Source: Anaerolinea sp. (GTDB lineage: Bacteria; Chloroflexota; Anaerolineae; Anaerolineales; Anaerolineaceae). From it: DNA of 45,712 nt. Positions 1-45,712 of the stretch are shown here, in pieces. Numbering within the stretch: the first letter of the stretch is position 1; every line of letters begins with the position of its first letter. Under the pieces are notes generated by a model. The model was given only the letters and a program-made list of their open reading frames with translations. It was not told where the DNA came from and ran no database searches. The translations under genes were made by a program, and so were the position numbers. The stretch covers positions 1-45,712 of the forward strand of contig JARKOV010000062.1 in NCBI GenBank assembly GCA_029975965.1, written 5' to 3'.

Positions 1-1
1 C

Positions 2-544
2 CGGGAGTTCGTCGATTTCGCCCACGCCTTCTTTCAACCCGGCGTGTTAATCAACCTGGGCCGTTTCCGCGGACCGGGCAATCCGGAAAAGCCGGCCGAG
101 AGCCTGCAAGCATACGAATCGGCTTTTCAGCAAATTGCCGATTACGCCCAACCCAGGCAGGTCCGCCTGATCCTGGAACCGGTCTCCCGCAACGAGGTGA
201 CCTTTTTCCACTCCACCCAAGATGGACTGGCGATGGCGCGCAGGGTCAACCGGCCCAATTTCGGCGTCATGCTTGACACCTACCACATGCACCGCGAAGA
301 CGCCAACCTGATCGACAGCCTTCACGAAGCGGGGACCCTCTGCTGGCACATGCACTTTTCGGACAGCAACCGCTGCCACCCGGGAAGCGGCGAGATCCGC
401 TTCGAGGAAGTGGCGAAGGCGCTCAATGCCATCGGCTACGACGGTTATGCCGGCCTGGAAATCAAGCCCTGGCCCACCCCCGATCTGGCCGCCAGCAACG
501 CCATCGTTTACCTGCGCACCTTCATCCCCGCTGCACCGCGCTGA
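2..544 (+). CDS. Sugar phosphate isomerase/epimerase, TIM-barrel family (5' end outside window)
   Basis: The reading frame is open from base 2, so the N-terminus lies upstream of the window; the visible GTG at 44 is internal. The sequence matches the C-terminal half of the xylose-isomerase-like/AP-endonuclease-2 TIM barrel. Candidate divalent-metal ligands are the Glu in LILEPV, Asp/His in MLDTYHMH, His in WHMHFSDSNR and Glu in GLEIKPWP near the end. Family members interconvert aldoses and ketoses or epimerise keto-sugars in the cytoplasm. It sits 18 nt upstream of the E2 gene and probably belongs to the same operon, which fits sugar or sugar-acid catabolism. The exact substrate cannot be read from the sequence. 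Confidence 0.85.
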   Translation, partial: REFVDFAHAFFQPGVLINLGRFRGPGNPEKPAESLQAYESAFQQIADYAQPRQVRLILEPVSRNEVTFFHSTQDGLAMARRVNRPNFGVMLDTYHMHREDANLIDSLHEAGTLCWHMHFSDSNRCHPGSGEIRFEEVAKALNAIGYDGYAGLEIKPWPTPDLAASNAIVYLRTFIPAAPR

Positions 545-562
545 TTTCCCAGGAGGAGCGGC

Positions 563-1804
563 ATGGCTCACGAGATTTACATACCCAAGATGTCCGACCA
601 CATGGAAACGGGTCGGGTGGTGCGCTGGCTGGTCAAGGAAGGCGAAGCGGTGAAACGCGGGCAAATTCTGCTCGAGATCGAGACCGATAAAGCGGTCGGC
701 GAAATCGAAGCGCCAGGCGACGGGGTGATCCGCGGGATTCGAGCCGCCGAGGGCGCCGACGTGCCGGTCGGCGCGATCGTCGCCTACCTCCTTGCCCCCC
801 ACGAGGCGCTGCCGCCAGTCGCGCCGGCTCGCCCCCTTTTGGAAACTCAGGCCAATGAACCCGGCGCAACCCGGGTCGGCCCGAGTTTCGACGCTGCCGG
901 ACAGGCTGCGCTGGCCGGCGCCGGGCCGGTGATCTTTGCCACCCCCGTCGCGCGCAAAATGGCGAAACAGTATGGCATCGATCTAAGCCAGATCCAGGGC
1001 AGCGGGCCGCACGGTCGGGTTAAACGGGAGGATCTCGAGGCCTACCTGGAAGCCAGGCAACCGTCCGCGCCGCCCTCCCCGGTCGCCGATCCGCAGCCCG
1101 GCCCCGTTTTGGAAGCGGTCGAGGACGGCCATCTATCCCACATCCAACGCATCACCGGGCAGAGGATGCTGGAGAGCGTCACCACCGCGCCTCACTTTTC
1201 CCTGCAGGTAACCGCCGACATGCACAACACGCTCGCCGCGCTGGAAGCCATCAACCGGCGGGTGGAGCAATCCGGCGGGTCGCGCGTATCGGTGACGGCC
1301 TGGATGGTGCGGGTCGCCGGCGCAGCGATCCAGAAGCACCCGCGCATCAACGCGCAGTATCACGACGGAAACCTGCGCCTGTTCGCGGAGATCAACGTGG
1401 GGGTCGCAATCGGGAACGAGCAAGGCCTGATGGTCCCGGTGATTCGCAATGCGGACAAGAAAATGCTGGCGGAGATCAACCGCGAGCTCAAGCAGTACCA
1501 GGTCCTGGCAGAGCAAATGCGCTTCTCCCCTCAGGACCTCGAAGGCGGCACCTTCACCATCAGCAACCTGGGGATGGCAGGCATCGACGCCTTCACCGCC
1601 ATCATCAACCCGCCGCAGAGTGCCATCCTGGCGGTAGGGCGGATCCATAAAGTGCCGGTTGCCCAGGAAGACAATTCGGTCGTGGTTCGCCCGGTGGCAA
1701 CCTTCACGCTGAGCGTCGATCATCGCGTCCTGGATGGCTGGCAGGCCGCCAGGTTCCTGGTTGAAATTAAGGACCTGGTCGAATCCCCCGCGCTGCTGCT
1801 CTGA
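563..1804 (+). CDS. 2-oxoacid dehydrogenase E2 (lipoyl acyltransferase)
   Basis: A 413-residue protein with the full E2 layout. The lipoyl domain (about 1-80) carries the lipoylated Lys43 in ETDKAV. A peripheral-subunit-binding domain follows at about 120-160 (TPVARKMAKQYGIDL...GPHGRVKREDL). The catalytic acyltransferase domain runs to the C-terminus with the HxxxDG motif at H387-G392 (DHRVLDG). It would transfer an acyl group from a lipoamide arm to CoA. A strong AGGAGG-like site precedes the ATG. Which complex it serves (pyruvate, branched-chain or acetoin-type) is unclear: no E1 or E3 gene is next to it in the window, although they may lie upstream. The split transketolase downstream is TPP-dependent but is not a 2-oxoacid E1. 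Confidence 0.93.
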   Translation: MAHEIYIPKMSDHMETGRVVRWLVKEGEAVKRGQILLEIETDKAVGEIEAPGDGVIRGIRAAEGADVPVGAIVAYLLAPHEALPPVAPARPLLETQANEPGATRVGPSFDAAGQAALAGAGPVIFATPVARKMAKQYGIDLSQIQGSGPHGRVKREDLEAYLEARQPSAPPSPVADPQPGPVLEAVEDGHLSHIQRITGQRMLESVTTAPHFSLQVTADMHNTLAALEAINRRVEQSGGSRVSVTAWMVRVAGAAIQKHPRINAQYHDGNLRLFAEINVGVAIGNEQGLMVPVIRNADKKMLAEINRELKQYQVLAEQMRFSPQDLEGGTFTISNLGMAGIDAFTAIINPPQSAILAVGRIHKVPVAQEDNSVVVRPVATFTLSVDHRVLDGWQAARFLVEIKDLVESPALLL

Positions 1805-1887
1805 TAAGGAGCCATGTACCGGCGACTTTTGCCAGCCAGCCACCCGAGAAACATACACTTGTTACCGTTAGCCGAGAGGACCTGCGC

Positions 1888-2616
1888 ATGTTTCAAACCA
1901 TTGGAAGCAAAGAAAAACTAGTCGACCGGGTGATGAGCGCCATTCAATCCGAGATCATCTCGGGGAGGCTGGCACTCGACACGCTGCTGCCTCCCGAGCG
2001 CGAGCTGTGCGAGCAATTCGGGGTCAGCCGCACCGTCTTGCGCGAAGCGGTGCGCATGCTGGTTTCGCGCGGTTTGCTCGAGACCCGCCCTGGGGTGGGC
2101 ACCATCGTCCGCCAGATCTCGACCGACCACATCAGCCGACCCTTGAGCCTGATGATCAACCAATCCGGGCCGATCAACCTGGAGCACCTTAACCAGGTGC
2201 GCCAGATCCTGGAAGTGGCCATCGCCCGCCAGGCAGCCCAGGAAGCCACCGATGAGGACATCCGCAAGCTGGAACGCATCTACCAGGAGATGGCCGCTTC
2301 GGCATCCGATCCAACCCTTTTCAACCAGCTGGATGCCGAATTTCACCAGGCGCTGGCTGAAATCACCCACAACCCTTTCCTGGTGCTGCTGCTCAACACG
2401 ATTCGCGATACCATGCAAGCCGTGCGCGAGCTGGTCGCGGAATACGAGGGTCTGCACCGGATCGTGATGCCTGACCACGAGCTGATTCTGAAGAACATCC
2501 TCCGGAAAAACCCGGCAGAAGCAGGGAAAGCCATGCAAATCCACCTTGAACACGCCCGCTCTATTCAAAAATCGGTGCTCAACAGCGTGAACGATCGAGA
2601 GGGCACCGATGAATGA
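1888..2616 (+). CDS. FadR-subfamily GntR transcriptional regulator
   Basis: A 242-residue regulator. The N-terminal winged helix-turn-helix (about 10-75) contains the GntR hallmark LPPERELCEQFGVSRTVLREA and the wing G-V-G-T-I-V. The rest is an all-helical FCD ligand-binding domain (about 95-230) with the typical DAEFHQALAE and H-x3-H metal-site-like segments (MPDHELIL, MQIHLEHA). FCD regulators usually bind a small carboxylate or sugar acid and control the neighbouring catabolic genes. It lies inside the operon: 83 nt after the E2 stop and overlapping the dehydrogenase gene by 8 nt. It is therefore probably the local, autoregulated repressor or activator. The operator was not identified. Confidence 0.93.
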   Translation: MFQTIGSKEKLVDRVMSAIQSEIISGRLALDTLLPPERELCEQFGVSRTVLREAVRMLVSRGLLETRPGVGTIVRQISTDHISRPLSLMINQSGPINLEHLNQVRQILEVAIARQAAQEATDEDIRKLERIYQEMAASASDPTLFNQLDAEFHQALAEITHNPFLVLLLNTIRDTMQAVRELVAEYEGLHRIVMPDHELILKNILRKNPAEAGKAMQIHLEHARSIQKSVLNSVNDREGTDE

Positions 2617-3892
2617 TTTTTCCACCGCCCACAAGCTGATCAAGGAATTCAAGGGTGAGCGCTATCTGAACGGTCTGGACATCCTGCCTCAGGTCGGCAG
2701 ACTGGCGGCGGAGTGGCTCCCAGCGGGGAGCCGAAAATTGTTGCTGGTCTGCGATGATTTCCCAGGCTCAGGCGACTATGTCATCACCTTGCGCATGGCA
2801 TTGGAGACCGAGGGGTTTCAAATCCTGGCTGAGGTGCCGGGCGCTGCGCCCAATGCGCCGCGCGAAGACCTGGCCCGAATCACAGGCGAAGTGATGCGCG
2901 CCGGCCCAGAACTGCTGGTCAGTTTTGGCGGGGGGAGCACCATCGACGCCGTGAAAGCCTCCGGCGTACTGGCCGTCCTGGGAAAATCGGTGGACAGCTT
3001 TTTCGGCACCGGACTTGTCACCAAGGAATTGTTATCCACCGGGAAACAATTGCTCCCCCACCTCGCCATCCAGACCGCCGCCTCGTCAAGCGCGCACCTG
3101 ACCAAGTACTCCAACATCACCGACCGCGCCACCGGTCAGAAGAAGCTGATCGTGGACGAGGCAATCATTCCGGAGCGCGCGGCCTTCGATTACAAAGTGA
3201 CCCTGACCGCGCCTGCCTCCCTGGTCGCAGATGGCGCGATGGACGGCCTGTCGCACGCCTTAGAGGTGCTCTACAGTGCGGTGGGTAAGCCCATCTATGA
3301 GCGGGTGCTGCCAGTCGCTTTGGAGACCATCCGCCTGGTCATTCATTATCTGCCGGTCGCGTTGAAAAACCCACGAGATTTGAGCGCCCGGCAGGCTCTG
3401 GGTCTGGCCACGGATCTGGGCGGCTATTGCATTATGCTGGGGGGCACCAACGGCGCTCACCTGACCAGTTTCTCGCTGGTAAACATCCTCAGCCATGGCC
3501 GCGCCTGTGGCATGCTCAACCCCTACTACACCGTTTTTTTCGCCCCGGCCGTGGAAAGCGCCTTAAGCAAGGTTGCCTCCGTCTATCACAGCGAAGGATA
3601 CCTCGCCTCAACCCCCCGCAGGTTAAAAGGGCGCAAATTGGGCTTGCAGGTGGCGGAAGGGATGCTGTCCTTCGCTCAGAGTGTGGGGTTCCCCACCTGC
3701 CTCTCGCAGGTTCCCGGCTTCACCGAAGGGCACATCGCTCAGGCGTTAGCCGCCGCCAAAGACCCCCAGCTCAGGATGAAGCTGGAAAACATGCCGGTTC
3801 CAATGACCGCCGAGATGGTCGATCGCTACATGGCGCCGATCCTGATGGCAGCCAAAACCGGCCAGCTCGACTTGATCCAAAACGTCGTTTAA
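2609..3892 (+). CDS. Iron-containing alcohol dehydrogenase (group III)
   Basis: A 427-residue Fe-ADH. The NAD(P)-binding half has the FGGGSTIDAVK motif (about 106-116). The C-terminal helical half carries the metal ligands D212 and H216 (GAMDGLSHALE), H283 (GAHL) and H295 (LSHG). Such enzymes reversibly oxidise an alcohol or polyol, or a hydroxyl of a sugar derivative, using Fe2+ in the cytoplasm. The ATG overlaps the end of the regulator gene (ATGAATGA), implying translational coupling. Its place between the regulator and a transketolase suggests it supplies a keto-compound for C-C cleavage. The substrate is unknown; a glycerol-1-phosphate or DHQ-synthase-like role is less likely given the motif set. 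Confidence 0.92.
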   Translation: MNDFSTAHKLIKEFKGERYLNGLDILPQVGRLAAEWLPAGSRKLLLVCDDFPGSGDYVITLRMALETEGFQILAEVPGAAPNAPREDLARITGEVMRAGPELLVSFGGGSTIDAVKASGVLAVLGKSVDSFFGTGLVTKELLSTGKQLLPHLAIQTAASSSAHLTKYSNITDRATGQKKLIVDEAIIPERAAFDYKVTLTAPASLVADGAMDGLSHALEVLYSAVGKPIYERVLPVALETIRLVIHYLPVALKNPRDLSARQALGLATDLGGYCIMLGGTNGAHLTSFSLVNILSHGRACGMLNPYYTVFFAPAVESALSKVASVYHSEGYLASTPRRLKGRKLGLQVAEGMLSFAQSVGFPTCLSQVPGFTEGHIAQALAAAKDPQLRMKLENMPVPMTAEMVDRYMAPILMAAKTGQLDLIQNVV

Positions 3893-3983
3893 TCGAGGCA
3901 GAGGTTCACTGGAGGCCCACCAACCGCCAGGCAAAATGACCTCAGCCGCTTCCCGGATAGACTACCCAAGGAGAGCAAGGAGA

Positions 3984-4871
3984 ATGGCCTATCACCCCGA
4001 GTCATTAATCAAAGAAATCTCAGCCAAAGCTCAGCAATTCCGCCTGGAAGTGCTCAACATGGTGTATGAGAACCAAACCGGGCACATCGGCGGGGCGTTC
4101 TCCGCTGCCGAGATCGTCGCCGCGCTGTACTTTCACCATTTGCGCGTCGACCCGCAGGATCCGAAATGGGCTGAGCGCGATCGTTTCCTTTTCTCCAAAG
4201 GACACGCCTGCGCCATGCTGTACGCCGCGCTTGCGCACCGCGGGTTCTTCCCGGTCGAAGAGCTGAGCACCTTCCGCAAACTCGACAGCCGCCTGCAAGG
4301 GCACCCCGATCCCCATAAATGCCCGGGGGTCGAGATTGCCGCCGGGCCGCTAGGCCATGGCATCGCCATCGGCGTCGGTATGGCTCTGGCGCTCCGCGCG
4401 GGTGGCAAACCATCTTCGTTGAGCGCGCCGTCCGGCCGCGCCGCCGCTTCGAAGGTGTATGTTCTGCTCGGAGATGGCGAGATCAACGCCGGCGTCATTT
4501 GGGAAGGGGCGCTGGCCGCCGCGAAATATCGCCTCGGCAACCTGACCGCCATACTGGATTACAACGGCATCCAGCAAACCGGCGCAACCGCCGACGTCTT
4601 GCCCACCGAGCAGGTCGCCCTGAAATGGGAGGCCTTCGGCTGGCATGTGCAGGAAATCCACGGTCATAACGTGGGCGAAATTCTGGATGCGCTCGACCGC
4701 GCCGACGAGATCCATGCCCGCCCGAGCATGATCATCGCCCGCACCACGAAGGGCAAAGGGGTCGGATTCATGGAGTATGACCACCGCTGGCATGGCGCGC
4801 CGCCTAACCGGGAGCAATACGAGCTGGCAAAATCCGAGCTCGAGGAAGGACTACGCGTATGGCTGAATTAA
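3984..4871 (+). CDS. Transketolase, N-terminal subunit (split enzyme)
   Basis: A 295-residue protein equal to the TPP-binding (PP) domain of transketolase. The thiamine diphosphate/Mg motif GDGE...N spans G163 to N194 (GDGEINAG...LDYNG). Conserved GHIGGAFS, SKGHA and GPLGHG segments are present. The ATG at 3984 is chosen because AAGGAG (3968-3973) lies 10 nt ahead and homology begins there; an upstream in-frame ATG at 3936 lacks such support. The stop overlaps the start of the C-terminal subunit gene, so the halves are probably made stoichiometrically. Split transketolases are known both in central metabolism and in dedicated sugar pathways such as apulose-4-phosphate transketolase. The operon favours a dedicated role (inference). 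Confidence 0.93.
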   Translation: MAYHPESLIKEISAKAQQFRLEVLNMVYENQTGHIGGAFSAAEIVAALYFHHLRVDPQDPKWAERDRFLFSKGHACAMLYAALAHRGFFPVEELSTFRKLDSRLQGHPDPHKCPGVEIAAGPLGHGIAIGVGMALALRAGGKPSSLSAPSGRAAASKVYVLLGDGEINAGVIWEGALAAAKYRLGNLTAILDYNGIQQTGATADVLPTEQVALKWEAFGWHVQEIHGHNVGEILDALDRADEIHARPSMIIARTTKGKGVGFMEYDHRWHGAPPNREQYELAKSELEEGLRVWLN

Positions 4872-5812
4872 TCCCCATGAGGAAAGTCTACGGTCAGGCG
4901 CTGGTTGATCTGGGGCGCAGTCGTCCGGACGTGGTCGCGCTGAGCGCCGACGTGTCTAATTCGGATTTCAGTTTCATGTTCCAGGAAGCCTTTCCGGACC
5001 GTTTCTACAACGTCGGCATCGCCGAGCAGTCGCTGGTAGATGTCGCGGTCGGCCTTGCCTATGCCGGGAAAATACCCTTTGCCAACACCTTCGCTTTTCT
5101 GTTCGCCACCCGCGCGCTCGAGATGATCCGCACCCATCTGTGTTATGGCGGCGCCAACGTCAAACTGATGGCCGCCTATTCCGGCGTGTCCGACTCTTTC
5201 GACGGGCCGACCCACCACGCCATTACCGACCTGGCCATCATGCGCAGCCTGCCCGGCATGACCGTCATCGTGCCCGGCGACACGGTCGCGGTCGCCAGGC
5301 TTCTCCCGCTGGTCGCCGAGCACCGGGGGCCGGTCTATTTCCGCCTCAACCGCAACGACGTCCCGCGGGTGTATGCGGACGACGCCAGCTTTTCGATCGG
5401 GAAAGCAGTGCAGATCCGGGATGGCTCAGACGTCACCTTGATTGGCACCGGCATCCTGCTTGAGCGTTGCCTGCAAGCCGCCGACCTCCTGGCCGGTGAG
5501 AGCCTCTCCGCCCGCGTGTTGGACATGCACACGATCAAACCGATCGACGAAGAGGCCATCCGGAAGGCGGCGCTTGAGACGGGCGCCCTGGTCACTGCCG
5601 AAGAGCATTCCACCATCGGTGGATTAGGCGGTGCCGTGGCCGAGGTGATCGCGGAGAGCTGTCCGGTCCCCCTGGCGCGGGTGGGCCTTCCCGACACCTT
5701 TGCCGAAACCGGCCCCTATCTGGAACTACTCGATCGTTACGGCATGTCGGTCGCGGATATTGTGCGCGCCGCCCACAAGGCATTGGCTCTCAAGGGCAAA
5801 CGGCCCGGCTAG
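4859..5812 (+). CDS. Transketolase, C-terminal subunit (split enzyme)
   Basis: A 317-residue partner of the preceding gene. It contains the pyrimidine-binding domain, with the catalytic Glu56 in GIAEQSLVDVAVGLAY that activates the TPP ring, and the C-terminal transketolase domain (GTGILLERCLQAADLL onward, with TAEEHSTIGGLG). It forms the second half of the active site with the PP-domain subunit and together they move two-carbon ketol units. Its ATG lies inside the 3' end of the upstream gene (13-nt overlap), a strong coupling signal. The length is the normal one for stand-alone C-terminal subunits. It is close to DXP-synthase/transketolase C-halves in sequence style, but a full DXS would be one chain. 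Confidence 0.93.
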   Translation: MAELIPMRKVYGQALVDLGRSRPDVVALSADVSNSDFSFMFQEAFPDRFYNVGIAEQSLVDVAVGLAYAGKIPFANTFAFLFATRALEMIRTHLCYGGANVKLMAAYSGVSDSFDGPTHHAITDLAIMRSLPGMTVIVPGDTVAVARLLPLVAEHRGPVYFRLNRNDVPRVYADDASFSIGKAVQIRDGSDVTLIGTGILLERCLQAADLLAGESLSARVLDMHTIKPIDEEAIRKAALETGALVTAEEHSTIGGLGGAVAEVIAESCPVPLARVGLPDTFAETGPYLELLDRYGMSVADIVRAAHKALALKGKRPG

Positions 5813-5835
5813 CCAGGCGCGCGCGAGCAAACGCC

Positions 5836-6501
5836 ATGGATAAAATCCTCGTCTTCATCCACACCCTGCCACCCCTGGTGGTGGAATTTGACCACCTGTC
5901 TCGCCAGATGCTGCCCGGCGTGACCGTGAAGCATATCCTGGACGAGCCCCTTTTAGAATTGGTCAAGCGGCAGGGCGGCTTATCCAACGCGCATGCCGAG
6001 AGGCTGCTGGCGCACGTTCAGACCGCCGCCGAATTGGAGGCCAATGCGGTCCTGGTGACCTGTTCGACCATCTCACCGCTGGTGGATCTCGTCCGAGGCC
6101 GGATTCGCATGCCGGTGCTCAAGATTGACGAGGCGATGATCGAGCGTGCGGTGACCACCAGCCTGAAAATCCTGGTCGTGGCGACCAACCCGACCACACT
6201 GCCACCTACCCGCCGCCTGTTAAATGAAAAGGCCACCGCGCTGGGGAAAAAGATCCAGGTGACCGAGGTGCTGGTCGAAAGCGCACTGGCAGCGCTCCTG
6301 GCTGGGGACGGCGATACACACGACCGCCTGGTTGTCGAAGCGATCCGCCAATCGGCAGGCGGGCAAGAGACCGTTCTCCTTGCCCAGGCCAGCATGGCGC
6401 GTATCCTTCCCGCTTTGCCCGATGACATCCCACTCCCGCCCGTGTTATCCAGCCCGCACCTTGCGCTGCAACAGTGTGCAAAAATATTCCGTGCGGCGTG
6501 A
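5836..6501 (+). CDS. Asp/Glu/hydantoin racemase-fold protein
   Basis: A 221-residue protein with the two-lobed Asp/Glu racemase fold. The first-lobe motif VLVTCSTISPL holds Cys76, and DEAMIERAV, ILVVATNPTT and LLAQASMARILP follow. Two-cysteine racemases also have a GCT-type second cysteine; here the equivalent place reads LAQASM, so classical racemisation is not supported. A related isomerase, decarboxylase or hydrolase role is possible. It starts 23 nt after the transketolase C-subunit and is probably the last gene of the catabolic operon, which suggests action on a product of the transketolase step (inference). Confidence 0.8.
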   Translation: MDKILVFIHTLPPLVVEFDHLSRQMLPGVTVKHILDEPLLELVKRQGGLSNAHAERLLAHVQTAAELEANAVLVTCSTISPLVDLVRGRIRMPVLKIDEAMIERAVTTSLKILVVATNPTTLPPTRRLLNEKATALGKKIQVTEVLVESALAALLAGDGDTHDRLVVEAIRQSAGGQETVLLAQASMARILPALPDDIPLPPVLSSPHLALQQCAKIFRAA

Positions 6502-6679
6502 GGGTCTTCGCCTGGCCCATACCTCCGCGACAGCAACATTTAACCAATAGATTGCACCGGTCCACTTGAGCATGAACCGTGTGCCGCCGTCTGCCGGGTA
6601 TATAATGACAGCAGGATGGTCGATAACCCATCAACTGCAAGATGCAAGCGATCCACCAGAGGGGCCAGACCCGTTATAA

Positions 6680-6829
6680 CCTACGATCATCGTGACCGGC
6701 GCATCCAGAGGCTTGGGCGCAGCGCTTGCCTCCATGGTCAGTGCTCGGGCGCAGAGCATCACGGTGGGCTCATGTCGCATCCAAAGGTCGAATGGCGTGC
6801 GAATGTCGTCCGCACGACGTTGTGATTGA
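6680..6829 (+). pseudogene. Remnant of an SDR oxidoreductase (N-terminal Rossmann fragment)
   Basis: In one frame the segment reads TIIVTGASRGLGAALA followed by SMVSARAQSITVG, the beta1-loop-alphaA start of a short-chain dehydrogenase with the TGxxxGxG nucleotide motif. A TAA sits immediately upstream in frame (6677-6679), similarity fades after about 30 codons, and the frame stops at 6827. No downstream SDR parts follow. It is a broken gene start with no start codon or function visible. The rest of the gap 6502-6948 holds only the promoter described next and an isolated TATAAT at 6601-6606 with no convincing -35. Confidence 0.6.
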
Positions 6830-6848
6830 AAGCGCATCTCCTGATAAT
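6820..6848 (+). promoter_or_regulatory. Candidate sigma-70 promoter for the P-loop kinase-like gene
   Basis: TTGTGA (6820-6825), a 17-bp spacer and GATAAT (6843-6848). The predicted transcript would start near 6855, about 94 nt before the ATG at 6949. It overlaps the end of the SDR remnant. Confidence 0.42.
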
Positions 6849-6948
6849 GGCGTAAAAACAAAGTTGGGACCCTCCGGAGATACGACGATTGAGGGTAAGA
6901 TATTCAGTGCGCCAAGAGATTTCGTGGAAGGAGCAAAAAGGTTTCACA

Positions 6949-7908
6949 ATGGAGACAAAGCTGATCATCGTCGATGGGCACTGCTCCGTCGGAAAATCCA
7001 GCGTTTCGAAAAGCGTCTACAGACAGATCAGCCGGGACCAGGCCGCCTACTGGCTGCACGAAGAGTGCGAAAACCATCCCATCCGGCAGGATGAATTCAG
7101 CTTTGGGGAACTGGACACCGCGGAAGGGATGGAATTGAACCGGATTGGGATGCTAAAGAAATGGACGGCGTTTAAAGACTCAATCCAATCATCCAGGAAA
7201 GTCTGTGTCACCGAAGGCTGTCTGTTGCACGCCTATGACCGGTATTTTATCCACAGCATCTGGAATGACCAGGAGATCGCCAGCTATTTCTCCCAGGTTT
7301 GCGAGGTCATCCACGATTTAAATCCCCTCCTTGTCTTTCTATATCGCCCGAATCTGCGCAAAAGCCTGGAGAAAGCCTTTATCGCGCGGGGGGAATGGTG
7401 GAAAGAACTGATGCTGAGAAGGGATGATCGGCACGTATATTTTAAGGATCACGTGTATGTAGATCAGAACAGCATGTTTGCCGCCATTGAATATGAGCAG
7501 CAAAAGATGATCGATTTCTTTGACGGCATGGAGTGCCCAAAGATCAAAATCGACACCAGCGATGAGCAATGGGATCGTTATGCTCAGGCAATCCTTTCCC
7601 CTTTGGGCTCAAGCTATCGAAAAGAAGAACCTTTTCCATGTGATCTGAATCGGTACCTGGGCACGTACCGGTGGCGGAATGGAACAGAGCAGGACGAATG
7701 GGTCATCCACTACGACGAGACCCATCAATGCCTGTACACCTCCTTGTTTTGGCCCTATATGCCCATGCGATGCGTCGCCGACGACGTGATTGAGTTGATC
7801 TCATTCCCGGTCGAATTGCATTTTCAGGAAGACCACAATGGGTTGCAGTTTCGCGTTCACGGAAATTACGATTGGGAATACAACGACCAGGTGTTTTTCA
7901 AGCTCTAA
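6949..7908 (+). CDS. P-loop kinase-like protein with a C-terminal beta-rich domain
   Basis: A 319-residue protein. Its N-terminus has a nucleotide-kinase-type Walker A, G10-HCSVGKS (GHCSVGKSS), and a helical middle (FLYRPNLRKSLEKAFIARGEW) resembling thymidylate-kinase-like or AAA small-molecule kinases. The last ~100 residues (from about YLGTYRW) are strand-rich and aromatic and look like a small barrel such as those at the C-terminus of some beta-lactamase-like proteins. The ATG at 6949 is preferred over the one at 6889 because the P-loop fold begins right after it; the ribosome site is weak (AAAAAGG). The gene is less G+C-rich than its surroundings (25 of 60 in 7441-7500), suggesting horizontal acquisition. 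The substrate is unknown. Confidence 0.6.
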   Translation: METKLIIVDGHCSVGKSSVSKSVYRQISRDQAAYWLHEECENHPIRQDEFSFGELDTAEGMELNRIGMLKKWTAFKDSIQSSRKVCVTEGCLLHAYDRYFIHSIWNDQEIASYFSQVCEVIHDLNPLLVFLYRPNLRKSLEKAFIARGEWWKELMLRRDDRHVYFKDHVYVDQNSMFAAIEYEQQKMIDFFDGMECPKIKIDTSDEQWDRYAQAILSPLGSSYRKEEPFPCDLNRYLGTYRWRNGTEQDEWVIHYDETHQCLYTSLFWPYMPMRCVADDVIELISFPVELHFQEDHNGLQFRVHGNYDWEYNDQVFFKL

Positions 7909-7999
7909 CGCGATGACCCTGCCGATGCTTTCTACCGCCCGGGGATGGTGAAAGCGAAGCAAGGCTAGCTGGCTTAAACCATTCCAGCCGGAGCAACCG

Positions 8000-8158
8000 A
8001 TGGTCAACACCCGCATTTCTACACAAATTCTATTGGCAGTCGCCCTGCGCATCGGGCTGGGCATTCCCATCATTGCGCTCATCGATCTCCTGCCCGCCTT
8101 GAGCTGCAACGACTGGCAGGGCTGGAACGCCGCGTCCGCACGAAGGAACTCGGCTTAA
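8000..8158 (+). CDS. Possible small membrane peptide (52 aa)
   Basis: An ATG six bases after GGAGC opens a 52-codon frame with one hydrophobic stretch (ILLAVALRIGLGIPIIALID) and a short polar tail. I recognise no family. It may be a real small membrane protein, the degraded N-terminus of a larger one, or chance. The remainder of the gap 7909-8319 holds the promoter listed next and a weak inverted repeat around 8230-8250 (AATGGGGACATTCCCA). Confidence 0.22.
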   Translation: MVNTRISTQILLAVALRIGLGIPIIALIDLLPALSCNDWQGWNAASARRNSA

Positions 8159-8212
8159 CCCAGGTACGATCACAGAAAGCCAGGCAGGTGTTTGGAATTA
8201 ATTCAGTGGAAT

Positions 8213-8240
8213 TTGACACCCGCTCCAGCCATTTTATGCA
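8213..8240 (+). promoter_or_regulatory. Candidate promoter for the sigma/anti-sigma operon
   Basis: A perfect -35 TTGACA (8213-8218) lies 16 bp before a weak -10 TATGCA (8235-8240). The leader to the sigma-factor ATG would be about 74 nt. The -10 region overlaps a short inverted repeat (TGGGGACATTCCCA). Confidence 0.35.
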
Positions 8241-8319
8241 ATGGGGACATTCCCACCCATCCATTTTACAGCGGCGCTTGTATTAAGATTGTGGCGTCAC
8301 ACCAAAACCGGAGTCTTTC

Positions 8320-8874
8320 ATGACGGATAACGAAGCTATCAGTCGCCTGAAAAACGGTGACATCGGCGGGTTGGGGATTCTCGTTACCCGATACCAGGTG
8401 AAGGCATTGCGCTCCGCGTTCCTGATCCTCCACGACGAGCAGTTGGCAGAGGATGTAGTGCAAGAGACTTTTTTGCGCGTGTACCATAAAATCGGCGTGT
8501 TTGATACAAACCGGCCTTTCGAGCCGTACCTGATGCGCAGCGTGGTCAACGCATGCCTCACCGCCTACAAGCAGGATGCTTCGAAACGGACCATTTCACA
8601 ATCCGACTTGCGTGGGTTCGAGGAGTTGATTGCCCACGCAGCCGACGTGGAGAGTCAGGTGGAATTCTCACTGCTCAAGGAAGAGATTCTCACCTCGCTA
8701 CGCAAGCTTACGCCGCGCCAACGCGCCGTGATCGTACAGCGCTACTACCTTGGCATGAGTGAGAAGGAAATGGTGCAATCGCTAAACATTGCCCCGGGAA
8801 CCGTGCGCTGGCTACTCGATGAAGCCCGAAAGCGCCTGCGCAATCTGCTCAATGGGAAGAGAGGTGTGAAGTGA
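8320..8874 (+). CDS. RNA polymerase sigma factor, sigma-70/ECF family
   Basis: A 184-residue sigma factor. Region 2 (about 8-75) includes LVTRYQVKALRSAFLILHDEQLAEDVVQETFLRVY, which binds core polymerase and the -10 element. Region 4 (about 125-180), PRQRAVIVQRYYLGMSEKEMV...PGTVRWLLDEARKRLRNLL, is the -35-binding helix-turn-helix. No region 1 or 3 is present, as expected for an ECF sigma. The stop codon overlaps the GTG start of the next gene (GTGA), pairing it with a membrane anti-sigma candidate. The regulon is unknown; positive autoregulation from the upstream promoter is plausible. Confidence 0.9.
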   Translation: MTDNEAISRLKNGDIGGLGILVTRYQVKALRSAFLILHDEQLAEDVVQETFLRVYHKIGVFDTNRPFEPYLMRSVVNACLTAYKQDASKRTISQSDLRGFEELIAHAADVESQVEFSLLKEEILTSLRKLTPRQRAVIVQRYYLGMSEKEMVQSLNIAPGTVRWLLDEARKRLRNLLNGKRGVK

Positions 8875-10910
8875 ACGATTACAAACCTTCTCGCATCCTC
8901 GATCAGGTGGCTCGCGACCATATTCCCGACGATGCCAACCTGTTACCGCAAATTATGGCGCGGATGGCTAAAAAGGAACCCCGCAAGATGATTGCAAAAA
9001 TGAGACTGATCTGGATGATTGTGCTCGTAGGGTTGGGCCTGACCCTGGCGACCACGGTCGGGTATGCCATCTACCGGAATTTCCTTGACCCTGGTCTGCA
9101 GTCGGTGAAGGAAGCTGGTCTGGGCGCTCAAAGCCAATCCACTGCGCTGCCAACGCTGCTAGCCGAAGTCACACCCACTGTGATCCCCACCTTGGACATC
9201 CCACAGGACGAAAGCACGCAGACCATCGACGGCATTACGGTCCACATCGATTGGGTCGACCTGAGCGAGTCGGGCCTGGCCTTGCAGTTCAGCGTCTTCG
9301 GCCTGAACGATTCGCTTAAGGTCGGTTTGCCGCGCGTGGACTTCTCTGATTTCGCCCCGCTGCAATATCGCGGCGCGTTGTTCTGGCTAACCGAGCAGGA
9401 AGGCACGGTCACCGGGCGGTTCGTCACTTACCAGTTAACCCGACGGCAAGATCTCCCCAACGGCGTTGATCTGAACATCACCGTGCCCATCGAGCAAGAC
9501 GACGGCAACACTACCCTGCCGTGGCACAATTTCTTATTTCAAGCTCAGGGAGTGACCATCACACGCAGCCAACTGCCCTACCAGCAGACCTATTCCGTCC
9601 GCGCCAGCCTGACCGGCTTAAACCTTGAGACCATGACCGTCTCTCCACAGCAGGCGGTGGCTTATCTGTGCCCATCGCCTGGTCAATCCATTCTGGGTTG
9701 GAGCGTCGAAGAAGCCACCTTACAGTACCTTGACCGCCAGGGTCAGCCCCTCGGCTCGCCGAAGCAGTTCGAGCGGTTCACGCCGCATACAACCGAAGAC
9801 GGACGGCCTTGCGCAGACCTGGCGTTCGCCATCTCGGACCAACCGGACGCTCGCATGTTGCGCCTGTCAATTCAAAAACTGTCCGTCCAGAGCATCGGCA
9901 ATCCGAAATTCCTCGCCGCCCGTTGGGAATATTATGCTGACCTGCCACACCCGCTAACGCAGCCGGCGGACAGCCTCAGCCGCTCGCCGCTGGCCGCCGA
10001 GAGCATCCAGAACCTGACCGCGACCTTGCGCTGGGCTTTCGCCGACGCCAGCCGGGTGGCCTTCGAGGTACAATTCGAGGGCTGGCAGCCCGGTTACCGC
10101 CTGGACACGATCACCGTAACCGATGGACAGGGCAACAACATCGGCAGCGCCTGGCCCAGGCAGGTAAAGGAAGATGATCCTTCGCATTACCTGGTTCACT
10201 TCACGCCTGACGACCCTACCTTCTTGCAAGCCGACGAGGTGACCTTGGGAGTGGATATGCCGATTTACACCCAAATGGATGCGATCGCCCCGCTGGGGTT
10301 GTTCCACTTTGACCTCAGCCTGCCAGTCTACCCTTCCGTCACCCTCAGTCCTGGGCTTTCGGTCACGGCCAATGGGATCGAGATGCGCCTGGAACAGGTC
10401 GAAATGACCCCCTCCTACACCGACCTGAAGCTGTGCTACCAGAAGCCCACAACAGAGGGTAACAGCGATTGGATGCTGCCTTATCTCACCACCCTGGTGT
10501 CCGGCGGCTACACCGTTCGGCCGGACACGTACAGCCTCTTGAGCGATGGGCAATACGGCCTGGAAGCACAGCCCGGCAGCAGCGAGCGTTGCGCAAGAAT
10601 CGGCGTTCCCCTGGGCCATTTCAACCGCAACCAACCGGCCGACTTCCTGTTGAGCATCCCACGACTTGAGCTATCCATCCCTGAGGTCATCCCGGATGAG
10701 GACATTCGCGCCGCCAACGAGAAGCTGGGGGCAGAAGGGATCGAAATGGATTATTGGGTCGCTTCTCTCAGTAGTGGAGGGGCAGCCGGGCCGGTTATTG
10801 TGCGCAAGCCGGAAGGGATGAGCGACGCTGAGGTGATCGACCGGTTTTACGCAGCCCTCGGCTATTATTACGAAGGACCTTGGGAGTTCCGCTTCGCGTT
10901 CCAGCCGTAA
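8871..10910 (+). CDS. Membrane-anchored putative anti-sigma factor with large extracytoplasmic region
   Basis: A 679-residue protein starting at GTG 8871, overlapping the sigma gene by 4 nt. A short cytoplasmic N-terminus (1-42) precedes a single membrane helix (about 45-68, WMIVLVGLGLTLATTVGYAI). About 600 exported residues follow, strand-rich and apparently made of repeated immunoglobulin-like, DUF4179-style units (for example the VHIDWVDLSESGLALQFSV and LRWAFADASRVAFEVQFEG segments). The tight coupling with an ECF sigma implies the N-terminus sequesters the sigma factor and the ectodomain senses envelope conditions. No ZAS-type zinc-binding Cys/His motif is visible, so the sigma-binding mode is inferred from context. 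Confidence 0.7.
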   Translation: MNDYKPSRILDQVARDHIPDDANLLPQIMARMAKKEPRKMIAKMRLIWMIVLVGLGLTLATTVGYAIYRNFLDPGLQSVKEAGLGAQSQSTALPTLLAEVTPTVIPTLDIPQDESTQTIDGITVHIDWVDLSESGLALQFSVFGLNDSLKVGLPRVDFSDFAPLQYRGALFWLTEQEGTVTGRFVTYQLTRRQDLPNGVDLNITVPIEQDDGNTTLPWHNFLFQAQGVTITRSQLPYQQTYSVRASLTGLNLETMTVSPQQAVAYLCPSPGQSILGWSVEEATLQYLDRQGQPLGSPKQFERFTPHTTEDGRPCADLAFAISDQPDARMLRLSIQKLSVQSIGNPKFLAARWEYYADLPHPLTQPADSLSRSPLAAESIQNLTATLRWAFADASRVAFEVQFEGWQPGYRLDTITVTDGQGNNIGSAWPRQVKEDDPSHYLVHFTPDDPTFLQADEVTLGVDMPIYTQMDAIAPLGLFHFDLSLPVYPSVTLSPGLSVTANGIEMRLEQVEMTPSYTDLKLCYQKPTTEGNSDWMLPYLTTLVSGGYTVRPDTYSLLSDGQYGLEAQPGSSERCARIGVPLGHFNRNQPADFLLSIPRLELSIPEVIPDEDIRAANEKLGAEGIEMDYWVASLSSGGAAGPVIVRKPEGMSDAEVIDRFYAALGYYYEGPWEFRFAFQP

Positions 10911-10925
10911 AGACGACTTGCTTTA

Positions 10926-10968
10926 TCCCCATGGTTTCCAAGGAGTGAATTTCCGGCAGCCATGGGGA
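10926..10968 (+). terminator. Inverted repeat after the anti-sigma gene, possible terminator
   Basis: Arms TCCCCATGG (10926-10934) and CCATGGGGA (10960-10968) pair perfectly over 9 bp around a 25-nt loop and are followed by ATTTT. The position, 16 nt after the stop, fits a terminator. The long loop and short T tract make it weak. Confidence 0.3.
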
Positions 10969-11141
10969 ATTTTGGCAGTGGCTCAAGTCGGCGCGTCGCC
11001 GGCCCACTCCTGGGAGGCATCGTCTTCGATGTCTCCCTCGAATACCCCAACTACTTAGGTGCGTTGGTGATGGGCGTCGGTTTCGTGGTCAGTCTGTTGA
11101 CCCTCACCGAAGCTGGAGCGAGGGTCGTGGAAGCGAAATAA
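10962..11141 (+). pseudogene. C-terminal fragment of an MFS transporter
   Basis: The frame reads MGNFGSGSSRRVAGPLLGG, then IVFDVSLEYPNYLGALVMG and VGFVVSLLTL before a TAA. The R-x-A-G-P-L-L-G-G turn followed by a last hydrophobic helix is typical of the end of major-facilitator transporters. Only about the last tenth of such a protein (normally ~400 residues) is present and nothing upstream encodes the rest. It is a deletion remnant. The gap 10911-11360 otherwise contains only two inverted repeats. Confidence 0.55.
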
Positions 11142-11221
11142 GCACATCGGAACGGCTCTGACGCTCCTCCCTGGAATATCGGCATGGTTAGCGATCTGCC
11201 CCGCTCGAATGGATTGTGTTT

Positions 11222-11268
11222 AAATTTTTCTATTAAGTTTGGGGCAAAGCCCACATTTAATAGAAAAT
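11222..11268. repeat. Palindromic repeat, copy A (related to 17536-17582)
   Basis: A hairpin with perfect 11-bp outer arms TTTTCTATTAA (11226-11236) and TTAATAGAAAA (11257-11267) and an inner GGGC/GCCC stem. It shares AAATTTTTCT, GGGGCA..GCCCAC, TTTA and AGAAAA blocks in the same order and nearly the same spacing with the copy upstream of the HTH-ATPase-TPR regulator. It resembles a REP/MITE-type element; it lies downstream of the minus-strand gene run. Confidence 0.6.
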
Positions 11269-11360
11269 AAACTCCACAATCACCGAATGGGCTACTCACC
11301 CTGATTTGAAATTATCAATCGTGAAACCCACTCGTCCTCACCGGCTTGCGCGGCCGAGTA

Positions 11361-12296
11361 TCACGTCACGTCCAACCATGAGATCAGAAAGCGGTCGCTG
11401 CCGATACCGAAGAGAGGGCGGGCATCCTCGGCGGTCAAACCGGGCAGGAGCGGTTTGAGCATGAACGCGCTCCAGGTCGGGTGGGATACCCGCCAGCCCG
11501 CACGCTGCAAGTCGGCGATGTCCGCGGGACGGCTCATCGTGACCTGCACGTAGGCTGTTTTCAGCCTGGCCGCGACCGCCGCGACGGCTTCCGCCGCGTG
11601 AACCCCTCCGCGCAACACCTGAAGGTCCAGTTTCAACACCAGGTTTTCTTGGCGGGCAAAGACGTAGCCGACAGGCTCGCGGTTCTCCCAGACCAGCCAG
11701 ATATCCTCCAACTGGACTTTGTCGCGCAGCCGGATGAAAGGACGCGGTCGCCAGGCGAAACCGAGATAATCCTTGGCCAGGCTTTCGTAGACCGCTTCGA
11801 CCCAATCGTATCCCCCTTCAACCGCGGGCTGGGCGCGCAGGCGAGTGGGCTGGTGCGCCACCTCCCAGCGCGCCAGCGCGCTCGCCCAGACGCTCATATC
11901 CACGTAGCCATGCTGCTGGTAGAGGCGGTAGGCGGATCCGGAGCGGCTCGTCCCCAGGGTGGAGAAGCGCAGGCCCGCTGCACGCATCCGGCTGTGCGCC
12001 TCCTCCAACAAGGCGGAGGCGACTCCGCGCCCCGCGTAAAGCGGGTGGGTGGAAACCGCCCAGGCTCCCCCCACATCCTCGCGCCCCTCCACCGAGACCA
12101 TCGGCAGGCGAAAAACGCCCACCTGCCCCAGCACCTCGCCGCCCTCCACCGCGTTGACCGTGAAGCAGGGAAACGGACGCGGGTCGCTGCGGCGGATGTG
12201 CGCGGCAAGCTCCGGCGTGAGGGGAAAGTCCAACGCCAGCAACGTGAGGTTCAAGACCTGCAAAGGATCCACATCGTTGTATTCAAGGATTTTCAT
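11361..12296 (-). CDS. GNAT-family N-acetyltransferase
   Basis: A 311-residue protein. The first half is a GNAT domain with the acetyl-CoA pyrophosphate loop in HPLYAGRGVASALLEEAHSRM and the following YRLYQQHGYVDM strand-helix. The second half (from about 150) is less conserved and may be a second, degenerate GNAT-like lobe. It would acetylate an amine on a small molecule or protein in the cytoplasm. The ATG overlaps the stop of the SnoaL-like gene (ATGA), so it is the last gene of the minus-strand run. The substrate cannot be inferred. Confidence 0.85.
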   Translation of the reverse strand: MKILEYNDVDPLQVLNLTLLALDFPLTPELAAHIRRSDPRPFPCFTVNAVEGGEVLGQVGVFRLPMVSVEGREDVGGAWAVSTHPLYAGRGVASALLEEAHSRMRAAGLRFSTLGTSRSGSAYRLYQQHGYVDMSVWASALARWEVAHQPTRLRAQPAVEGGYDWVEAVYESLAKDYLGFAWRPRPFIRLRDKVQLEDIWLVWENREPVGYVFARQENLVLKLDLQVLRGGVHAAEAVAAVAARLKTAYVQVTMSRPADIADLQRAGWRVSHPTWSAFMLKPLLPGLTAEDARPLFGIGSDRFLISWLDVT

Positions 12297-12712
12297 GGTC
12301 TGCTTTCGAACGGCTGTTGGAGGACGCCCGAGAGGATTTCATCGATATGCCACCATTCGCGGAAGGTCTGGCAACGTCCTTCCACGTTGAACTCGACGAC
12401 AAACAGGCAGTCCAGCGCGAAGCGCCTGCCCGATTCGATGGCGGTGAAGCTCGATTGCCAGCGTGCGATCCCTGTAAGGCCGTTCACCGCGAGGATCGCA
12501 AAGGTCGAGGTTTTATCTTGCAGCGTCTGCGCGCCTCTGTTCCAGTACGCGTAGATGGCGTCGCGCCCGACCATCGGCTCAGAAAAGGGCGTTTCATAAT
12601 AGGCGGCGTCCGGCGAGAAGAGATCGGCCGACGCGCGCGGGTCGTTCTCCCGGCTGGCTTTGCCGTAGGTCTCCAGCCACTCCTGGAAGTGCGCGTGGGA
12701 TACCGTGTTCAT
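12293..12712 (-). CDS. SnoaL-like/NTF2-fold protein
   Basis: A 139-residue protein with the cone-shaped NTF2-like fold: an N-terminal helix (FQEWLETYGKASRENDPRASADLFSPDAAYYETPF) then the SnoaL-type VGRDAIYAYWNRG and strands ending FVVEFNVEGRCQTFREWWHIDE. Family members include small isomerases, dehydratases and limonene-epoxide-hydrolase-like enzymes as well as non-catalytic ligand binders. It overlaps the GNAT gene by 4 nt and starts 21 nt after the CPBP protease gene, so it is co-transcribed. No catalytic assignment is possible. Confidence 0.8.
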   Translation of the reverse strand: MNTVSHAHFQEWLETYGKASRENDPRASADLFSPDAAYYETPFSEPMVGRDAIYAYWNRGAQTLQDKTSTFAILAVNGLTGIARWQSSFTAIESGRRFALDCLFVVEFNVEGRCQTFREWWHIDEILSGVLQQPFESRP

Positions 12713-12733
12713 GGCGCGTTGTTCGCCTTGGCA

Positions 12734-13531
12734 TCACGCCAGGCCGAGAACCAGCCCCAAGATCAGGAACAGGAAGTAAACGCTCTGCCCGGAATGCAGG
12801 ATGATGGGGAACCAGTTGCTGCGGAAGCGTTTGCCGGAAAAGGCGAATACCAGGTCGGCTGGCAGCGTGGCCAGCATGCCCCAGGGCTGGTGCAGGTGGT
12901 ACAGGGTGAACAGGATGCCGTTAGCCACCCAGTCCCATTTTCCGAAGGCGCCGGCCATTTTAGGCAGCAAGACCCCGCGGAAGACCAGCTCCTCACCAAG
13001 GAAGGTGTTGAAAACCGCCGACACCAGGAACAACCCCAGAAAGCCCCAATTTCCGATCCATTGCGCCCGCATCTCCGGGCTGAAAAGTGCGTCGAAAGCG
13101 TTTCCGCCGGGGTCGGCAAAGAAAGGAAAAACCTGGAGCCAGAGGTTCACCAGCGGAGACCTCAGCCCGATTTCCAGGGCGGCGACCAGCAGGATCAAGG
13201 GGATCAGCCACCACCACAAGGCTTTTTTCGTCTCGCCGGTCCGCGCCGACCGCGGATGGTTGAGCCAAAAACGCCGGCGGATCGTGCCCAGTCGGAGGTT
13301 GCCCTCTTCACGGAAGAGGATGATCATCGCCAGCACAAACTGCCAGGCGAGACCGATCGTCAGTAGCTTCATGCGCTCCAGGCCGGCGTCCACGGGGGGA
13401 AGCCCGGCGCTCATCGCCGGGTAGATCACCCAGCTCAACAGCCACATGGGGGCTCCGGCGGCCAGCCAGACGCCCAGGATTTGCCAGAGAGCGTACTGCC
13501 GTTTTCCGGGTGAGTTTGTTTGTGTTGACAT
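12734..13531 (-). CDS. CPBP-family intramembrane glutamic endopeptidase (first of two)
   Basis: A 265-residue polytopic membrane protein. The CPBP/Abi signature is present: the EExxxR motif at E180-E181 and R185 (GEELVFRGVLLP) and the histidine motif at about 212-214 (FTLYHLHQPWG). These residues form the catalytic site within the membrane in Rce1-like proteases. Hydrophobic segments lie near 15-40, 55-75, 105-120, 160-178 and 200-215. The ATG has AAAAGGAG about 9 nt ahead. A second CPBP gene lies two genes upstream in the same run. Family members act in prenyl-protein processing, bacteriocin maturation or self-immunity; which applies is unknown. Confidence 0.9.
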   Translation of the reverse strand: MSTQTNSPGKRQYALWQILGVWLAAGAPMWLLSWVIYPAMSAGLPPVDAGLERMKLLTIGLAWQFVLAMIILFREEGNLRLGTIRRRFWLNHPRSARTGETKKALWWWLIPLILLVAALEIGLRSPLVNLWLQVFPFFADPGGNAFDALFSPEMRAQWIGNWGFLGLFLVSAVFNTFLGEELVFRGVLLPKMAGAFGKWDWVANGILFTLYHLHQPWGMLATLPADLVFAFSGKRFRSNWFPIILHSGQSVYFLFLILGLVLGLA

Positions 13532-13581
13532 GCTGAGATACTCCTTTTTTCGATCCTTGAAAACGAGCGAGACTCGACCGC

Positions 13582-15177
13582 TCAGTTACGAGCACTTCGC
13601 CGGCGAATGCGGCGCACCACCGCCACAGCACCCACGACGATCAGCAAGGGCAGGACGATCATGGCGGCGAGCAGCAACCTGGCCGTCACAGTCAGGCGCA
13701 TACCCGGCTCGAACGGCAGGGGTTGGTACACATAAAGGCTGCTGTCCGCCTCGCCGCTGTTGTAATAACGGGTGACCAAACGCTCGAACGCCTGCGGTTG
13801 AAAGGTCGCCATCACATCGGTGACGTGGCCCAATTCGGGCAGGAGGACCATCTGCGCACGGTGATAGTAGGGCCTGGCTTCCTCCAATGCAGTCGGTGGG
13901 GTGGAGAAGTCGAGGGTACCATTGACCAGCAGCATCTCCACATCGCTCTCCTGGAACTGGCGCAATTCTTCCGGGATCCATTCGAGCGGCCAGACCTCAG
14001 CCATCGGCCAGATAAATTCCGCCATCGGCGCGCCCAGGATCGAATCGCCCAGGCTGACGCTCTCGAGCCCGGAGTACATCGCGATGTCGGCCGTCCCGGC
14101 TTTGCCGGCCAGGTCGCCGAATATTTGCCGGTCGATTGGGGCAAGAGTGGTCGCCAGGTTCAGCATCGCCAGGCCGGAGGGGTCGCCTTCCGCCGCCGCC
14201 AGGTAGGCATCCAAAATCATCGCCATGCTAGGGTTGTCAAGCAGCATGAAATGCGCGCCCAGGCGAACCGTGTCGGGGTCGATCTTGAAAAACAGCCAGC
14301 GCTCCGGCATGCTGTGGTTTACATCGAATATGGTTTGGGCCAGATTGTCCGTGCGGCGGCTGCAGGCTGCGTCCTGCGCGCACAAATCACTGATGCGGGC
14401 GATCATCGCATCCAGCGCCGTCCGGTCCCACAGGAAGTGCCCCGGGGTGTTGACACCGATCAGGACGAGGCGGTGCAGGCTGTCCGGGTGCATGTAGGCG
14501 TAGATCTGCGCCACGCGGGTACCGTAGCTCTCGCTCAGCAGGTTAATGGTTGGATATCCAAGCGCGTCGCGGGCAGCTTCCAGGTCTTCGATCACATTGG
14601 GGATCGTGTAACCCGACAGATCAACGCCCGCCGCCTGATGCCTGGCGGCGCACTGTTGGACGGCGTCTGCATAGGCTTCTCGCGCCCGGTCGCTGAAGGC
14701 GTCTTTGCCCACGTGGGCTTTCCAGCGGCGGGTCACCTCGGGACAGGCGAGCGTTGGGTCGCCGTCGACCCCGCGGTAGCCAACAAAAATCACGTCATGC
14801 TTTTCCAGCAGCCAGGCGGGCGGCTCCCAAGACAGGTTCGACTGCCCCGGACCGCCCTGCAGGTAAAAGACCGGTTCTGCTGGATCAGGCCCGCTGGCCG
14901 GGACGCGCACCACCGGCAACCCGATCAGGCGGGATCCAGCCTTTTGCCAATCCTCCGGGACCACCAGCGTGCCGCACTCGGCGGCGATGCGCGCCTTCTT
15001 GTTATCGGCAGGATGGTAGTCACACGCTTCCCAGCCGACCAGCTCGCCTGCGTCCGCGCCGTTTGGAACGAGCGGAGCACCCGAGCGCGCGGTTTGGCAG
15101 CCGGTGAGCAGCAGGAGGAGTGAAAGCGCCAAGAATAAGAGCTTAGCCAAATTGGTGTCGCGACCCACTGTCTTCAT
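13582..15177 (-). CDS. Lipoprotein alpha/beta hydrolase, peptidase S33/tripeptidyl aminopeptidase-like, with C-terminal membrane helix
   Basis: A 531-residue exported hydrolase. The signal peptide ends in a lipobox (LLLLTG-C27), so it is probably lipid-anchored. The alpha/beta fold shows the oxyanion LQGGPG (106-111), a nucleophile elbow S-E-S217-Y-G, the acid in VNGTLDFSTP and the His in LPELGHVTDV. This pattern fits proline-iminopeptidase/tripeptidyl-aminopeptidase S33 enzymes. The first elbow residue is Ser instead of Gly. The C-terminus has a membrane helix (about 501-521) followed by an Arg-rich tail, so both ends may be membrane-tethered. It lies between two CPBP protease genes, with 8 nt to the upstream one. 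Confidence 0.87.
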   Translation of the reverse strand: MKTVGRDTNLAKLLFLALSLLLLLTGCQTARSGAPLVPNGADAGELVGWEACDYHPADNKKARIAAECGTLVVPEDWQKAGSRLIGLPVVRVPASGPDPAEPVFYLQGGPGQSNLSWEPPAWLLEKHDVIFVGYRGVDGDPTLACPEVTRRWKAHVGKDAFSDRAREAYADAVQQCAARHQAAGVDLSGYTIPNVIEDLEAARDALGYPTINLLSESYGTRVAQIYAYMHPDSLHRLVLIGVNTPGHFLWDRTALDAMIARISDLCAQDAACSRRTDNLAQTIFDVNHSMPERWLFFKIDPDTVRLGAHFMLLDNPSMAMILDAYLAAAEGDPSGLAMLNLATTLAPIDRQIFGDLAGKAGTADIAMYSGLESVSLGDSILGAPMAEFIWPMAEVWPLEWIPEELRQFQESDVEMLLVNGTLDFSTPPTALEEARPYYHRAQMVLLPELGHVTDVMATFQPQAFERLVTRYYNSGEADSSLYVYQPLPFEPGMRLTVTARLLLAAMIVLPLLIVVGAVAVVRRIRRRSARN

Positions 15178-15185
15178 TTTTACTC

Positions 15186-16079
15186 CTAGTTTTTTTCAGC
15201 AATCCGCGATGCGGCTCGATCGCTCGCGGCAACCCCATCAGGGTCCTGTTCATGAACCTGCTTCTCTTCCGTCCGCGAGAGACGCGCCGCGCCTGCGGCG
15301 AGAGTGACCACGACAGCCGCAGCGATGTAGAGCACCACCAGCATATTCTGCTCGATCCCACCCATGAGGGCGAGCTCGCCAGGCAGAAACATCCCTGCAG
15401 TGTTTTCCGCGGCGTGGAAGAGGATCACAAGCAGGAGACTGCCGCGGGTGTTGTTGTACAGCCAGGTGTACAGAACGGCTAAAGCCAGATGAGCGATCGT
15501 GAACCAGAAGAAAGATCGTTCGCTGCTCATGCCGGTTCCCAGGAACTTTGGGAGATGCCAGACGCTCCAGATCACGCCAACGACCAGGCTAGATGCCAGC
15601 GCGTTGTATTTCGCCTGCAATCGCGGAAGAACGTAGCCGCGCCAGCCCCACTCTTCGCCGTTGGTGAGAATCTCAAAAACGAGCCAGGGAAGGAGGAGCG
15701 CGAGCGGCGGCGCGTCGAGGGGGACCACGTCGCGGATCATCGGGCGGGAGAAATCTGCGGGGAGACCGGTCAGCCAGGAGGTCAGGAGAAGCGCAGCCAA
15801 TCGCAGGGCGGGCAAGAGCAGCAGCGCGGCAAGCCACCACTTCCAATCCACGCGCCACAGCAAGAAGCGTTTGAGGAACGCCACCACTGCGCCTTTGCCG
15901 AGGGTCAACCAGGTCATGGACACCGAGACGAAGAGGAACCCCCAGCCGAGGGTGACGGCAACCGCAAACGGCACCTTGAGCGGCAGGACGCCCGAGATCG
16001 AGAGATCGATCGTCCAGGTGTAGAGGAACATCAGGACGAGACCGACCACCAGCGAGTGACGTTTGAGAACATTTCTCAT
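15186..16079 (-). CDS. CPBP-family intramembrane glutamic endopeptidase (second of two)
   Basis: A 297-residue membrane protease. The motif EExxxR is at E142-E143 and R147 (NGEEWGWRGYVLPRLQ) and the histidine motif at H175 (WSVWHLPKFL). Several hydrophobic helices cover the rest. The start at 16079 is chosen because AAGGA lies just upstream and the first membrane helix follows at once. An in-frame extension to 16268 would run into the SRPBCC gene and lacks family character. It is only distantly like the first CPBP protein, so the two are not a recent duplication. The tail (ARLSRTEEKQVHEQDPDG) is charged. Confidence 0.9.
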   Translation of the reverse strand: MRNVLKRHSLVVGLVLMFLYTWTIDLSISGVLPLKVPFAVAVTLGWGFLFVSVSMTWLTLGKGAVVAFLKRFLLWRVDWKWWLAALLLLPALRLAALLLTSWLTGLPADFSRPMIRDVVPLDAPPLALLLPWLVFEILTNGEEWGWRGYVLPRLQAKYNALASSLVVGVIWSVWHLPKFLGTGMSSERSFFWFTIAHLALAVLYTWLYNNTRGSLLLVILFHAAENTAGMFLPGELALMGGIEQNMLVVLYIAAAVVVTLAAGAARLSRTEEKQVHEQDPDGVAASDRAASRIAEKN

Positions 16080-16185
16080 TGTGCATCCTTTTCCGCACAA
16101 GGTCAGATCAAGGTTTCGTTCACGGGTCTTTGGCTGTTTAAGAGCAGGTCCAACCATCTCTTGAACGCCCAAACAGGGCCGGCCT

Positions 16186-16755
16186 TCACTGCTCCGAAAC
16201 GCCCATCGCCATCCCCTCGGGAGAGCGTTGATCATCCGCGTCGGGTGCGCCCATTTCGACAGGCACACCCAGCTTCCTTTCCAGCCCTTCGCGACCCCAG
16301 TGCATGATGGCCTCGAAGTTTGCGCGGACGATCCGCGGCGCGAATGGAACAGGCAGGTTCATCCACCACCGCCCCAGTTGGACGTTGACATCGAATCGAA
16401 TCTCCGTGCCTCCATCGAGCGGGGTAAACGTCCACTTGCAGGTGCCGACCAGGTCGCCGCTCGCGCGTCCCTCGAGCAATCTCCCGCTCTCGATCCGAAG
16501 CATTTCGAGGTCGAAGCCAAGGGTGTACGGCAACCGGCTGCGCCATCCCTGGCGCAGAACCGTGCCGGCGCCGCTCTCGTCGCCGCGACGCAACACCTCC
16601 ACTTTCTGGATGCCCCGCCACCAGGCGGGCCAGGCTGAGTAGTCAGCCAGGGTGTCCCATACCTGCCCAATGACGGCGGGCGTCCACCATACGGTCTGAA
16701 ACCGGTAGCTTTCCTTCGCGCCTCTCACCACAGTTTGGGTGAAGTTCTTGTCCAT
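16186..16755 (-). CDS. SRPBCC/START-like protein (polyketide cyclase family)
   Basis: A 189-residue protein of the SRPBCC helix-grip fold. It shows the N-terminal strand with WDTLADYSAWPAWWRGI, the central GTVLRQGWRSRLPYTLGFDL strands, a TFTPLDGGTEIRFDVNV strand pair, and a C-terminal long helix RIVRANFEAIMHWGREGLERKLG. Such proteins bind hydrophobic ligands; some catalyse cyclisation, many are of unknown role. An AAAGGAG ribosome site lies 6 nt ahead of the ATG. It is separated by 66 nt from the membrane-protein gene upstream and by 106 nt from the CPBP gene downstream. Confidence 0.87.
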   Translation of the reverse strand: MDKNFTQTVVRGAKESYRFQTVWWTPAVIGQVWDTLADYSAWPAWWRGIQKVEVLRRGDESGAGTVLRQGWRSRLPYTLGFDLEMLRIESGRLLEGRASGDLVGTCKWTFTPLDGGTEIRFDVNVQLGRWWMNLPVPFAPRIVRANFEAIMHWGREGLERKLGVPVEMGAPDADDQRSPEGMAMGVSEQ

Positions 16756-16821
16756 GGTTGGCTCCTTTATGTCTTAAGGGGACGGGCTCTCCCGCCCGTC
16801 CCCTCGAACGGTGTCCTGTCT

Positions 16822-17346
16822 CTACAAATACCGCGCCACGGCCATCGCCAGCAGCGCCACAACCAGCAGGCCAAAGTCAATCTGGTAGACTTTCATCAGG
16901 GCTGCTTGCATTCGCCCCATCTCCGTGACCTGCTCGGGTTGGGGAGGCCCGCCCGCCGAGGCCATCTTCTCGCCCAGCTCGGCGATCTTCTCCTGCGATT
17001 TGCCCAAAACCGTCGAGCCGATCACATAGGATGCCAGCGCGGCCAGCGCGCCGACGGTGAATGCCGCCCCCGCACCCGTCTTCCAGATGAAGCTGATCCC
17101 GCCGGTGAAGAGGCGAGCGTACAGCAGCGCGCCAGAGACCACGGTGACCGTGGTGACCAGTCCCATGAAGGGCCCCATGCGGGGACCGAGATTCTTCATC
17201 AATTTTTGCCCCGCCGCTTCAGATGACCGCACGGCAGGGACCAGGAGGAATAGGTAGAAGACGGCGGCTCCCACCCACAACACGCCGCCTGCGATGTGCA
17301 GGACGCGCAAGATCAGGCTGATATACAGGTTGAACAGGATGCTCAT
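16822..17346 (-). CDS. DUF2269/CopD-like four-helix membrane protein
   Basis: A 174-residue integral membrane protein with about four helices (near 5-35, 58-78, 90-112 and 152-172). The opening LRVLHIAGGVLWVGAAVFYLFLLVPAV with its conserved His is typical of the CopD/DUF2269 group of membrane proteins. A charged cytoplasmic segment (KSQEKIAELGEKMASAGG) precedes the last helix. AAAGGAG precedes the ATG. As the first gene of the minus-strand run it is divergent from the regulator at 17606, with a 259-bp shared control region. The function is unknown; a copper-related or heme-like His role is only an analogy. Confidence 0.75.
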   Translation of the reverse strand: MSILFNLYISLILRVLHIAGGVLWVGAAVFYLFLLVPAVRSSEAAGQKLMKNLGPRMGPFMGLVTTVTVVSGALLYARLFTGGISFIWKTGAGAAFTVGALAALASYVIGSTVLGKSQEKIAELGEKMASAGGPPQPEQVTEMGRMQAALMKVYQIDFGLLVVALLAMAVARYL

Positions 17347-17440
17347 GGCTTTTCTCCTTTGGTTTGGTTGAGGTTATTAAACAACCTTGACCGCGCCCTG
17401 CGGGGTCACCCACTCACCCAGAGACTCACCCAAACTGTGC

Positions 17441-17456
17441 TACAATTTTGTACAAT
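17441..17456. promoter_or_regulatory. Operator-like overlapping palindromes in the divergent control region
   Basis: TACAAT occurs twice exactly 10 bp apart (17441 and 17451) and creates overlapping palindromes (TACAA..TTGTA and TTGTACAA). The site lies midway between the divergent membrane-protein and HTH-ATPase-TPR regulator genes. It could be an operator for that regulator; no convincing -35 was found on either strand. Confidence 0.28.
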
Positions 17457-17535
17457 GCGGATCAACATTCGCCAACCAGCGCAGCGGGCGCCGCAGAACG
17501 CAGCACGCGCGGTCGCCATGAAGCGAGATGGTGTC

Positions 17536-17582
17536 AAATTTTTCTCCAAAATGGGGGCAGTGCCCACTTTATGCAGAAAAAT
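17536..17582. repeat. Palindromic repeat, copy B (related to 11222-11268)
   Basis: Outer arms TTTTTCT and AGAAAAA enclose GGGGCAGTGCCCAC. Blocks and spacing match copy A while the intervening bases differ. It sits 23 bp upstream of the regulator ATG at 17606, so it would be in that mRNA leader. Confidence 0.6.
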
Positions 17583-17605
17583 ACCTTCTTCCTGAATTGA
17601 GGAGC

Positions 17606-20173
17606 ATGGAAACCGGTAGGCCTGTTTCATTTGGAGAATGGGTCAAGGAACGCCGCAGGGCGCTCGATTTGACTCAGGATGAACTGGCCCAGCGCGCGGG
17701 CTGTTCCGTCTTTGCCTTGCGCAAGATCGAAGCCGGGGAACGCCGCCCCTCCAAACAGCTCGCAGGGCTGCTCGCCGGCGCGCTCCAAATTCCAGAGCAG
17801 GATAAACCCACTTTCATCCGCGTGGCGCGAGGGGATCTGACCCTCGGGCGTCTGCGCGCGCCCCGCCCCGACTCTCGCCTCACCCCACTTCCTCCCAGGG
17901 CTGCAGCCCACCACCTGCCGGTGCCCACCTCTCCGCTCCTCGGGCGCGATCCCGAGCTCGCCGCGATGGAGAAAATCTTCACCGACCCGCAGTGCCGCTT
18001 GCTCACCTTGACCGGCATCGGCGGCATCGGCAAGACGCGGCTGGCGATCGAGTTTGCCTCCCGCCAGCGCGACAGGTTCCCCGCCGGGGTTCACTTTGTC
18101 CCGTTGGTTTCGGTCCAATCGGCAGAATCGATCGTCCCGGCGATTGCCGAAGCGCTGGAGTTCTCCTTCTCCGGACCTGCCGACCTGAAAGAGCAGTTGA
18201 TCGGGCATCTGTCGGCCGCGCCGGGGCAGCCCGCGCTGCTCGTCTTGGATAATCTGGAGCACCTCATCGTGCAGTCCGCAGAGGCGGTGGGGCTGGTCAC
18301 AGAGCTGCTCGAGCGAGTCCCGTCCCTCAAAATTCTGGCGACCTCACGCGAGCGCTTGAACCTGCACGGCGAATGGATGTACGAGCTGCACGGTCTCCCC
18401 GTACCGCCGCTCGAGTTCGCCGGACCACTCGACGGCTACGGCGCGGCGGCGCTCTTCATCCAGAGGGCGCGGCACATCCAGCCCGATTTCGATGTCGGCG
18501 AGGGGGAGGGGCGCGAATTGGCGCGCATCTGCCGCCTCGTGGAAGGGGTGCCCCTGGCGATCGAGCTCGCCGCAGCGTGGGCGGGACTGTTGACCTGCGG
18601 CGAGATCGCCCGCGAGATCGAGGCCAACGTGGACTTCCTCGCCGCCACCATGCGCGACATGCCCGATCGGCATCGCTCCCTGCGCGCCTCCTTCGACCAC
18701 TCCTGGAAACTGCTGACCGGCGCGGAGCGCGACACGCTGAGCCGTCTCTCGATTTTTCACGGCGGTTTCGACCGCGCCGCCGCGGAAACGGTCACCGGAG
18801 CAACGCTGCCCATGCTGGCTTCGCTGGTGGCAAAGTCACTGGTGAGGCGAACCGAAGCGGGGCACTACAGCCTGCACGAGACGATCCGCCAGTTCGCCTA
18901 TGCCCACCTTGAAGAGGACGAAGCCTGCTGCCACCAGACCTGCGACCGTCACTGCGAGTATTATCTCGCCTTCGCCGCCGGGCACGAAGCGAAGTTGAAG
19001 AGCGGGCTGCAACAATCTGCCATGCGCGAAATGACCGCCGAGCTGGATAACCTGCGCGCCGCCTGGGATTGGGGGATCCGGCAGCAAAAATTCGCTTCGC
19101 TCGGCAAAGCCGTGCGCACATTTGGCTGGTATTACGAGGTGGCGAGCCTGATCCGTGAGGGCATTGAGCAGTTGGAATTGCTGGTGCGCGCCTTGAGCCG
19201 CCAGCCGCGCGACGCGCAGATGGACACGGCCCTCGGGGCCACCCTCGTGCAGCAGGGTTTGCTTTACTTTCGCAGCGGTCAGTTCGCCCGCGCGCAGGGA
19301 TTGTATGAAAAAAGCATCGCCCTCCTGCGCTCGGTGGACGCGAAAGGCCTCCTCGCCGACGCGCTCATCTTCAGCGGCACCCTCAGACACCTCAACGGTG
19401 ACTACCTCGCAGCCAGGTCACTCATCCAGGAGGGCTTGGAGGGCGCCCGCGCCATGGGCAACGAGTGGTTCATCGCCTACGGTATTTACAACCTGGGCCA
19501 CGTCGACAGCCTGATGGGCGAGCACCAGAAAGGCTACGAGCAAATGCTGGAGGGACTCGCGCTCTGGCGCAAGGTCGGCGACCCGCATTCCATCTCTCTC
19601 GGCCTCAACTTCCTCGTCGACACGCAGGTCGCGCTCAAGCGCTACGACGAAGCCAAAGCCTCGATGCGCGAGAGCATCGCCTTGTGCGAGCAGACCCAAA
19701 ACCGCTGGGGCATGGGCACGGCGTACCGCTATCTCGGCCTGGCGACCATGGCGAGCGGGCAATACGCCGAGGCGCGGGCCTGCTTTCAAAAAAGCCTCGA
19801 AGTTTTCGGCGAATATTTCGAGGGCTGGGACATCGCCATCTCCCTCGCCTACCTGGCCGACGCGACGCTTTACGCGGGCGATGCGGCCGAAGCCAAAACG
19901 CTCTACCTGGATTCCCTGCGCCTCGCACGCCGCATCCAATCCGACCCGCTCACGCTGATGGCCCTCACGGGGCTGGCCCAGCTCGAATCTCACCTCCACC
20001 CCGACCGCGCGGCCGGCTGGCTGAGCCTTATCCTCTCCCACCCCTCCGCCACCTCAGAGACGAAAGACCGCGCCGCCCGCCTGTTCGATGGGCTGCGGTC
20101 AACCCATAGCCCCGCTCAGGCGGAACCCGCCTGGACGATCGAGCGGGCGCTCGAAGTATTGGCGAGCGTGTAA
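17606..20173 (+). CDS. HTH-NTPase-TPR (STAND-like) transcriptional regulator
   Basis: An 855-residue regulator in three parts. The N-terminal XRE helix-turn-helix (about 8-70) has FGEWVKERRRALDLTQDELA and SVFALRKIEAGERRP. A NB-ARC-like ATPase follows with Walker A at about 137-145 (GIGGIGKTR), Walker B at about 211-219 (LLVLDNLEH) and LEGVPLAIELAAAW. A long C-terminal array of TPR-like helices starts near 460 (for example QGLLYFRSGQFARAQGLYEKS). The ATG at 17606 is preferred over the GTG at 17528, which falls within the palindromic repeat. Such proteins are signal-gated switches that release the HTH on ligand binding. It is divergent to the membrane-protein/SRPBCC/protease run, its likely target (inference). 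Confidence 0.88.
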   Translation: METGRPVSFGEWVKERRRALDLTQDELAQRAGCSVFALRKIEAGERRPSKQLAGLLAGALQIPEQDKPTFIRVARGDLTLGRLRAPRPDSRLTPLPPRAAAHHLPVPTSPLLGRDPELAAMEKIFTDPQCRLLTLTGIGGIGKTRLAIEFASRQRDRFPAGVHFVPLVSVQSAESIVPAIAEALEFSFSGPADLKEQLIGHLSAAPGQPALLVLDNLEHLIVQSAEAVGLVTELLERVPSLKILATSRERLNLHGEWMYELHGLPVPPLEFAGPLDGYGAAALFIQRARHIQPDFDVGEGEGRELARICRLVEGVPLAIELAAAWAGLLTCGEIAREIEANVDFLAATMRDMPDRHRSLRASFDHSWKLLTGAERDTLSRLSIFHGGFDRAAAETVTGATLPMLASLVAKSLVRRTEAGHYSLHETIRQFAYAHLEEDEACCHQTCDRHCEYYLAFAAGHEAKLKSGLQQSAMREMTAELDNLRAAWDWGIRQQKFASLGKAVRTFGWYYEVASLIREGIEQLELLVRALSRQPRDAQMDTALGATLVQQGLLYFRSGQFARAQGLYEKSIALLRSVDAKGLLADALIFSGTLRHLNGDYLAARSLIQEGLEGARAMGNEWFIAYGIYNLGHVDSLMGEHQKGYEQMLEGLALWRKVGDPHSISLGLNFLVDTQVALKRYDEAKASMRESIALCEQTQNRWGMGTAYRYLGLATMASGQYAEARACFQKSLEVFGEYFEGWDIAISLAYLADATLYAGDAAEAKTLYLDSLRLARRIQSDPLTLMALTGLAQLESHLHPDRAAGWLSLILSHPSATSETKDRAARLFDGLRSTHSPAQAEPAWTIERALEVLASV

Positions 20174-20309
20174 CCGCGCCTCGGGCGGCGAAAAACCCCT
20201 ACACCCCCTGGCCTACGCATTCAGATCGAGTGCAAGTGCCCTATACTTGCGTAAAACGAATCTCTCGCTATCTTTGCCCAGAACGGCTCAAGGACCCTTG
20301 CCCCCAGTT

Positions 20310-23285
20310 TCAACGCAACAACTCTTTAGAGCGGAGCTCGATGAAGACCTTAACCACATCCGGATCGAAGTGTTTACCGGTTTGCTCCCTGATGTAGGCA
20401 AGGGCTTTTTCTGCGGACCAGGCCGGCCGGTAAGGGCGATCTGATGTCAGAGCATCCCAGACATCGACTACGGCGAAGATGCGAGCCGACAGTGGAATTT
20501 CCAAGTCTTTCAGTCCACGCGGGTATCCCGTGCCGTCCCATTTTTCGTGGTGGCAGTAGGGGATATCAATCGCGGCATCTTTGAGAAAGCGGATGGGCAA
20601 AAGCATTTCTCTCGCGAGAACTGGATGTCTACGCATGATCTCCCATTCTTCTTCGGTCAAGGCATTCGATTTGAACAGGATATTGTCTGGCACGCCGATT
20701 TTCCCGATATCATGCAGCAGCGCACCGCGGCGGAAATGTGGCAGTTCTACGTCGGGCACTCCCATGAATTGAGCCAGCTCTAAGGTTTGTTTGGTTACCC
20801 GTTGGGTATGTCCTTCGGTCTCGCGGTCGCGTATGTCCATCGCGCGCGACCAGCCCTCAATGGTATCGTCATACGTGGAGATAAGTTCGAGGTTGGCTTG
20901 TTGCATGCCTTGAAAAAGCCTGGCATTGTCGACTGCAATTGCGGCCTGTCCCGTCAGCGTGCCATAAAAATTAAACCAATCATCGCTGCGCTCTACGATG
21001 GAGCGGCTAAAAACCTCCAGCACACCGATCACATTGCCCTTCACGACCAAAGGTGCGCCGTAATAGCTGACAAAGTCCTCACCTTTGAAGAAGCCGGTGA
21101 GGAACTGATTGTCCGGATCATTTGACAGATTGGGGATTTTAATCAGCATCTGTTCCAGTGCAGCTTTACCGGCGTAACTCTCGCCCATTTTGATGCTGGC
21201 AGTTTGCGGCGCATCGGTCCGAAAGCCAATGCCGGCTTCGAAATCCAATGTGTTCTTTGAGGTGTTCAGGAGCAAAACAGTAGCCGCATCCACCGACAGG
21301 AGTTTCACCGCCTGAGATAACAGGATGCTCAAGTTGGCGCGCAGATCGAAAGTTGAGGTGATTGCGAGGTCAATCTCTCTCAGCGCGTTCAGCCAATTCA
21401 ACTGGTTATGAACCTGTTCTTCAGCCCGAACACGCGCGGTGATATCCTGCTTGATGCCGATGAAATGGGTTACCTGGCTGGTCGAGTCAGTGAACGGTGT
21501 GATAATCTGCTCTTCGTGGTAGAGTGAGCCATCTTTTCGTTTGTTGATCAATTCACCATGCCAGGATTTACCGGAAAGGATCGTATCCCAGAGCTCTTGA
21601 TAAAACGTTTCATCCTGGGCGCCGGATTTTAAGATACGAGGGTTCTTTCCGATGGCTTCCTCCATCGTATAGCCGGTCAAATGGGCATAGGCGCTGTTTA
21701 CCCACTCGATCGTACCACTGCGGTCGGTGATGACGATGGCATTGGCGGTCGCTTCAAGGGCGGCGCTTTGCAGGCGCATGTCAGCTTCGGTTTTTCGCCG
21801 CTCGGTGATGTCCAAAATGGTTACGATGAAATGCAGAGGATCACCCTCCGCATTACGCTCCAGCACCACATTGACGTCAGCCCACACGTACGATCCATTT
21901 TTATGGAAATATCTTTTGACAAACCGGGTGGAATCTTCTTCACCGTTCAGAAGGGGAGCCAACTTTGCCTGAATGGGTTCTATATCTTCCGGAGGGGTCA
22001 AATCTTGCCAGGTCTTATCTACCAGCTCAGACTGGTTATAACCCAGCATTTCTGCAAACGCCTTGTTGACGAAAATTTTTCCCGTCGGGAGTGTAATCGA
22101 TTTCCCAACGTTAGCAGCTTCGAAAACCGCCCTGAATTTCGCTTCGCTCAGCCTAAGGGCTTCCTCAGCTTGTTTGCGGGCAGTGATATCGCGGGCAATA
22201 CCTTCGATCGCAATCAGTTCGCCTGCGTCGCTGTAAATGTTAATATTGCGCTGCTCGGTCCAAACGATTGCGCCGTCTTTGCGTACCCAGCGCAGGATCA
22301 CAGGTTTCGACGGGTCAATTGAGCTCTGATAGACAGCCTCTAAAAGAGAGCGGTCTTCCGGATGGACAATTTTGAAGCCCAGGTCGGAGTCCGCATAATG
22401 TTCTTCCGGGGTGTAGCCGGTGATGGCGGTTGCACTTGGGCTCACATAAGTGAAGCCCCGTTGTGGTGAAAACTCATAGCGATAGAGCAAATCCGGAGCG
22501 TTTTCGGCAAGGCGGCGAAAATGGACCTCGCTCTCTCGCAACAGCTCTTCAGCACGCTTGCGAGCGGTGATATCACGGCCTGTGGACTGGAATTCGAGAA
22601 GCTGGCCGGCCTGATCGAAGATGGCTCGATCCAGCCATTCTCGCCAGCGTTTCTCACCATTTGGATGGAGATCATACTGCTCAAACGTGCGCGTTGGGTT
22701 TTCTGGTGTGAAAGAGCGGAAATGCTCGCGCAGTCTCTGGGGAAAATCACCGTCGGCGGCAGGGATGAAACTGGTCCCGATCAACTCCTCGCGGCTCTTT
22801 CCGTAGTAGCGGCAATAAGCATCGTTGACGTACGTCAAGGTACCATCGGGGAGAAAGCGACAGATCAATTCGTTGATGTCTGCGACGATGGTGCGGTATC
22901 GCGCCTCGCTCTCCAGGAGCGCTTTTTCAGCGCGCCGGCGCTCCGTCACATCCAAAGCAACGACCAGAGCAGCTTGGCGTCCATTGAAGTCGAGCGTATG
23001 CGAGTGGATCTCGACTTCCATCACGCTTCCATTTCGGCGGCGGTGACGCCAAAAGCCCGAATGTTGCAGGGGAGGGCGTCCTTGCTGAAGATCCTTCAGC
23101 AATCGCTCCACATCTTCGGGCGGGCGAATGTCCCTGATGGTCATGGACAGGAACTCGCTTTCGTTCCAGCCGTATTTATCCACCGCTGCGTGGTTGACCG
23201 CCAGGAACTGATACGTTTCCAGGTCATACACCCACATCGGAAGAGGATTACATTCGAAAAACAAACTGTCAAATCCGTCACTCAT
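20310..23285 (-). CDS. PAS(5)-GAF-HD-GYP cyclic-di-GMP phosphodiesterase
   Basis: A 991-residue cytoplasmic sensor. Five PAS domains come in series (about 8-125, 135-255, 262-380, 390-510, 515-635), most ending in the PAC signature D-I-T-E/A-R. A GAF domain spans about 645-790. The C-terminal HD-GYP domain has HDIGK, HHEKWDGTGYP and VVDVWDALTSDRPYR, the residues for the di-metal site and c-di-GMP hydrolysis, so it looks catalytically intact. The start at 23285 is chosen because PAS1 begins there and it clears the preceding response-regulator gene; extension to 23417 would overlap it. It should lower c-di-GMP in response to redox, light or ligand signals. Confidence 0.93.
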   Translation of the reverse strand: MSDGFDSLFFECNPLPMWVYDLETYQFLAVNHAAVDKYGWNESEFLSMTIRDIRPPEDVERLLKDLQQGRPPLQHSGFWRHRRRNGSVMEVEIHSHTLDFNGRQAALVVALDVTERRRAEKALLESEARYRTIVADINELICRFLPDGTLTYVNDAYCRYYGKSREELIGTSFIPAADGDFPQRLREHFRSFTPENPTRTFEQYDLHPNGEKRWREWLDRAIFDQAGQLLEFQSTGRDITARKRAEELLRESEVHFRRLAENAPDLLYRYEFSPQRGFTYVSPSATAITGYTPEEHYADSDLGFKIVHPEDRSLLEAVYQSSIDPSKPVILRWVRKDGAIVWTEQRNINIYSDAGELIAIEGIARDITARKQAEEALRLSEAKFRAVFEAANVGKSITLPTGKIFVNKAFAEMLGYNQSELVDKTWQDLTPPEDIEPIQAKLAPLLNGEEDSTRFVKRYFHKNGSYVWADVNVVLERNAEGDPLHFIVTILDITERRKTEADMRLQSAALEATANAIVITDRSGTIEWVNSAYAHLTGYTMEEAIGKNPRILKSGAQDETFYQELWDTILSGKSWHGELINKRKDGSLYHEEQIITPFTDSTSQVTHFIGIKQDITARVRAEEQVHNQLNWLNALREIDLAITSTFDLRANLSILLSQAVKLLSVDAATVLLLNTSKNTLDFEAGIGFRTDAPQTASIKMGESYAGKAALEQMLIKIPNLSNDPDNQFLTGFFKGEDFVSYYGAPLVVKGNVIGVLEVFSRSIVERSDDWFNFYGTLTGQAAIAVDNARLFQGMQQANLELISTYDDTIEGWSRAMDIRDRETEGHTQRVTKQTLELAQFMGVPDVELPHFRRGALLHDIGKIGVPDNILFKSNALTEEEWEIMRRHPVLAREMLLPIRFLKDAAIDIPYCHHEKWDGTGYPRGLKDLEIPLSARIFAVVDVWDALTSDRPYRPAWSAEKALAYIREQTGKHFDPDVVKVFIELRSKELLR

Positions 23286-23373
23286 AGCAAAACCTGTGCT
23301 CCAGCAATTTCTAGTGCGTGTGTTGTGGATTGTCATCTGGGTTTTGACCTTCTTTCCGTCAAAGGACACCCTT

Positions 23374-23784
23374 CTACCAACCGGGCCTGCTTGGATCGAC
23401 GTTTTCTTCTGGACCATTCACCAACCCCTGGATCAACGCAATCAATGCTTTGCTTATCTCGGATTTGCCCGCGAAAGCGTCCGCCCCAGCCCGCATAGCG
23501 GCAGTGCGATACGGCTCCGACTCCATCATGGTGAGGACGATGACCTTTACCTGGGGATGGGATTGCTTCAAACGAGGAATGCAATCCAGCCCCGATTCGC
23601 CTCCCAGTTTCAGATCGAGAAGAACGACATCGGGTTTCAGTTGCGAGACCCTCTCCAGCGCGTCCTGCGCATTGGTAACGGCATCCACCACATCGATGGC
23701 TTGGTTCATAAGCAACCAGGCGCGCGTCGCCTCGAGGAAATGCAAATGATCGTCAACCAACAGGACGCGGATCATTTGGGTCAA
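23374..23784 (-). CDS. Single-domain response regulator (receiver only)
   Basis: A 136-residue CheY-like receiver. The acidic pocket (LLVDDH), phospho-acceptor Asp in DVVLLDLKLGG, Thr in VIVLTMMES and the Lys of the switch region in FAGKSEIS are all present; no output domain follows. The TTG at 23784 has GGAG six bases ahead; the ATG nine bases further has none at a good distance. It lies 88 nt upstream of the HD-GYP gene, so phosphorylated receiver may act on that protein or as a phosphate shuttle or sink between kinase and partners. Its proline-containing C-terminal tail is short. Confidence 0.9.
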   Translation of the reverse strand: MTQMIRVLLVDDHLHFLEATRAWLLMNQAIDVVDAVTNAQDALERVSQLKPDVVLLDLKLGGESGLDCIPRLKQSHPQVKVIVLTMMESEPYRTAAMRAGADAFAGKSEISKALIALIQGLVNGPEENVDPSRPGW

Positions 23785-23849
23785 GATAATCTCCGGGCTC
23801 GTAAGGAATTTGGCATGCCTTTACGATACCAGAGGCTGGATCACGGTGA

Positions 23850-23894
23850 TATTCGGTTTTGTACGGTATTCGTTATGGAAAAACCCGGTATTCG
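23850..23894 (-). promoter_or_regulatory. Three TATTCG repeats upstream of the receiver gene
   Basis: TATTCG occurs at 23850-23855, 23867-23872 and 23889-23894; the latter two are within a shared CGGTATTCG and are 22 bp apart, about two helical turns. The position, roughly 65-110 bp ahead of the receiver gene start, suits binding sites for a dimeric regulator, possibly the neighbouring NarL-type protein. Confidence 0.28.
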
Positions 23895-23957
23895 CTCCCC
23901 ACCTCTTCCCCCCTAGAACCGACGTATCCTGGCATTAAGGGCTGTGGAAGGTGCTTT

Positions 23958-24599
23958 CTACGCCATCCCTCGCTTCACAGCGTACTTAACCAGATCGGTC
24001 TGTGATTTCAAGCTAAGTTTTTTCATCAGGTTGGCGCGGTGCATTTCCACTGTGCGGGGGCTGACCGACAGGCGCGCAGCGATCTGCGGATTGCTCAATC
24101 CTTCCGCCGCCAGTTGAAAGACCTCGCGCTCACGGTCGGTGAGTGCGTCGAACGGATCCTCGAAACGCGATTCTTGCAAGGAACGCAAGTAGGCCTGTAT
24201 GGCGCGTTCGTTGAGCGGCGGACTGAGATATACTTTCCCCTCCAAAGCCTGCCGTATCGCAAAGACCAGTTCCTGCGAAGAGCTTTTCTTCAAAACGTAA
24301 CCAGAGACCCCCACCCCCAACGACTCGACGACGTAACTTTCCGTGTCGTACATCGAAAGCACGATCACTTTGGTGGAAGGGGAAACCCGCTTCGTCTGCC
24401 GTGCCACTTCCAGTCCCGAAAGCCCCGGCATCATTATGTCTACAACCAGCACTTCGGGCTTGAATTTCTCGGTCATTTGCAATGCCGCCAGCCCATCGCC
24501 CGTCTCTGCGATGACCTTGAAATCGGACTGGGTTTCGAGCAGCATCCGAAGGGCTTCGCGCACGATCTGGTGGTCGTCGGCAAGGATGATGGCGGTCAT
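23958..24599 (-). CDS. NarL/LuxR-type response regulator
   Basis: A 213-residue regulator. The N-terminal receiver (1-120) has ILADDHQIVREALRMLL, the phospho-Asp in VLVVDIMMPGLSG, VIVLSMYD and YVLKKSSS. The C-terminal LuxR-type HTH (about 148-210) reads LTDREREVFQLAAEGLSNPQIAARLSVSPRTVEMHRANLMKKL. The start at 24599 gives a 4-nt ATGA overlap with the histidine kinase gene; the in-frame extension to 24626 lies inside the kinase gene. Phosphorylation by that kinase should drive DNA binding. Confidence 0.94.
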   Translation of the reverse strand: MTAIILADDHQIVREALRMLLETQSDFKVIAETGDGLAALQMTEKFKPEVLVVDIMMPGLSGLEVARQTKRVSPSTKVIVLSMYDTESYVVESLGVGVSGYVLKKSSSQELVFAIRQALEGKVYLSPPLNERAIQAYLRSLQESRFEDPFDALTDREREVFQLAAEGLSNPQIAARLSVSPRTVEMHRANLMKKLSLKSQTDLVKYAVKRGMA

Positions 24600-27400
24600 G
24601 AATTTTCCTCCAATAAGGGAAGGCAAATGCGTATTCGCGTCCCTTGGTCATTTCCAGATTTGATATCAAACTCCCCACCGACCAATTGCGCACGTTCTTG
24701 CATGGCGCTCAAACCACGGTGTTTCGCCAATGCACCCTCTGCATCGAATCCCGCGCCGTCGTCTTCGATGTAGATTTCAATCTTGTGTACCTCTAGACGC
24801 ACCTCCAGCCGGACGTGAGTTGCTCGAGCATGACGCGCCACGTTCGTCAGCGCCTCCTGCACAATGCGGTAGGCAGTGGTCTCTAACTCAGAATCGAACC
24901 GCCTGCCTTCAACACCACTGTGTTTGAAGTCCACCTCGATGCCGGTTTGCTCTTTGTACCTGTTAACGTGCCACAACAGCGCGGGGATGAGGCCGAGGTC
25001 GTCGAGCATGGAAGGGCGAAGCTCGAGGGAAAGGTTACTGACTCGCGTCATCAGTTCGTCCAGCAGTTCCTGAGCGCCCGACATTTTCTTGGCGGCGAGA
25101 TCGGAAGGAAGCTTCGGAGCGATCTCGATGGTGAGCTTGAGTGCGGTAAGCATCTGTCCAATCTGGTCGTGAAGTTCGCGCCCGATGGCGCGCTGCGCGT
25201 TCTCGTGGGCTTCAACCAGGCGGCGCGAGAGATCCGCCAGACGGTCGCGATGAAGGCGGAGCTCCTCTTGCGCGCGCTTGCGCTCGGTGATGTCGGTGAC
25301 GATGACCTGAACGGCCGGTTTCCCTTGGTAATTCAATGCGGTCGCCATCACTTCCACATTCACCGGCGTTCCGTCCAGCCTGAGGAAGATATCCTCGACA
25401 GGATATAGCCCTTGCTCGCCGGCCAACATACGCTGGATGCGCGCCTGGGCCGCTTTAGATGTGGAGGGATGAATGATCTCCAAAATTGGCTTACCGATGA
25501 GCTGCTCTTCCGTCTCGGCACCTAACAACCGTTGGCCGGCTGGGTTGGTGAAGACCACCCTTCCGCCTGAATGGACAGCGATGCCCACCGGGGCGACCTC
25601 AAGCAGGTTGCGGTAACGTGCTTCACTTTCACGCAGAGCTAATTCAACCTGTTTTTGTTCGGTTACATCAGCAAGTGTACCGCGCACGATGATCCCTTGC
25701 CCCTTTTCATTCCGCTCAATGACACGACCATTCACATGCAGCCAACGAATTGTTTTATCTGGAAAAACGACCCGGAAATCGAAGCGATAATTATCGGGTC
25801 CACCGGGATCCACAGCTGTCTGAATGGTACGATTTGAGTATTCGCGGTCTTCGGGGTGGGTCGCATTTAGAAAAGTGTTTATATCCCATTTGTGTTGCCT
25901 CTCCAGCCCATATAATGGATCGTGGTTGTCGGAGCGCGACATGGAGTTGGCGTTAAAATCGTATTCCCAAACAGCAATATTAGCCTGTTCGGTGGCCAAA
26001 CGCAGGCGCTCTTCGTTTTCGCGCAATTTTTCCTCCGCCTGCATGCGTTCGTTGATATTTACAATCGTAGTGATGAAGTGTCGTAGTTTCCCGTCTGAAT
26101 CACGACGGACCGCCACACTGACATCTGCCCATACATAGGAACCGTTCTTATGAATATACCGCTTGATGAACCGGGCGGCCTCCGCTTCCCCATTCAGGAG
26201 CGAGGACACGATTTCTTGAATGGGTTCGATTTCGTCTGAGGGGGTCAATTCCTGCCATGTTTTGTCCGCCAATTCCTCGCGCGTATACCCTAGCATGTCC
26301 GCGAAAGCCCGGTTGACGGATATTTTTCCCGATGGAAGGGTGATAGATTTGCCAACATTGGCGGTCTCAAAGACGTGCCTGAATTTATCCTCACTTTCGC
26401 TCAGGGCTTCCTCGGCTTGTTTACGCTCGGTGATGTCGATCATCGTGGTGATGTGATGGGTTTCACCGCCAATGTCCATCGGTTTCGAGGAGAACAGGAT
26501 GTTCACCACCCTGCCTGATTTCGTTCGTGCAGAAAGCTCGAAATTTTCCAGGCCACCCGACCTGATCTGTTCATCAATCAATTTCTTTCTTTCTTCAGGC
26601 GTCCACATATTCAAATCAGTGGAGGTGTGCCCGATCACTTCATCGCGGCTGAATTCGAACATTTTGCAAAAGGTTTCGTTGGCGTCGATGAATTTCCCAT
26701 CGGCGATGCGGGTTATTGTCAACCCCGCGGGACTCGTGTGAAAGGCATTGGAGAATCGCTCTTCAGCCAGTCGCAATTCGACCTCCGCGCGCTTACGCTC
26801 GGTGATATCGTTCGCGACTCCATGCCAAACAGTGCTGCCGTCCGGCTCGCGCAACGGCACAGAGTGGGCTTCAATCCACATCTCCCCGTAGATGGGATGC
26901 CGCACGCGCCACTCTCGACGCCAGGCACTCAAGTGTCGCGCAGAGTCGGCAATCGACTCCTTTAGGCCTGCGAGATCGTCAGGGTGAACCAGGGCGAAAA
27001 AGGGGGCAGCATCCTCATCCAGCCGCCCCTGGGTTACCCCGTAAGCCTCCGCAAGGCGCTCGCCGCCGAACGGGAAACAAGCTGAGCCGTCGGATCTCAA
27101 CCGAAAGGTACAGACGATTCCCGGCGTTGTCTCAATGATATTCACCAACCGGGTGTGAACCTCGTCCAGTTGGTTTTCCGCTAAACTATGAAACCTCAGC
27201 TCGTTTCGCAGGAGAAGAAAGATCACCAGCGCGCTTACGGCCACGAATGCCCAGCCTTTGAACAGTTGCAAGCGGGTCATCAAAATGGGATCTGAGATCA
27301 ACGCGGCAAGCAAATTGTCCGAAAGCAGTATCCATAATCCGCCAAATAGCAGGTAAAGAAGGGAAATCCTGAAATCCAGCGAGAGGCTTTTTTTGCTCAT
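24596..27400 (-). CDS. Membrane histidine kinase with five PAS domains (HisKA_3 type)
   Basis: A 934-residue kinase. Two N-terminal membrane helices (about 12-35 and 50-68) are joined by a short loop. Five PAS/PAC units follow at about 83-205, 212-325, 333-450, 460-585 and 590-705. The HisKA_3 dimerisation segment has the phospho-His in RAIGRELHDQIGQMLTALKL (about 730) and the HATPase domain shows ALTNVARHARATHV and DDGAGFD with a final GxGxx-like RGLSAMQERA. It should autophosphorylate and pass phosphate to the overlapping NarL-type regulator. The ATG at 27400 has GAGGT ahead; longer in-frame starts to 27472 have no membrane or domain support. Confidence 0.94.
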   Translation of the reverse strand: MSKKSLSLDFRISLLYLLFGGLWILLSDNLLAALISDPILMTRLQLFKGWAFVAVSALVIFLLLRNELRFHSLAENQLDEVHTRLVNIIETTPGIVCTFRLRSDGSACFPFGGERLAEAYGVTQGRLDEDAAPFFALVHPDDLAGLKESIADSARHLSAWRREWRVRHPIYGEMWIEAHSVPLREPDGSTVWHGVANDITERKRAEVELRLAEERFSNAFHTSPAGLTITRIADGKFIDANETFCKMFEFSRDEVIGHTSTDLNMWTPEERKKLIDEQIRSGGLENFELSARTKSGRVVNILFSSKPMDIGGETHHITTMIDITERKQAEEALSESEDKFRHVFETANVGKSITLPSGKISVNRAFADMLGYTREELADKTWQELTPSDEIEPIQEIVSSLLNGEAEAARFIKRYIHKNGSYVWADVSVAVRRDSDGKLRHFITTIVNINERMQAEEKLRENEERLRLATEQANIAVWEYDFNANSMSRSDNHDPLYGLERQHKWDINTFLNATHPEDREYSNRTIQTAVDPGGPDNYRFDFRVVFPDKTIRWLHVNGRVIERNEKGQGIIVRGTLADVTEQKQVELALRESEARYRNLLEVAPVGIAVHSGGRVVFTNPAGQRLLGAETEEQLIGKPILEIIHPSTSKAAQARIQRMLAGEQGLYPVEDIFLRLDGTPVNVEVMATALNYQGKPAVQVIVTDITERKRAQEELRLHRDRLADLSRRLVEAHENAQRAIGRELHDQIGQMLTALKLTIEIAPKLPSDLAAKKMSGAQELLDELMTRVSNLSLELRPSMLDDLGLIPALLWHVNRYKEQTGIEVDFKHSGVEGRRFDSELETTAYRIVQEALTNVARHARATHVRLEVRLEVHKIEIYIEDDGAGFDAEGALAKHRGLSAMQERAQLVGGEFDIKSGNDQGTRIRICLPLLEENS

Positions 27401-27481
27401 GGCAACCTCACCTTGGCGAATCTTAAACATGGACACCAAATTGGTGGAATGGCCCCTTTGGTCAAAAAACAACCCATATTA

Positions 27482-27508
27482 ATTATACTAATGAGTGCCG
27501 GTTGGCAA
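27482..27508 (-). promoter_or_regulatory. Candidate promoter for the histidine kinase/regulator operon
   Basis: On the minus strand TTGCCA (27503-27508) and a consensus TATAAT (27482-27487) are separated by 15 bp, shorter than ideal. The leader to the kinase ATG would be about 75 nt. No other signal was found in the 282-bp gap. Confidence 0.38.
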
Positions 27509-27682
27509 AATGAGGGTCTGCTCCCTGCAATGTTGGAGCATTATTCAATCCTTTCGGTGGGCTTGCGGGAGCATGGTTGGATGAAAAGATCTTATCGGGT
27601 ATAACTTCTCCCTTGCGCGCGTATCCTCCCGCTCCACGTCGGGCTGGTACCGATCAGGAAACGATTTCAAACTCGCAACACA

Positions 27683-28999
27683 TCACTCACTGGCTGATGC
27701 AGGAGCCGCCGCGCTTTCCAGGTAGAACGCCTCTTCATCGTCGTCGTAGACCAGTATCTCCGCGTAACGGCCCCAATCCACGATGGTTTCAAGCTGGCGG
27801 TCCGTTTCTTCGGGGGGGAACTCCAGCTCGAGGGCGGTTTTCACCACCTGCCATTTGAGGTGTTGTTTCTCGCTCGCCCGCAACAGCGCGATCAACCAAC
27901 GGAACAACGGCACCCGCCGTACCCGGGTGGCAAAGATTTCCTTGCGGGCCAGGATGCTCGCTTCGGCAAAGGTCTCACCCAAATCGGTCAGCATGATATC
28001 CCCGGCTTCGACGCGGGCGAAGCCAAGCACCTCAGCGGCTTCAATCAGGCGCAGCAGGTGGTCGGAGTCGATCCCCAGGTCATCCACCAGGCGATACACG
28101 TCGGTGCGGTCGCCCGGCAGCCCTCCCAGGTGCTCCAGCAGGCCGGCCAGGTCGTTAATGTAGATATGCGGCAGGCCGCGGGTGAGACCCGGCTCGCCGG
28201 GGGCGGTGCCCAATTCGTCCGCTTCCGACTGGGTTTGACCCGCCAAAATCGAATAGACCTGATCAACCGTGGCCTGGAACTGCGGCAATTTGCGCTCCCG
28301 CGGATGGGCTAAGAGGATCTCCTGGATCGAAACAATCCGCCCGGGATCTTTGTCCATCACCACGATCCGGTCGGCCATGAAGACGGCTTCCTCAATGTTG
28401 TGGCTGACCATCAATATGGCTTTGGTCGGGATCGCCCCACTCATCCACAGCTCCATCAGCTCGCCGCGCAGCGATTCGGCGCTCAGCGGGTCGAGGGCCG
28501 AGAAGGGCTCGTCCAGGCAGAGCAATTCGGGCTCCACGGCCATGGCCCGCGCAAAACCCACCTTCTGGCGCATCCCACCGGACAGTTCGCGCGGGTAGGC
28601 GGACTCAAAACCATCCAGCCCCACCCGATCGATCAGGTCCAGGGCCATGCCAGAGCGCGCCTTTTCGGGCATCCGGCGGACTTTGAGCGCCAGGTCGACG
28701 TTCTCCAGCACGGTCAGCCAGGGGAAAAGGGCAAAGGTCTGAAAGACGATAGTCGCGTTGGGGTTCACCCCCTGCAGCAGCTCGCCGCGATACAGCACCT
28801 GCCCCTCGGTGGGGCGCTGCAGCCCGGTGATGATGCGCAGGAGGGTGCTTTTACCGCAGCCGGAAGGGCCAAGCAAGGCCACGAATTCCCCTTCGCGGAT
28901 GGTCAGGTTCACGTCTTTCACGGCGGTGAAGCGGCGCTCGCCGCTGCCGTACAACTGCTGGACGTGTTTCAATTCAACCAGGATATTGTGTTGGGTCAT
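27683..28999 (-). CDS. ABC transporter ATPase with C-terminal AAA-associated domain (NitT/TauT-like)
   Basis: A 438-residue protein. The first 260 residues are an ABC ATPase: Walker A G44-PSGCGKST, signature LSGGMRQ (139-145), Walker B LLCLDEP (159-165) and an H-loop in MVSHNIEEAVFMADR. The C-terminal ~150 residues (YINDLAGLLEHLGGL to the end) form an extra helical domain of the AAA-associated type found on some nitrate/sulfonate-like importers, perhaps for sensing or regulation. It energises the fused permease encoded 3 nt upstream. The ribosome site for this gene lies in the end of the permease gene (GGAGTGACCC), implying translational coupling. Confidence 0.9.
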   Translation of the reverse strand: MTQHNILVELKHVQQLYGSGERRFTAVKDVNLTIREGEFVALLGPSGCGKSTLLRIITGLQRPTEGQVLYRGELLQGVNPNATIVFQTFALFPWLTVLENVDLALKVRRMPEKARSGMALDLIDRVGLDGFESAYPRELSGGMRQKVGFARAMAVEPELLCLDEPFSALDPLSAESLRGELMELWMSGAIPTKAILMVSHNIEEAVFMADRIVVMDKDPGRIVSIQEILLAHPRERKLPQFQATVDQVYSILAGQTQSEADELGTAPGEPGLTRGLPHIYINDLAGLLEHLGGLPGDRTDVYRLVDDLGIDSDHLLRLIEAAEVLGFARVEAGDIMLTDLGETFAEASILARKEIFATRVRRVPLFRWLIALLRASEKQHLKWQVVKTALELEFPPEETDRQLETIVDWGRYAEILVYDDDEEAFYLESAAAPASASE

Positions 29000-29002
29000 G
29001 GG

Positions 29003-30727
29003 TCACTCCATGCGGTAGCGGTCTTCAGCCAGCCGGTAAAGCCGGCGCCAGAAAAATCGGTTGATCAAGATGACGGCCAGGACCATGCTGAGGGTGGCGG
29101 CCAGCAGCAGCGGGTAGTTCCCATCCGCCGTCGCCCGGGCGATGAGCGCTCCGATACCGGTGGTGGTCAGGGTCCGGCCGTTGAATGTGAAATGCTCCGA
29201 GACGATGCTGGCATTCCAGGCGCCGCCCGAGGCGGTGATCATGCCGGTCACCAGGTAGGGAAACAAGGCCGGCAAGATCAAGGTGCGCCAGCGCTCCCAG
29301 CCTTTCAGGTGGATCAACCGGGCGGTGTACTTCAGGTCCTGCGGAATAGCGCTGGCCCCGGCAATGATATTGAACAGCAGGTACCACTGCGTGCCCATCA
29401 GCATCAGCAGCACGGCGGCCAGGTTCAGCCCGCCGGGCAAGCTGAACAGCAACAGCACGAAGACCGGGAAGATGGCCGTGGCCGGCACGGACGCCGTGAC
29501 CTGCACCACCGGCTGCAGCACGGCCGCCAGCCGAGGGTTGGTTCCGATCGCCACCCCAACCGGGATGGTCCAGGCCAGGGCCAACAGCATGGCCACGGTC
29601 GCCCGCAAGAACGTCGCGCCGACGCCGACGGCCACCTGCGCCCATTCCCCGCCGGGAACAGTGATGAGCATCAGCGCAGAGCGGATGACGCCATACGCCA
29701 GCACAGCCAGCCCCACCAGCAGCCCGACCCGGCCCAACCACGCCCGGCCAGGCATGCCGTTGCCCGCTTTCGGATCGGGCGGTGGGATGCGCAGCAAGCG
29801 CCGGTCCAGCCGGTCCATCAGCGGGGAGAGCACCACCGCGCCGAACCAGCGCGAAATGCGCGAATTGCGGATCAAGTTGTAAAACCAGGAGGTCGGTGGA
29901 TTGTCGCTTTCCACCATCTCGACCTTGAAGCGATCGGTCCAGGCCATCAAGGGTCGCCAGATCAACTGGTCTAAGATCACCACCGTCAGGATCAGCGCGC
30001 CCAGACCCCAGGCGATGGCTGCGAAGTTCTCCTGGTTGGCGGCTTCGTGAAGGTATGCCCCCAGCCCGGGCAGCCGAAAGTCGCGCTGTCCCACCGTGAA
30101 AATCTCGGCGGCCATCAAGAAGAACCATCCACCGGCCCAGCTCATCATGCTGTTCCACACCAGGCTGATGGCGGCAAAGGGCAGCTCCAAAGTTTTAAAG
30201 CGAAACCAGGTGTTGAGACGGAAGATGGAAGACGCCTCTTGTAACTCCTTGGGGATGGTCGTCAGCGATTGGTACCAGGCAAAGGTCAGGTTCCACACCT
30301 GGCTGGTGAAGATCAACACGATCGAGGCCAGCTCCGTCGCCAATCCTTCGGGCAAGATGGCGCTCAAGCCCAACAGCACCACCGGCAAGAACGAAAGAAT
30401 GGGCACGCTCTGCAGCACATCCAGCAAGGGCATGAGCACTTGCTCCGCCCGCCGGTTGTAGGCGGCCGCCCGCCCGTAGATCAAGGTGAACAGCATCGAG
30501 AGGGCATAGGCCGCCGTCATGCGCCCGACCGATAAGGCGGTGTACCAGGGCAGCGCGGACGGCGAAAGGGAGATCTCTTTTGCTGTAATAACGGGAGGCG
30601 CTTGAAACGCCAGCCGGGCACCGACATACAGCAGGGTGACGACGGCCAGAAGGACGACCAGGTCTCCCCAGGTAAACGCTTTCCCCCCCTTGCGCTGGCT
30701 GTTAAACAGTCGCATGAGCATTGCCAT
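29003..30727 (-). CDS. ABC transporter permease, fused double BPD-type domains
   Basis: A 574-residue membrane protein made of two binding-protein-dependent permease domains in one chain (about 60-265 and 345-560), each with several helices and an EAA-like loop: EASSIFRLNTWFRFKTLELP in the first and YTARLIHLKGWERWRTLILP in the second. The fusion replaces the usual permease homodimer. AAGGAGG lies 10 nt ahead of the chosen ATG. No periplasmic or lipoprotein binding protein gene is nearby, so the substrate, possibly a small anion or organic ion as in NitT/TauT relatives, is unknown. It is transcribed with the ATPase. Confidence 0.9.
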   Translation of the reverse strand: MAMLMRLFNSQRKGGKAFTWGDLVVLLAVVTLLYVGARLAFQAPPVITAKEISLSPSALPWYTALSVGRMTAAYALSMLFTLIYGRAAAYNRRAEQVLMPLLDVLQSVPILSFLPVVLLGLSAILPEGLATELASIVLIFTSQVWNLTFAWYQSLTTIPKELQEASSIFRLNTWFRFKTLELPFAAISLVWNSMMSWAGGWFFLMAAEIFTVGQRDFRLPGLGAYLHEAANQENFAAIAWGLGALILTVVILDQLIWRPLMAWTDRFKVEMVESDNPPTSWFYNLIRNSRISRWFGAVVLSPLMDRLDRRLLRIPPPDPKAGNGMPGRAWLGRVGLLVGLAVLAYGVIRSALMLITVPGGEWAQVAVGVGATFLRATVAMLLALAWTIPVGVAIGTNPRLAAVLQPVVQVTASVPATAIFPVFVLLLFSLPGGLNLAAVLLMLMGTQWYLLFNIIAGASAIPQDLKYTARLIHLKGWERWRTLILPALFPYLVTGMITASGGAWNASIVSEHFTFNGRTLTTTGIGALIARATADGNYPLLLAATLSMVLAVILINRFFWRRLYRLAEDRYRME

Positions 30728-30905
30728 GTGGTGCCGGCCTCCTTAAATAATATTGCCCCAGTCATGCAAGACTGGGGCAGGCGAAGCCATCAAATTGTGC
30801 CATACTACCTGCCAGTCCTGCCCATGATCCCAACACGCAGGTGGGCAATTGGATCAGAAACCTGCGTCCGATTGGAAAATGTACAGTGACCGCTACCGTC
30901 CATAC
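30728..30905 (-). promoter_or_regulatory. Structured mRNA leader of the ABC importer operon
   Basis: Between the predicted start and the permease ATG are two structures. The first pairs ACGCAGGT (30835-30842) with ACCTGCGT (30860-30867), while TGATCC/GGATCA (30825-30830 and 30851-30856) pair across it as an H-type pseudoknot. The second is a perfect 10-bp hairpin TGCCCCAGTC/GACTGGGGCA (30754-30779), ending some 15 nt before the ribosome site. No known riboswitch class was recognised. This covers most of the gap 30728-31242; the rest (30941-31242) holds one further hairpin. Confidence 0.35.
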
Positions 30906-30911
30906 GCGGCG

Positions 30912-30940
30912 ATTGTACTCCAACGCCGGAGAAATGTAAA
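30912..30940 (-). promoter_or_regulatory. Candidate sigma-70 promoter for the ABC importer operon
   Basis: On the minus strand TTTACA (30935-30940), a 17-bp spacer and TACAAT (30912-30917). Both hexamers differ from consensus at one position. The transcript would start near 30905, giving a leader of about 178 nt. Confidence 0.55.
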
Positions 30941-31091
30941 CAGACGCTGAGCCGCATTTTTTTGCCCGCCCCACCCGCTCGCAGGCGGCGCGCTCCTGGC
31001 CGCCCTGGCGGACTCACCGCTCGCGCCGCCGATCGACGCCACGAATATATCCTACCAAATTTAGTATCGATTATCCTGGGGAACCGGTATC

Positions 31092-31124
31092 CCAGTCCCA
31101 TGACGCTGGGACTGGTTTTGGTTT
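31092..31124 (+). terminator. Hairpin CCAGTCCCA/TGGGACTGG with T-rich tail
   Basis: A perfect 9-bp stem (31092-31100 and 31107-31115, loop TGACGC) followed by TTTTGGTTT. It looks like an intrinsic terminator on the plus strand, but no plus-strand gene ends upstream. It may instead insulate the divergent operons or act in the leader of the gene at 31243. It shares CCAGTC with the hairpin at 30754-30779. Confidence 0.4.
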
Positions 31125-31242
31125 AAAGTACCTTCAACGGACTCAAATCCCATTGCGGTCGGAAGCCGTCCGCGGTAAGACCAGAGATCGCAGGCTACCG
31201 GCAAGTTCTCATTTCGAGCAACTCGACCAAGGAGGATCAAGG

Positions 31243-31731
31243 ATGTATCGCTGGTTGGTGTTATTGCACGTGTTGAGCGTATTCGGGTTTCTCATGGCGC
31301 ACGGCATCTCGGCGGGCGTCGCTTTTGCCTTGCGCCGAGAGCGAAACCTGGAGCGGATTCGCGCCCTGTTGAACCTTTCGGGCAACACCATGGGGGTCTT
31401 GCATGGTTCCATCTTCCTCCTGCTGCTGAGCGGGGTCGCCGGCGGTTTTATCGGTCACTGGTGGCGGCAAGGATGGATCTGGCTTTCGTTGGGCTTGTTA
31501 CTGGCGATCTACATCTACATGGGCGTCGGCGGGGCAAGCTACTACAGCCGCGTTCGCAAAGCCGCCGGGTTGGGCTACATGGAAGGTTTCAAAGCCAAAC
31601 CGCCGGCTGAGCCTGCCAGCGAGGCAACCCTGGACGCCCTGCTGCGACAGTCCCGCCCGCTCGTGCTCGCCGTGGTCGGTTTTGGCGGCCTGGCGCTGGT
31701 CACCTGGCTGATGGAATTTAAGCCCTTCTAG
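31243..31731 (+). CDS. Four-helix membrane protein, DUF2269-like
   Basis: A 162-residue integral membrane protein with helices near 3-25, 48-70, 78-100 and 137-158. The N-terminal LLHVLSVFGFLMAHGISAGVAF with a conserved His resembles the DUF2269/CopD-like group, like the protein at 16822-17346 but clearly diverged. The ATG at 31243 is chosen for the AAGGAGG ribosome site ahead and because the first helix follows at once. Function is unknown. It is followed after 123 nt by another small membrane protein and then the second kinase/regulator pair, which might regulate it. Confidence 0.7.
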   Translation: MYRWLVLLHVLSVFGFLMAHGISAGVAFALRRERNLERIRALLNLSGNTMGVLHGSIFLLLLSGVAGGFIGHWWRQGWIWLSLGLLLAIYIYMGVGGASYYSRVRKAAGLGYMEGFKAKPPAEPASEATLDALLRQSRPLVLAVVGFGGLALVTWLMEFKPF

Positions 31732-31854
31732 GCAAAGGATGTACTCGCCCTGGCTGTCCCCTGCCTGGGATACCCGCTGTGGGCCGCATGGCCGGGAAAT
31801 TGCCTGCCGGCGTGGTGACATCGAATTGAGTGCTTACCACAACAAGGAGACAAG

Positions 31855-32283
31855 ATGGTCAAAGGTTCGCGTTGGATCTATTGTTCGGCAGCCGGGCTGT
31901 TTCTGCTCGGCGTCGTCACCCAGGTCTTCTTCGCCGGGATGACCGTCGTCGCCCGCCGGATGAGCTGGGATAACCACATCGGGTTGGGCCACATCTTGGC
32001 GGCCCCCCTGTTGTTCATGCTGATCAGCCAGTACACCGGCCGCCTGCCCGGGCGGATGAAGAACCTCACCTGGCTGCTGTTCGGGGTGTACGTGCTCCAG
32101 GCGGACGTCCTCATCTTCATGCGGTCGGCTGCCCCGCTCGCCTCCGCGTTCCACCCCGTCCTGGCTTTGGTGGATTTCGCCATTGGCTTCTCCCTGCTGC
32201 GAGCCGCCTGGCCTCTGGCCAGGCAGAGCCAGGCGCGCGCCACCCCTCAGCCCGATCTTCCCAGGACGGCGAACGCCGATTAA
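31855..32283 (+). CDS. Small four-helix membrane protein, DUF6220-like
   Basis: A 142-residue protein with four predicted helices (about 7-30, 40-60, 70-88 and 98-118) and a polar tail rich in Arg, Pro and Thr. The FLLGVVTQVFFAGM opening with HIGLGHILAAPLLFMLI is typical of a family of unknown function seen in Chloroflexota and Actinobacteria (recalled, not searched). AAGGAGA precedes the ATG. The neighbour upstream is also a small membrane protein; the pair may act together. No catalytic residues are evident. Confidence 0.68.
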   Translation: MVKGSRWIYCSAAGLFLLGVVTQVFFAGMTVVARRMSWDNHIGLGHILAAPLLFMLISQYTGRLPGRMKNLTWLLFGVYVLQADVLIFMRSAAPLASAFHPVLALVDFAIGFSLLRAAWPLARQSQARATPQPDLPRTANAD

Positions 32284-32390
32284 GCAGCGGACAGGTTGAA
32301 AAATGGCTGAAATGGGCGGGCATTCACCTGGTCGGGCGCATCTCCCGCCTTGCTGTTAGTAAATCGGCAACATTCTAGATAAATTTGATC

Positions 32391-32402
32391 TATAATAACC
32401 TC
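32391..32402 (+). promoter_or_regulatory. Consensus -10 element placing transcription start at the kinase ATG
   Basis: A perfect TATAAT (32391-32396) has its first base exactly 12 bases before the ATG at 32403, so the expected +1 coincides with the start codon. There is no ribosome site and no good -35. This indicates a leaderless mRNA for the histidine kinase. Confidence 0.5.
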
Positions 32403-34502
32403 ATGGAACACGCAACGCCCGCGAACCAAGCCGACATCCCATCCCGGCAAGCGTGGACATCCGGCAAAGCGGCCTGGCTCCTGGCCTGGGTCACCATCGC
32501 CGCCGCCATCATCTCCCTGGGGATTGCCATCCGGCAGGCGGCCATCAGCGGCGATTATCAGGTGATTGTCACCCACCACACCCTGACGCCGTTCATCACC
32601 GCCGGTTTCGCCCTGGTCGGCGCGCTGATCGCCTCGCGCCGTCCGCGACATCCCGTCGGCTGGATTTTCACGGCGGTGGGTGTCCTCTACGCCCTCATCG
32701 GCCTGGTCACGGCCGTGTCGATGGCCAGCCCGCCGTCCTCCCCGCAGCACGCCTGGGCGGCCTGGCTGGATAGCTGGCTTTGGCTCCCCGCCACCCTGTT
32801 GCCCGCCACCTTCGTGCCGTTGGTGTTTCCAGATGGGCGCCTCCCTTCGCCGCGCTGGCGGGTGGTGGCGTGGTCTGCCGCGCTCGGAATGGCGCTGGTG
32901 ATGCTGGGGGTGATGTTCCACCCCGGTCCCCTGACGGACCTGGGCATTGAGACTGCCAACCCCTTTGGAATCCCAGCCGCGGCGCCGGCGATCGGCCTGA
33001 TGCTCAATCTCAGCGCGGGCTTTCTGGCGGTTGGGGTGCCAGGCTCACTGGCGGCTTTGCTGGCGCGCTTCCTGCGCTCGAAAGGCATCCAGCGGGAGCA
33101 AACCAAGTGGCTGGTGTATGCCCTGTTGATGTTCATTTTTGTCAGCGTGCTGACCTCGCTGTTCGCCTGGCTCCAGCCCGGCTTCCGCTGGGGTCTGGAG
33201 CTCAGCATCGTCGTGACCAACCTGGGCATGCTGGGCGTCGCGGTGGCAGCGGCGATCGCCATCCTGCGACACCGCCTGTACGACATCGACCTGATCATCA
33301 ACCGCACCCTGGTCTACAGCGCGCTCACCATCGGGGTGGCGGCGCTGTACGGGCTGGTGGTGGGCGCGCTGGGGGCCGTGTTCCAGTCCGGCGGCAACCT
33401 GCTCATATCGCTGCTGGCCACCGGACTGGCAGCCATCCTCATCCAACCCATGCGCGACGGGCTGCAGCGCCTCGCCAACCGCCTGATCTACGGGGAGCGG
33501 GACGACCCCTATGCGGTCCTCTCGAGGCTGAGCCGCCGGCTGGAGGGTTTGTTGTCGCCCGAGGCATCCCTCCCGACGGTGGTGGAGACCATCGCCCAGG
33601 CGCTCAAATTGCCGTATGTCGCCATCTCCCTCAAACAGGCGGGTGAGTTTCGGGTCGCGGCGAGCTACGGCTCGGCAGGGGATGAGCCGGTGGAGCTACC
33701 CCTGGTCTACCAGGGCGAAACGGTGGGGCAGCTCAGGCTATCGACGCGTTCCCGCGGCGAAACGTTCACGCCGGGGGAGCAGCGCTTGCTCCAGGACATC
33801 GCCCGCCAGATCGGCGTCACCGCTCACAGCGTGCTCCTGACCCAGGATCTGCGTCGGCTGGCGGAAGACCTGCAGCGCTCGCGGGAGGAGTTGGTCAAAA
33901 GCCGCGAAGAAGAGCGCCGCCGCCTGCGCCGGGACCTGCACGACGAGCTCGGGCCGCAACTGGCCAGCCTGAAACTCAACCTGGAGGTTGCCCGCAACCT
34001 CGTCTCGCGGGATCCCGCGGCGGCCGAGGTGCTGTTGCAGGATTTGCGCGCCCAGAGCCAGTCGGCCATCGCCGATATCCGCCGCCTGGTGTTCGACCTG
34101 CGCCCACCCGCGCTCGATGAGTTGGGATTGGTCGGCGCCATCCAGGAATACATCCGCCAGATCGCCAGCCAGGACGGCCTGCATATCCAGGTGACCGGTC
34201 TGCAGGACCCGCCGCCCTTGCCCGCCGCGGTCGAAGTCGCCGCCTACCGCATCTCCCTGGAAGCGCTGGCGAACGTCGTCCGCCACAGCCAGGCGGCTAA
34301 CTGCCGGGTGTCTCTGTCCACTGCTGGCAGGCAGTTACAGTTGGAAGTCCGCGACGATGGGCAGGGCTTGCCTGCGGAAATCCAGCCGGGCGTCGGGTTG
34401 AGCTCGATGCGCGAGCGCGCCGCGGAGCTGGGCGGGACCTGCCAGATCGAGGCGCTGCCGGAGGGCGGTACGCGCGTCCTGGCGCGCTTGCCGCTTGGAT
34501 AA
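32403..34502 (+). CDS. Polytopic histidine kinase with GAF and HisKA_3 domains
   Basis: A 699-residue kinase. The N-terminal half (about 20-350) contains roughly eight membrane helices with a conserved LPATFVPLVFPDGRLPSPRWR loop and RHRLYDIDLIINRTLVYS before the last helices. A GAF-like domain (about 380-480) follows, then a coiled region, HisKA_3 with the phospho-His in RRLRRDLHDELGPQLASL, and a C-terminal HATPase with SLEALANVVRHSQA and DDGQGLP. This layout, a membrane sensor with no extracellular domain, is common in Chloroflexota. It lies 10 nt ahead of its response regulator gene. The ATG at 32403 is chosen over 32385. Confidence 0.93.
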   Translation: MEHATPANQADIPSRQAWTSGKAAWLLAWVTIAAAIISLGIAIRQAAISGDYQVIVTHHTLTPFITAGFALVGALIASRRPRHPVGWIFTAVGVLYALIGLVTAVSMASPPSSPQHAWAAWLDSWLWLPATLLPATFVPLVFPDGRLPSPRWRVVAWSAALGMALVMLGVMFHPGPLTDLGIETANPFGIPAAAPAIGLMLNLSAGFLAVGVPGSLAALLARFLRSKGIQREQTKWLVYALLMFIFVSVLTSLFAWLQPGFRWGLELSIVVTNLGMLGVAVAAAIAILRHRLYDIDLIINRTLVYSALTIGVAALYGLVVGALGAVFQSGGNLLISLLATGLAAILIQPMRDGLQRLANRLIYGERDDPYAVLSRLSRRLEGLLSPEASLPTVVETIAQALKLPYVAISLKQAGEFRVAASYGSAGDEPVELPLVYQGETVGQLRLSTRSRGETFTPGEQRLLQDIARQIGVTAHSVLLTQDLRRLAEDLQRSREELVKSREEERRRLRRDLHDELGPQLASLKLNLEVARNLVSRDPAAAEVLLQDLRAQSQSAIADIRRLVFDLRPPALDELGLVGAIQEYIRQIASQDGLHIQVTGLQDPPPLPAAVEVAAYRISLEALANVVRHSQAANCRVSLSTAGRQLQLEVRDDGQGLPAEIQPGVGLSSMRERAAELGGTCQIEALPEGGTRVLARLPLG

Positions 34503-34512
34503 AAGGAGAGAG

Positions 34513-35157
34513 ATGGAACCCATTCAGGTGCTGATTGCCGATGACCACACCCTGTTTCGCGCCGGTTTGCACGCGCTGTTGAAGCTCTTCCCGGAAATCC
34601 AGGTGGTGGGGGAAGCCTCGACCGGGGAGGAGGCGATCGCCAAAGCCGAGGCGCTCCAGCCGGACATCATTCTGATGGACCTCCAGATGCCCGGCGTGAA
34701 CGGGATCGAGGCCACGCGCCGCATTGTCCGCGCCAGCCCCAGGATTGGGATCATCGTCGTCACCATGTTCGAGGACGACAGCTCGGTGTTCTCCGCCATG
34801 CGCGCCGGCGCCCGCGGATATATATTAAAGGAAGCCGGCGAGGAAGAAGTGCTGCGGGCGATCCGCGCCGTGGCCGAGGGAGAAGCGATCTTCAGCCCGG
34901 CGATTGCCCGGCGGCTGGTGCATTTCTTTTCCGAATCCCGCCAGACATCTGACCTGGCGTTCCCTGAGCTGACCGGGCGGGAGCGCGAGATCCTGGACCT
35001 GATCGCCCGGGGCGAATCCAACGCTGCGATTGTGCAGCGGCTGGTGCTCAGCCCGCACACCGTGCGCAACCACATCTCGAATATTTTCTCGAAATTGCAG
35101 GTCGCCGACCGGACGGAAGCCATCCTCCGCGCCAGGGACGCCGGGTTGGGACAATAG
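34513..35157 (+). CDS. NarL/LuxR-type response regulator
   Basis: A 214-residue regulator with a receiver domain (VLIADDHTLFRAGL; phospho-Asp in IILMDLQMPGVNG; IIVVTMFED; YILKEAGE) and a LuxR-type HTH (about 147-210, LTGREREILDLIARGESNAAIVQRLVLSPHTVRNHISNIFSKL). AAAGGAGAG precedes the ATG. It is the cognate partner of the kinase 10 nt upstream. Target genes may include the small membrane proteins before the kinase or the reductase after it, since all share orientation; this is inferred from proximity only. Confidence 0.94.
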   Translation: MEPIQVLIADDHTLFRAGLHALLKLFPEIQVVGEASTGEEAIAKAEALQPDIILMDLQMPGVNGIEATRRIVRASPRIGIIVVTMFEDDSSVFSAMRAGARGYILKEAGEEEVLRAIRAVAEGEAIFSPAIARRLVHFFSESRQTSDLAFPELTGREREILDLIARGESNAAIVQRLVLSPHTVRNHISNIFSKLQVADRTEAILRARDAGLGQ

Positions 35158-35196
35158 CGCCACAGGGACGGGAAGCCACAAGCAAAAGGAAAACCG

Positions 35197-35766
35197 ATGC
35201 GAAAACTGATCGTGCATGAATTTATCACCCTCGACGGGGTGATTCAAGCCCCGGGGAGCCCCACCGAAGACACCGATGGCGGTTTCACCCACGGCGGCTG
35301 GACGCTGCCTTACTGGCACGACGAGATCGGCGCCCATTTCGAACAGGTATTCATGGAGGCCGACGCCCTGCTGCTGGGGCGCAAGACCTGGCAGATCCAC
35401 GGAGAGGCGTTCGGTCCGCATCCCGACCAGGACCCCTTTGCCGGGATGGTCAAGCATGTGGTGTCGACCACCTTGCAGTCGGTGTCGAGTTGGTCGGACT
35501 CGCGGCTGATTCGGGGCGATGTGATCGAGGAGGTGGGCAAGCTCAAGCGGCTGCCCGGTAAGAATATCCTGATGGACGGCAGCAGCGTCCTGCTCCAGGG
35601 CTTGATCGAACACGACCTGGTGGACGAGTACCTGCTGCACGTCTACCCGCTGGCGCTCGGCCAGGGAAAGCGCCTGTTCCCCGCCGGCAAGCGGGTCGGC
35701 TTGAAGCTGGTCGAATGCGTTGCGCTGCCGACCGGGGTCGTCTACCAGCGCTACCAGGCGGCTTGA
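35197..35766 (+). CDS. RibD C-terminal/dihydrofolate-reductase-fold protein
   Basis: A 189-residue protein of the RibD_C/DHFR-like group. It has the N-terminal MRKLIVHEFITLDGVIQAPG strand and loop, ADALLLGRKTWQ, the NADPH-binding stretch KNILMDGSSVLLQGLIEHDLVDEYLLHVYP and GKRLFP. Stand-alone members are common in Actinobacteria and Chloroflexota and are mostly uncharacterised reductases rather than true folate enzymes. It starts 39 nt after the response regulator and ends at a good intrinsic terminator, closing this transcription unit. The role is unknown. Confidence 0.88.
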   Translation: MRKLIVHEFITLDGVIQAPGSPTEDTDGGFTHGGWTLPYWHDEIGAHFEQVFMEADALLLGRKTWQIHGEAFGPHPDQDPFAGMVKHVVSTTLQSVSSWSDSRLIRGDVIEEVGKLKRLPGKNILMDGSSVLLQGLIEHDLVDEYLLHVYPLALGQGKRLFPAGKRVGLKLVECVALPTGVVYQRYQAA

Positions 35767-35815
35767 GCGGCCATCCCTCGGGCGCCATCGAATCAAAATA
35801 TCCACGCCAATCCAA

Positions 35816-35845
35816 AGGGGGCCGAAATCCGGCCCTCTTATTTTT
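35816..35845 (+). terminator. Intrinsic terminator after the DHFR-fold gene
   Basis: AGGGGGCCG pairs with CGGCCCTCT (9 bp, one G-T) around AAATC, followed by TATTTTT. It is placed 50 nt after the stop. The rest of the 312-bp gap to 36079 contains only the promoter element below. Confidence 0.72.
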
Positions 35846-36025
35846 GGCCGTCACCTGCCCCCATCTGCCACGGAGCGGATCGGTGGCGGATTTTGCCTTT
35901 CACCTGGCATGCGCCCCATCAGGACGGGTTAAGGTCAACGGAAATACGCCGCGCAGATCGCCGTCATGTCAATCAACAACCGCAGGCCCTCAACAGCGCA
36001 ATATCTGCCCACCCAAGACGTTTCA

Positions 36026-36034
36026 TGCTACACT
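36026..36034 (+). promoter_or_regulatory. Extended -10 promoter for the substrate-binding lipoprotein
   Basis: TGC directly precedes TACACT (36029-36034), forming an extended -10; no -35 of note. The transcript would start near 36041, about 38 nt before the ATG, with AGGAGG in that leader. Confidence 0.38.
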
Positions 36035-36078
36035 CGATTTACTGCATAACCTCGGAAACGCAGGCCAGGAGGTTATCC

Positions 36079-37965
36079 ATGTTCTGCAGAAACCTGTACC
36101 GGGTTTGCCTGGTTGGGCTTTTCCTGCTGGCATTGACCGGCTGTCGGCCCACCAGCACTCCAACCTCCCCTTCCATCACGGCTGCCCCGCCAGCGACCGC
36201 TACCCGTCCGGCCGCCACGGCGCCGCTGCCAACCGAGACCGCCCTTGCGCCAGGCGCTCACCTGCGACAGGCGATTGCCCACTGCACCGACCGCTCCGCG
36301 CTGATCCGCTCCGTCTACCCGTGGCTGACCGACACCGCGCCCTTTGAAGCCGGTTCCTTTCTCCGCCCCAACCATTGGGCGACTTTGGACGGAGACCAAG
36401 GCCTGGCTCGATACCCCTTCGCGCCCGAAAAAGGGATGGCCCTGCTGGACACGCTGGGCTGGAAACCGTCCGGCGGCGGGCCGTTCCGCAGCAATGCCCA
36501 GGGCGACACGCTGACGCTGACCCTGACCACCACCGAGTCGAAGTTCCGCCAGACCTGGACGGCCGTGTGGGAAGAGCAGATGCAAACCTGCGGCATCCGC
36601 ATCCTTCACAACGCGCAGACCGCCGAGTGGTTGTACGGCCCCGAAAGCGGCCTGTCTCACCGCGATTTTGAACTGGCCGCCTTTGCCTGGTCAGCCCTGG
36701 ATGAGCTGAGCCTGGCGCAAAGTTTTGGTTGCGACCAAATTCCCAGCGCCAACAACGGGTGGCAAGGCCAGAACTTCTCCGGTTGGTGCAACCCGCAGGT
36801 GCAAAATGCCCTCGGCAGGCTGGCGAGCACCTTCGATCCAGCGGAGCAGAAAGCCGCCTACCAGGAGATCCAACGCGAATTCGCACAGGATCTGCCGATG
36901 CTCCCGCTCTTCTACCGGGCGGACGTGTACGCGGTCAACCCGGCCCTGGACCATTTTCTCCCCCCAGAGGATGGCATCCACACCTGGAACGCCGCCCGCT
37001 GGCAAATCTCCGGCAGGGACACCATCGTCCTCGGCTCGGACGGCGAACCGGCTGGTCTGGAAGAATCCGCCTACATCGCCCAGGTCATTCGCACGCTGAT
37101 CAGCGGGAAGGACGCCGTGAGGATCGACGGGGTGTATCAGCCGGTGATGCTCAGCCGGGTGCCCTCGTTCGAAAACGGCCTGGTGGTTGAACACAGGGTG
37201 ATGGCGAAGGAAGGTGACCTGGTGGTGGACGCCGAGGGGAACCCGGTGCGGCTCGCGCCCGGCGTGACCGTGCGAGGCGCGCAGGGAGAGGCGGTCCGCT
37301 ACGGCGGCGGCGAGATTGCCCTGCGGCAACTGGTCGTCGATTTTGTGTTTCGTCCCGGGCTGACCTGGTCGGACGGCGTCCCGGTCACCCAGGCCGATTA
37401 TGAGCTGGGCTACCGGGTGCACTGCGCCGCGGCGAATCCGGACGCCGGTTCCGCCTGCAAAGTCATTTCACAGGTCACCTTTCTGGGCGACAGCCGATAC
37501 CAGGTGCGGTGGATGCCGGGATACGCCGGGGCCTCGGCGGGGGAATACTTCCTGCCGCCCTTCCGCCGCGAACCGGCCCACCAGGTTCTCGCAGACGGCC
37601 GCACGCTGGCCGAGGTGCCCGCGGCCCAATGGCTCTCGCTGCCCGAAGTCCGCCTCACCCCGCTCGGAGCCGGCCCCTACGTGCTGAAGGAATGGGTCTA
37701 CGGCGAAAAGATCGCCCTGGAAGCCAACCCATTCTACTTTGACGGCCCGGTCGCCACGCCGCGCATCCTCGTGCGCTTCCTGGAGCACCCGCGAGCCATC
37801 TCGGCGCTGGTGGACGGCGACGTGGACATCCTCGATGTGGAAACCATCGGCCCGCCGGATGTCGAAGATTTCCATCTCGCCCAGGCGCATGAGGAAGGGA
37901 AGATCACCCTGGTCCTGATCCCCTCCCCCATTTGGGAGCAAATCACCTTCCGGCTCGGCGATTGA
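36079..37965 (+). CDS. Solute-binding lipoprotein, SBP_bac_5 family, circularly permuted order
   Basis: A 628-residue exported protein. A lipobox (LLALTG-C22) and a Thr/Pro/Ala linker (23-58) lead directly into what is normally the C-terminal part of family-5 peptide/nickel-binding proteins: LRQAIAHCTDRSALI (62-76), YPFAPEKGMALLDTLGW, LPMLPLFYRADVYAV. From about D314 (DTIVLG) the normally N-terminal part follows: FRPGLTWSDGVPVTQADYELG (W430), GAGPYVLKEWVYGEKIALEANPFYF (from 530), LVDGDVDILD, then the chain ends at IWEQITFRLGD. That is just where LRQAIA would follow in a standard protein. AGGAGG precedes the ATG. It should bind a peptide-like ligand outside the cell; no permease or ATPase is adjacent. 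Confidence 0.85.
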   Translation: MFCRNLYRVCLVGLFLLALTGCRPTSTPTSPSITAAPPATATRPAATAPLPTETALAPGAHLRQAIAHCTDRSALIRSVYPWLTDTAPFEAGSFLRPNHWATLDGDQGLARYPFAPEKGMALLDTLGWKPSGGGPFRSNAQGDTLTLTLTTTESKFRQTWTAVWEEQMQTCGIRILHNAQTAEWLYGPESGLSHRDFELAAFAWSALDELSLAQSFGCDQIPSANNGWQGQNFSGWCNPQVQNALGRLASTFDPAEQKAAYQEIQREFAQDLPMLPLFYRADVYAVNPALDHFLPPEDGIHTWNAARWQISGRDTIVLGSDGEPAGLEESAYIAQVIRTLISGKDAVRIDGVYQPVMLSRVPSFENGLVVEHRVMAKEGDLVVDAEGNPVRLAPGVTVRGAQGEAVRYGGGEIALRQLVVDFVFRPGLTWSDGVPVTQADYELGYRVHCAAANPDAGSACKVISQVTFLGDSRYQVRWMPGYAGASAGEYFLPPFRREPAHQVLADGRTLAEVPAAQWLSLPEVRLTPLGAGPYVLKEWVYGEKIALEANPFYFDGPVATPRILVRFLEHPRAISALVDGDVDILDVETIGPPDVEDFHLAQAHEEGKITLVLIPSPIWEQITFRLGD

Positions 37966-38078
37966 GCCTTGCCCGGCGAGCCGCAGGCGGAACCGGTCGG
38001 GCGAGAGCCGGGGGCTGTCTTGCCGAGGACGCCGGTGCTCGATGCGCGAGGGGTGGCCGACCCATGCGGCGGGCAGTC

Positions 38079-38139
38079 TCATATTGCAATATTTTTGTAA
38101 GGTAATCGTTGCACCGCGAAATTGATTCCGCTGTATAAT
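38079..38139 (+). promoter_or_regulatory. Promoter region of the DUF2292-like gene
   Basis: A TATAAT (38134-38139) is preceded by TTGCAC (38109-38114) with a long 19-bp spacer. A perfect 12-bp palindrome ATATTGCAATAT (38079-38090) just upstream could be an activator or repressor site. Transcription would begin near 38146. Confidence 0.42.
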
Positions 38140-38145
38140 CGAAAA

Positions 38146-38330
38146 AGTTTTCATCTACAGGTTTCGGGGAGTGAGAAACCTACCCACACCGACGATCTGA
38201 AACCCATACCGGTATTGGCGGGGCTAAAAAATATAACCACAGCACACGTTTGGCGGGGATAGCAGGGCGACGGCTGCGCTTCGAGCGGACGTCCCGGCAC
38301 CCAGGGCACTGCGGCAGACGGCCATGCGGC
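38146..38330 (+). ncRNA. Candidate structured leader RNA (possible riboswitch) ahead of the DUF2292-like gene
   Basis: The leader opens with a hairpin AGGTTTC/GAAACCT (38158-38180) and contains a near-perfect direct repeat TTGGCGGGG[C/A]TA at 38215-38226 and 38250-38261, 35 nt apart. G+C-rich complementary segments follow. Together with the terminator below and the ribosome site it has the layout of a transcription attenuator. I could not match it to a known riboswitch class, so the ligand is unknown. Confidence 0.35.
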
Positions 38331-38365
38331 GCTTGATGAGGTGAGTGAACCCTCAAGGCTTTTTT
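38331..38365 (+). terminator. Intrinsic terminator within the leader (attenuator)
   Basis: GCTTGA pairs with TCAAGGC with a GG/CC inner pair, followed by six Ts (38360-38365). It ends about 20 nt before the ATG at 38386 and just before the ribosome site GGGGAGG, so read-through is needed for expression. Confidence 0.5.
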
Positions 38366-38385
38366 GCGTTGTCAGGGGAGGCGAC

Positions 38386-38610
38386 ATGGGGGCGTATCCG
38401 GATAAGAACGGCGAGGCGGGAATGGGCCTGCAGCACCTCGACGCGGAGCAGGTGAAGATGATCGACGATGCCCTGGGCATGGTGGGCGATTTCGGCGTGG
38501 TGCATTTAAAGGTGGAAAAGGGCCGGCTGCGCTTCCTGTGCGTGGAGCAGAGCTTCGACGCGCTCAAGTGGAAGCCGCTGCAGGGGGGCAGGCTGAGAAT
38601 CGAGGGTTGA
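38386..38610 (+). CDS. Small DUF2292/YezD-like protein
   Basis: A 74-residue protein. After a short variable N-terminus it reads VKMIDDALGMVGDFGVVHLKVEKGRLRFLCVEQSFDA, matching the compact helix-strand-strand pattern of DUF2292 (YezD-like) proteins: I-x2-A-L, G-x-V-x-L-x-V-x2-G-x-L-x-F. GGGGAGG lies five bases ahead of the ATG, which decides the start over the GTG at 38341. The function of the family is unknown; in Firmicutes YezD is linked with sulfur assimilation genes (from memory). The adjacent polysaccharide export genes have no obvious link, and a leader with a terminator suggests it is separately controlled. Confidence 0.65.
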   Translation: MGAYPDKNGEAGMGLQHLDAEQVKMIDDALGMVGDFGVVHLKVEKGRLRFLCVEQSFDALKWKPLQGGRLRIEG

Positions 38611-38666
38611 AGGTTGGCGATCGAAGGTCGCTTAGCGGTGCGCATCGCCTGAAGCATACACCGCGC

Positions 38667-38709
38667 GGCGCGGGAGGGTGAAGGGGAAAACCCCGCCCGC
38701 CGCCGCGCC
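38667..38709. terminator. Large G+C-rich hairpin between the DUF2292-like gene and wzm
   Basis: GGCGCGG (38667-38673) pairs with CCGCGCC (38703-38709) and inner GGGG/CCCC arms pair around AAAA. There is no T tract. It may stop transcription or be a G+C-rich spacer; the segment to 38808 holds further short hairpins and no gene. Confidence 0.3.
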
Positions 38710-38808
38710 AGACACTGAAGAAACCGCGCCCGACGCGCTCTCCGGAGCCTGTCGAGAGGGCGGAGCGCGGACTGCCCCTGCCCGAGAGGGGGCGGCAAGT
38801 ACCCGACG

Positions 38809-39684
38809 ATGAACGAAACCATCCACACCACCACCGACACCCTGCCCGAGCGCTGGGACCTGGTCATCCAGCCGCAGCGCAGCCTGCTCGACCTGCACCT
38901 GGCCGACCTGTGGCGCTACCGCGACCTGGTGATGCTCTTCGTTCGCCGCGACTTCGTCTCGGTCTACAAGCAGACCGTCCTCGGCCCGCTGTGGTACCTG
39001 ATCCAGCCGCTCTTGACTACCCTCACCTTCACCGTCATCTTCGGCAACATCGCCCGGCTGCCCACCGACGGCCTGCCGCAGTTCCTCTTCTACATGTCCG
39101 GCACGGTCATCTGGACCTACTTCGCCGAGTGCCTGACCAAGACCTCCAACACCTTCGTCAACAACGCCCAGCTCTTCGGCAAGGTCTACTTCCCACGCCT
39201 GGCGGTGCCGGTCTCGATCCTGATCTCCAACCTGATCACCTTCGGCATCCAGTTCGCCTTCTTCCTCGCCTTCCTGGGCTTCTTCGCCCTCGGCGGCGCG
39301 CAGATCCGCCCCAGCCTGTGGATCCTCGCCTCGCCTCTGCTGGTGCTGATGATGGCCGGCCTCGGTCTGGGCTTCGGCATCATCATTTCGTCCTTGACGA
39401 CCAAATATCGCGACCTGCGCTTCCTGGTGCAGTTCGGCGTGCAGCTCTTGATGTACGCCACCCCTGTCATCTACCCGGCCTCGGCGATCCCCGAGCGCTT
39501 CCAGGCGTTGATCAAGCTCAACCCGATGACCCCCATCGTCGAGACCTTTCGCTACGCCTTCCTGGGGGCCGGCTCGGTGCATCCCCTCGACCTGCTCTAC
39601 AGCGCCGGCTTCATGCTGGCGATCGTGTTCATCGGCGCGGTGATGTTTAACCGGGTCGAGGCGACCTTTATGGATACGGTTTAG
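38809..39684 (+). CDS. wzm: Polysaccharide ABC exporter permease (Wzm-like, ABC-2 type)
   Basis: A 291-residue membrane protein of the ABC-2 polysaccharide/polyol-phosphate export group. The cytoplasmic N-terminus leads to the amphipathic LVMLFVRRDFVSVYKQTVLGPLWYLIQPL segment characteristic of Wzm/TagG, and about six helices follow; the end GSVHPLDLLYSAGFMLAIVFIGAVMFNRVEATFMDTV is also typical. It forms the channel that exports an undecaprenyl-linked glycan with the ATPase encoded after the DUF1919 gene. It is G+C-rich (40 of 60 in 39241-39300), like the genome, unlike the next gene. It heads the surface-polysaccharide locus. Confidence 0.9.
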   Translation: MNETIHTTTDTLPERWDLVIQPQRSLLDLHLADLWRYRDLVMLFVRRDFVSVYKQTVLGPLWYLIQPLLTTLTFTVIFGNIARLPTDGLPQFLFYMSGTVIWTYFAECLTKTSNTFVNNAQLFGKVYFPRLAVPVSILISNLITFGIQFAFFLAFLGFFALGGAQIRPSLWILASPLLVLMMAGLGLGFGIIISSLTTKYRDLRFLVQFGVQLLMYATPVIYPASAIPERFQALIKLNPMTPIVETFRYAFLGAGSVHPLDLLYSAGFMLAIVFIGAVMFNRVEATFMDTV

Positions 39685-39752
39685 CTAGATGGTGCAGACA
39701 ATCGCGCTTCACAAAGTTCACCCACTGGAATTGCCATTGTTACGGCACCAAA

Positions 39753-40439
39753 ATGCCTGATATCAAATTAATAGTTCGCCAAAGCAAAAGAAGTTTTCAG
39801 CGAATCATTTTTCGGCTTCGCTTGAAAAATCGCGGTTTCTGTATCGTAGCCAGTAATTGTTGGGGGTCGCGAATCTATAAAGAGTTGAATTTCCCCTTTA
39901 ATACCCCTTTCGTTGGCCTTTTCATCCACTCCCCAGATTATTTACGCCTGCTATCAGATTTAAGAAAGTACCTCGCTCAGCCTCTGGGATTTATCGATCA
40001 ATCAAAATACCCCGAGACAAACGAGAAAAGGGCAATCCACTCATATCCCATAGGATTGTTGGGGGATGAGGTTGAGATTCATTTCTTACATTACCGTTCG
40101 CCCGAAGAAGCCAACCAAAAATGGCAAAAAAGATTGGCGCGGATGGATCTGGAAAACCTGTTCATTGCCTATAATGATCGAGATTGTTTCCAAGAAGCAC
40201 ACCTTAAACGATATGAGAATTTGCCTTTTGATCGCAAAGTCTTCTTCACCACAAATTCAAAGCTGCGCACCCCATCCGCCGTGTACATTTCAGAATGGTC
40301 TGGTCAACCGTATGTTGGCGACCTATACGCGAATTCGCACCTCGTGCACCGCCATTTCGATGTCATCGGTTGGCTGAATAATGAGACCGGCGAAATCAGC
40401 CCATGGATACAATTCTTGAATCGATTGGTCGAGGCATAA
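39753..40439 (+). CDS. DUF1919 protein, putative exopolysaccharide modification
   Basis: A 228-residue soluble protein of the DUF1919 type, with ASNCWGSRIYKELNFPFNTPFVGLFI, DYLRLLSDLRKYL, YPIGLLGDEVEIHFLHYRSPEEANQKWQKR and LFIAYNDRDC blocks. Members occur in capsule and exopolysaccharide loci and are presumed sugar-modifying transferases, but the activity is unproven. The gene is A+T-rich (23 of 60 G+C in 39781-39840) and lies between the G+C-rich wzm and the G+C-rich start of wzt, which are normally adjacent. It looks like an insertion of foreign DNA. Confidence 0.78.
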   Translation: MPDIKLIVRQSKRSFQRIIFRLRLKNRGFCIVASNCWGSRIYKELNFPFNTPFVGLFIHSPDYLRLLSDLRKYLAQPLGFIDQSKYPETNEKRAIHSYPIGLLGDEVEIHFLHYRSPEEANQKWQKRLARMDLENLFIAYNDRDCFQEAHLKRYENLPFDRKVFFTTNSKLRTPSAVYISEWSGQPYVGDLYANSHLVHRHFDVIGWLNNETGEISPWIQFLNRLVEA

Positions 40440-40452
40440 AAGCAGCCTTCCG

Positions 40453-41736
40453 ATGCCCACTGCCATCTCGGTAGAAAATCTCTCGAAAACGTACCGCCTC
40501 GGCCAGATCGGCACCGGCACCCTCACCAACGATCTGAAGGTCTGGTGGGCGCGCGTGCGCGGCAAGCCCAATCCCCTGCTCAAAATCGGGCAGGAGGACC
40601 AAGGCAACCGCGACGGCGAGATTCTCTGGGCGCTCAAGGACGTCAGCTTCCAGGTGGAGCAGGGCGAGGTGCTGGGCATCATCGGGCGCAACGGAGCCGG
40701 CAAGAGCACGCTGCTCAAAATCCTCTCGCGCGTGACTGCTCCGACCGGTGGACAGATTAAGGTGAAGGGACGCATCGCCAGCCTACTGGAGGTGGGCACC
40801 GGCTTCCACCCCGAGCTGACCGGGCGCGAGAACATCTACCTCAACGGCGCAATCCTGGGCATGAGCCGCAAGGAGATCGACCGCAAGTTCGACGAGATCG
40901 TCGACTTCGCTGAGGTGGAGCAGTTCATCGACACGCCGGTCAAGCGCTACTCCAGCGGCATGTACGTGCGCCTGGCCTTTGCTGTGGCAGCCCACCTGGA
41001 AAGTGAGATCCTCCTGGTGGACGAGGTGCTGGCGGTCGGCGACGCCGAGTTCCAGAAGAAGTGCCTCGGCAAGATGGGCGACGTGGCCAGCAAAGAGGGC
41101 CGCACGGTGCTGTTCGTCAGCCACAATATGGAGGCTATCCTCCATTTATGTACGAAGGCTTTTTATATTGACCGGGGAATCATTAAATTCTCAGGCCACA
41201 CAGATGAAACGGTTAAAGCCTACCTCCTAGCCTTCACCCAAAAAAGTACAATTGATCGATTACATGTCGTATACGAGTCAAATACAACGTGCAGACCAGA
41301 TTCCCCCATCGTGAACAGAATTGAAATTCTTGATCTGAACCACCAACCCAAGAACACTATTTACACGTGGGATGATCTGATTATAAGAATACACTATTCA
41401 TCACCAAAGGAATTTTTGAAAGGAACGTTTATAGTCGATGTTTACGATTATAAACAACAACGGCTTGTAGTATTTGACTCTGGCCTAAAGTTGCCGATTT
41501 CCGAAGGAAACCACTTTATTGATCTATCCATTTCAAATTTCGCGCTTTCTGCTGGCGAGTATTTCTTGGGTGTTGGATTGGCTCTTGCCAATGCTCAATT
41601 TTTATGGCGGCAAACAAATGCAGGGTTGCTAAGGATTTTTGGTAAAGATGTTTTTAATATTGGTAGACCACCAGAATACTCGAGGATGATATTCGCTTTG
41701 CAGCACGACTGGAAGAATGACGCTTCGTTCAAATAA
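40453..41736 (+). CDS. wzt: Polysaccharide ABC exporter ATPase with C-terminal glycan-binding domain (Wzt-like)
   Basis: A 427-residue ATPase. The nucleotide-binding domain has Walker A G78-RNGAGKST, the Wzt-type signature YSSGMYVRLAFAVAAHL and Walker B ILLVDEVLAVGD. From about residue 235 a Wzt_C-type beta-sandwich follows, which in relatives recognises the terminal modification of the glycan. Base composition changes abruptly near 41150: 35 of 60 G+C in 40861-40920 against 22 of 60 in 41341-41400, so the conserved ATPase half is native-like and the recognition half is foreign-like. It partners with Wzm. The 3' end overlaps the methyltransferase gene by 20 nt. Confidence 0.92.
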   Translation: MPTAISVENLSKTYRLGQIGTGTLTNDLKVWWARVRGKPNPLLKIGQEDQGNRDGEILWALKDVSFQVEQGEVLGIIGRNGAGKSTLLKILSRVTAPTGGQIKVKGRIASLLEVGTGFHPELTGRENIYLNGAILGMSRKEIDRKFDEIVDFAEVEQFIDTPVKRYSSGMYVRLAFAVAAHLESEILLVDEVLAVGDAEFQKKCLGKMGDVASKEGRTVLFVSHNMEAILHLCTKAFYIDRGIIKFSGHTDETVKAYLLAFTQKSTIDRLHVVYESNTTCRPDSPIVNRIEILDLNHQPKNTIYTWDDLIIRIHYSSPKEFLKGTFIVDVYDYKQQRLVVFDSGLKLPISEGNHFIDLSISNFALSAGEYFLGVGLALANAQFLWRQTNAGLLRIFGKDVFNIGRPPEYSRMIFALQHDWKNDASFK

Positions 41737-42538
41737 TGCTCCGGTGTACCGGAGCATCAATGGCCGCTTAGCTCAGTACAAGGTCTGGACAAATACGTTT
41801 ACAGATTGGGATGAAATTTGGACCGAGAGGAACACAGCGAAAATCTTAAGTAAGAAGATTACGGATCTTGGCGAAATAGATTTTATCAAGAAATTTCTCC
41901 CATCCAACAAAAAAATTCTAGAAGCCGGATGTGGCAATGGATGGGTTGTGCAGGCACTTACACTGAGCGGCTTTGACGTCGAGGGGATCGATTACGCCGA
42001 AAAGACAATCTCACAAATTAAACAAGCCGCACCGGATTTGGATGTTCGTGTTGGAGATATTTACGCCATCGATAGACCTGATGATTACTATGGGGCTTAT
42101 CTATCGTTAGGGGTTCTCGAACATAATATTGATGGTCCCGATAAAGGGCTCCGGGAAGCCTATCGGGTTCTCCAGCCAGGTGGAATAGGTATTGTCACAA
42201 TCCCTTATTTAAACCAGACTCGCAACGTTGTTCTTAAAAACCTGAAAAATGGCATTATCCAACCAGATTCACTTCAGTTTTATCAATATTTCTTTAGCAA
42301 ATCTGAATTCACCTCAATTCTGCAACGAGCTGGATTTGAGGTGCTGGACATAATTCCTATCGGCTTGTACTACGGGCTTAATGCCGACAGCCCAATTTTT
42401 CGTTACCTAGATAAACGCAATTATGTTCACTGGCGGATAAAATCCTGGTTTTATACAATTTGCCAAGCCGCAAATGCAAACCTTCGGTGGAAATGGGGCC
42501 ACATGTTGGCATGCATTTGCAGTAAGAAAAATTGCTGA
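41717..42538 (+). CDS. Class I SAM-dependent methyltransferase
   Basis: A 273-residue methyltransferase. The SAM-binding motif I is ILEAGCGNGWVVQAL, followed by the acidic residue in VEGIDYAEKTI, GDIYAI and the post-motif VLQPGGIGIVTIPYL. The N-terminal ~60 residues are a variable substrate-recognition part. It is A+T-rich, like the 3' half of wzt with which it overlaps, so both were probably acquired together. Terminal methylation is a known chain-length and export signal read by the Wzt C-terminal domain, giving a natural pairing; the exact sugar position is unknown. Confidence 0.88.
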   Translation: MTLRSNNAPVYRSINGRLAQYKVWTNTFTDWDEIWTERNTAKILSKKITDLGEIDFIKKFLPSNKKILEAGCGNGWVVQALTLSGFDVEGIDYAEKTISQIKQAAPDLDVRVGDIYAIDRPDDYYGAYLSLGVLEHNIDGPDKGLREAYRVLQPGGIGIVTIPYLNQTRNVVLKNLKNGIIQPDSLQFYQYFFSKSEFTSILQRAGFEVLDIIPIGLYYGLNADSPIFRYLDKRNYVHWRIKSWFYTICQAANANLRWKWGHMLACICSKKNC

Positions 42539-42563
42539 CCATCTGCATTCCTAGGATGAATCT

Positions 42564-43772
42564 GTGCATATCGCCTACTTGACCCCGGAATACCCCGATT
42601 CACGCAGGCCGGATGGCGGCCTCGGAAATTACATTCGCAAAGTCAGCCTGGAGTTGATCCGCCGCGGCCATGAAGCGACGGCCTTCGTGCTTTCGTATGA
42701 AAACAAATCGTGGAATGACCAGGACATCCGTGTTTTGCAACTGAACAGTTTTCGTTTTCACTGGCGCTTGCGCAGAAATCGATCCCTGTCGCGTTGGCTG
42801 GACCTGTGTGAGCGCTGGATCAACGGCAAACGGCTGAAATTGTTTGTGTTGCAGTCACATCGCAGGAAGAAGATCGATCTCGTTCAAACCTCCAATTACC
42901 TCGCCCCCGGCATCGAGCTCTGCCGGAACGGGCAATTTCCGTTGGTGTGCCGCTGTTCCAGCTACATGCCGCCCTTGCGGGCAGCCAATGGTCAACAGCG
43001 AACCATTAAGAGCACTATCGAGGACTGGCGGGAAATCTCCACCATGCTGAAAGCTGATGCGGTTTTCGCTCCCAGTGCATATGTCGCCAACCTGTACGAT
43101 CGCTTTGAAGCGATCAAACCCAGGGTGATCCGCACCCCCATCGAAAACACGCCCTCCGGTTCTGACGAGTCGGTTTACCAGGCATGGCTGAACGGAAAAA
43201 AATACCTGCTTCACTTCGGCACCTTGATGGGGGTTAAAGGCACAGATTTGTTGATTCAAATCGCCCCAAGATTGCTCGATCAATTCCCCGACTTGCACCT
43301 TGCGTTTGTCGGAGCCGATGGGCCGCTCCCAAACGGCGAGAACACTTCAGTTTTTCTGAATAAGGAATTGGGCGCATACAAAGACAGGGTCTTGTTGCAC
43401 CCTCCTTTGCAGAAGCCTCAGTTAACTCCCGTGATCAGGCATGCGTATGGCGTAGTGATGCCATCCAGGATCGACAATTATCCCAATGCGTGCCTTGAAG
43501 CCCTGGCGCTTGGCGTCCCGGTGATTGGGACTTACGAATCGAGCCTGGAGGAGATCATTACGGATCGAAAAACCGGGTTTCTGGCCAGGAACAATAACCC
43601 AGAAAGCCTGCACGAGGAAACCATGCGTTTGTTAACGCTGCCTGAGGATGAATACCGGCAAATGAAAGAAAACATAAGGCAATTTATCGACACAGAATTG
43701 GCAACGGACCGTGTCGGGCAGTTGATCCAGTTCTATGAAGATACGATCGCCAATTTTCGACCGTATGCGTAA
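42564..43772 (+). CDS. Glycosyltransferase family 4 (GT-B fold)
   Basis: A 402-residue GT-B glycosyltransferase. The N-terminal acceptor half starts HIAYLTPEYPDSRRPDGGLGNYIRKVSLELIRRGHEATAF. The C-terminal donor half carries LHFGTLMGVKGTDLLIQIAP, a G-x-x-MPSRIDNYPNACLEALALGVPVIGT segment with the E-x7-E donor motif, and TGFLARNNNPESL. It starts at GTG with AGGAT about seven bases ahead. It transfers an activated sugar to a growing lipid-linked glycan at the cytoplasmic membrane. Sugar specificity is not readable. It is 25 nt after the methyltransferase gene. Confidence 0.92.
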   Translation: MHIAYLTPEYPDSRRPDGGLGNYIRKVSLELIRRGHEATAFVLSYENKSWNDQDIRVLQLNSFRFHWRLRRNRSLSRWLDLCERWINGKRLKLFVLQSHRRKKIDLVQTSNYLAPGIELCRNGQFPLVCRCSSYMPPLRAANGQQRTIKSTIEDWREISTMLKADAVFAPSAYVANLYDRFEAIKPRVIRTPIENTPSGSDESVYQAWLNGKKYLLHFGTLMGVKGTDLLIQIAPRLLDQFPDLHLAFVGADGPLPNGENTSVFLNKELGAYKDRVLLHPPLQKPQLTPVIRHAYGVVMPSRIDNYPNACLEALALGVPVIGTYESSLEEIITDRKTGFLARNNNPESLHEETMRLLTLPEDEYRQMKENIRQFIDTELATDRVGQLIQFYEDTIANFRPYA

Positions 43773-43823
43773 TTTTGAAATTTTCACAATCTGGAACAAC
43801 TCGATCTCTCTCGAGCCTTACCC

Positions 43824-44792
43824 GTGACGCTCGTTCGCATCCTACGAAATTACCCCTACCCAGACCTGCTGCGCCAGACACCGCAAGGAAAGGGTCTCTG
43901 GGATGGCGTCCAATACCTGGTTGACCAAAGCGGTCCATGCGATTACGCAGTCATTCTGAATGGGGTCAACGAGAAAACGGTCGTGCATTGCGCACCAGAG
44001 CATGTATGGGCTTTGATGCAAGAGCCACCAACCGAATATAAAAGGAAATTGCATCGAGGGAATCCGGCATTTCACCAGATCTTCACCCAAGATGCCGGGT
44101 TGCATGGCGAGCGTTATGTCCTGAGCCAACCGGCATTACCCTGGCATATCGATAAAACATTTGATGAACTGGTCAACTGCCCGGCACCCGAAAAAACGGG
44201 TAACCTATCTTGGGTTACCAGTAATCTGGCAAATCTGAAAGGTCACCGGCGCCGGATGCGCTTCTTGACACACCTCCAGGAAGAAGTCGCGTTTGATCTC
44301 TATGGGCGTGGTTTTAATTTTCTCAAGAACAAATGGGATGGCATTGCGCCTTACAGGTACTCACTGGCGGTAGAAAACTTTCGCAATGAATATTACTGGT
44401 CGGAAAAAATCGCCGATTGTTTTTTGGCCTGGACAATGCCGATCTATTATGGTTGCACCAAGATCACCGACTATTTCCCGGCCGAGGCGATCATCCTGCT
44501 GGATGAGATTGACACCCCTGAAGCGCTCAGAATCGTCAAGGATGCCAGCCGGAGCGACCGCTGGAAAAAGAGCCTGGATGCAATTGCCTATGCACGCGAG
44601 TTAGTGTTAATGAAATACCAGCTATTCCCTTTCATTTCGGGGAAAATCCATGAATCGATACGCGTAGGCGGCGCTCAACCCAGAGAAATCGATGACGTGT
44701 GGATCCCTCCTCTGCCTGCGCAGCAAATTCCCCTGCGTTTTCGCGTCAACCGCTATATAAAACATTTACAGAAAATATTGTTACGCTCTTGA
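43824..44792 (+). CDS. Glycosyltransferase family 10 (fucosyltransferase-like)
   Basis: A 322-residue protein whose C-terminal half matches the GT10 alpha-1,3-fucosyltransferase signature: YRYSLAVENFRNEYYWSEKIADCFLAWTMPIYYGC, with the donor-binding Glu and Lys, then FPAEAIILLDEID. The N-terminal half (MLQEPP-like ALMQEPPTEYKRKL, HQIFTQD) forms the acceptor domain of the GT-B fold. It would add fucose or a related deoxysugar from a GDP-sugar to the surface glycan. The start is uncertain: GTG 43824 is preferred, with no strong ribosome site. Bacterial GT10 enzymes are less common than GT4 and often make host-like decorations. Confidence 0.85.
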   Translation: MTLVRILRNYPYPDLLRQTPQGKGLWDGVQYLVDQSGPCDYAVILNGVNEKTVVHCAPEHVWALMQEPPTEYKRKLHRGNPAFHQIFTQDAGLHGERYVLSQPALPWHIDKTFDELVNCPAPEKTGNLSWVTSNLANLKGHRRRMRFLTHLQEEVAFDLYGRGFNFLKNKWDGIAPYRYSLAVENFRNEYYWSEKIADCFLAWTMPIYYGCTKITDYFPAEAIILLDEIDTPEALRIVKDASRSDRWKKSLDAIAYARELVLMKYQLFPFISGKIHESIRVGGAQPREIDDVWIPPLPAQQIPLRFRVNRYIKHLQKILLRS

Positions 44793-44864
44793 ACGGACGC
44801 TTTATATTAACTGCGCTCTCGAAAGTTGGTGGAATTACACTTTTCAATCATCAAAATACAAACC

Positions 44865-45512
44865 ATGTCATCCAATTTTGAAACCTATCTCTATCTGGTG
44901 AAGTCCGACCTGTACCGCTATACAGGGAAAAAAATCACCTGGAAGATGTTTCGGCGCAATATGCGCCGGAATTGGGGATTTCAATATTCCTTCTGGCTGC
45001 GCACCTGCAAATTCCTCTCCGGCATCCGACGAATCCGCTTCTTCCTCCTGCCCATCGCGAATTCGATTCTAACCCACTATATGATTAAATATGGGATCGG
45101 TATTCCGTATACAACGCAGATCGGCCCCGGTTTTTATATAAGTCATATCGGTGGAATCATCGTCCATAACAACTGTGTGATAGGCAAAAATTGTAATATT
45201 TCTCAGGGTGTTACTTTAGGGCAAACCAATCGGGGAGCAAGGAAAGGAACCCCAACGATCGGTGATAATGTCTACATTGGACCCGGAGCCGTGGTGATCG
45301 GGAACATAAAGATCGGAAACAATGTCGCTATTGGCGCTAACTGCGTTGTTACCAAAGATGTGCCCGATAACGGCGTCGTTGTGGGCGTGCCCGGAAAGGT
45401 CATTTCTTATCAAGGTTCAAGCGGCTACATTAACCGCACCGATTACGACGATCTGGTTCAGATGGAAGGAAAGACGCCCTTCCATTCTGGAACCGGCGAG
45501 TCACAACCTTAA
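44865..45512 (+). CDS. Serine-acetyltransferase-like hexapeptide acyltransferase
   Basis: A 215-residue left-handed beta-helix protein. After an ~80-residue helical N-terminus (YLYLVKSDLYRYTGKK) come hexapeptide repeats: GPGFYISHIGGIIVHNNCVIGKNCNISQGVTLG, IGDNVYIGPGAVVIGNIKIGNNVAIGANCVVTKDVP, VVVGVPGKVI. The active-site His in SHIGG and the GxNxxI arrangement fit CysE-type O-acetyltransferases. In this locus it is more likely a sugar O-acetyltransferase than the housekeeping CysE (inference from context). The ATG at 44865 is preferred; an in-frame TTG at 44826 would add 13 residues. Confidence 0.83.
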   Translation: MSSNFETYLYLVKSDLYRYTGKKITWKMFRRNMRRNWGFQYSFWLRTCKFLSGIRRIRFFLLPIANSILTHYMIKYGIGIPYTTQIGPGFYISHIGGIIVHNNCVIGKNCNISQGVTLGQTNRGARKGTPTIGDNVYIGPGAVVIGNIKIGNNVAIGANCVVTKDVPDNGVVVGVPGKVISYQGSSGYINRTDYDDLVQMEGKTPFHSGTGESQP

Positions 45513-45515
45513 ACA

Positions 45516-45712
45516 ATGGACCTGCCGCTTTCTATCGTCGTCTGCACCTATAACCGTGCTGCACTGCTGGACGGATGCCTGCAGAGCCTTATTTCACAGA
45601 CCTGCGCTCCCGATGTGTACGAAGTCATCGTGGTTGACAACAACTCAAACGACAACACGCACGAGGTCGTAGAAGCCTTCCGAAGACAAGCCAACCTTTC
45701 CTATTTCGTGGA
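45516..45712 (+). CDS. Glycosyltransferase family 2, 3' end outside window
   Basis: The first 65 codons of a GT-A-fold glycosyltransferase: PLSIVVCTYNRAALLDGCLQSLISQT followed by YEVIVVDNNSNDNTHEVVEAFR. The C-T-Y-N-R and V-V-D-N-N-S segments form the nucleotide-sugar-binding start of GT2. It begins 3 nt after the acetyltransferase stop, so it is in the same operon. The rest, including the DxD motif, lies beyond the window. Confidence 0.9.
   Translation, partial: MDLPLSIVVCTYNRAALLDGCLQSLISQTCAPDVYEVIVVDNNSNDNTHEVVEAFRRQANLSYFV

Follow-up and report, generated by a model that had tools for sequence, protein, structure and literature searches.

An intact open reading frame at positions 36079 to 37965 of the window, by which we mean the whole 45.7-kb stretch of Anaerolinea sp. 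DNA analyzed here, encodes a substrate-binding receptor in which the normal second half stands before the normal first half. We consider it very probable that the protein is a natural circularly permuted lipoprotein of the Dpp/Opp type (SBP_bac_5, cluster C), that the permuted form has a single origin in Chloroflexota, that its members mostly serve as the receptor of an adjoining OppBCDF importer, and that the window copy is an unlinked paralogue. The observations that carry this view are the order of the halves, the match of each half to solved receptors, a single clade, the gene order, and an additional segment in the permease. Databases name the protein an ordinary substrate-binding protein, although its order is reversed.

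Order of the halves in the window protein

The frame begins with an ATG at 36079 and its stop codon ends at 37965, giving 628 amino acids with no internal stop; the GC fractions by codon position are 0.67, 0.49, and 0.81. Its LTGC lipobox with Cys22 agrees with the signature of bacterial lipoproteins, and lipidation is predicted. The features of the gene are as follows.

36067..36072, + strand: AGGAGG ribosome-binding site, 6 bases 5' of the ATG, read from the sequence
36079..37965, + strand: whole permuted receptor gene, 628 aa, from the translation; an unlinked copy, with no OppB/OppC homologue found in the 45.7-kb window
36079..36144, + strand: lipoprotein signal peptide, residues 1-22, with lipobox LTGC and Cys22, from the translation; lipoboxes occur in many relatives
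36145..36249, + strand: Pro/Thr/Ala linker of low complexity, residues 23-57, from the translation; pLDDT below 50 over most of 23-54
36250..37008, + strand: normal second half of SBP_bac_5, placed first, residues 58-310, from sequence and structure alignments
36283..36591, + strand: span of the Cys69 to Cys171 pair, common to the type A paralogue, from alignment columns; putative disulfide
37003..37035, + strand: fused old termini, about residues 309-319 (QISGRDTIVLG); the old C-terminus runs into the old N-terminus, separated by no more than a few residues
37015..37962, + strand: normal first half of SBP_bac_5, placed last, residues 313-628, from sequence and structure alignments
37162..37323, + strand: long insert within the first half, residues 362-415, similar in length in normal-order type A paralogues

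The position of the junction is good to a few residues, since the piece containing the normal first half (N-half) was cut at 313 by choice.

Several sequence comparisons agree on the swapped order. PF00496 (SBP_bac_5) matches the window protein in two stretches at 93.4 bits, against a curated cut-off of 32.4, the best stretch placing residues 418-601 on profile positions 17-188, and the top NCBIfam family also matches in two stretches. A single collinear match over the protein was looked for with the Pfam profile and with the sequences of solved structures and was not found. Instead, residues 50-307 of the Thermus thermophilus receptor 2d5w correspond to residues 384-623 of the window protein and residues 327-580 to residues 62-308, and AppA (1xoc) gives the same swapped order by sequence comparison. 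The sequence-only reading had proposed exactly this arrangement, with the second-half block directly after the signal and linker and the first half last, and had expected PF00496 to match in swapped order; both proposals are borne out. The break recurs in the permuted genes of four other genomes, where the 5' part of the gene covers the profile from position 205-209 to 329-358 and the 3' part covers it from 15-26 to 207-209; in a further, Chloroflexus gene (L070), the leading part of the protein falls on profile positions 208-358. A Pfam scan of the window protein up to E = 10 returned PF00496 alone, and the protein scored 102.1 bits against NCBIfam Opp4A (NF045467), below the equivalog cut-off of 650 bits. 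The protein is thus a member of PF00496 by homology and not by architecture.

Structure prediction pointed the same way. The full-length chain gave one confident model (mean pLDDT, 91.6; pTM, 0.87), in which residues 54-311 align to residues 272-507 of DppA (1dpe) and residues 55-312 to residues 275-520 of AppA (1xoc), and the N-half piece, counted from residue 313, aligns over its residues 2-313 to residues 1-293 of DppA (1dpp) and over 1-316 to residues 21-292 of AppA (1xoc). Overall, residues 55-312 resemble DppA and AppA from about 272-275 to the C-terminus, and residues 313-628 resemble them from the N-terminus to about 293, so that each half fits the corresponding half of solved cluster C (Dpp/Opp) receptors; a few structure alignment rows stray into the other half (2d5w over 55-600 and 4oeu over 55-618). 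From the confidence of the model and these two sequential alignments, we infer that the two halves close into the usual two-lobed cleft within one chain. Pairing of the halves between chains in a domain-swapped dimer seems very improbable to us: the single-chain model is compatible with swapping, but the monomer model reaches its pTM with one chain, and the last strand is ordered only with the other half present. In the full chain, residues 613-628 form a strand with pLDDT values of 91-96; in a model of the N-half by itself, their values drop to 56-62 and the strand is absent. A new C-terminus packed against the other half would behave in this way, and the comparison is suggestive only, because the two models used different alignments.

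In the single-chain receptor that we favor, the old N- and C-termini would be fused near residue 312, the new termini would lie at the crossover that precedes the RQAI helix, and both halves would fold into the usual two-lobed receptor. The Cys22 lipid anchor and its 35-residue linker would tether the protein at this crossover, no longer at the old N-terminus in lobe I.

Spread and origin of the permuted family

The suggestion that the protein may define a permuted lineage is supported by its relatives in Chloroflexota. The swapped order is found in 120/120 listed proteins (the query included; 120 of 335 were listed) and in all 80 genome loci examined (the best 80 of 149 relatives), the latter including the isolates Chloroflexus islandicus isl-2 and Bellilinea caldifistulae GOMI-1. 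All 80 loci are from Chloroflexota, comprising Chloroflexia (27), Anaerolineae (23), Caldilineae (8), Thermoflexia (3), Candidatus Thermofontia (2), and 17 without an assigned class, and every organism name among the listed proteins and scanned loci belongs to this phylum. The genome scan took in all phyla with two peptide patterns only, and permuted receptors may also occur in other phyla. Of 400 genomes sampled from Chloroflexota, 44 matched, and at least 41 of these have a single collinear match to the permuted profile, a lower bound given that the best three candidates per genome were scored. One of the 41 (G353) has an in-frame TGA in its permuted gene; among the 44, two genomes (G235 and G267) have a permuted receptor split over two frames and one (G076) has a normal-order relative only. 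A lipobox pattern was found in 85/119 sequences, a count that is not firm, as sequences with a truncated start, or with the lipobox beyond the range scanned, account for several of the misses.

Some relatives depart from the common form. Permuted genes at L102:803-2846 and G267:C70:4550-6521 are split over two frames, and the one at L079:6349-8289 is broken by an in-frame stop, possibly through decay or sequencing errors. The frame of a shortened relative (L101:928-2175, minus strand) begins with the normal second half, followed by a WEHIDFNL-like strand and then by sequence unmatched by the family, the normal first half being missing. Two Chloroflexus receptors (L061:5603-8188 and L070:7725-10193), both without a linked OppB, carry about 150 extra C-terminal residues, and a scan of the L070 extension gave no clear Pfam domain.

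In 12 of the 80 best loci, a normal-order paralogue of one kind, which we call type A, is encoded close to the permuted gene and on its strand. Nine are upstream, with frame-to-frame gaps of 76 to 2021 bases (one gap of 544, at L079, being measured to the second piece of the stop-broken frame), and three are downstream, on the far side of the permease and ATPase genes, at 4361 to 4871 bases. Such neighbors, together with the few broken relatives, make misjoins conceivable, and the window gene could in principle be a misassembly, a frameshift product, or a pseudogene fragment of a tandem pair. We regard the chance of this as negligible, as the same order recurs throughout the listed proteins and loci, in many assemblies and some isolates, and the window protein (P0001) matches 97 of the 103 columns with a conservation of 90% or more in the other 116 rows. 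Pseudogene and assembly error are rejected on these grounds, in keeping with the earlier argument from the open frame and the good ribosome site. Ranking 31st from the bottom in conservation among the 117 rows, the protein shows some divergence, though not to an unusual degree.

Two groups of normal-order receptors lie close to the permuted ones: type A (P0121-like; P0121-P0243 and L012:5325-7826) and type B (L083-L094). The 18 permuted rows form one clade with 100/100 support in the 67-row trees of both the N-half and the C-half (normal second half); the C-half tree was used for monophyly of this clade only, as no single branch separates its outgroup from the rest and long branches come together. 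In a concatenated tree of 50 rows, the permuted clade (15 rows) has 100/100 support and type A with its variants 100/99; these two group together at 94/91, followed by type B and then by generic receptors. The grouping at 94/91 is not starred, and the sister placement is tentative, with AU tests rejecting neither type A nor type B (p 0.18-0.40 for the four placements tested). Because the permuted clade is monophyletic in all three trees and sits among normal-order receptors, a single origin is indicated, and the best-supported reading of the trees, rooted on generic normal-order receptors, is that the permuted order is derived and would have arisen once, inside a Chloroflexota clade of normal-order receptors.

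Individual characters bear on which normal-order group is nearest. Cys69 and Cys171 are each present in 18/18 permuted rows and 23/23 type A rows and in none of the 12 type B or 14 generic rows, and the first-half insert measures 55-66 residues in permuted rows (14 in one row) and 45-60 in type A, against 35 in type B and 12-39 in generic receptors. Hence, a character in each half (the cysteines in the C-half, the long insert in the N-half) ties the permuted receptors to type A, from which they differ in the order of the halves and which is also the nearest normal-order group in the concatenated tree. Cysteines at 218 and 237, on the other hand, are common to the permuted rows and type B (12/12) and occur in 1/23 type A and 3/14 generic rows each.

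The latter cysteines would suit a chimera in which the second half came from a type B and the first half from a type A receptor in tandem, as would half-HMM scores of 137-181 bits (N-half) and 93-156 bits (C-half) for type A in tandem loci, compared with 78-116 and 165-200 bits, respectively, for type B. However, Cys69 and Cys171, which lie in the C-half, and the N-half insert are both type A-like, and the half trees and the AU tests give the two halves no firmly different sisters; we therefore think a chimera improbable. The most likely origin seems to be a tandem duplication, after which the outer halves were lost. This route was already put forward by the sequence-only reading, and it fits the nearby paralogues and the placement of the clade; no intermediate was seen in the loci read, so the loss step is something that we infer and that the loci do not display.

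Gene neighborhood and the partner permease

An OppB gene lies less than 500 bases downstream of the permuted gene in 62 of the 71 loci with at least 1.4 kb of downstream sequence, and in 48 of the 51 of these with at least 4.7 kb, it is joined by OppC and at least two ATPases. In the examples examined, the neighbors proved to be BPD_transp_1, OppC_N, ABC_tran, and oligo_HPY proteins. Homologues of the same transporter genes follow normal-order receptors at three loci (L137, L158, and L159) whose genomes gave no permuted match in the 400-genome scan. At L137 (G076:C67:31000-46000), a normal-order type A receptor heads the cluster and a normal-order type B receptor closes it, with OppBCDF in between; in other genomes, the head position is occupied by the permuted receptor.

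As the permuted gene adjoins OppB, OppC, and ATPase genes, its product is most likely the receptor of a peptide-type importer; the members with enough flanking sequence that precede OppB, OppC, OppD, and OppF would bind a peptide-like solute and pass it to the permease. In two respects, the family resembles other SBP_bac_5 (cluster C) receptors, such as DppA, OppA, AppA, NikA, and T. thermophilus 2d5w: both halves align in sequence and fold, and most permuted relatives adjoin BPD permease and ABC ATPase genes. It differs from them in the swapped halves, the new termini before RQAI, the longer N-half insert, and the lineage cysteines.

The partner permease is distinctive as well. OppB proteins adjoining a permuted receptor are 395-517 aa long, mostly about 400 (62 genes), and in the 53 of 65 rows that could be parsed, their TM1-TM2 region spans 96-107 residues and contains exactly two cysteines. 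Among the 12 unparsed proteins, visual inspection of the printed stretch finds the cysteine pair in 11 (plus two more cysteines in L072), and the other has a larger insert with one cysteine in view; the latter partner OppB (L011:2245-3798) is 517 aa long when read from the first start codon of its frame. Three sister OppBs beside normal-order receptors have TM1-TM2 regions of 53-63 residues with no cysteines, and in other OppBs, the region measures 39-57 residues where parsed (16/35), with two cysteines in 3 of these 16, in loops of 40-52 residues. In Escherichia coli DppB, the TM1-TM2 region carries a scoop motif that enters the receptor cleft (PMC12136057). The partner OppB shares this periplasmic region with DppB as described there and adds the two-cysteine segment, and the added segment may help dock the permuted receptor.

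Unlinked copies, sensor-like variants, and significance

The window copy itself is flanked differently. Upstream of the receptor gene are a histidine kinase and, by eye, a response regulator; downstream are an ABC-2 membrane protein (38809-39684) and a GT10-family glycosyltransferase (43824-44792), both identified by Pfam, and positions 38809-44792 apparently form a polysaccharide export region. An ABC ATPase is seen by eye between these two genes at 40453-41736. A linked OppB is likewise absent in 9 of the 71 loci with room for one, and transport may therefore not be the role of every member. Of these nine genomes, eight contain a full-length long-type OppB elsewhere, and the other (G408) has a fragment without the diagnostic region; eight hold a second permuted copy or piece, which in seven lies directly before that OppB. 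Among 10 neighboring proteins at five loci with unlinked copies, no sigma factor was found by the scan, and six gave no Pfam hit within an E-value limit of 1e-5.

Further, 14 of the 206 permuted sequences screened have an inside tail and an apparent membrane helix (by eye) in place of the lipobox. All 14 are among the 119 protein-database records and are 43-49% identical to the window protein, and their tails carry an RWD motif (P0013, P0017, P0018, P0023, P0026-P0031, P0033, P0034, P0044, and P0049). In P0044, a zf-HC2 zinc finger, a domain typical of anti-sigma factors, and a LysM domain precede the permuted receptor. Judged by their sequences, these inside-tail receptors look like membrane sensors. 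A genome search with the inside-tail variant matched 34 of 400 genomes (best two candidates per genome), with no match starting before query residue 40.

Such variants, the two-component genes upstream, and the lack of OppB and OppC in the window would suit a role of the window copy as a sensor instead of a transport receptor, signaling, for example, via the nearby kinase or an anti-sigma partner. We find this unlikely, though worth weighing, because the lipobox of the window protein is plain and an inside tail is absent, a long-type permease is present in nearly all of the genomes with unlinked copies, and none of their scanned neighbors is a sigma factor. As a transport receptor, the window protein would most likely dock on a permease of this type whose gene lies elsewhere in the genome.

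No report of a permuted SBP_bac_5 (PF00496) receptor was found in the open-licence literature searched, where the only natural permutation of an ABC receptor found belongs to another receptor family, TpMglB-2 (Tp0684) of Treponema pallidum, a circularly permuted cluster B receptor for which 'Type Ic / Cluster Bc' was proposed (PMC4990184). Both are natural permutations of a lipid-anchored ABC receptor, both occur within a lineage, and both have genes beside permease genes; TpMglB-2 belongs to a sugar family of cluster B and its break moves three N-lobe strands to the C-terminus, whereas the family described here has a near half swap in cluster C (PMC4990184). Cluster Bc, as described there, is marked by homology to MglB and by the first three N-lobe strands being moved to the C-terminus (PMC4990184). 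The window protein lies outside it, with Pfam giving PF00496 only and the break of its relatives at profile 205-209.

Taken jointly, the permutation and the two-cysteine segment of OppB could, as a tentative reading that we hold with some doubt, represent one co-evolved docking change, in which the lipid tether moved to the crossover between the lobes and the permease gained a contact, after which one permease would have come to serve two receptors of opposite order from one cluster as well as unlinked receptors, some of them turned into membrane sensors with an anti-sigma-like inside tail. The clusters in which permuted and normal forms occur with the same permease genes constitute a natural experiment, asking whether chain order and the position of the lipid tether matter for docking and transport.
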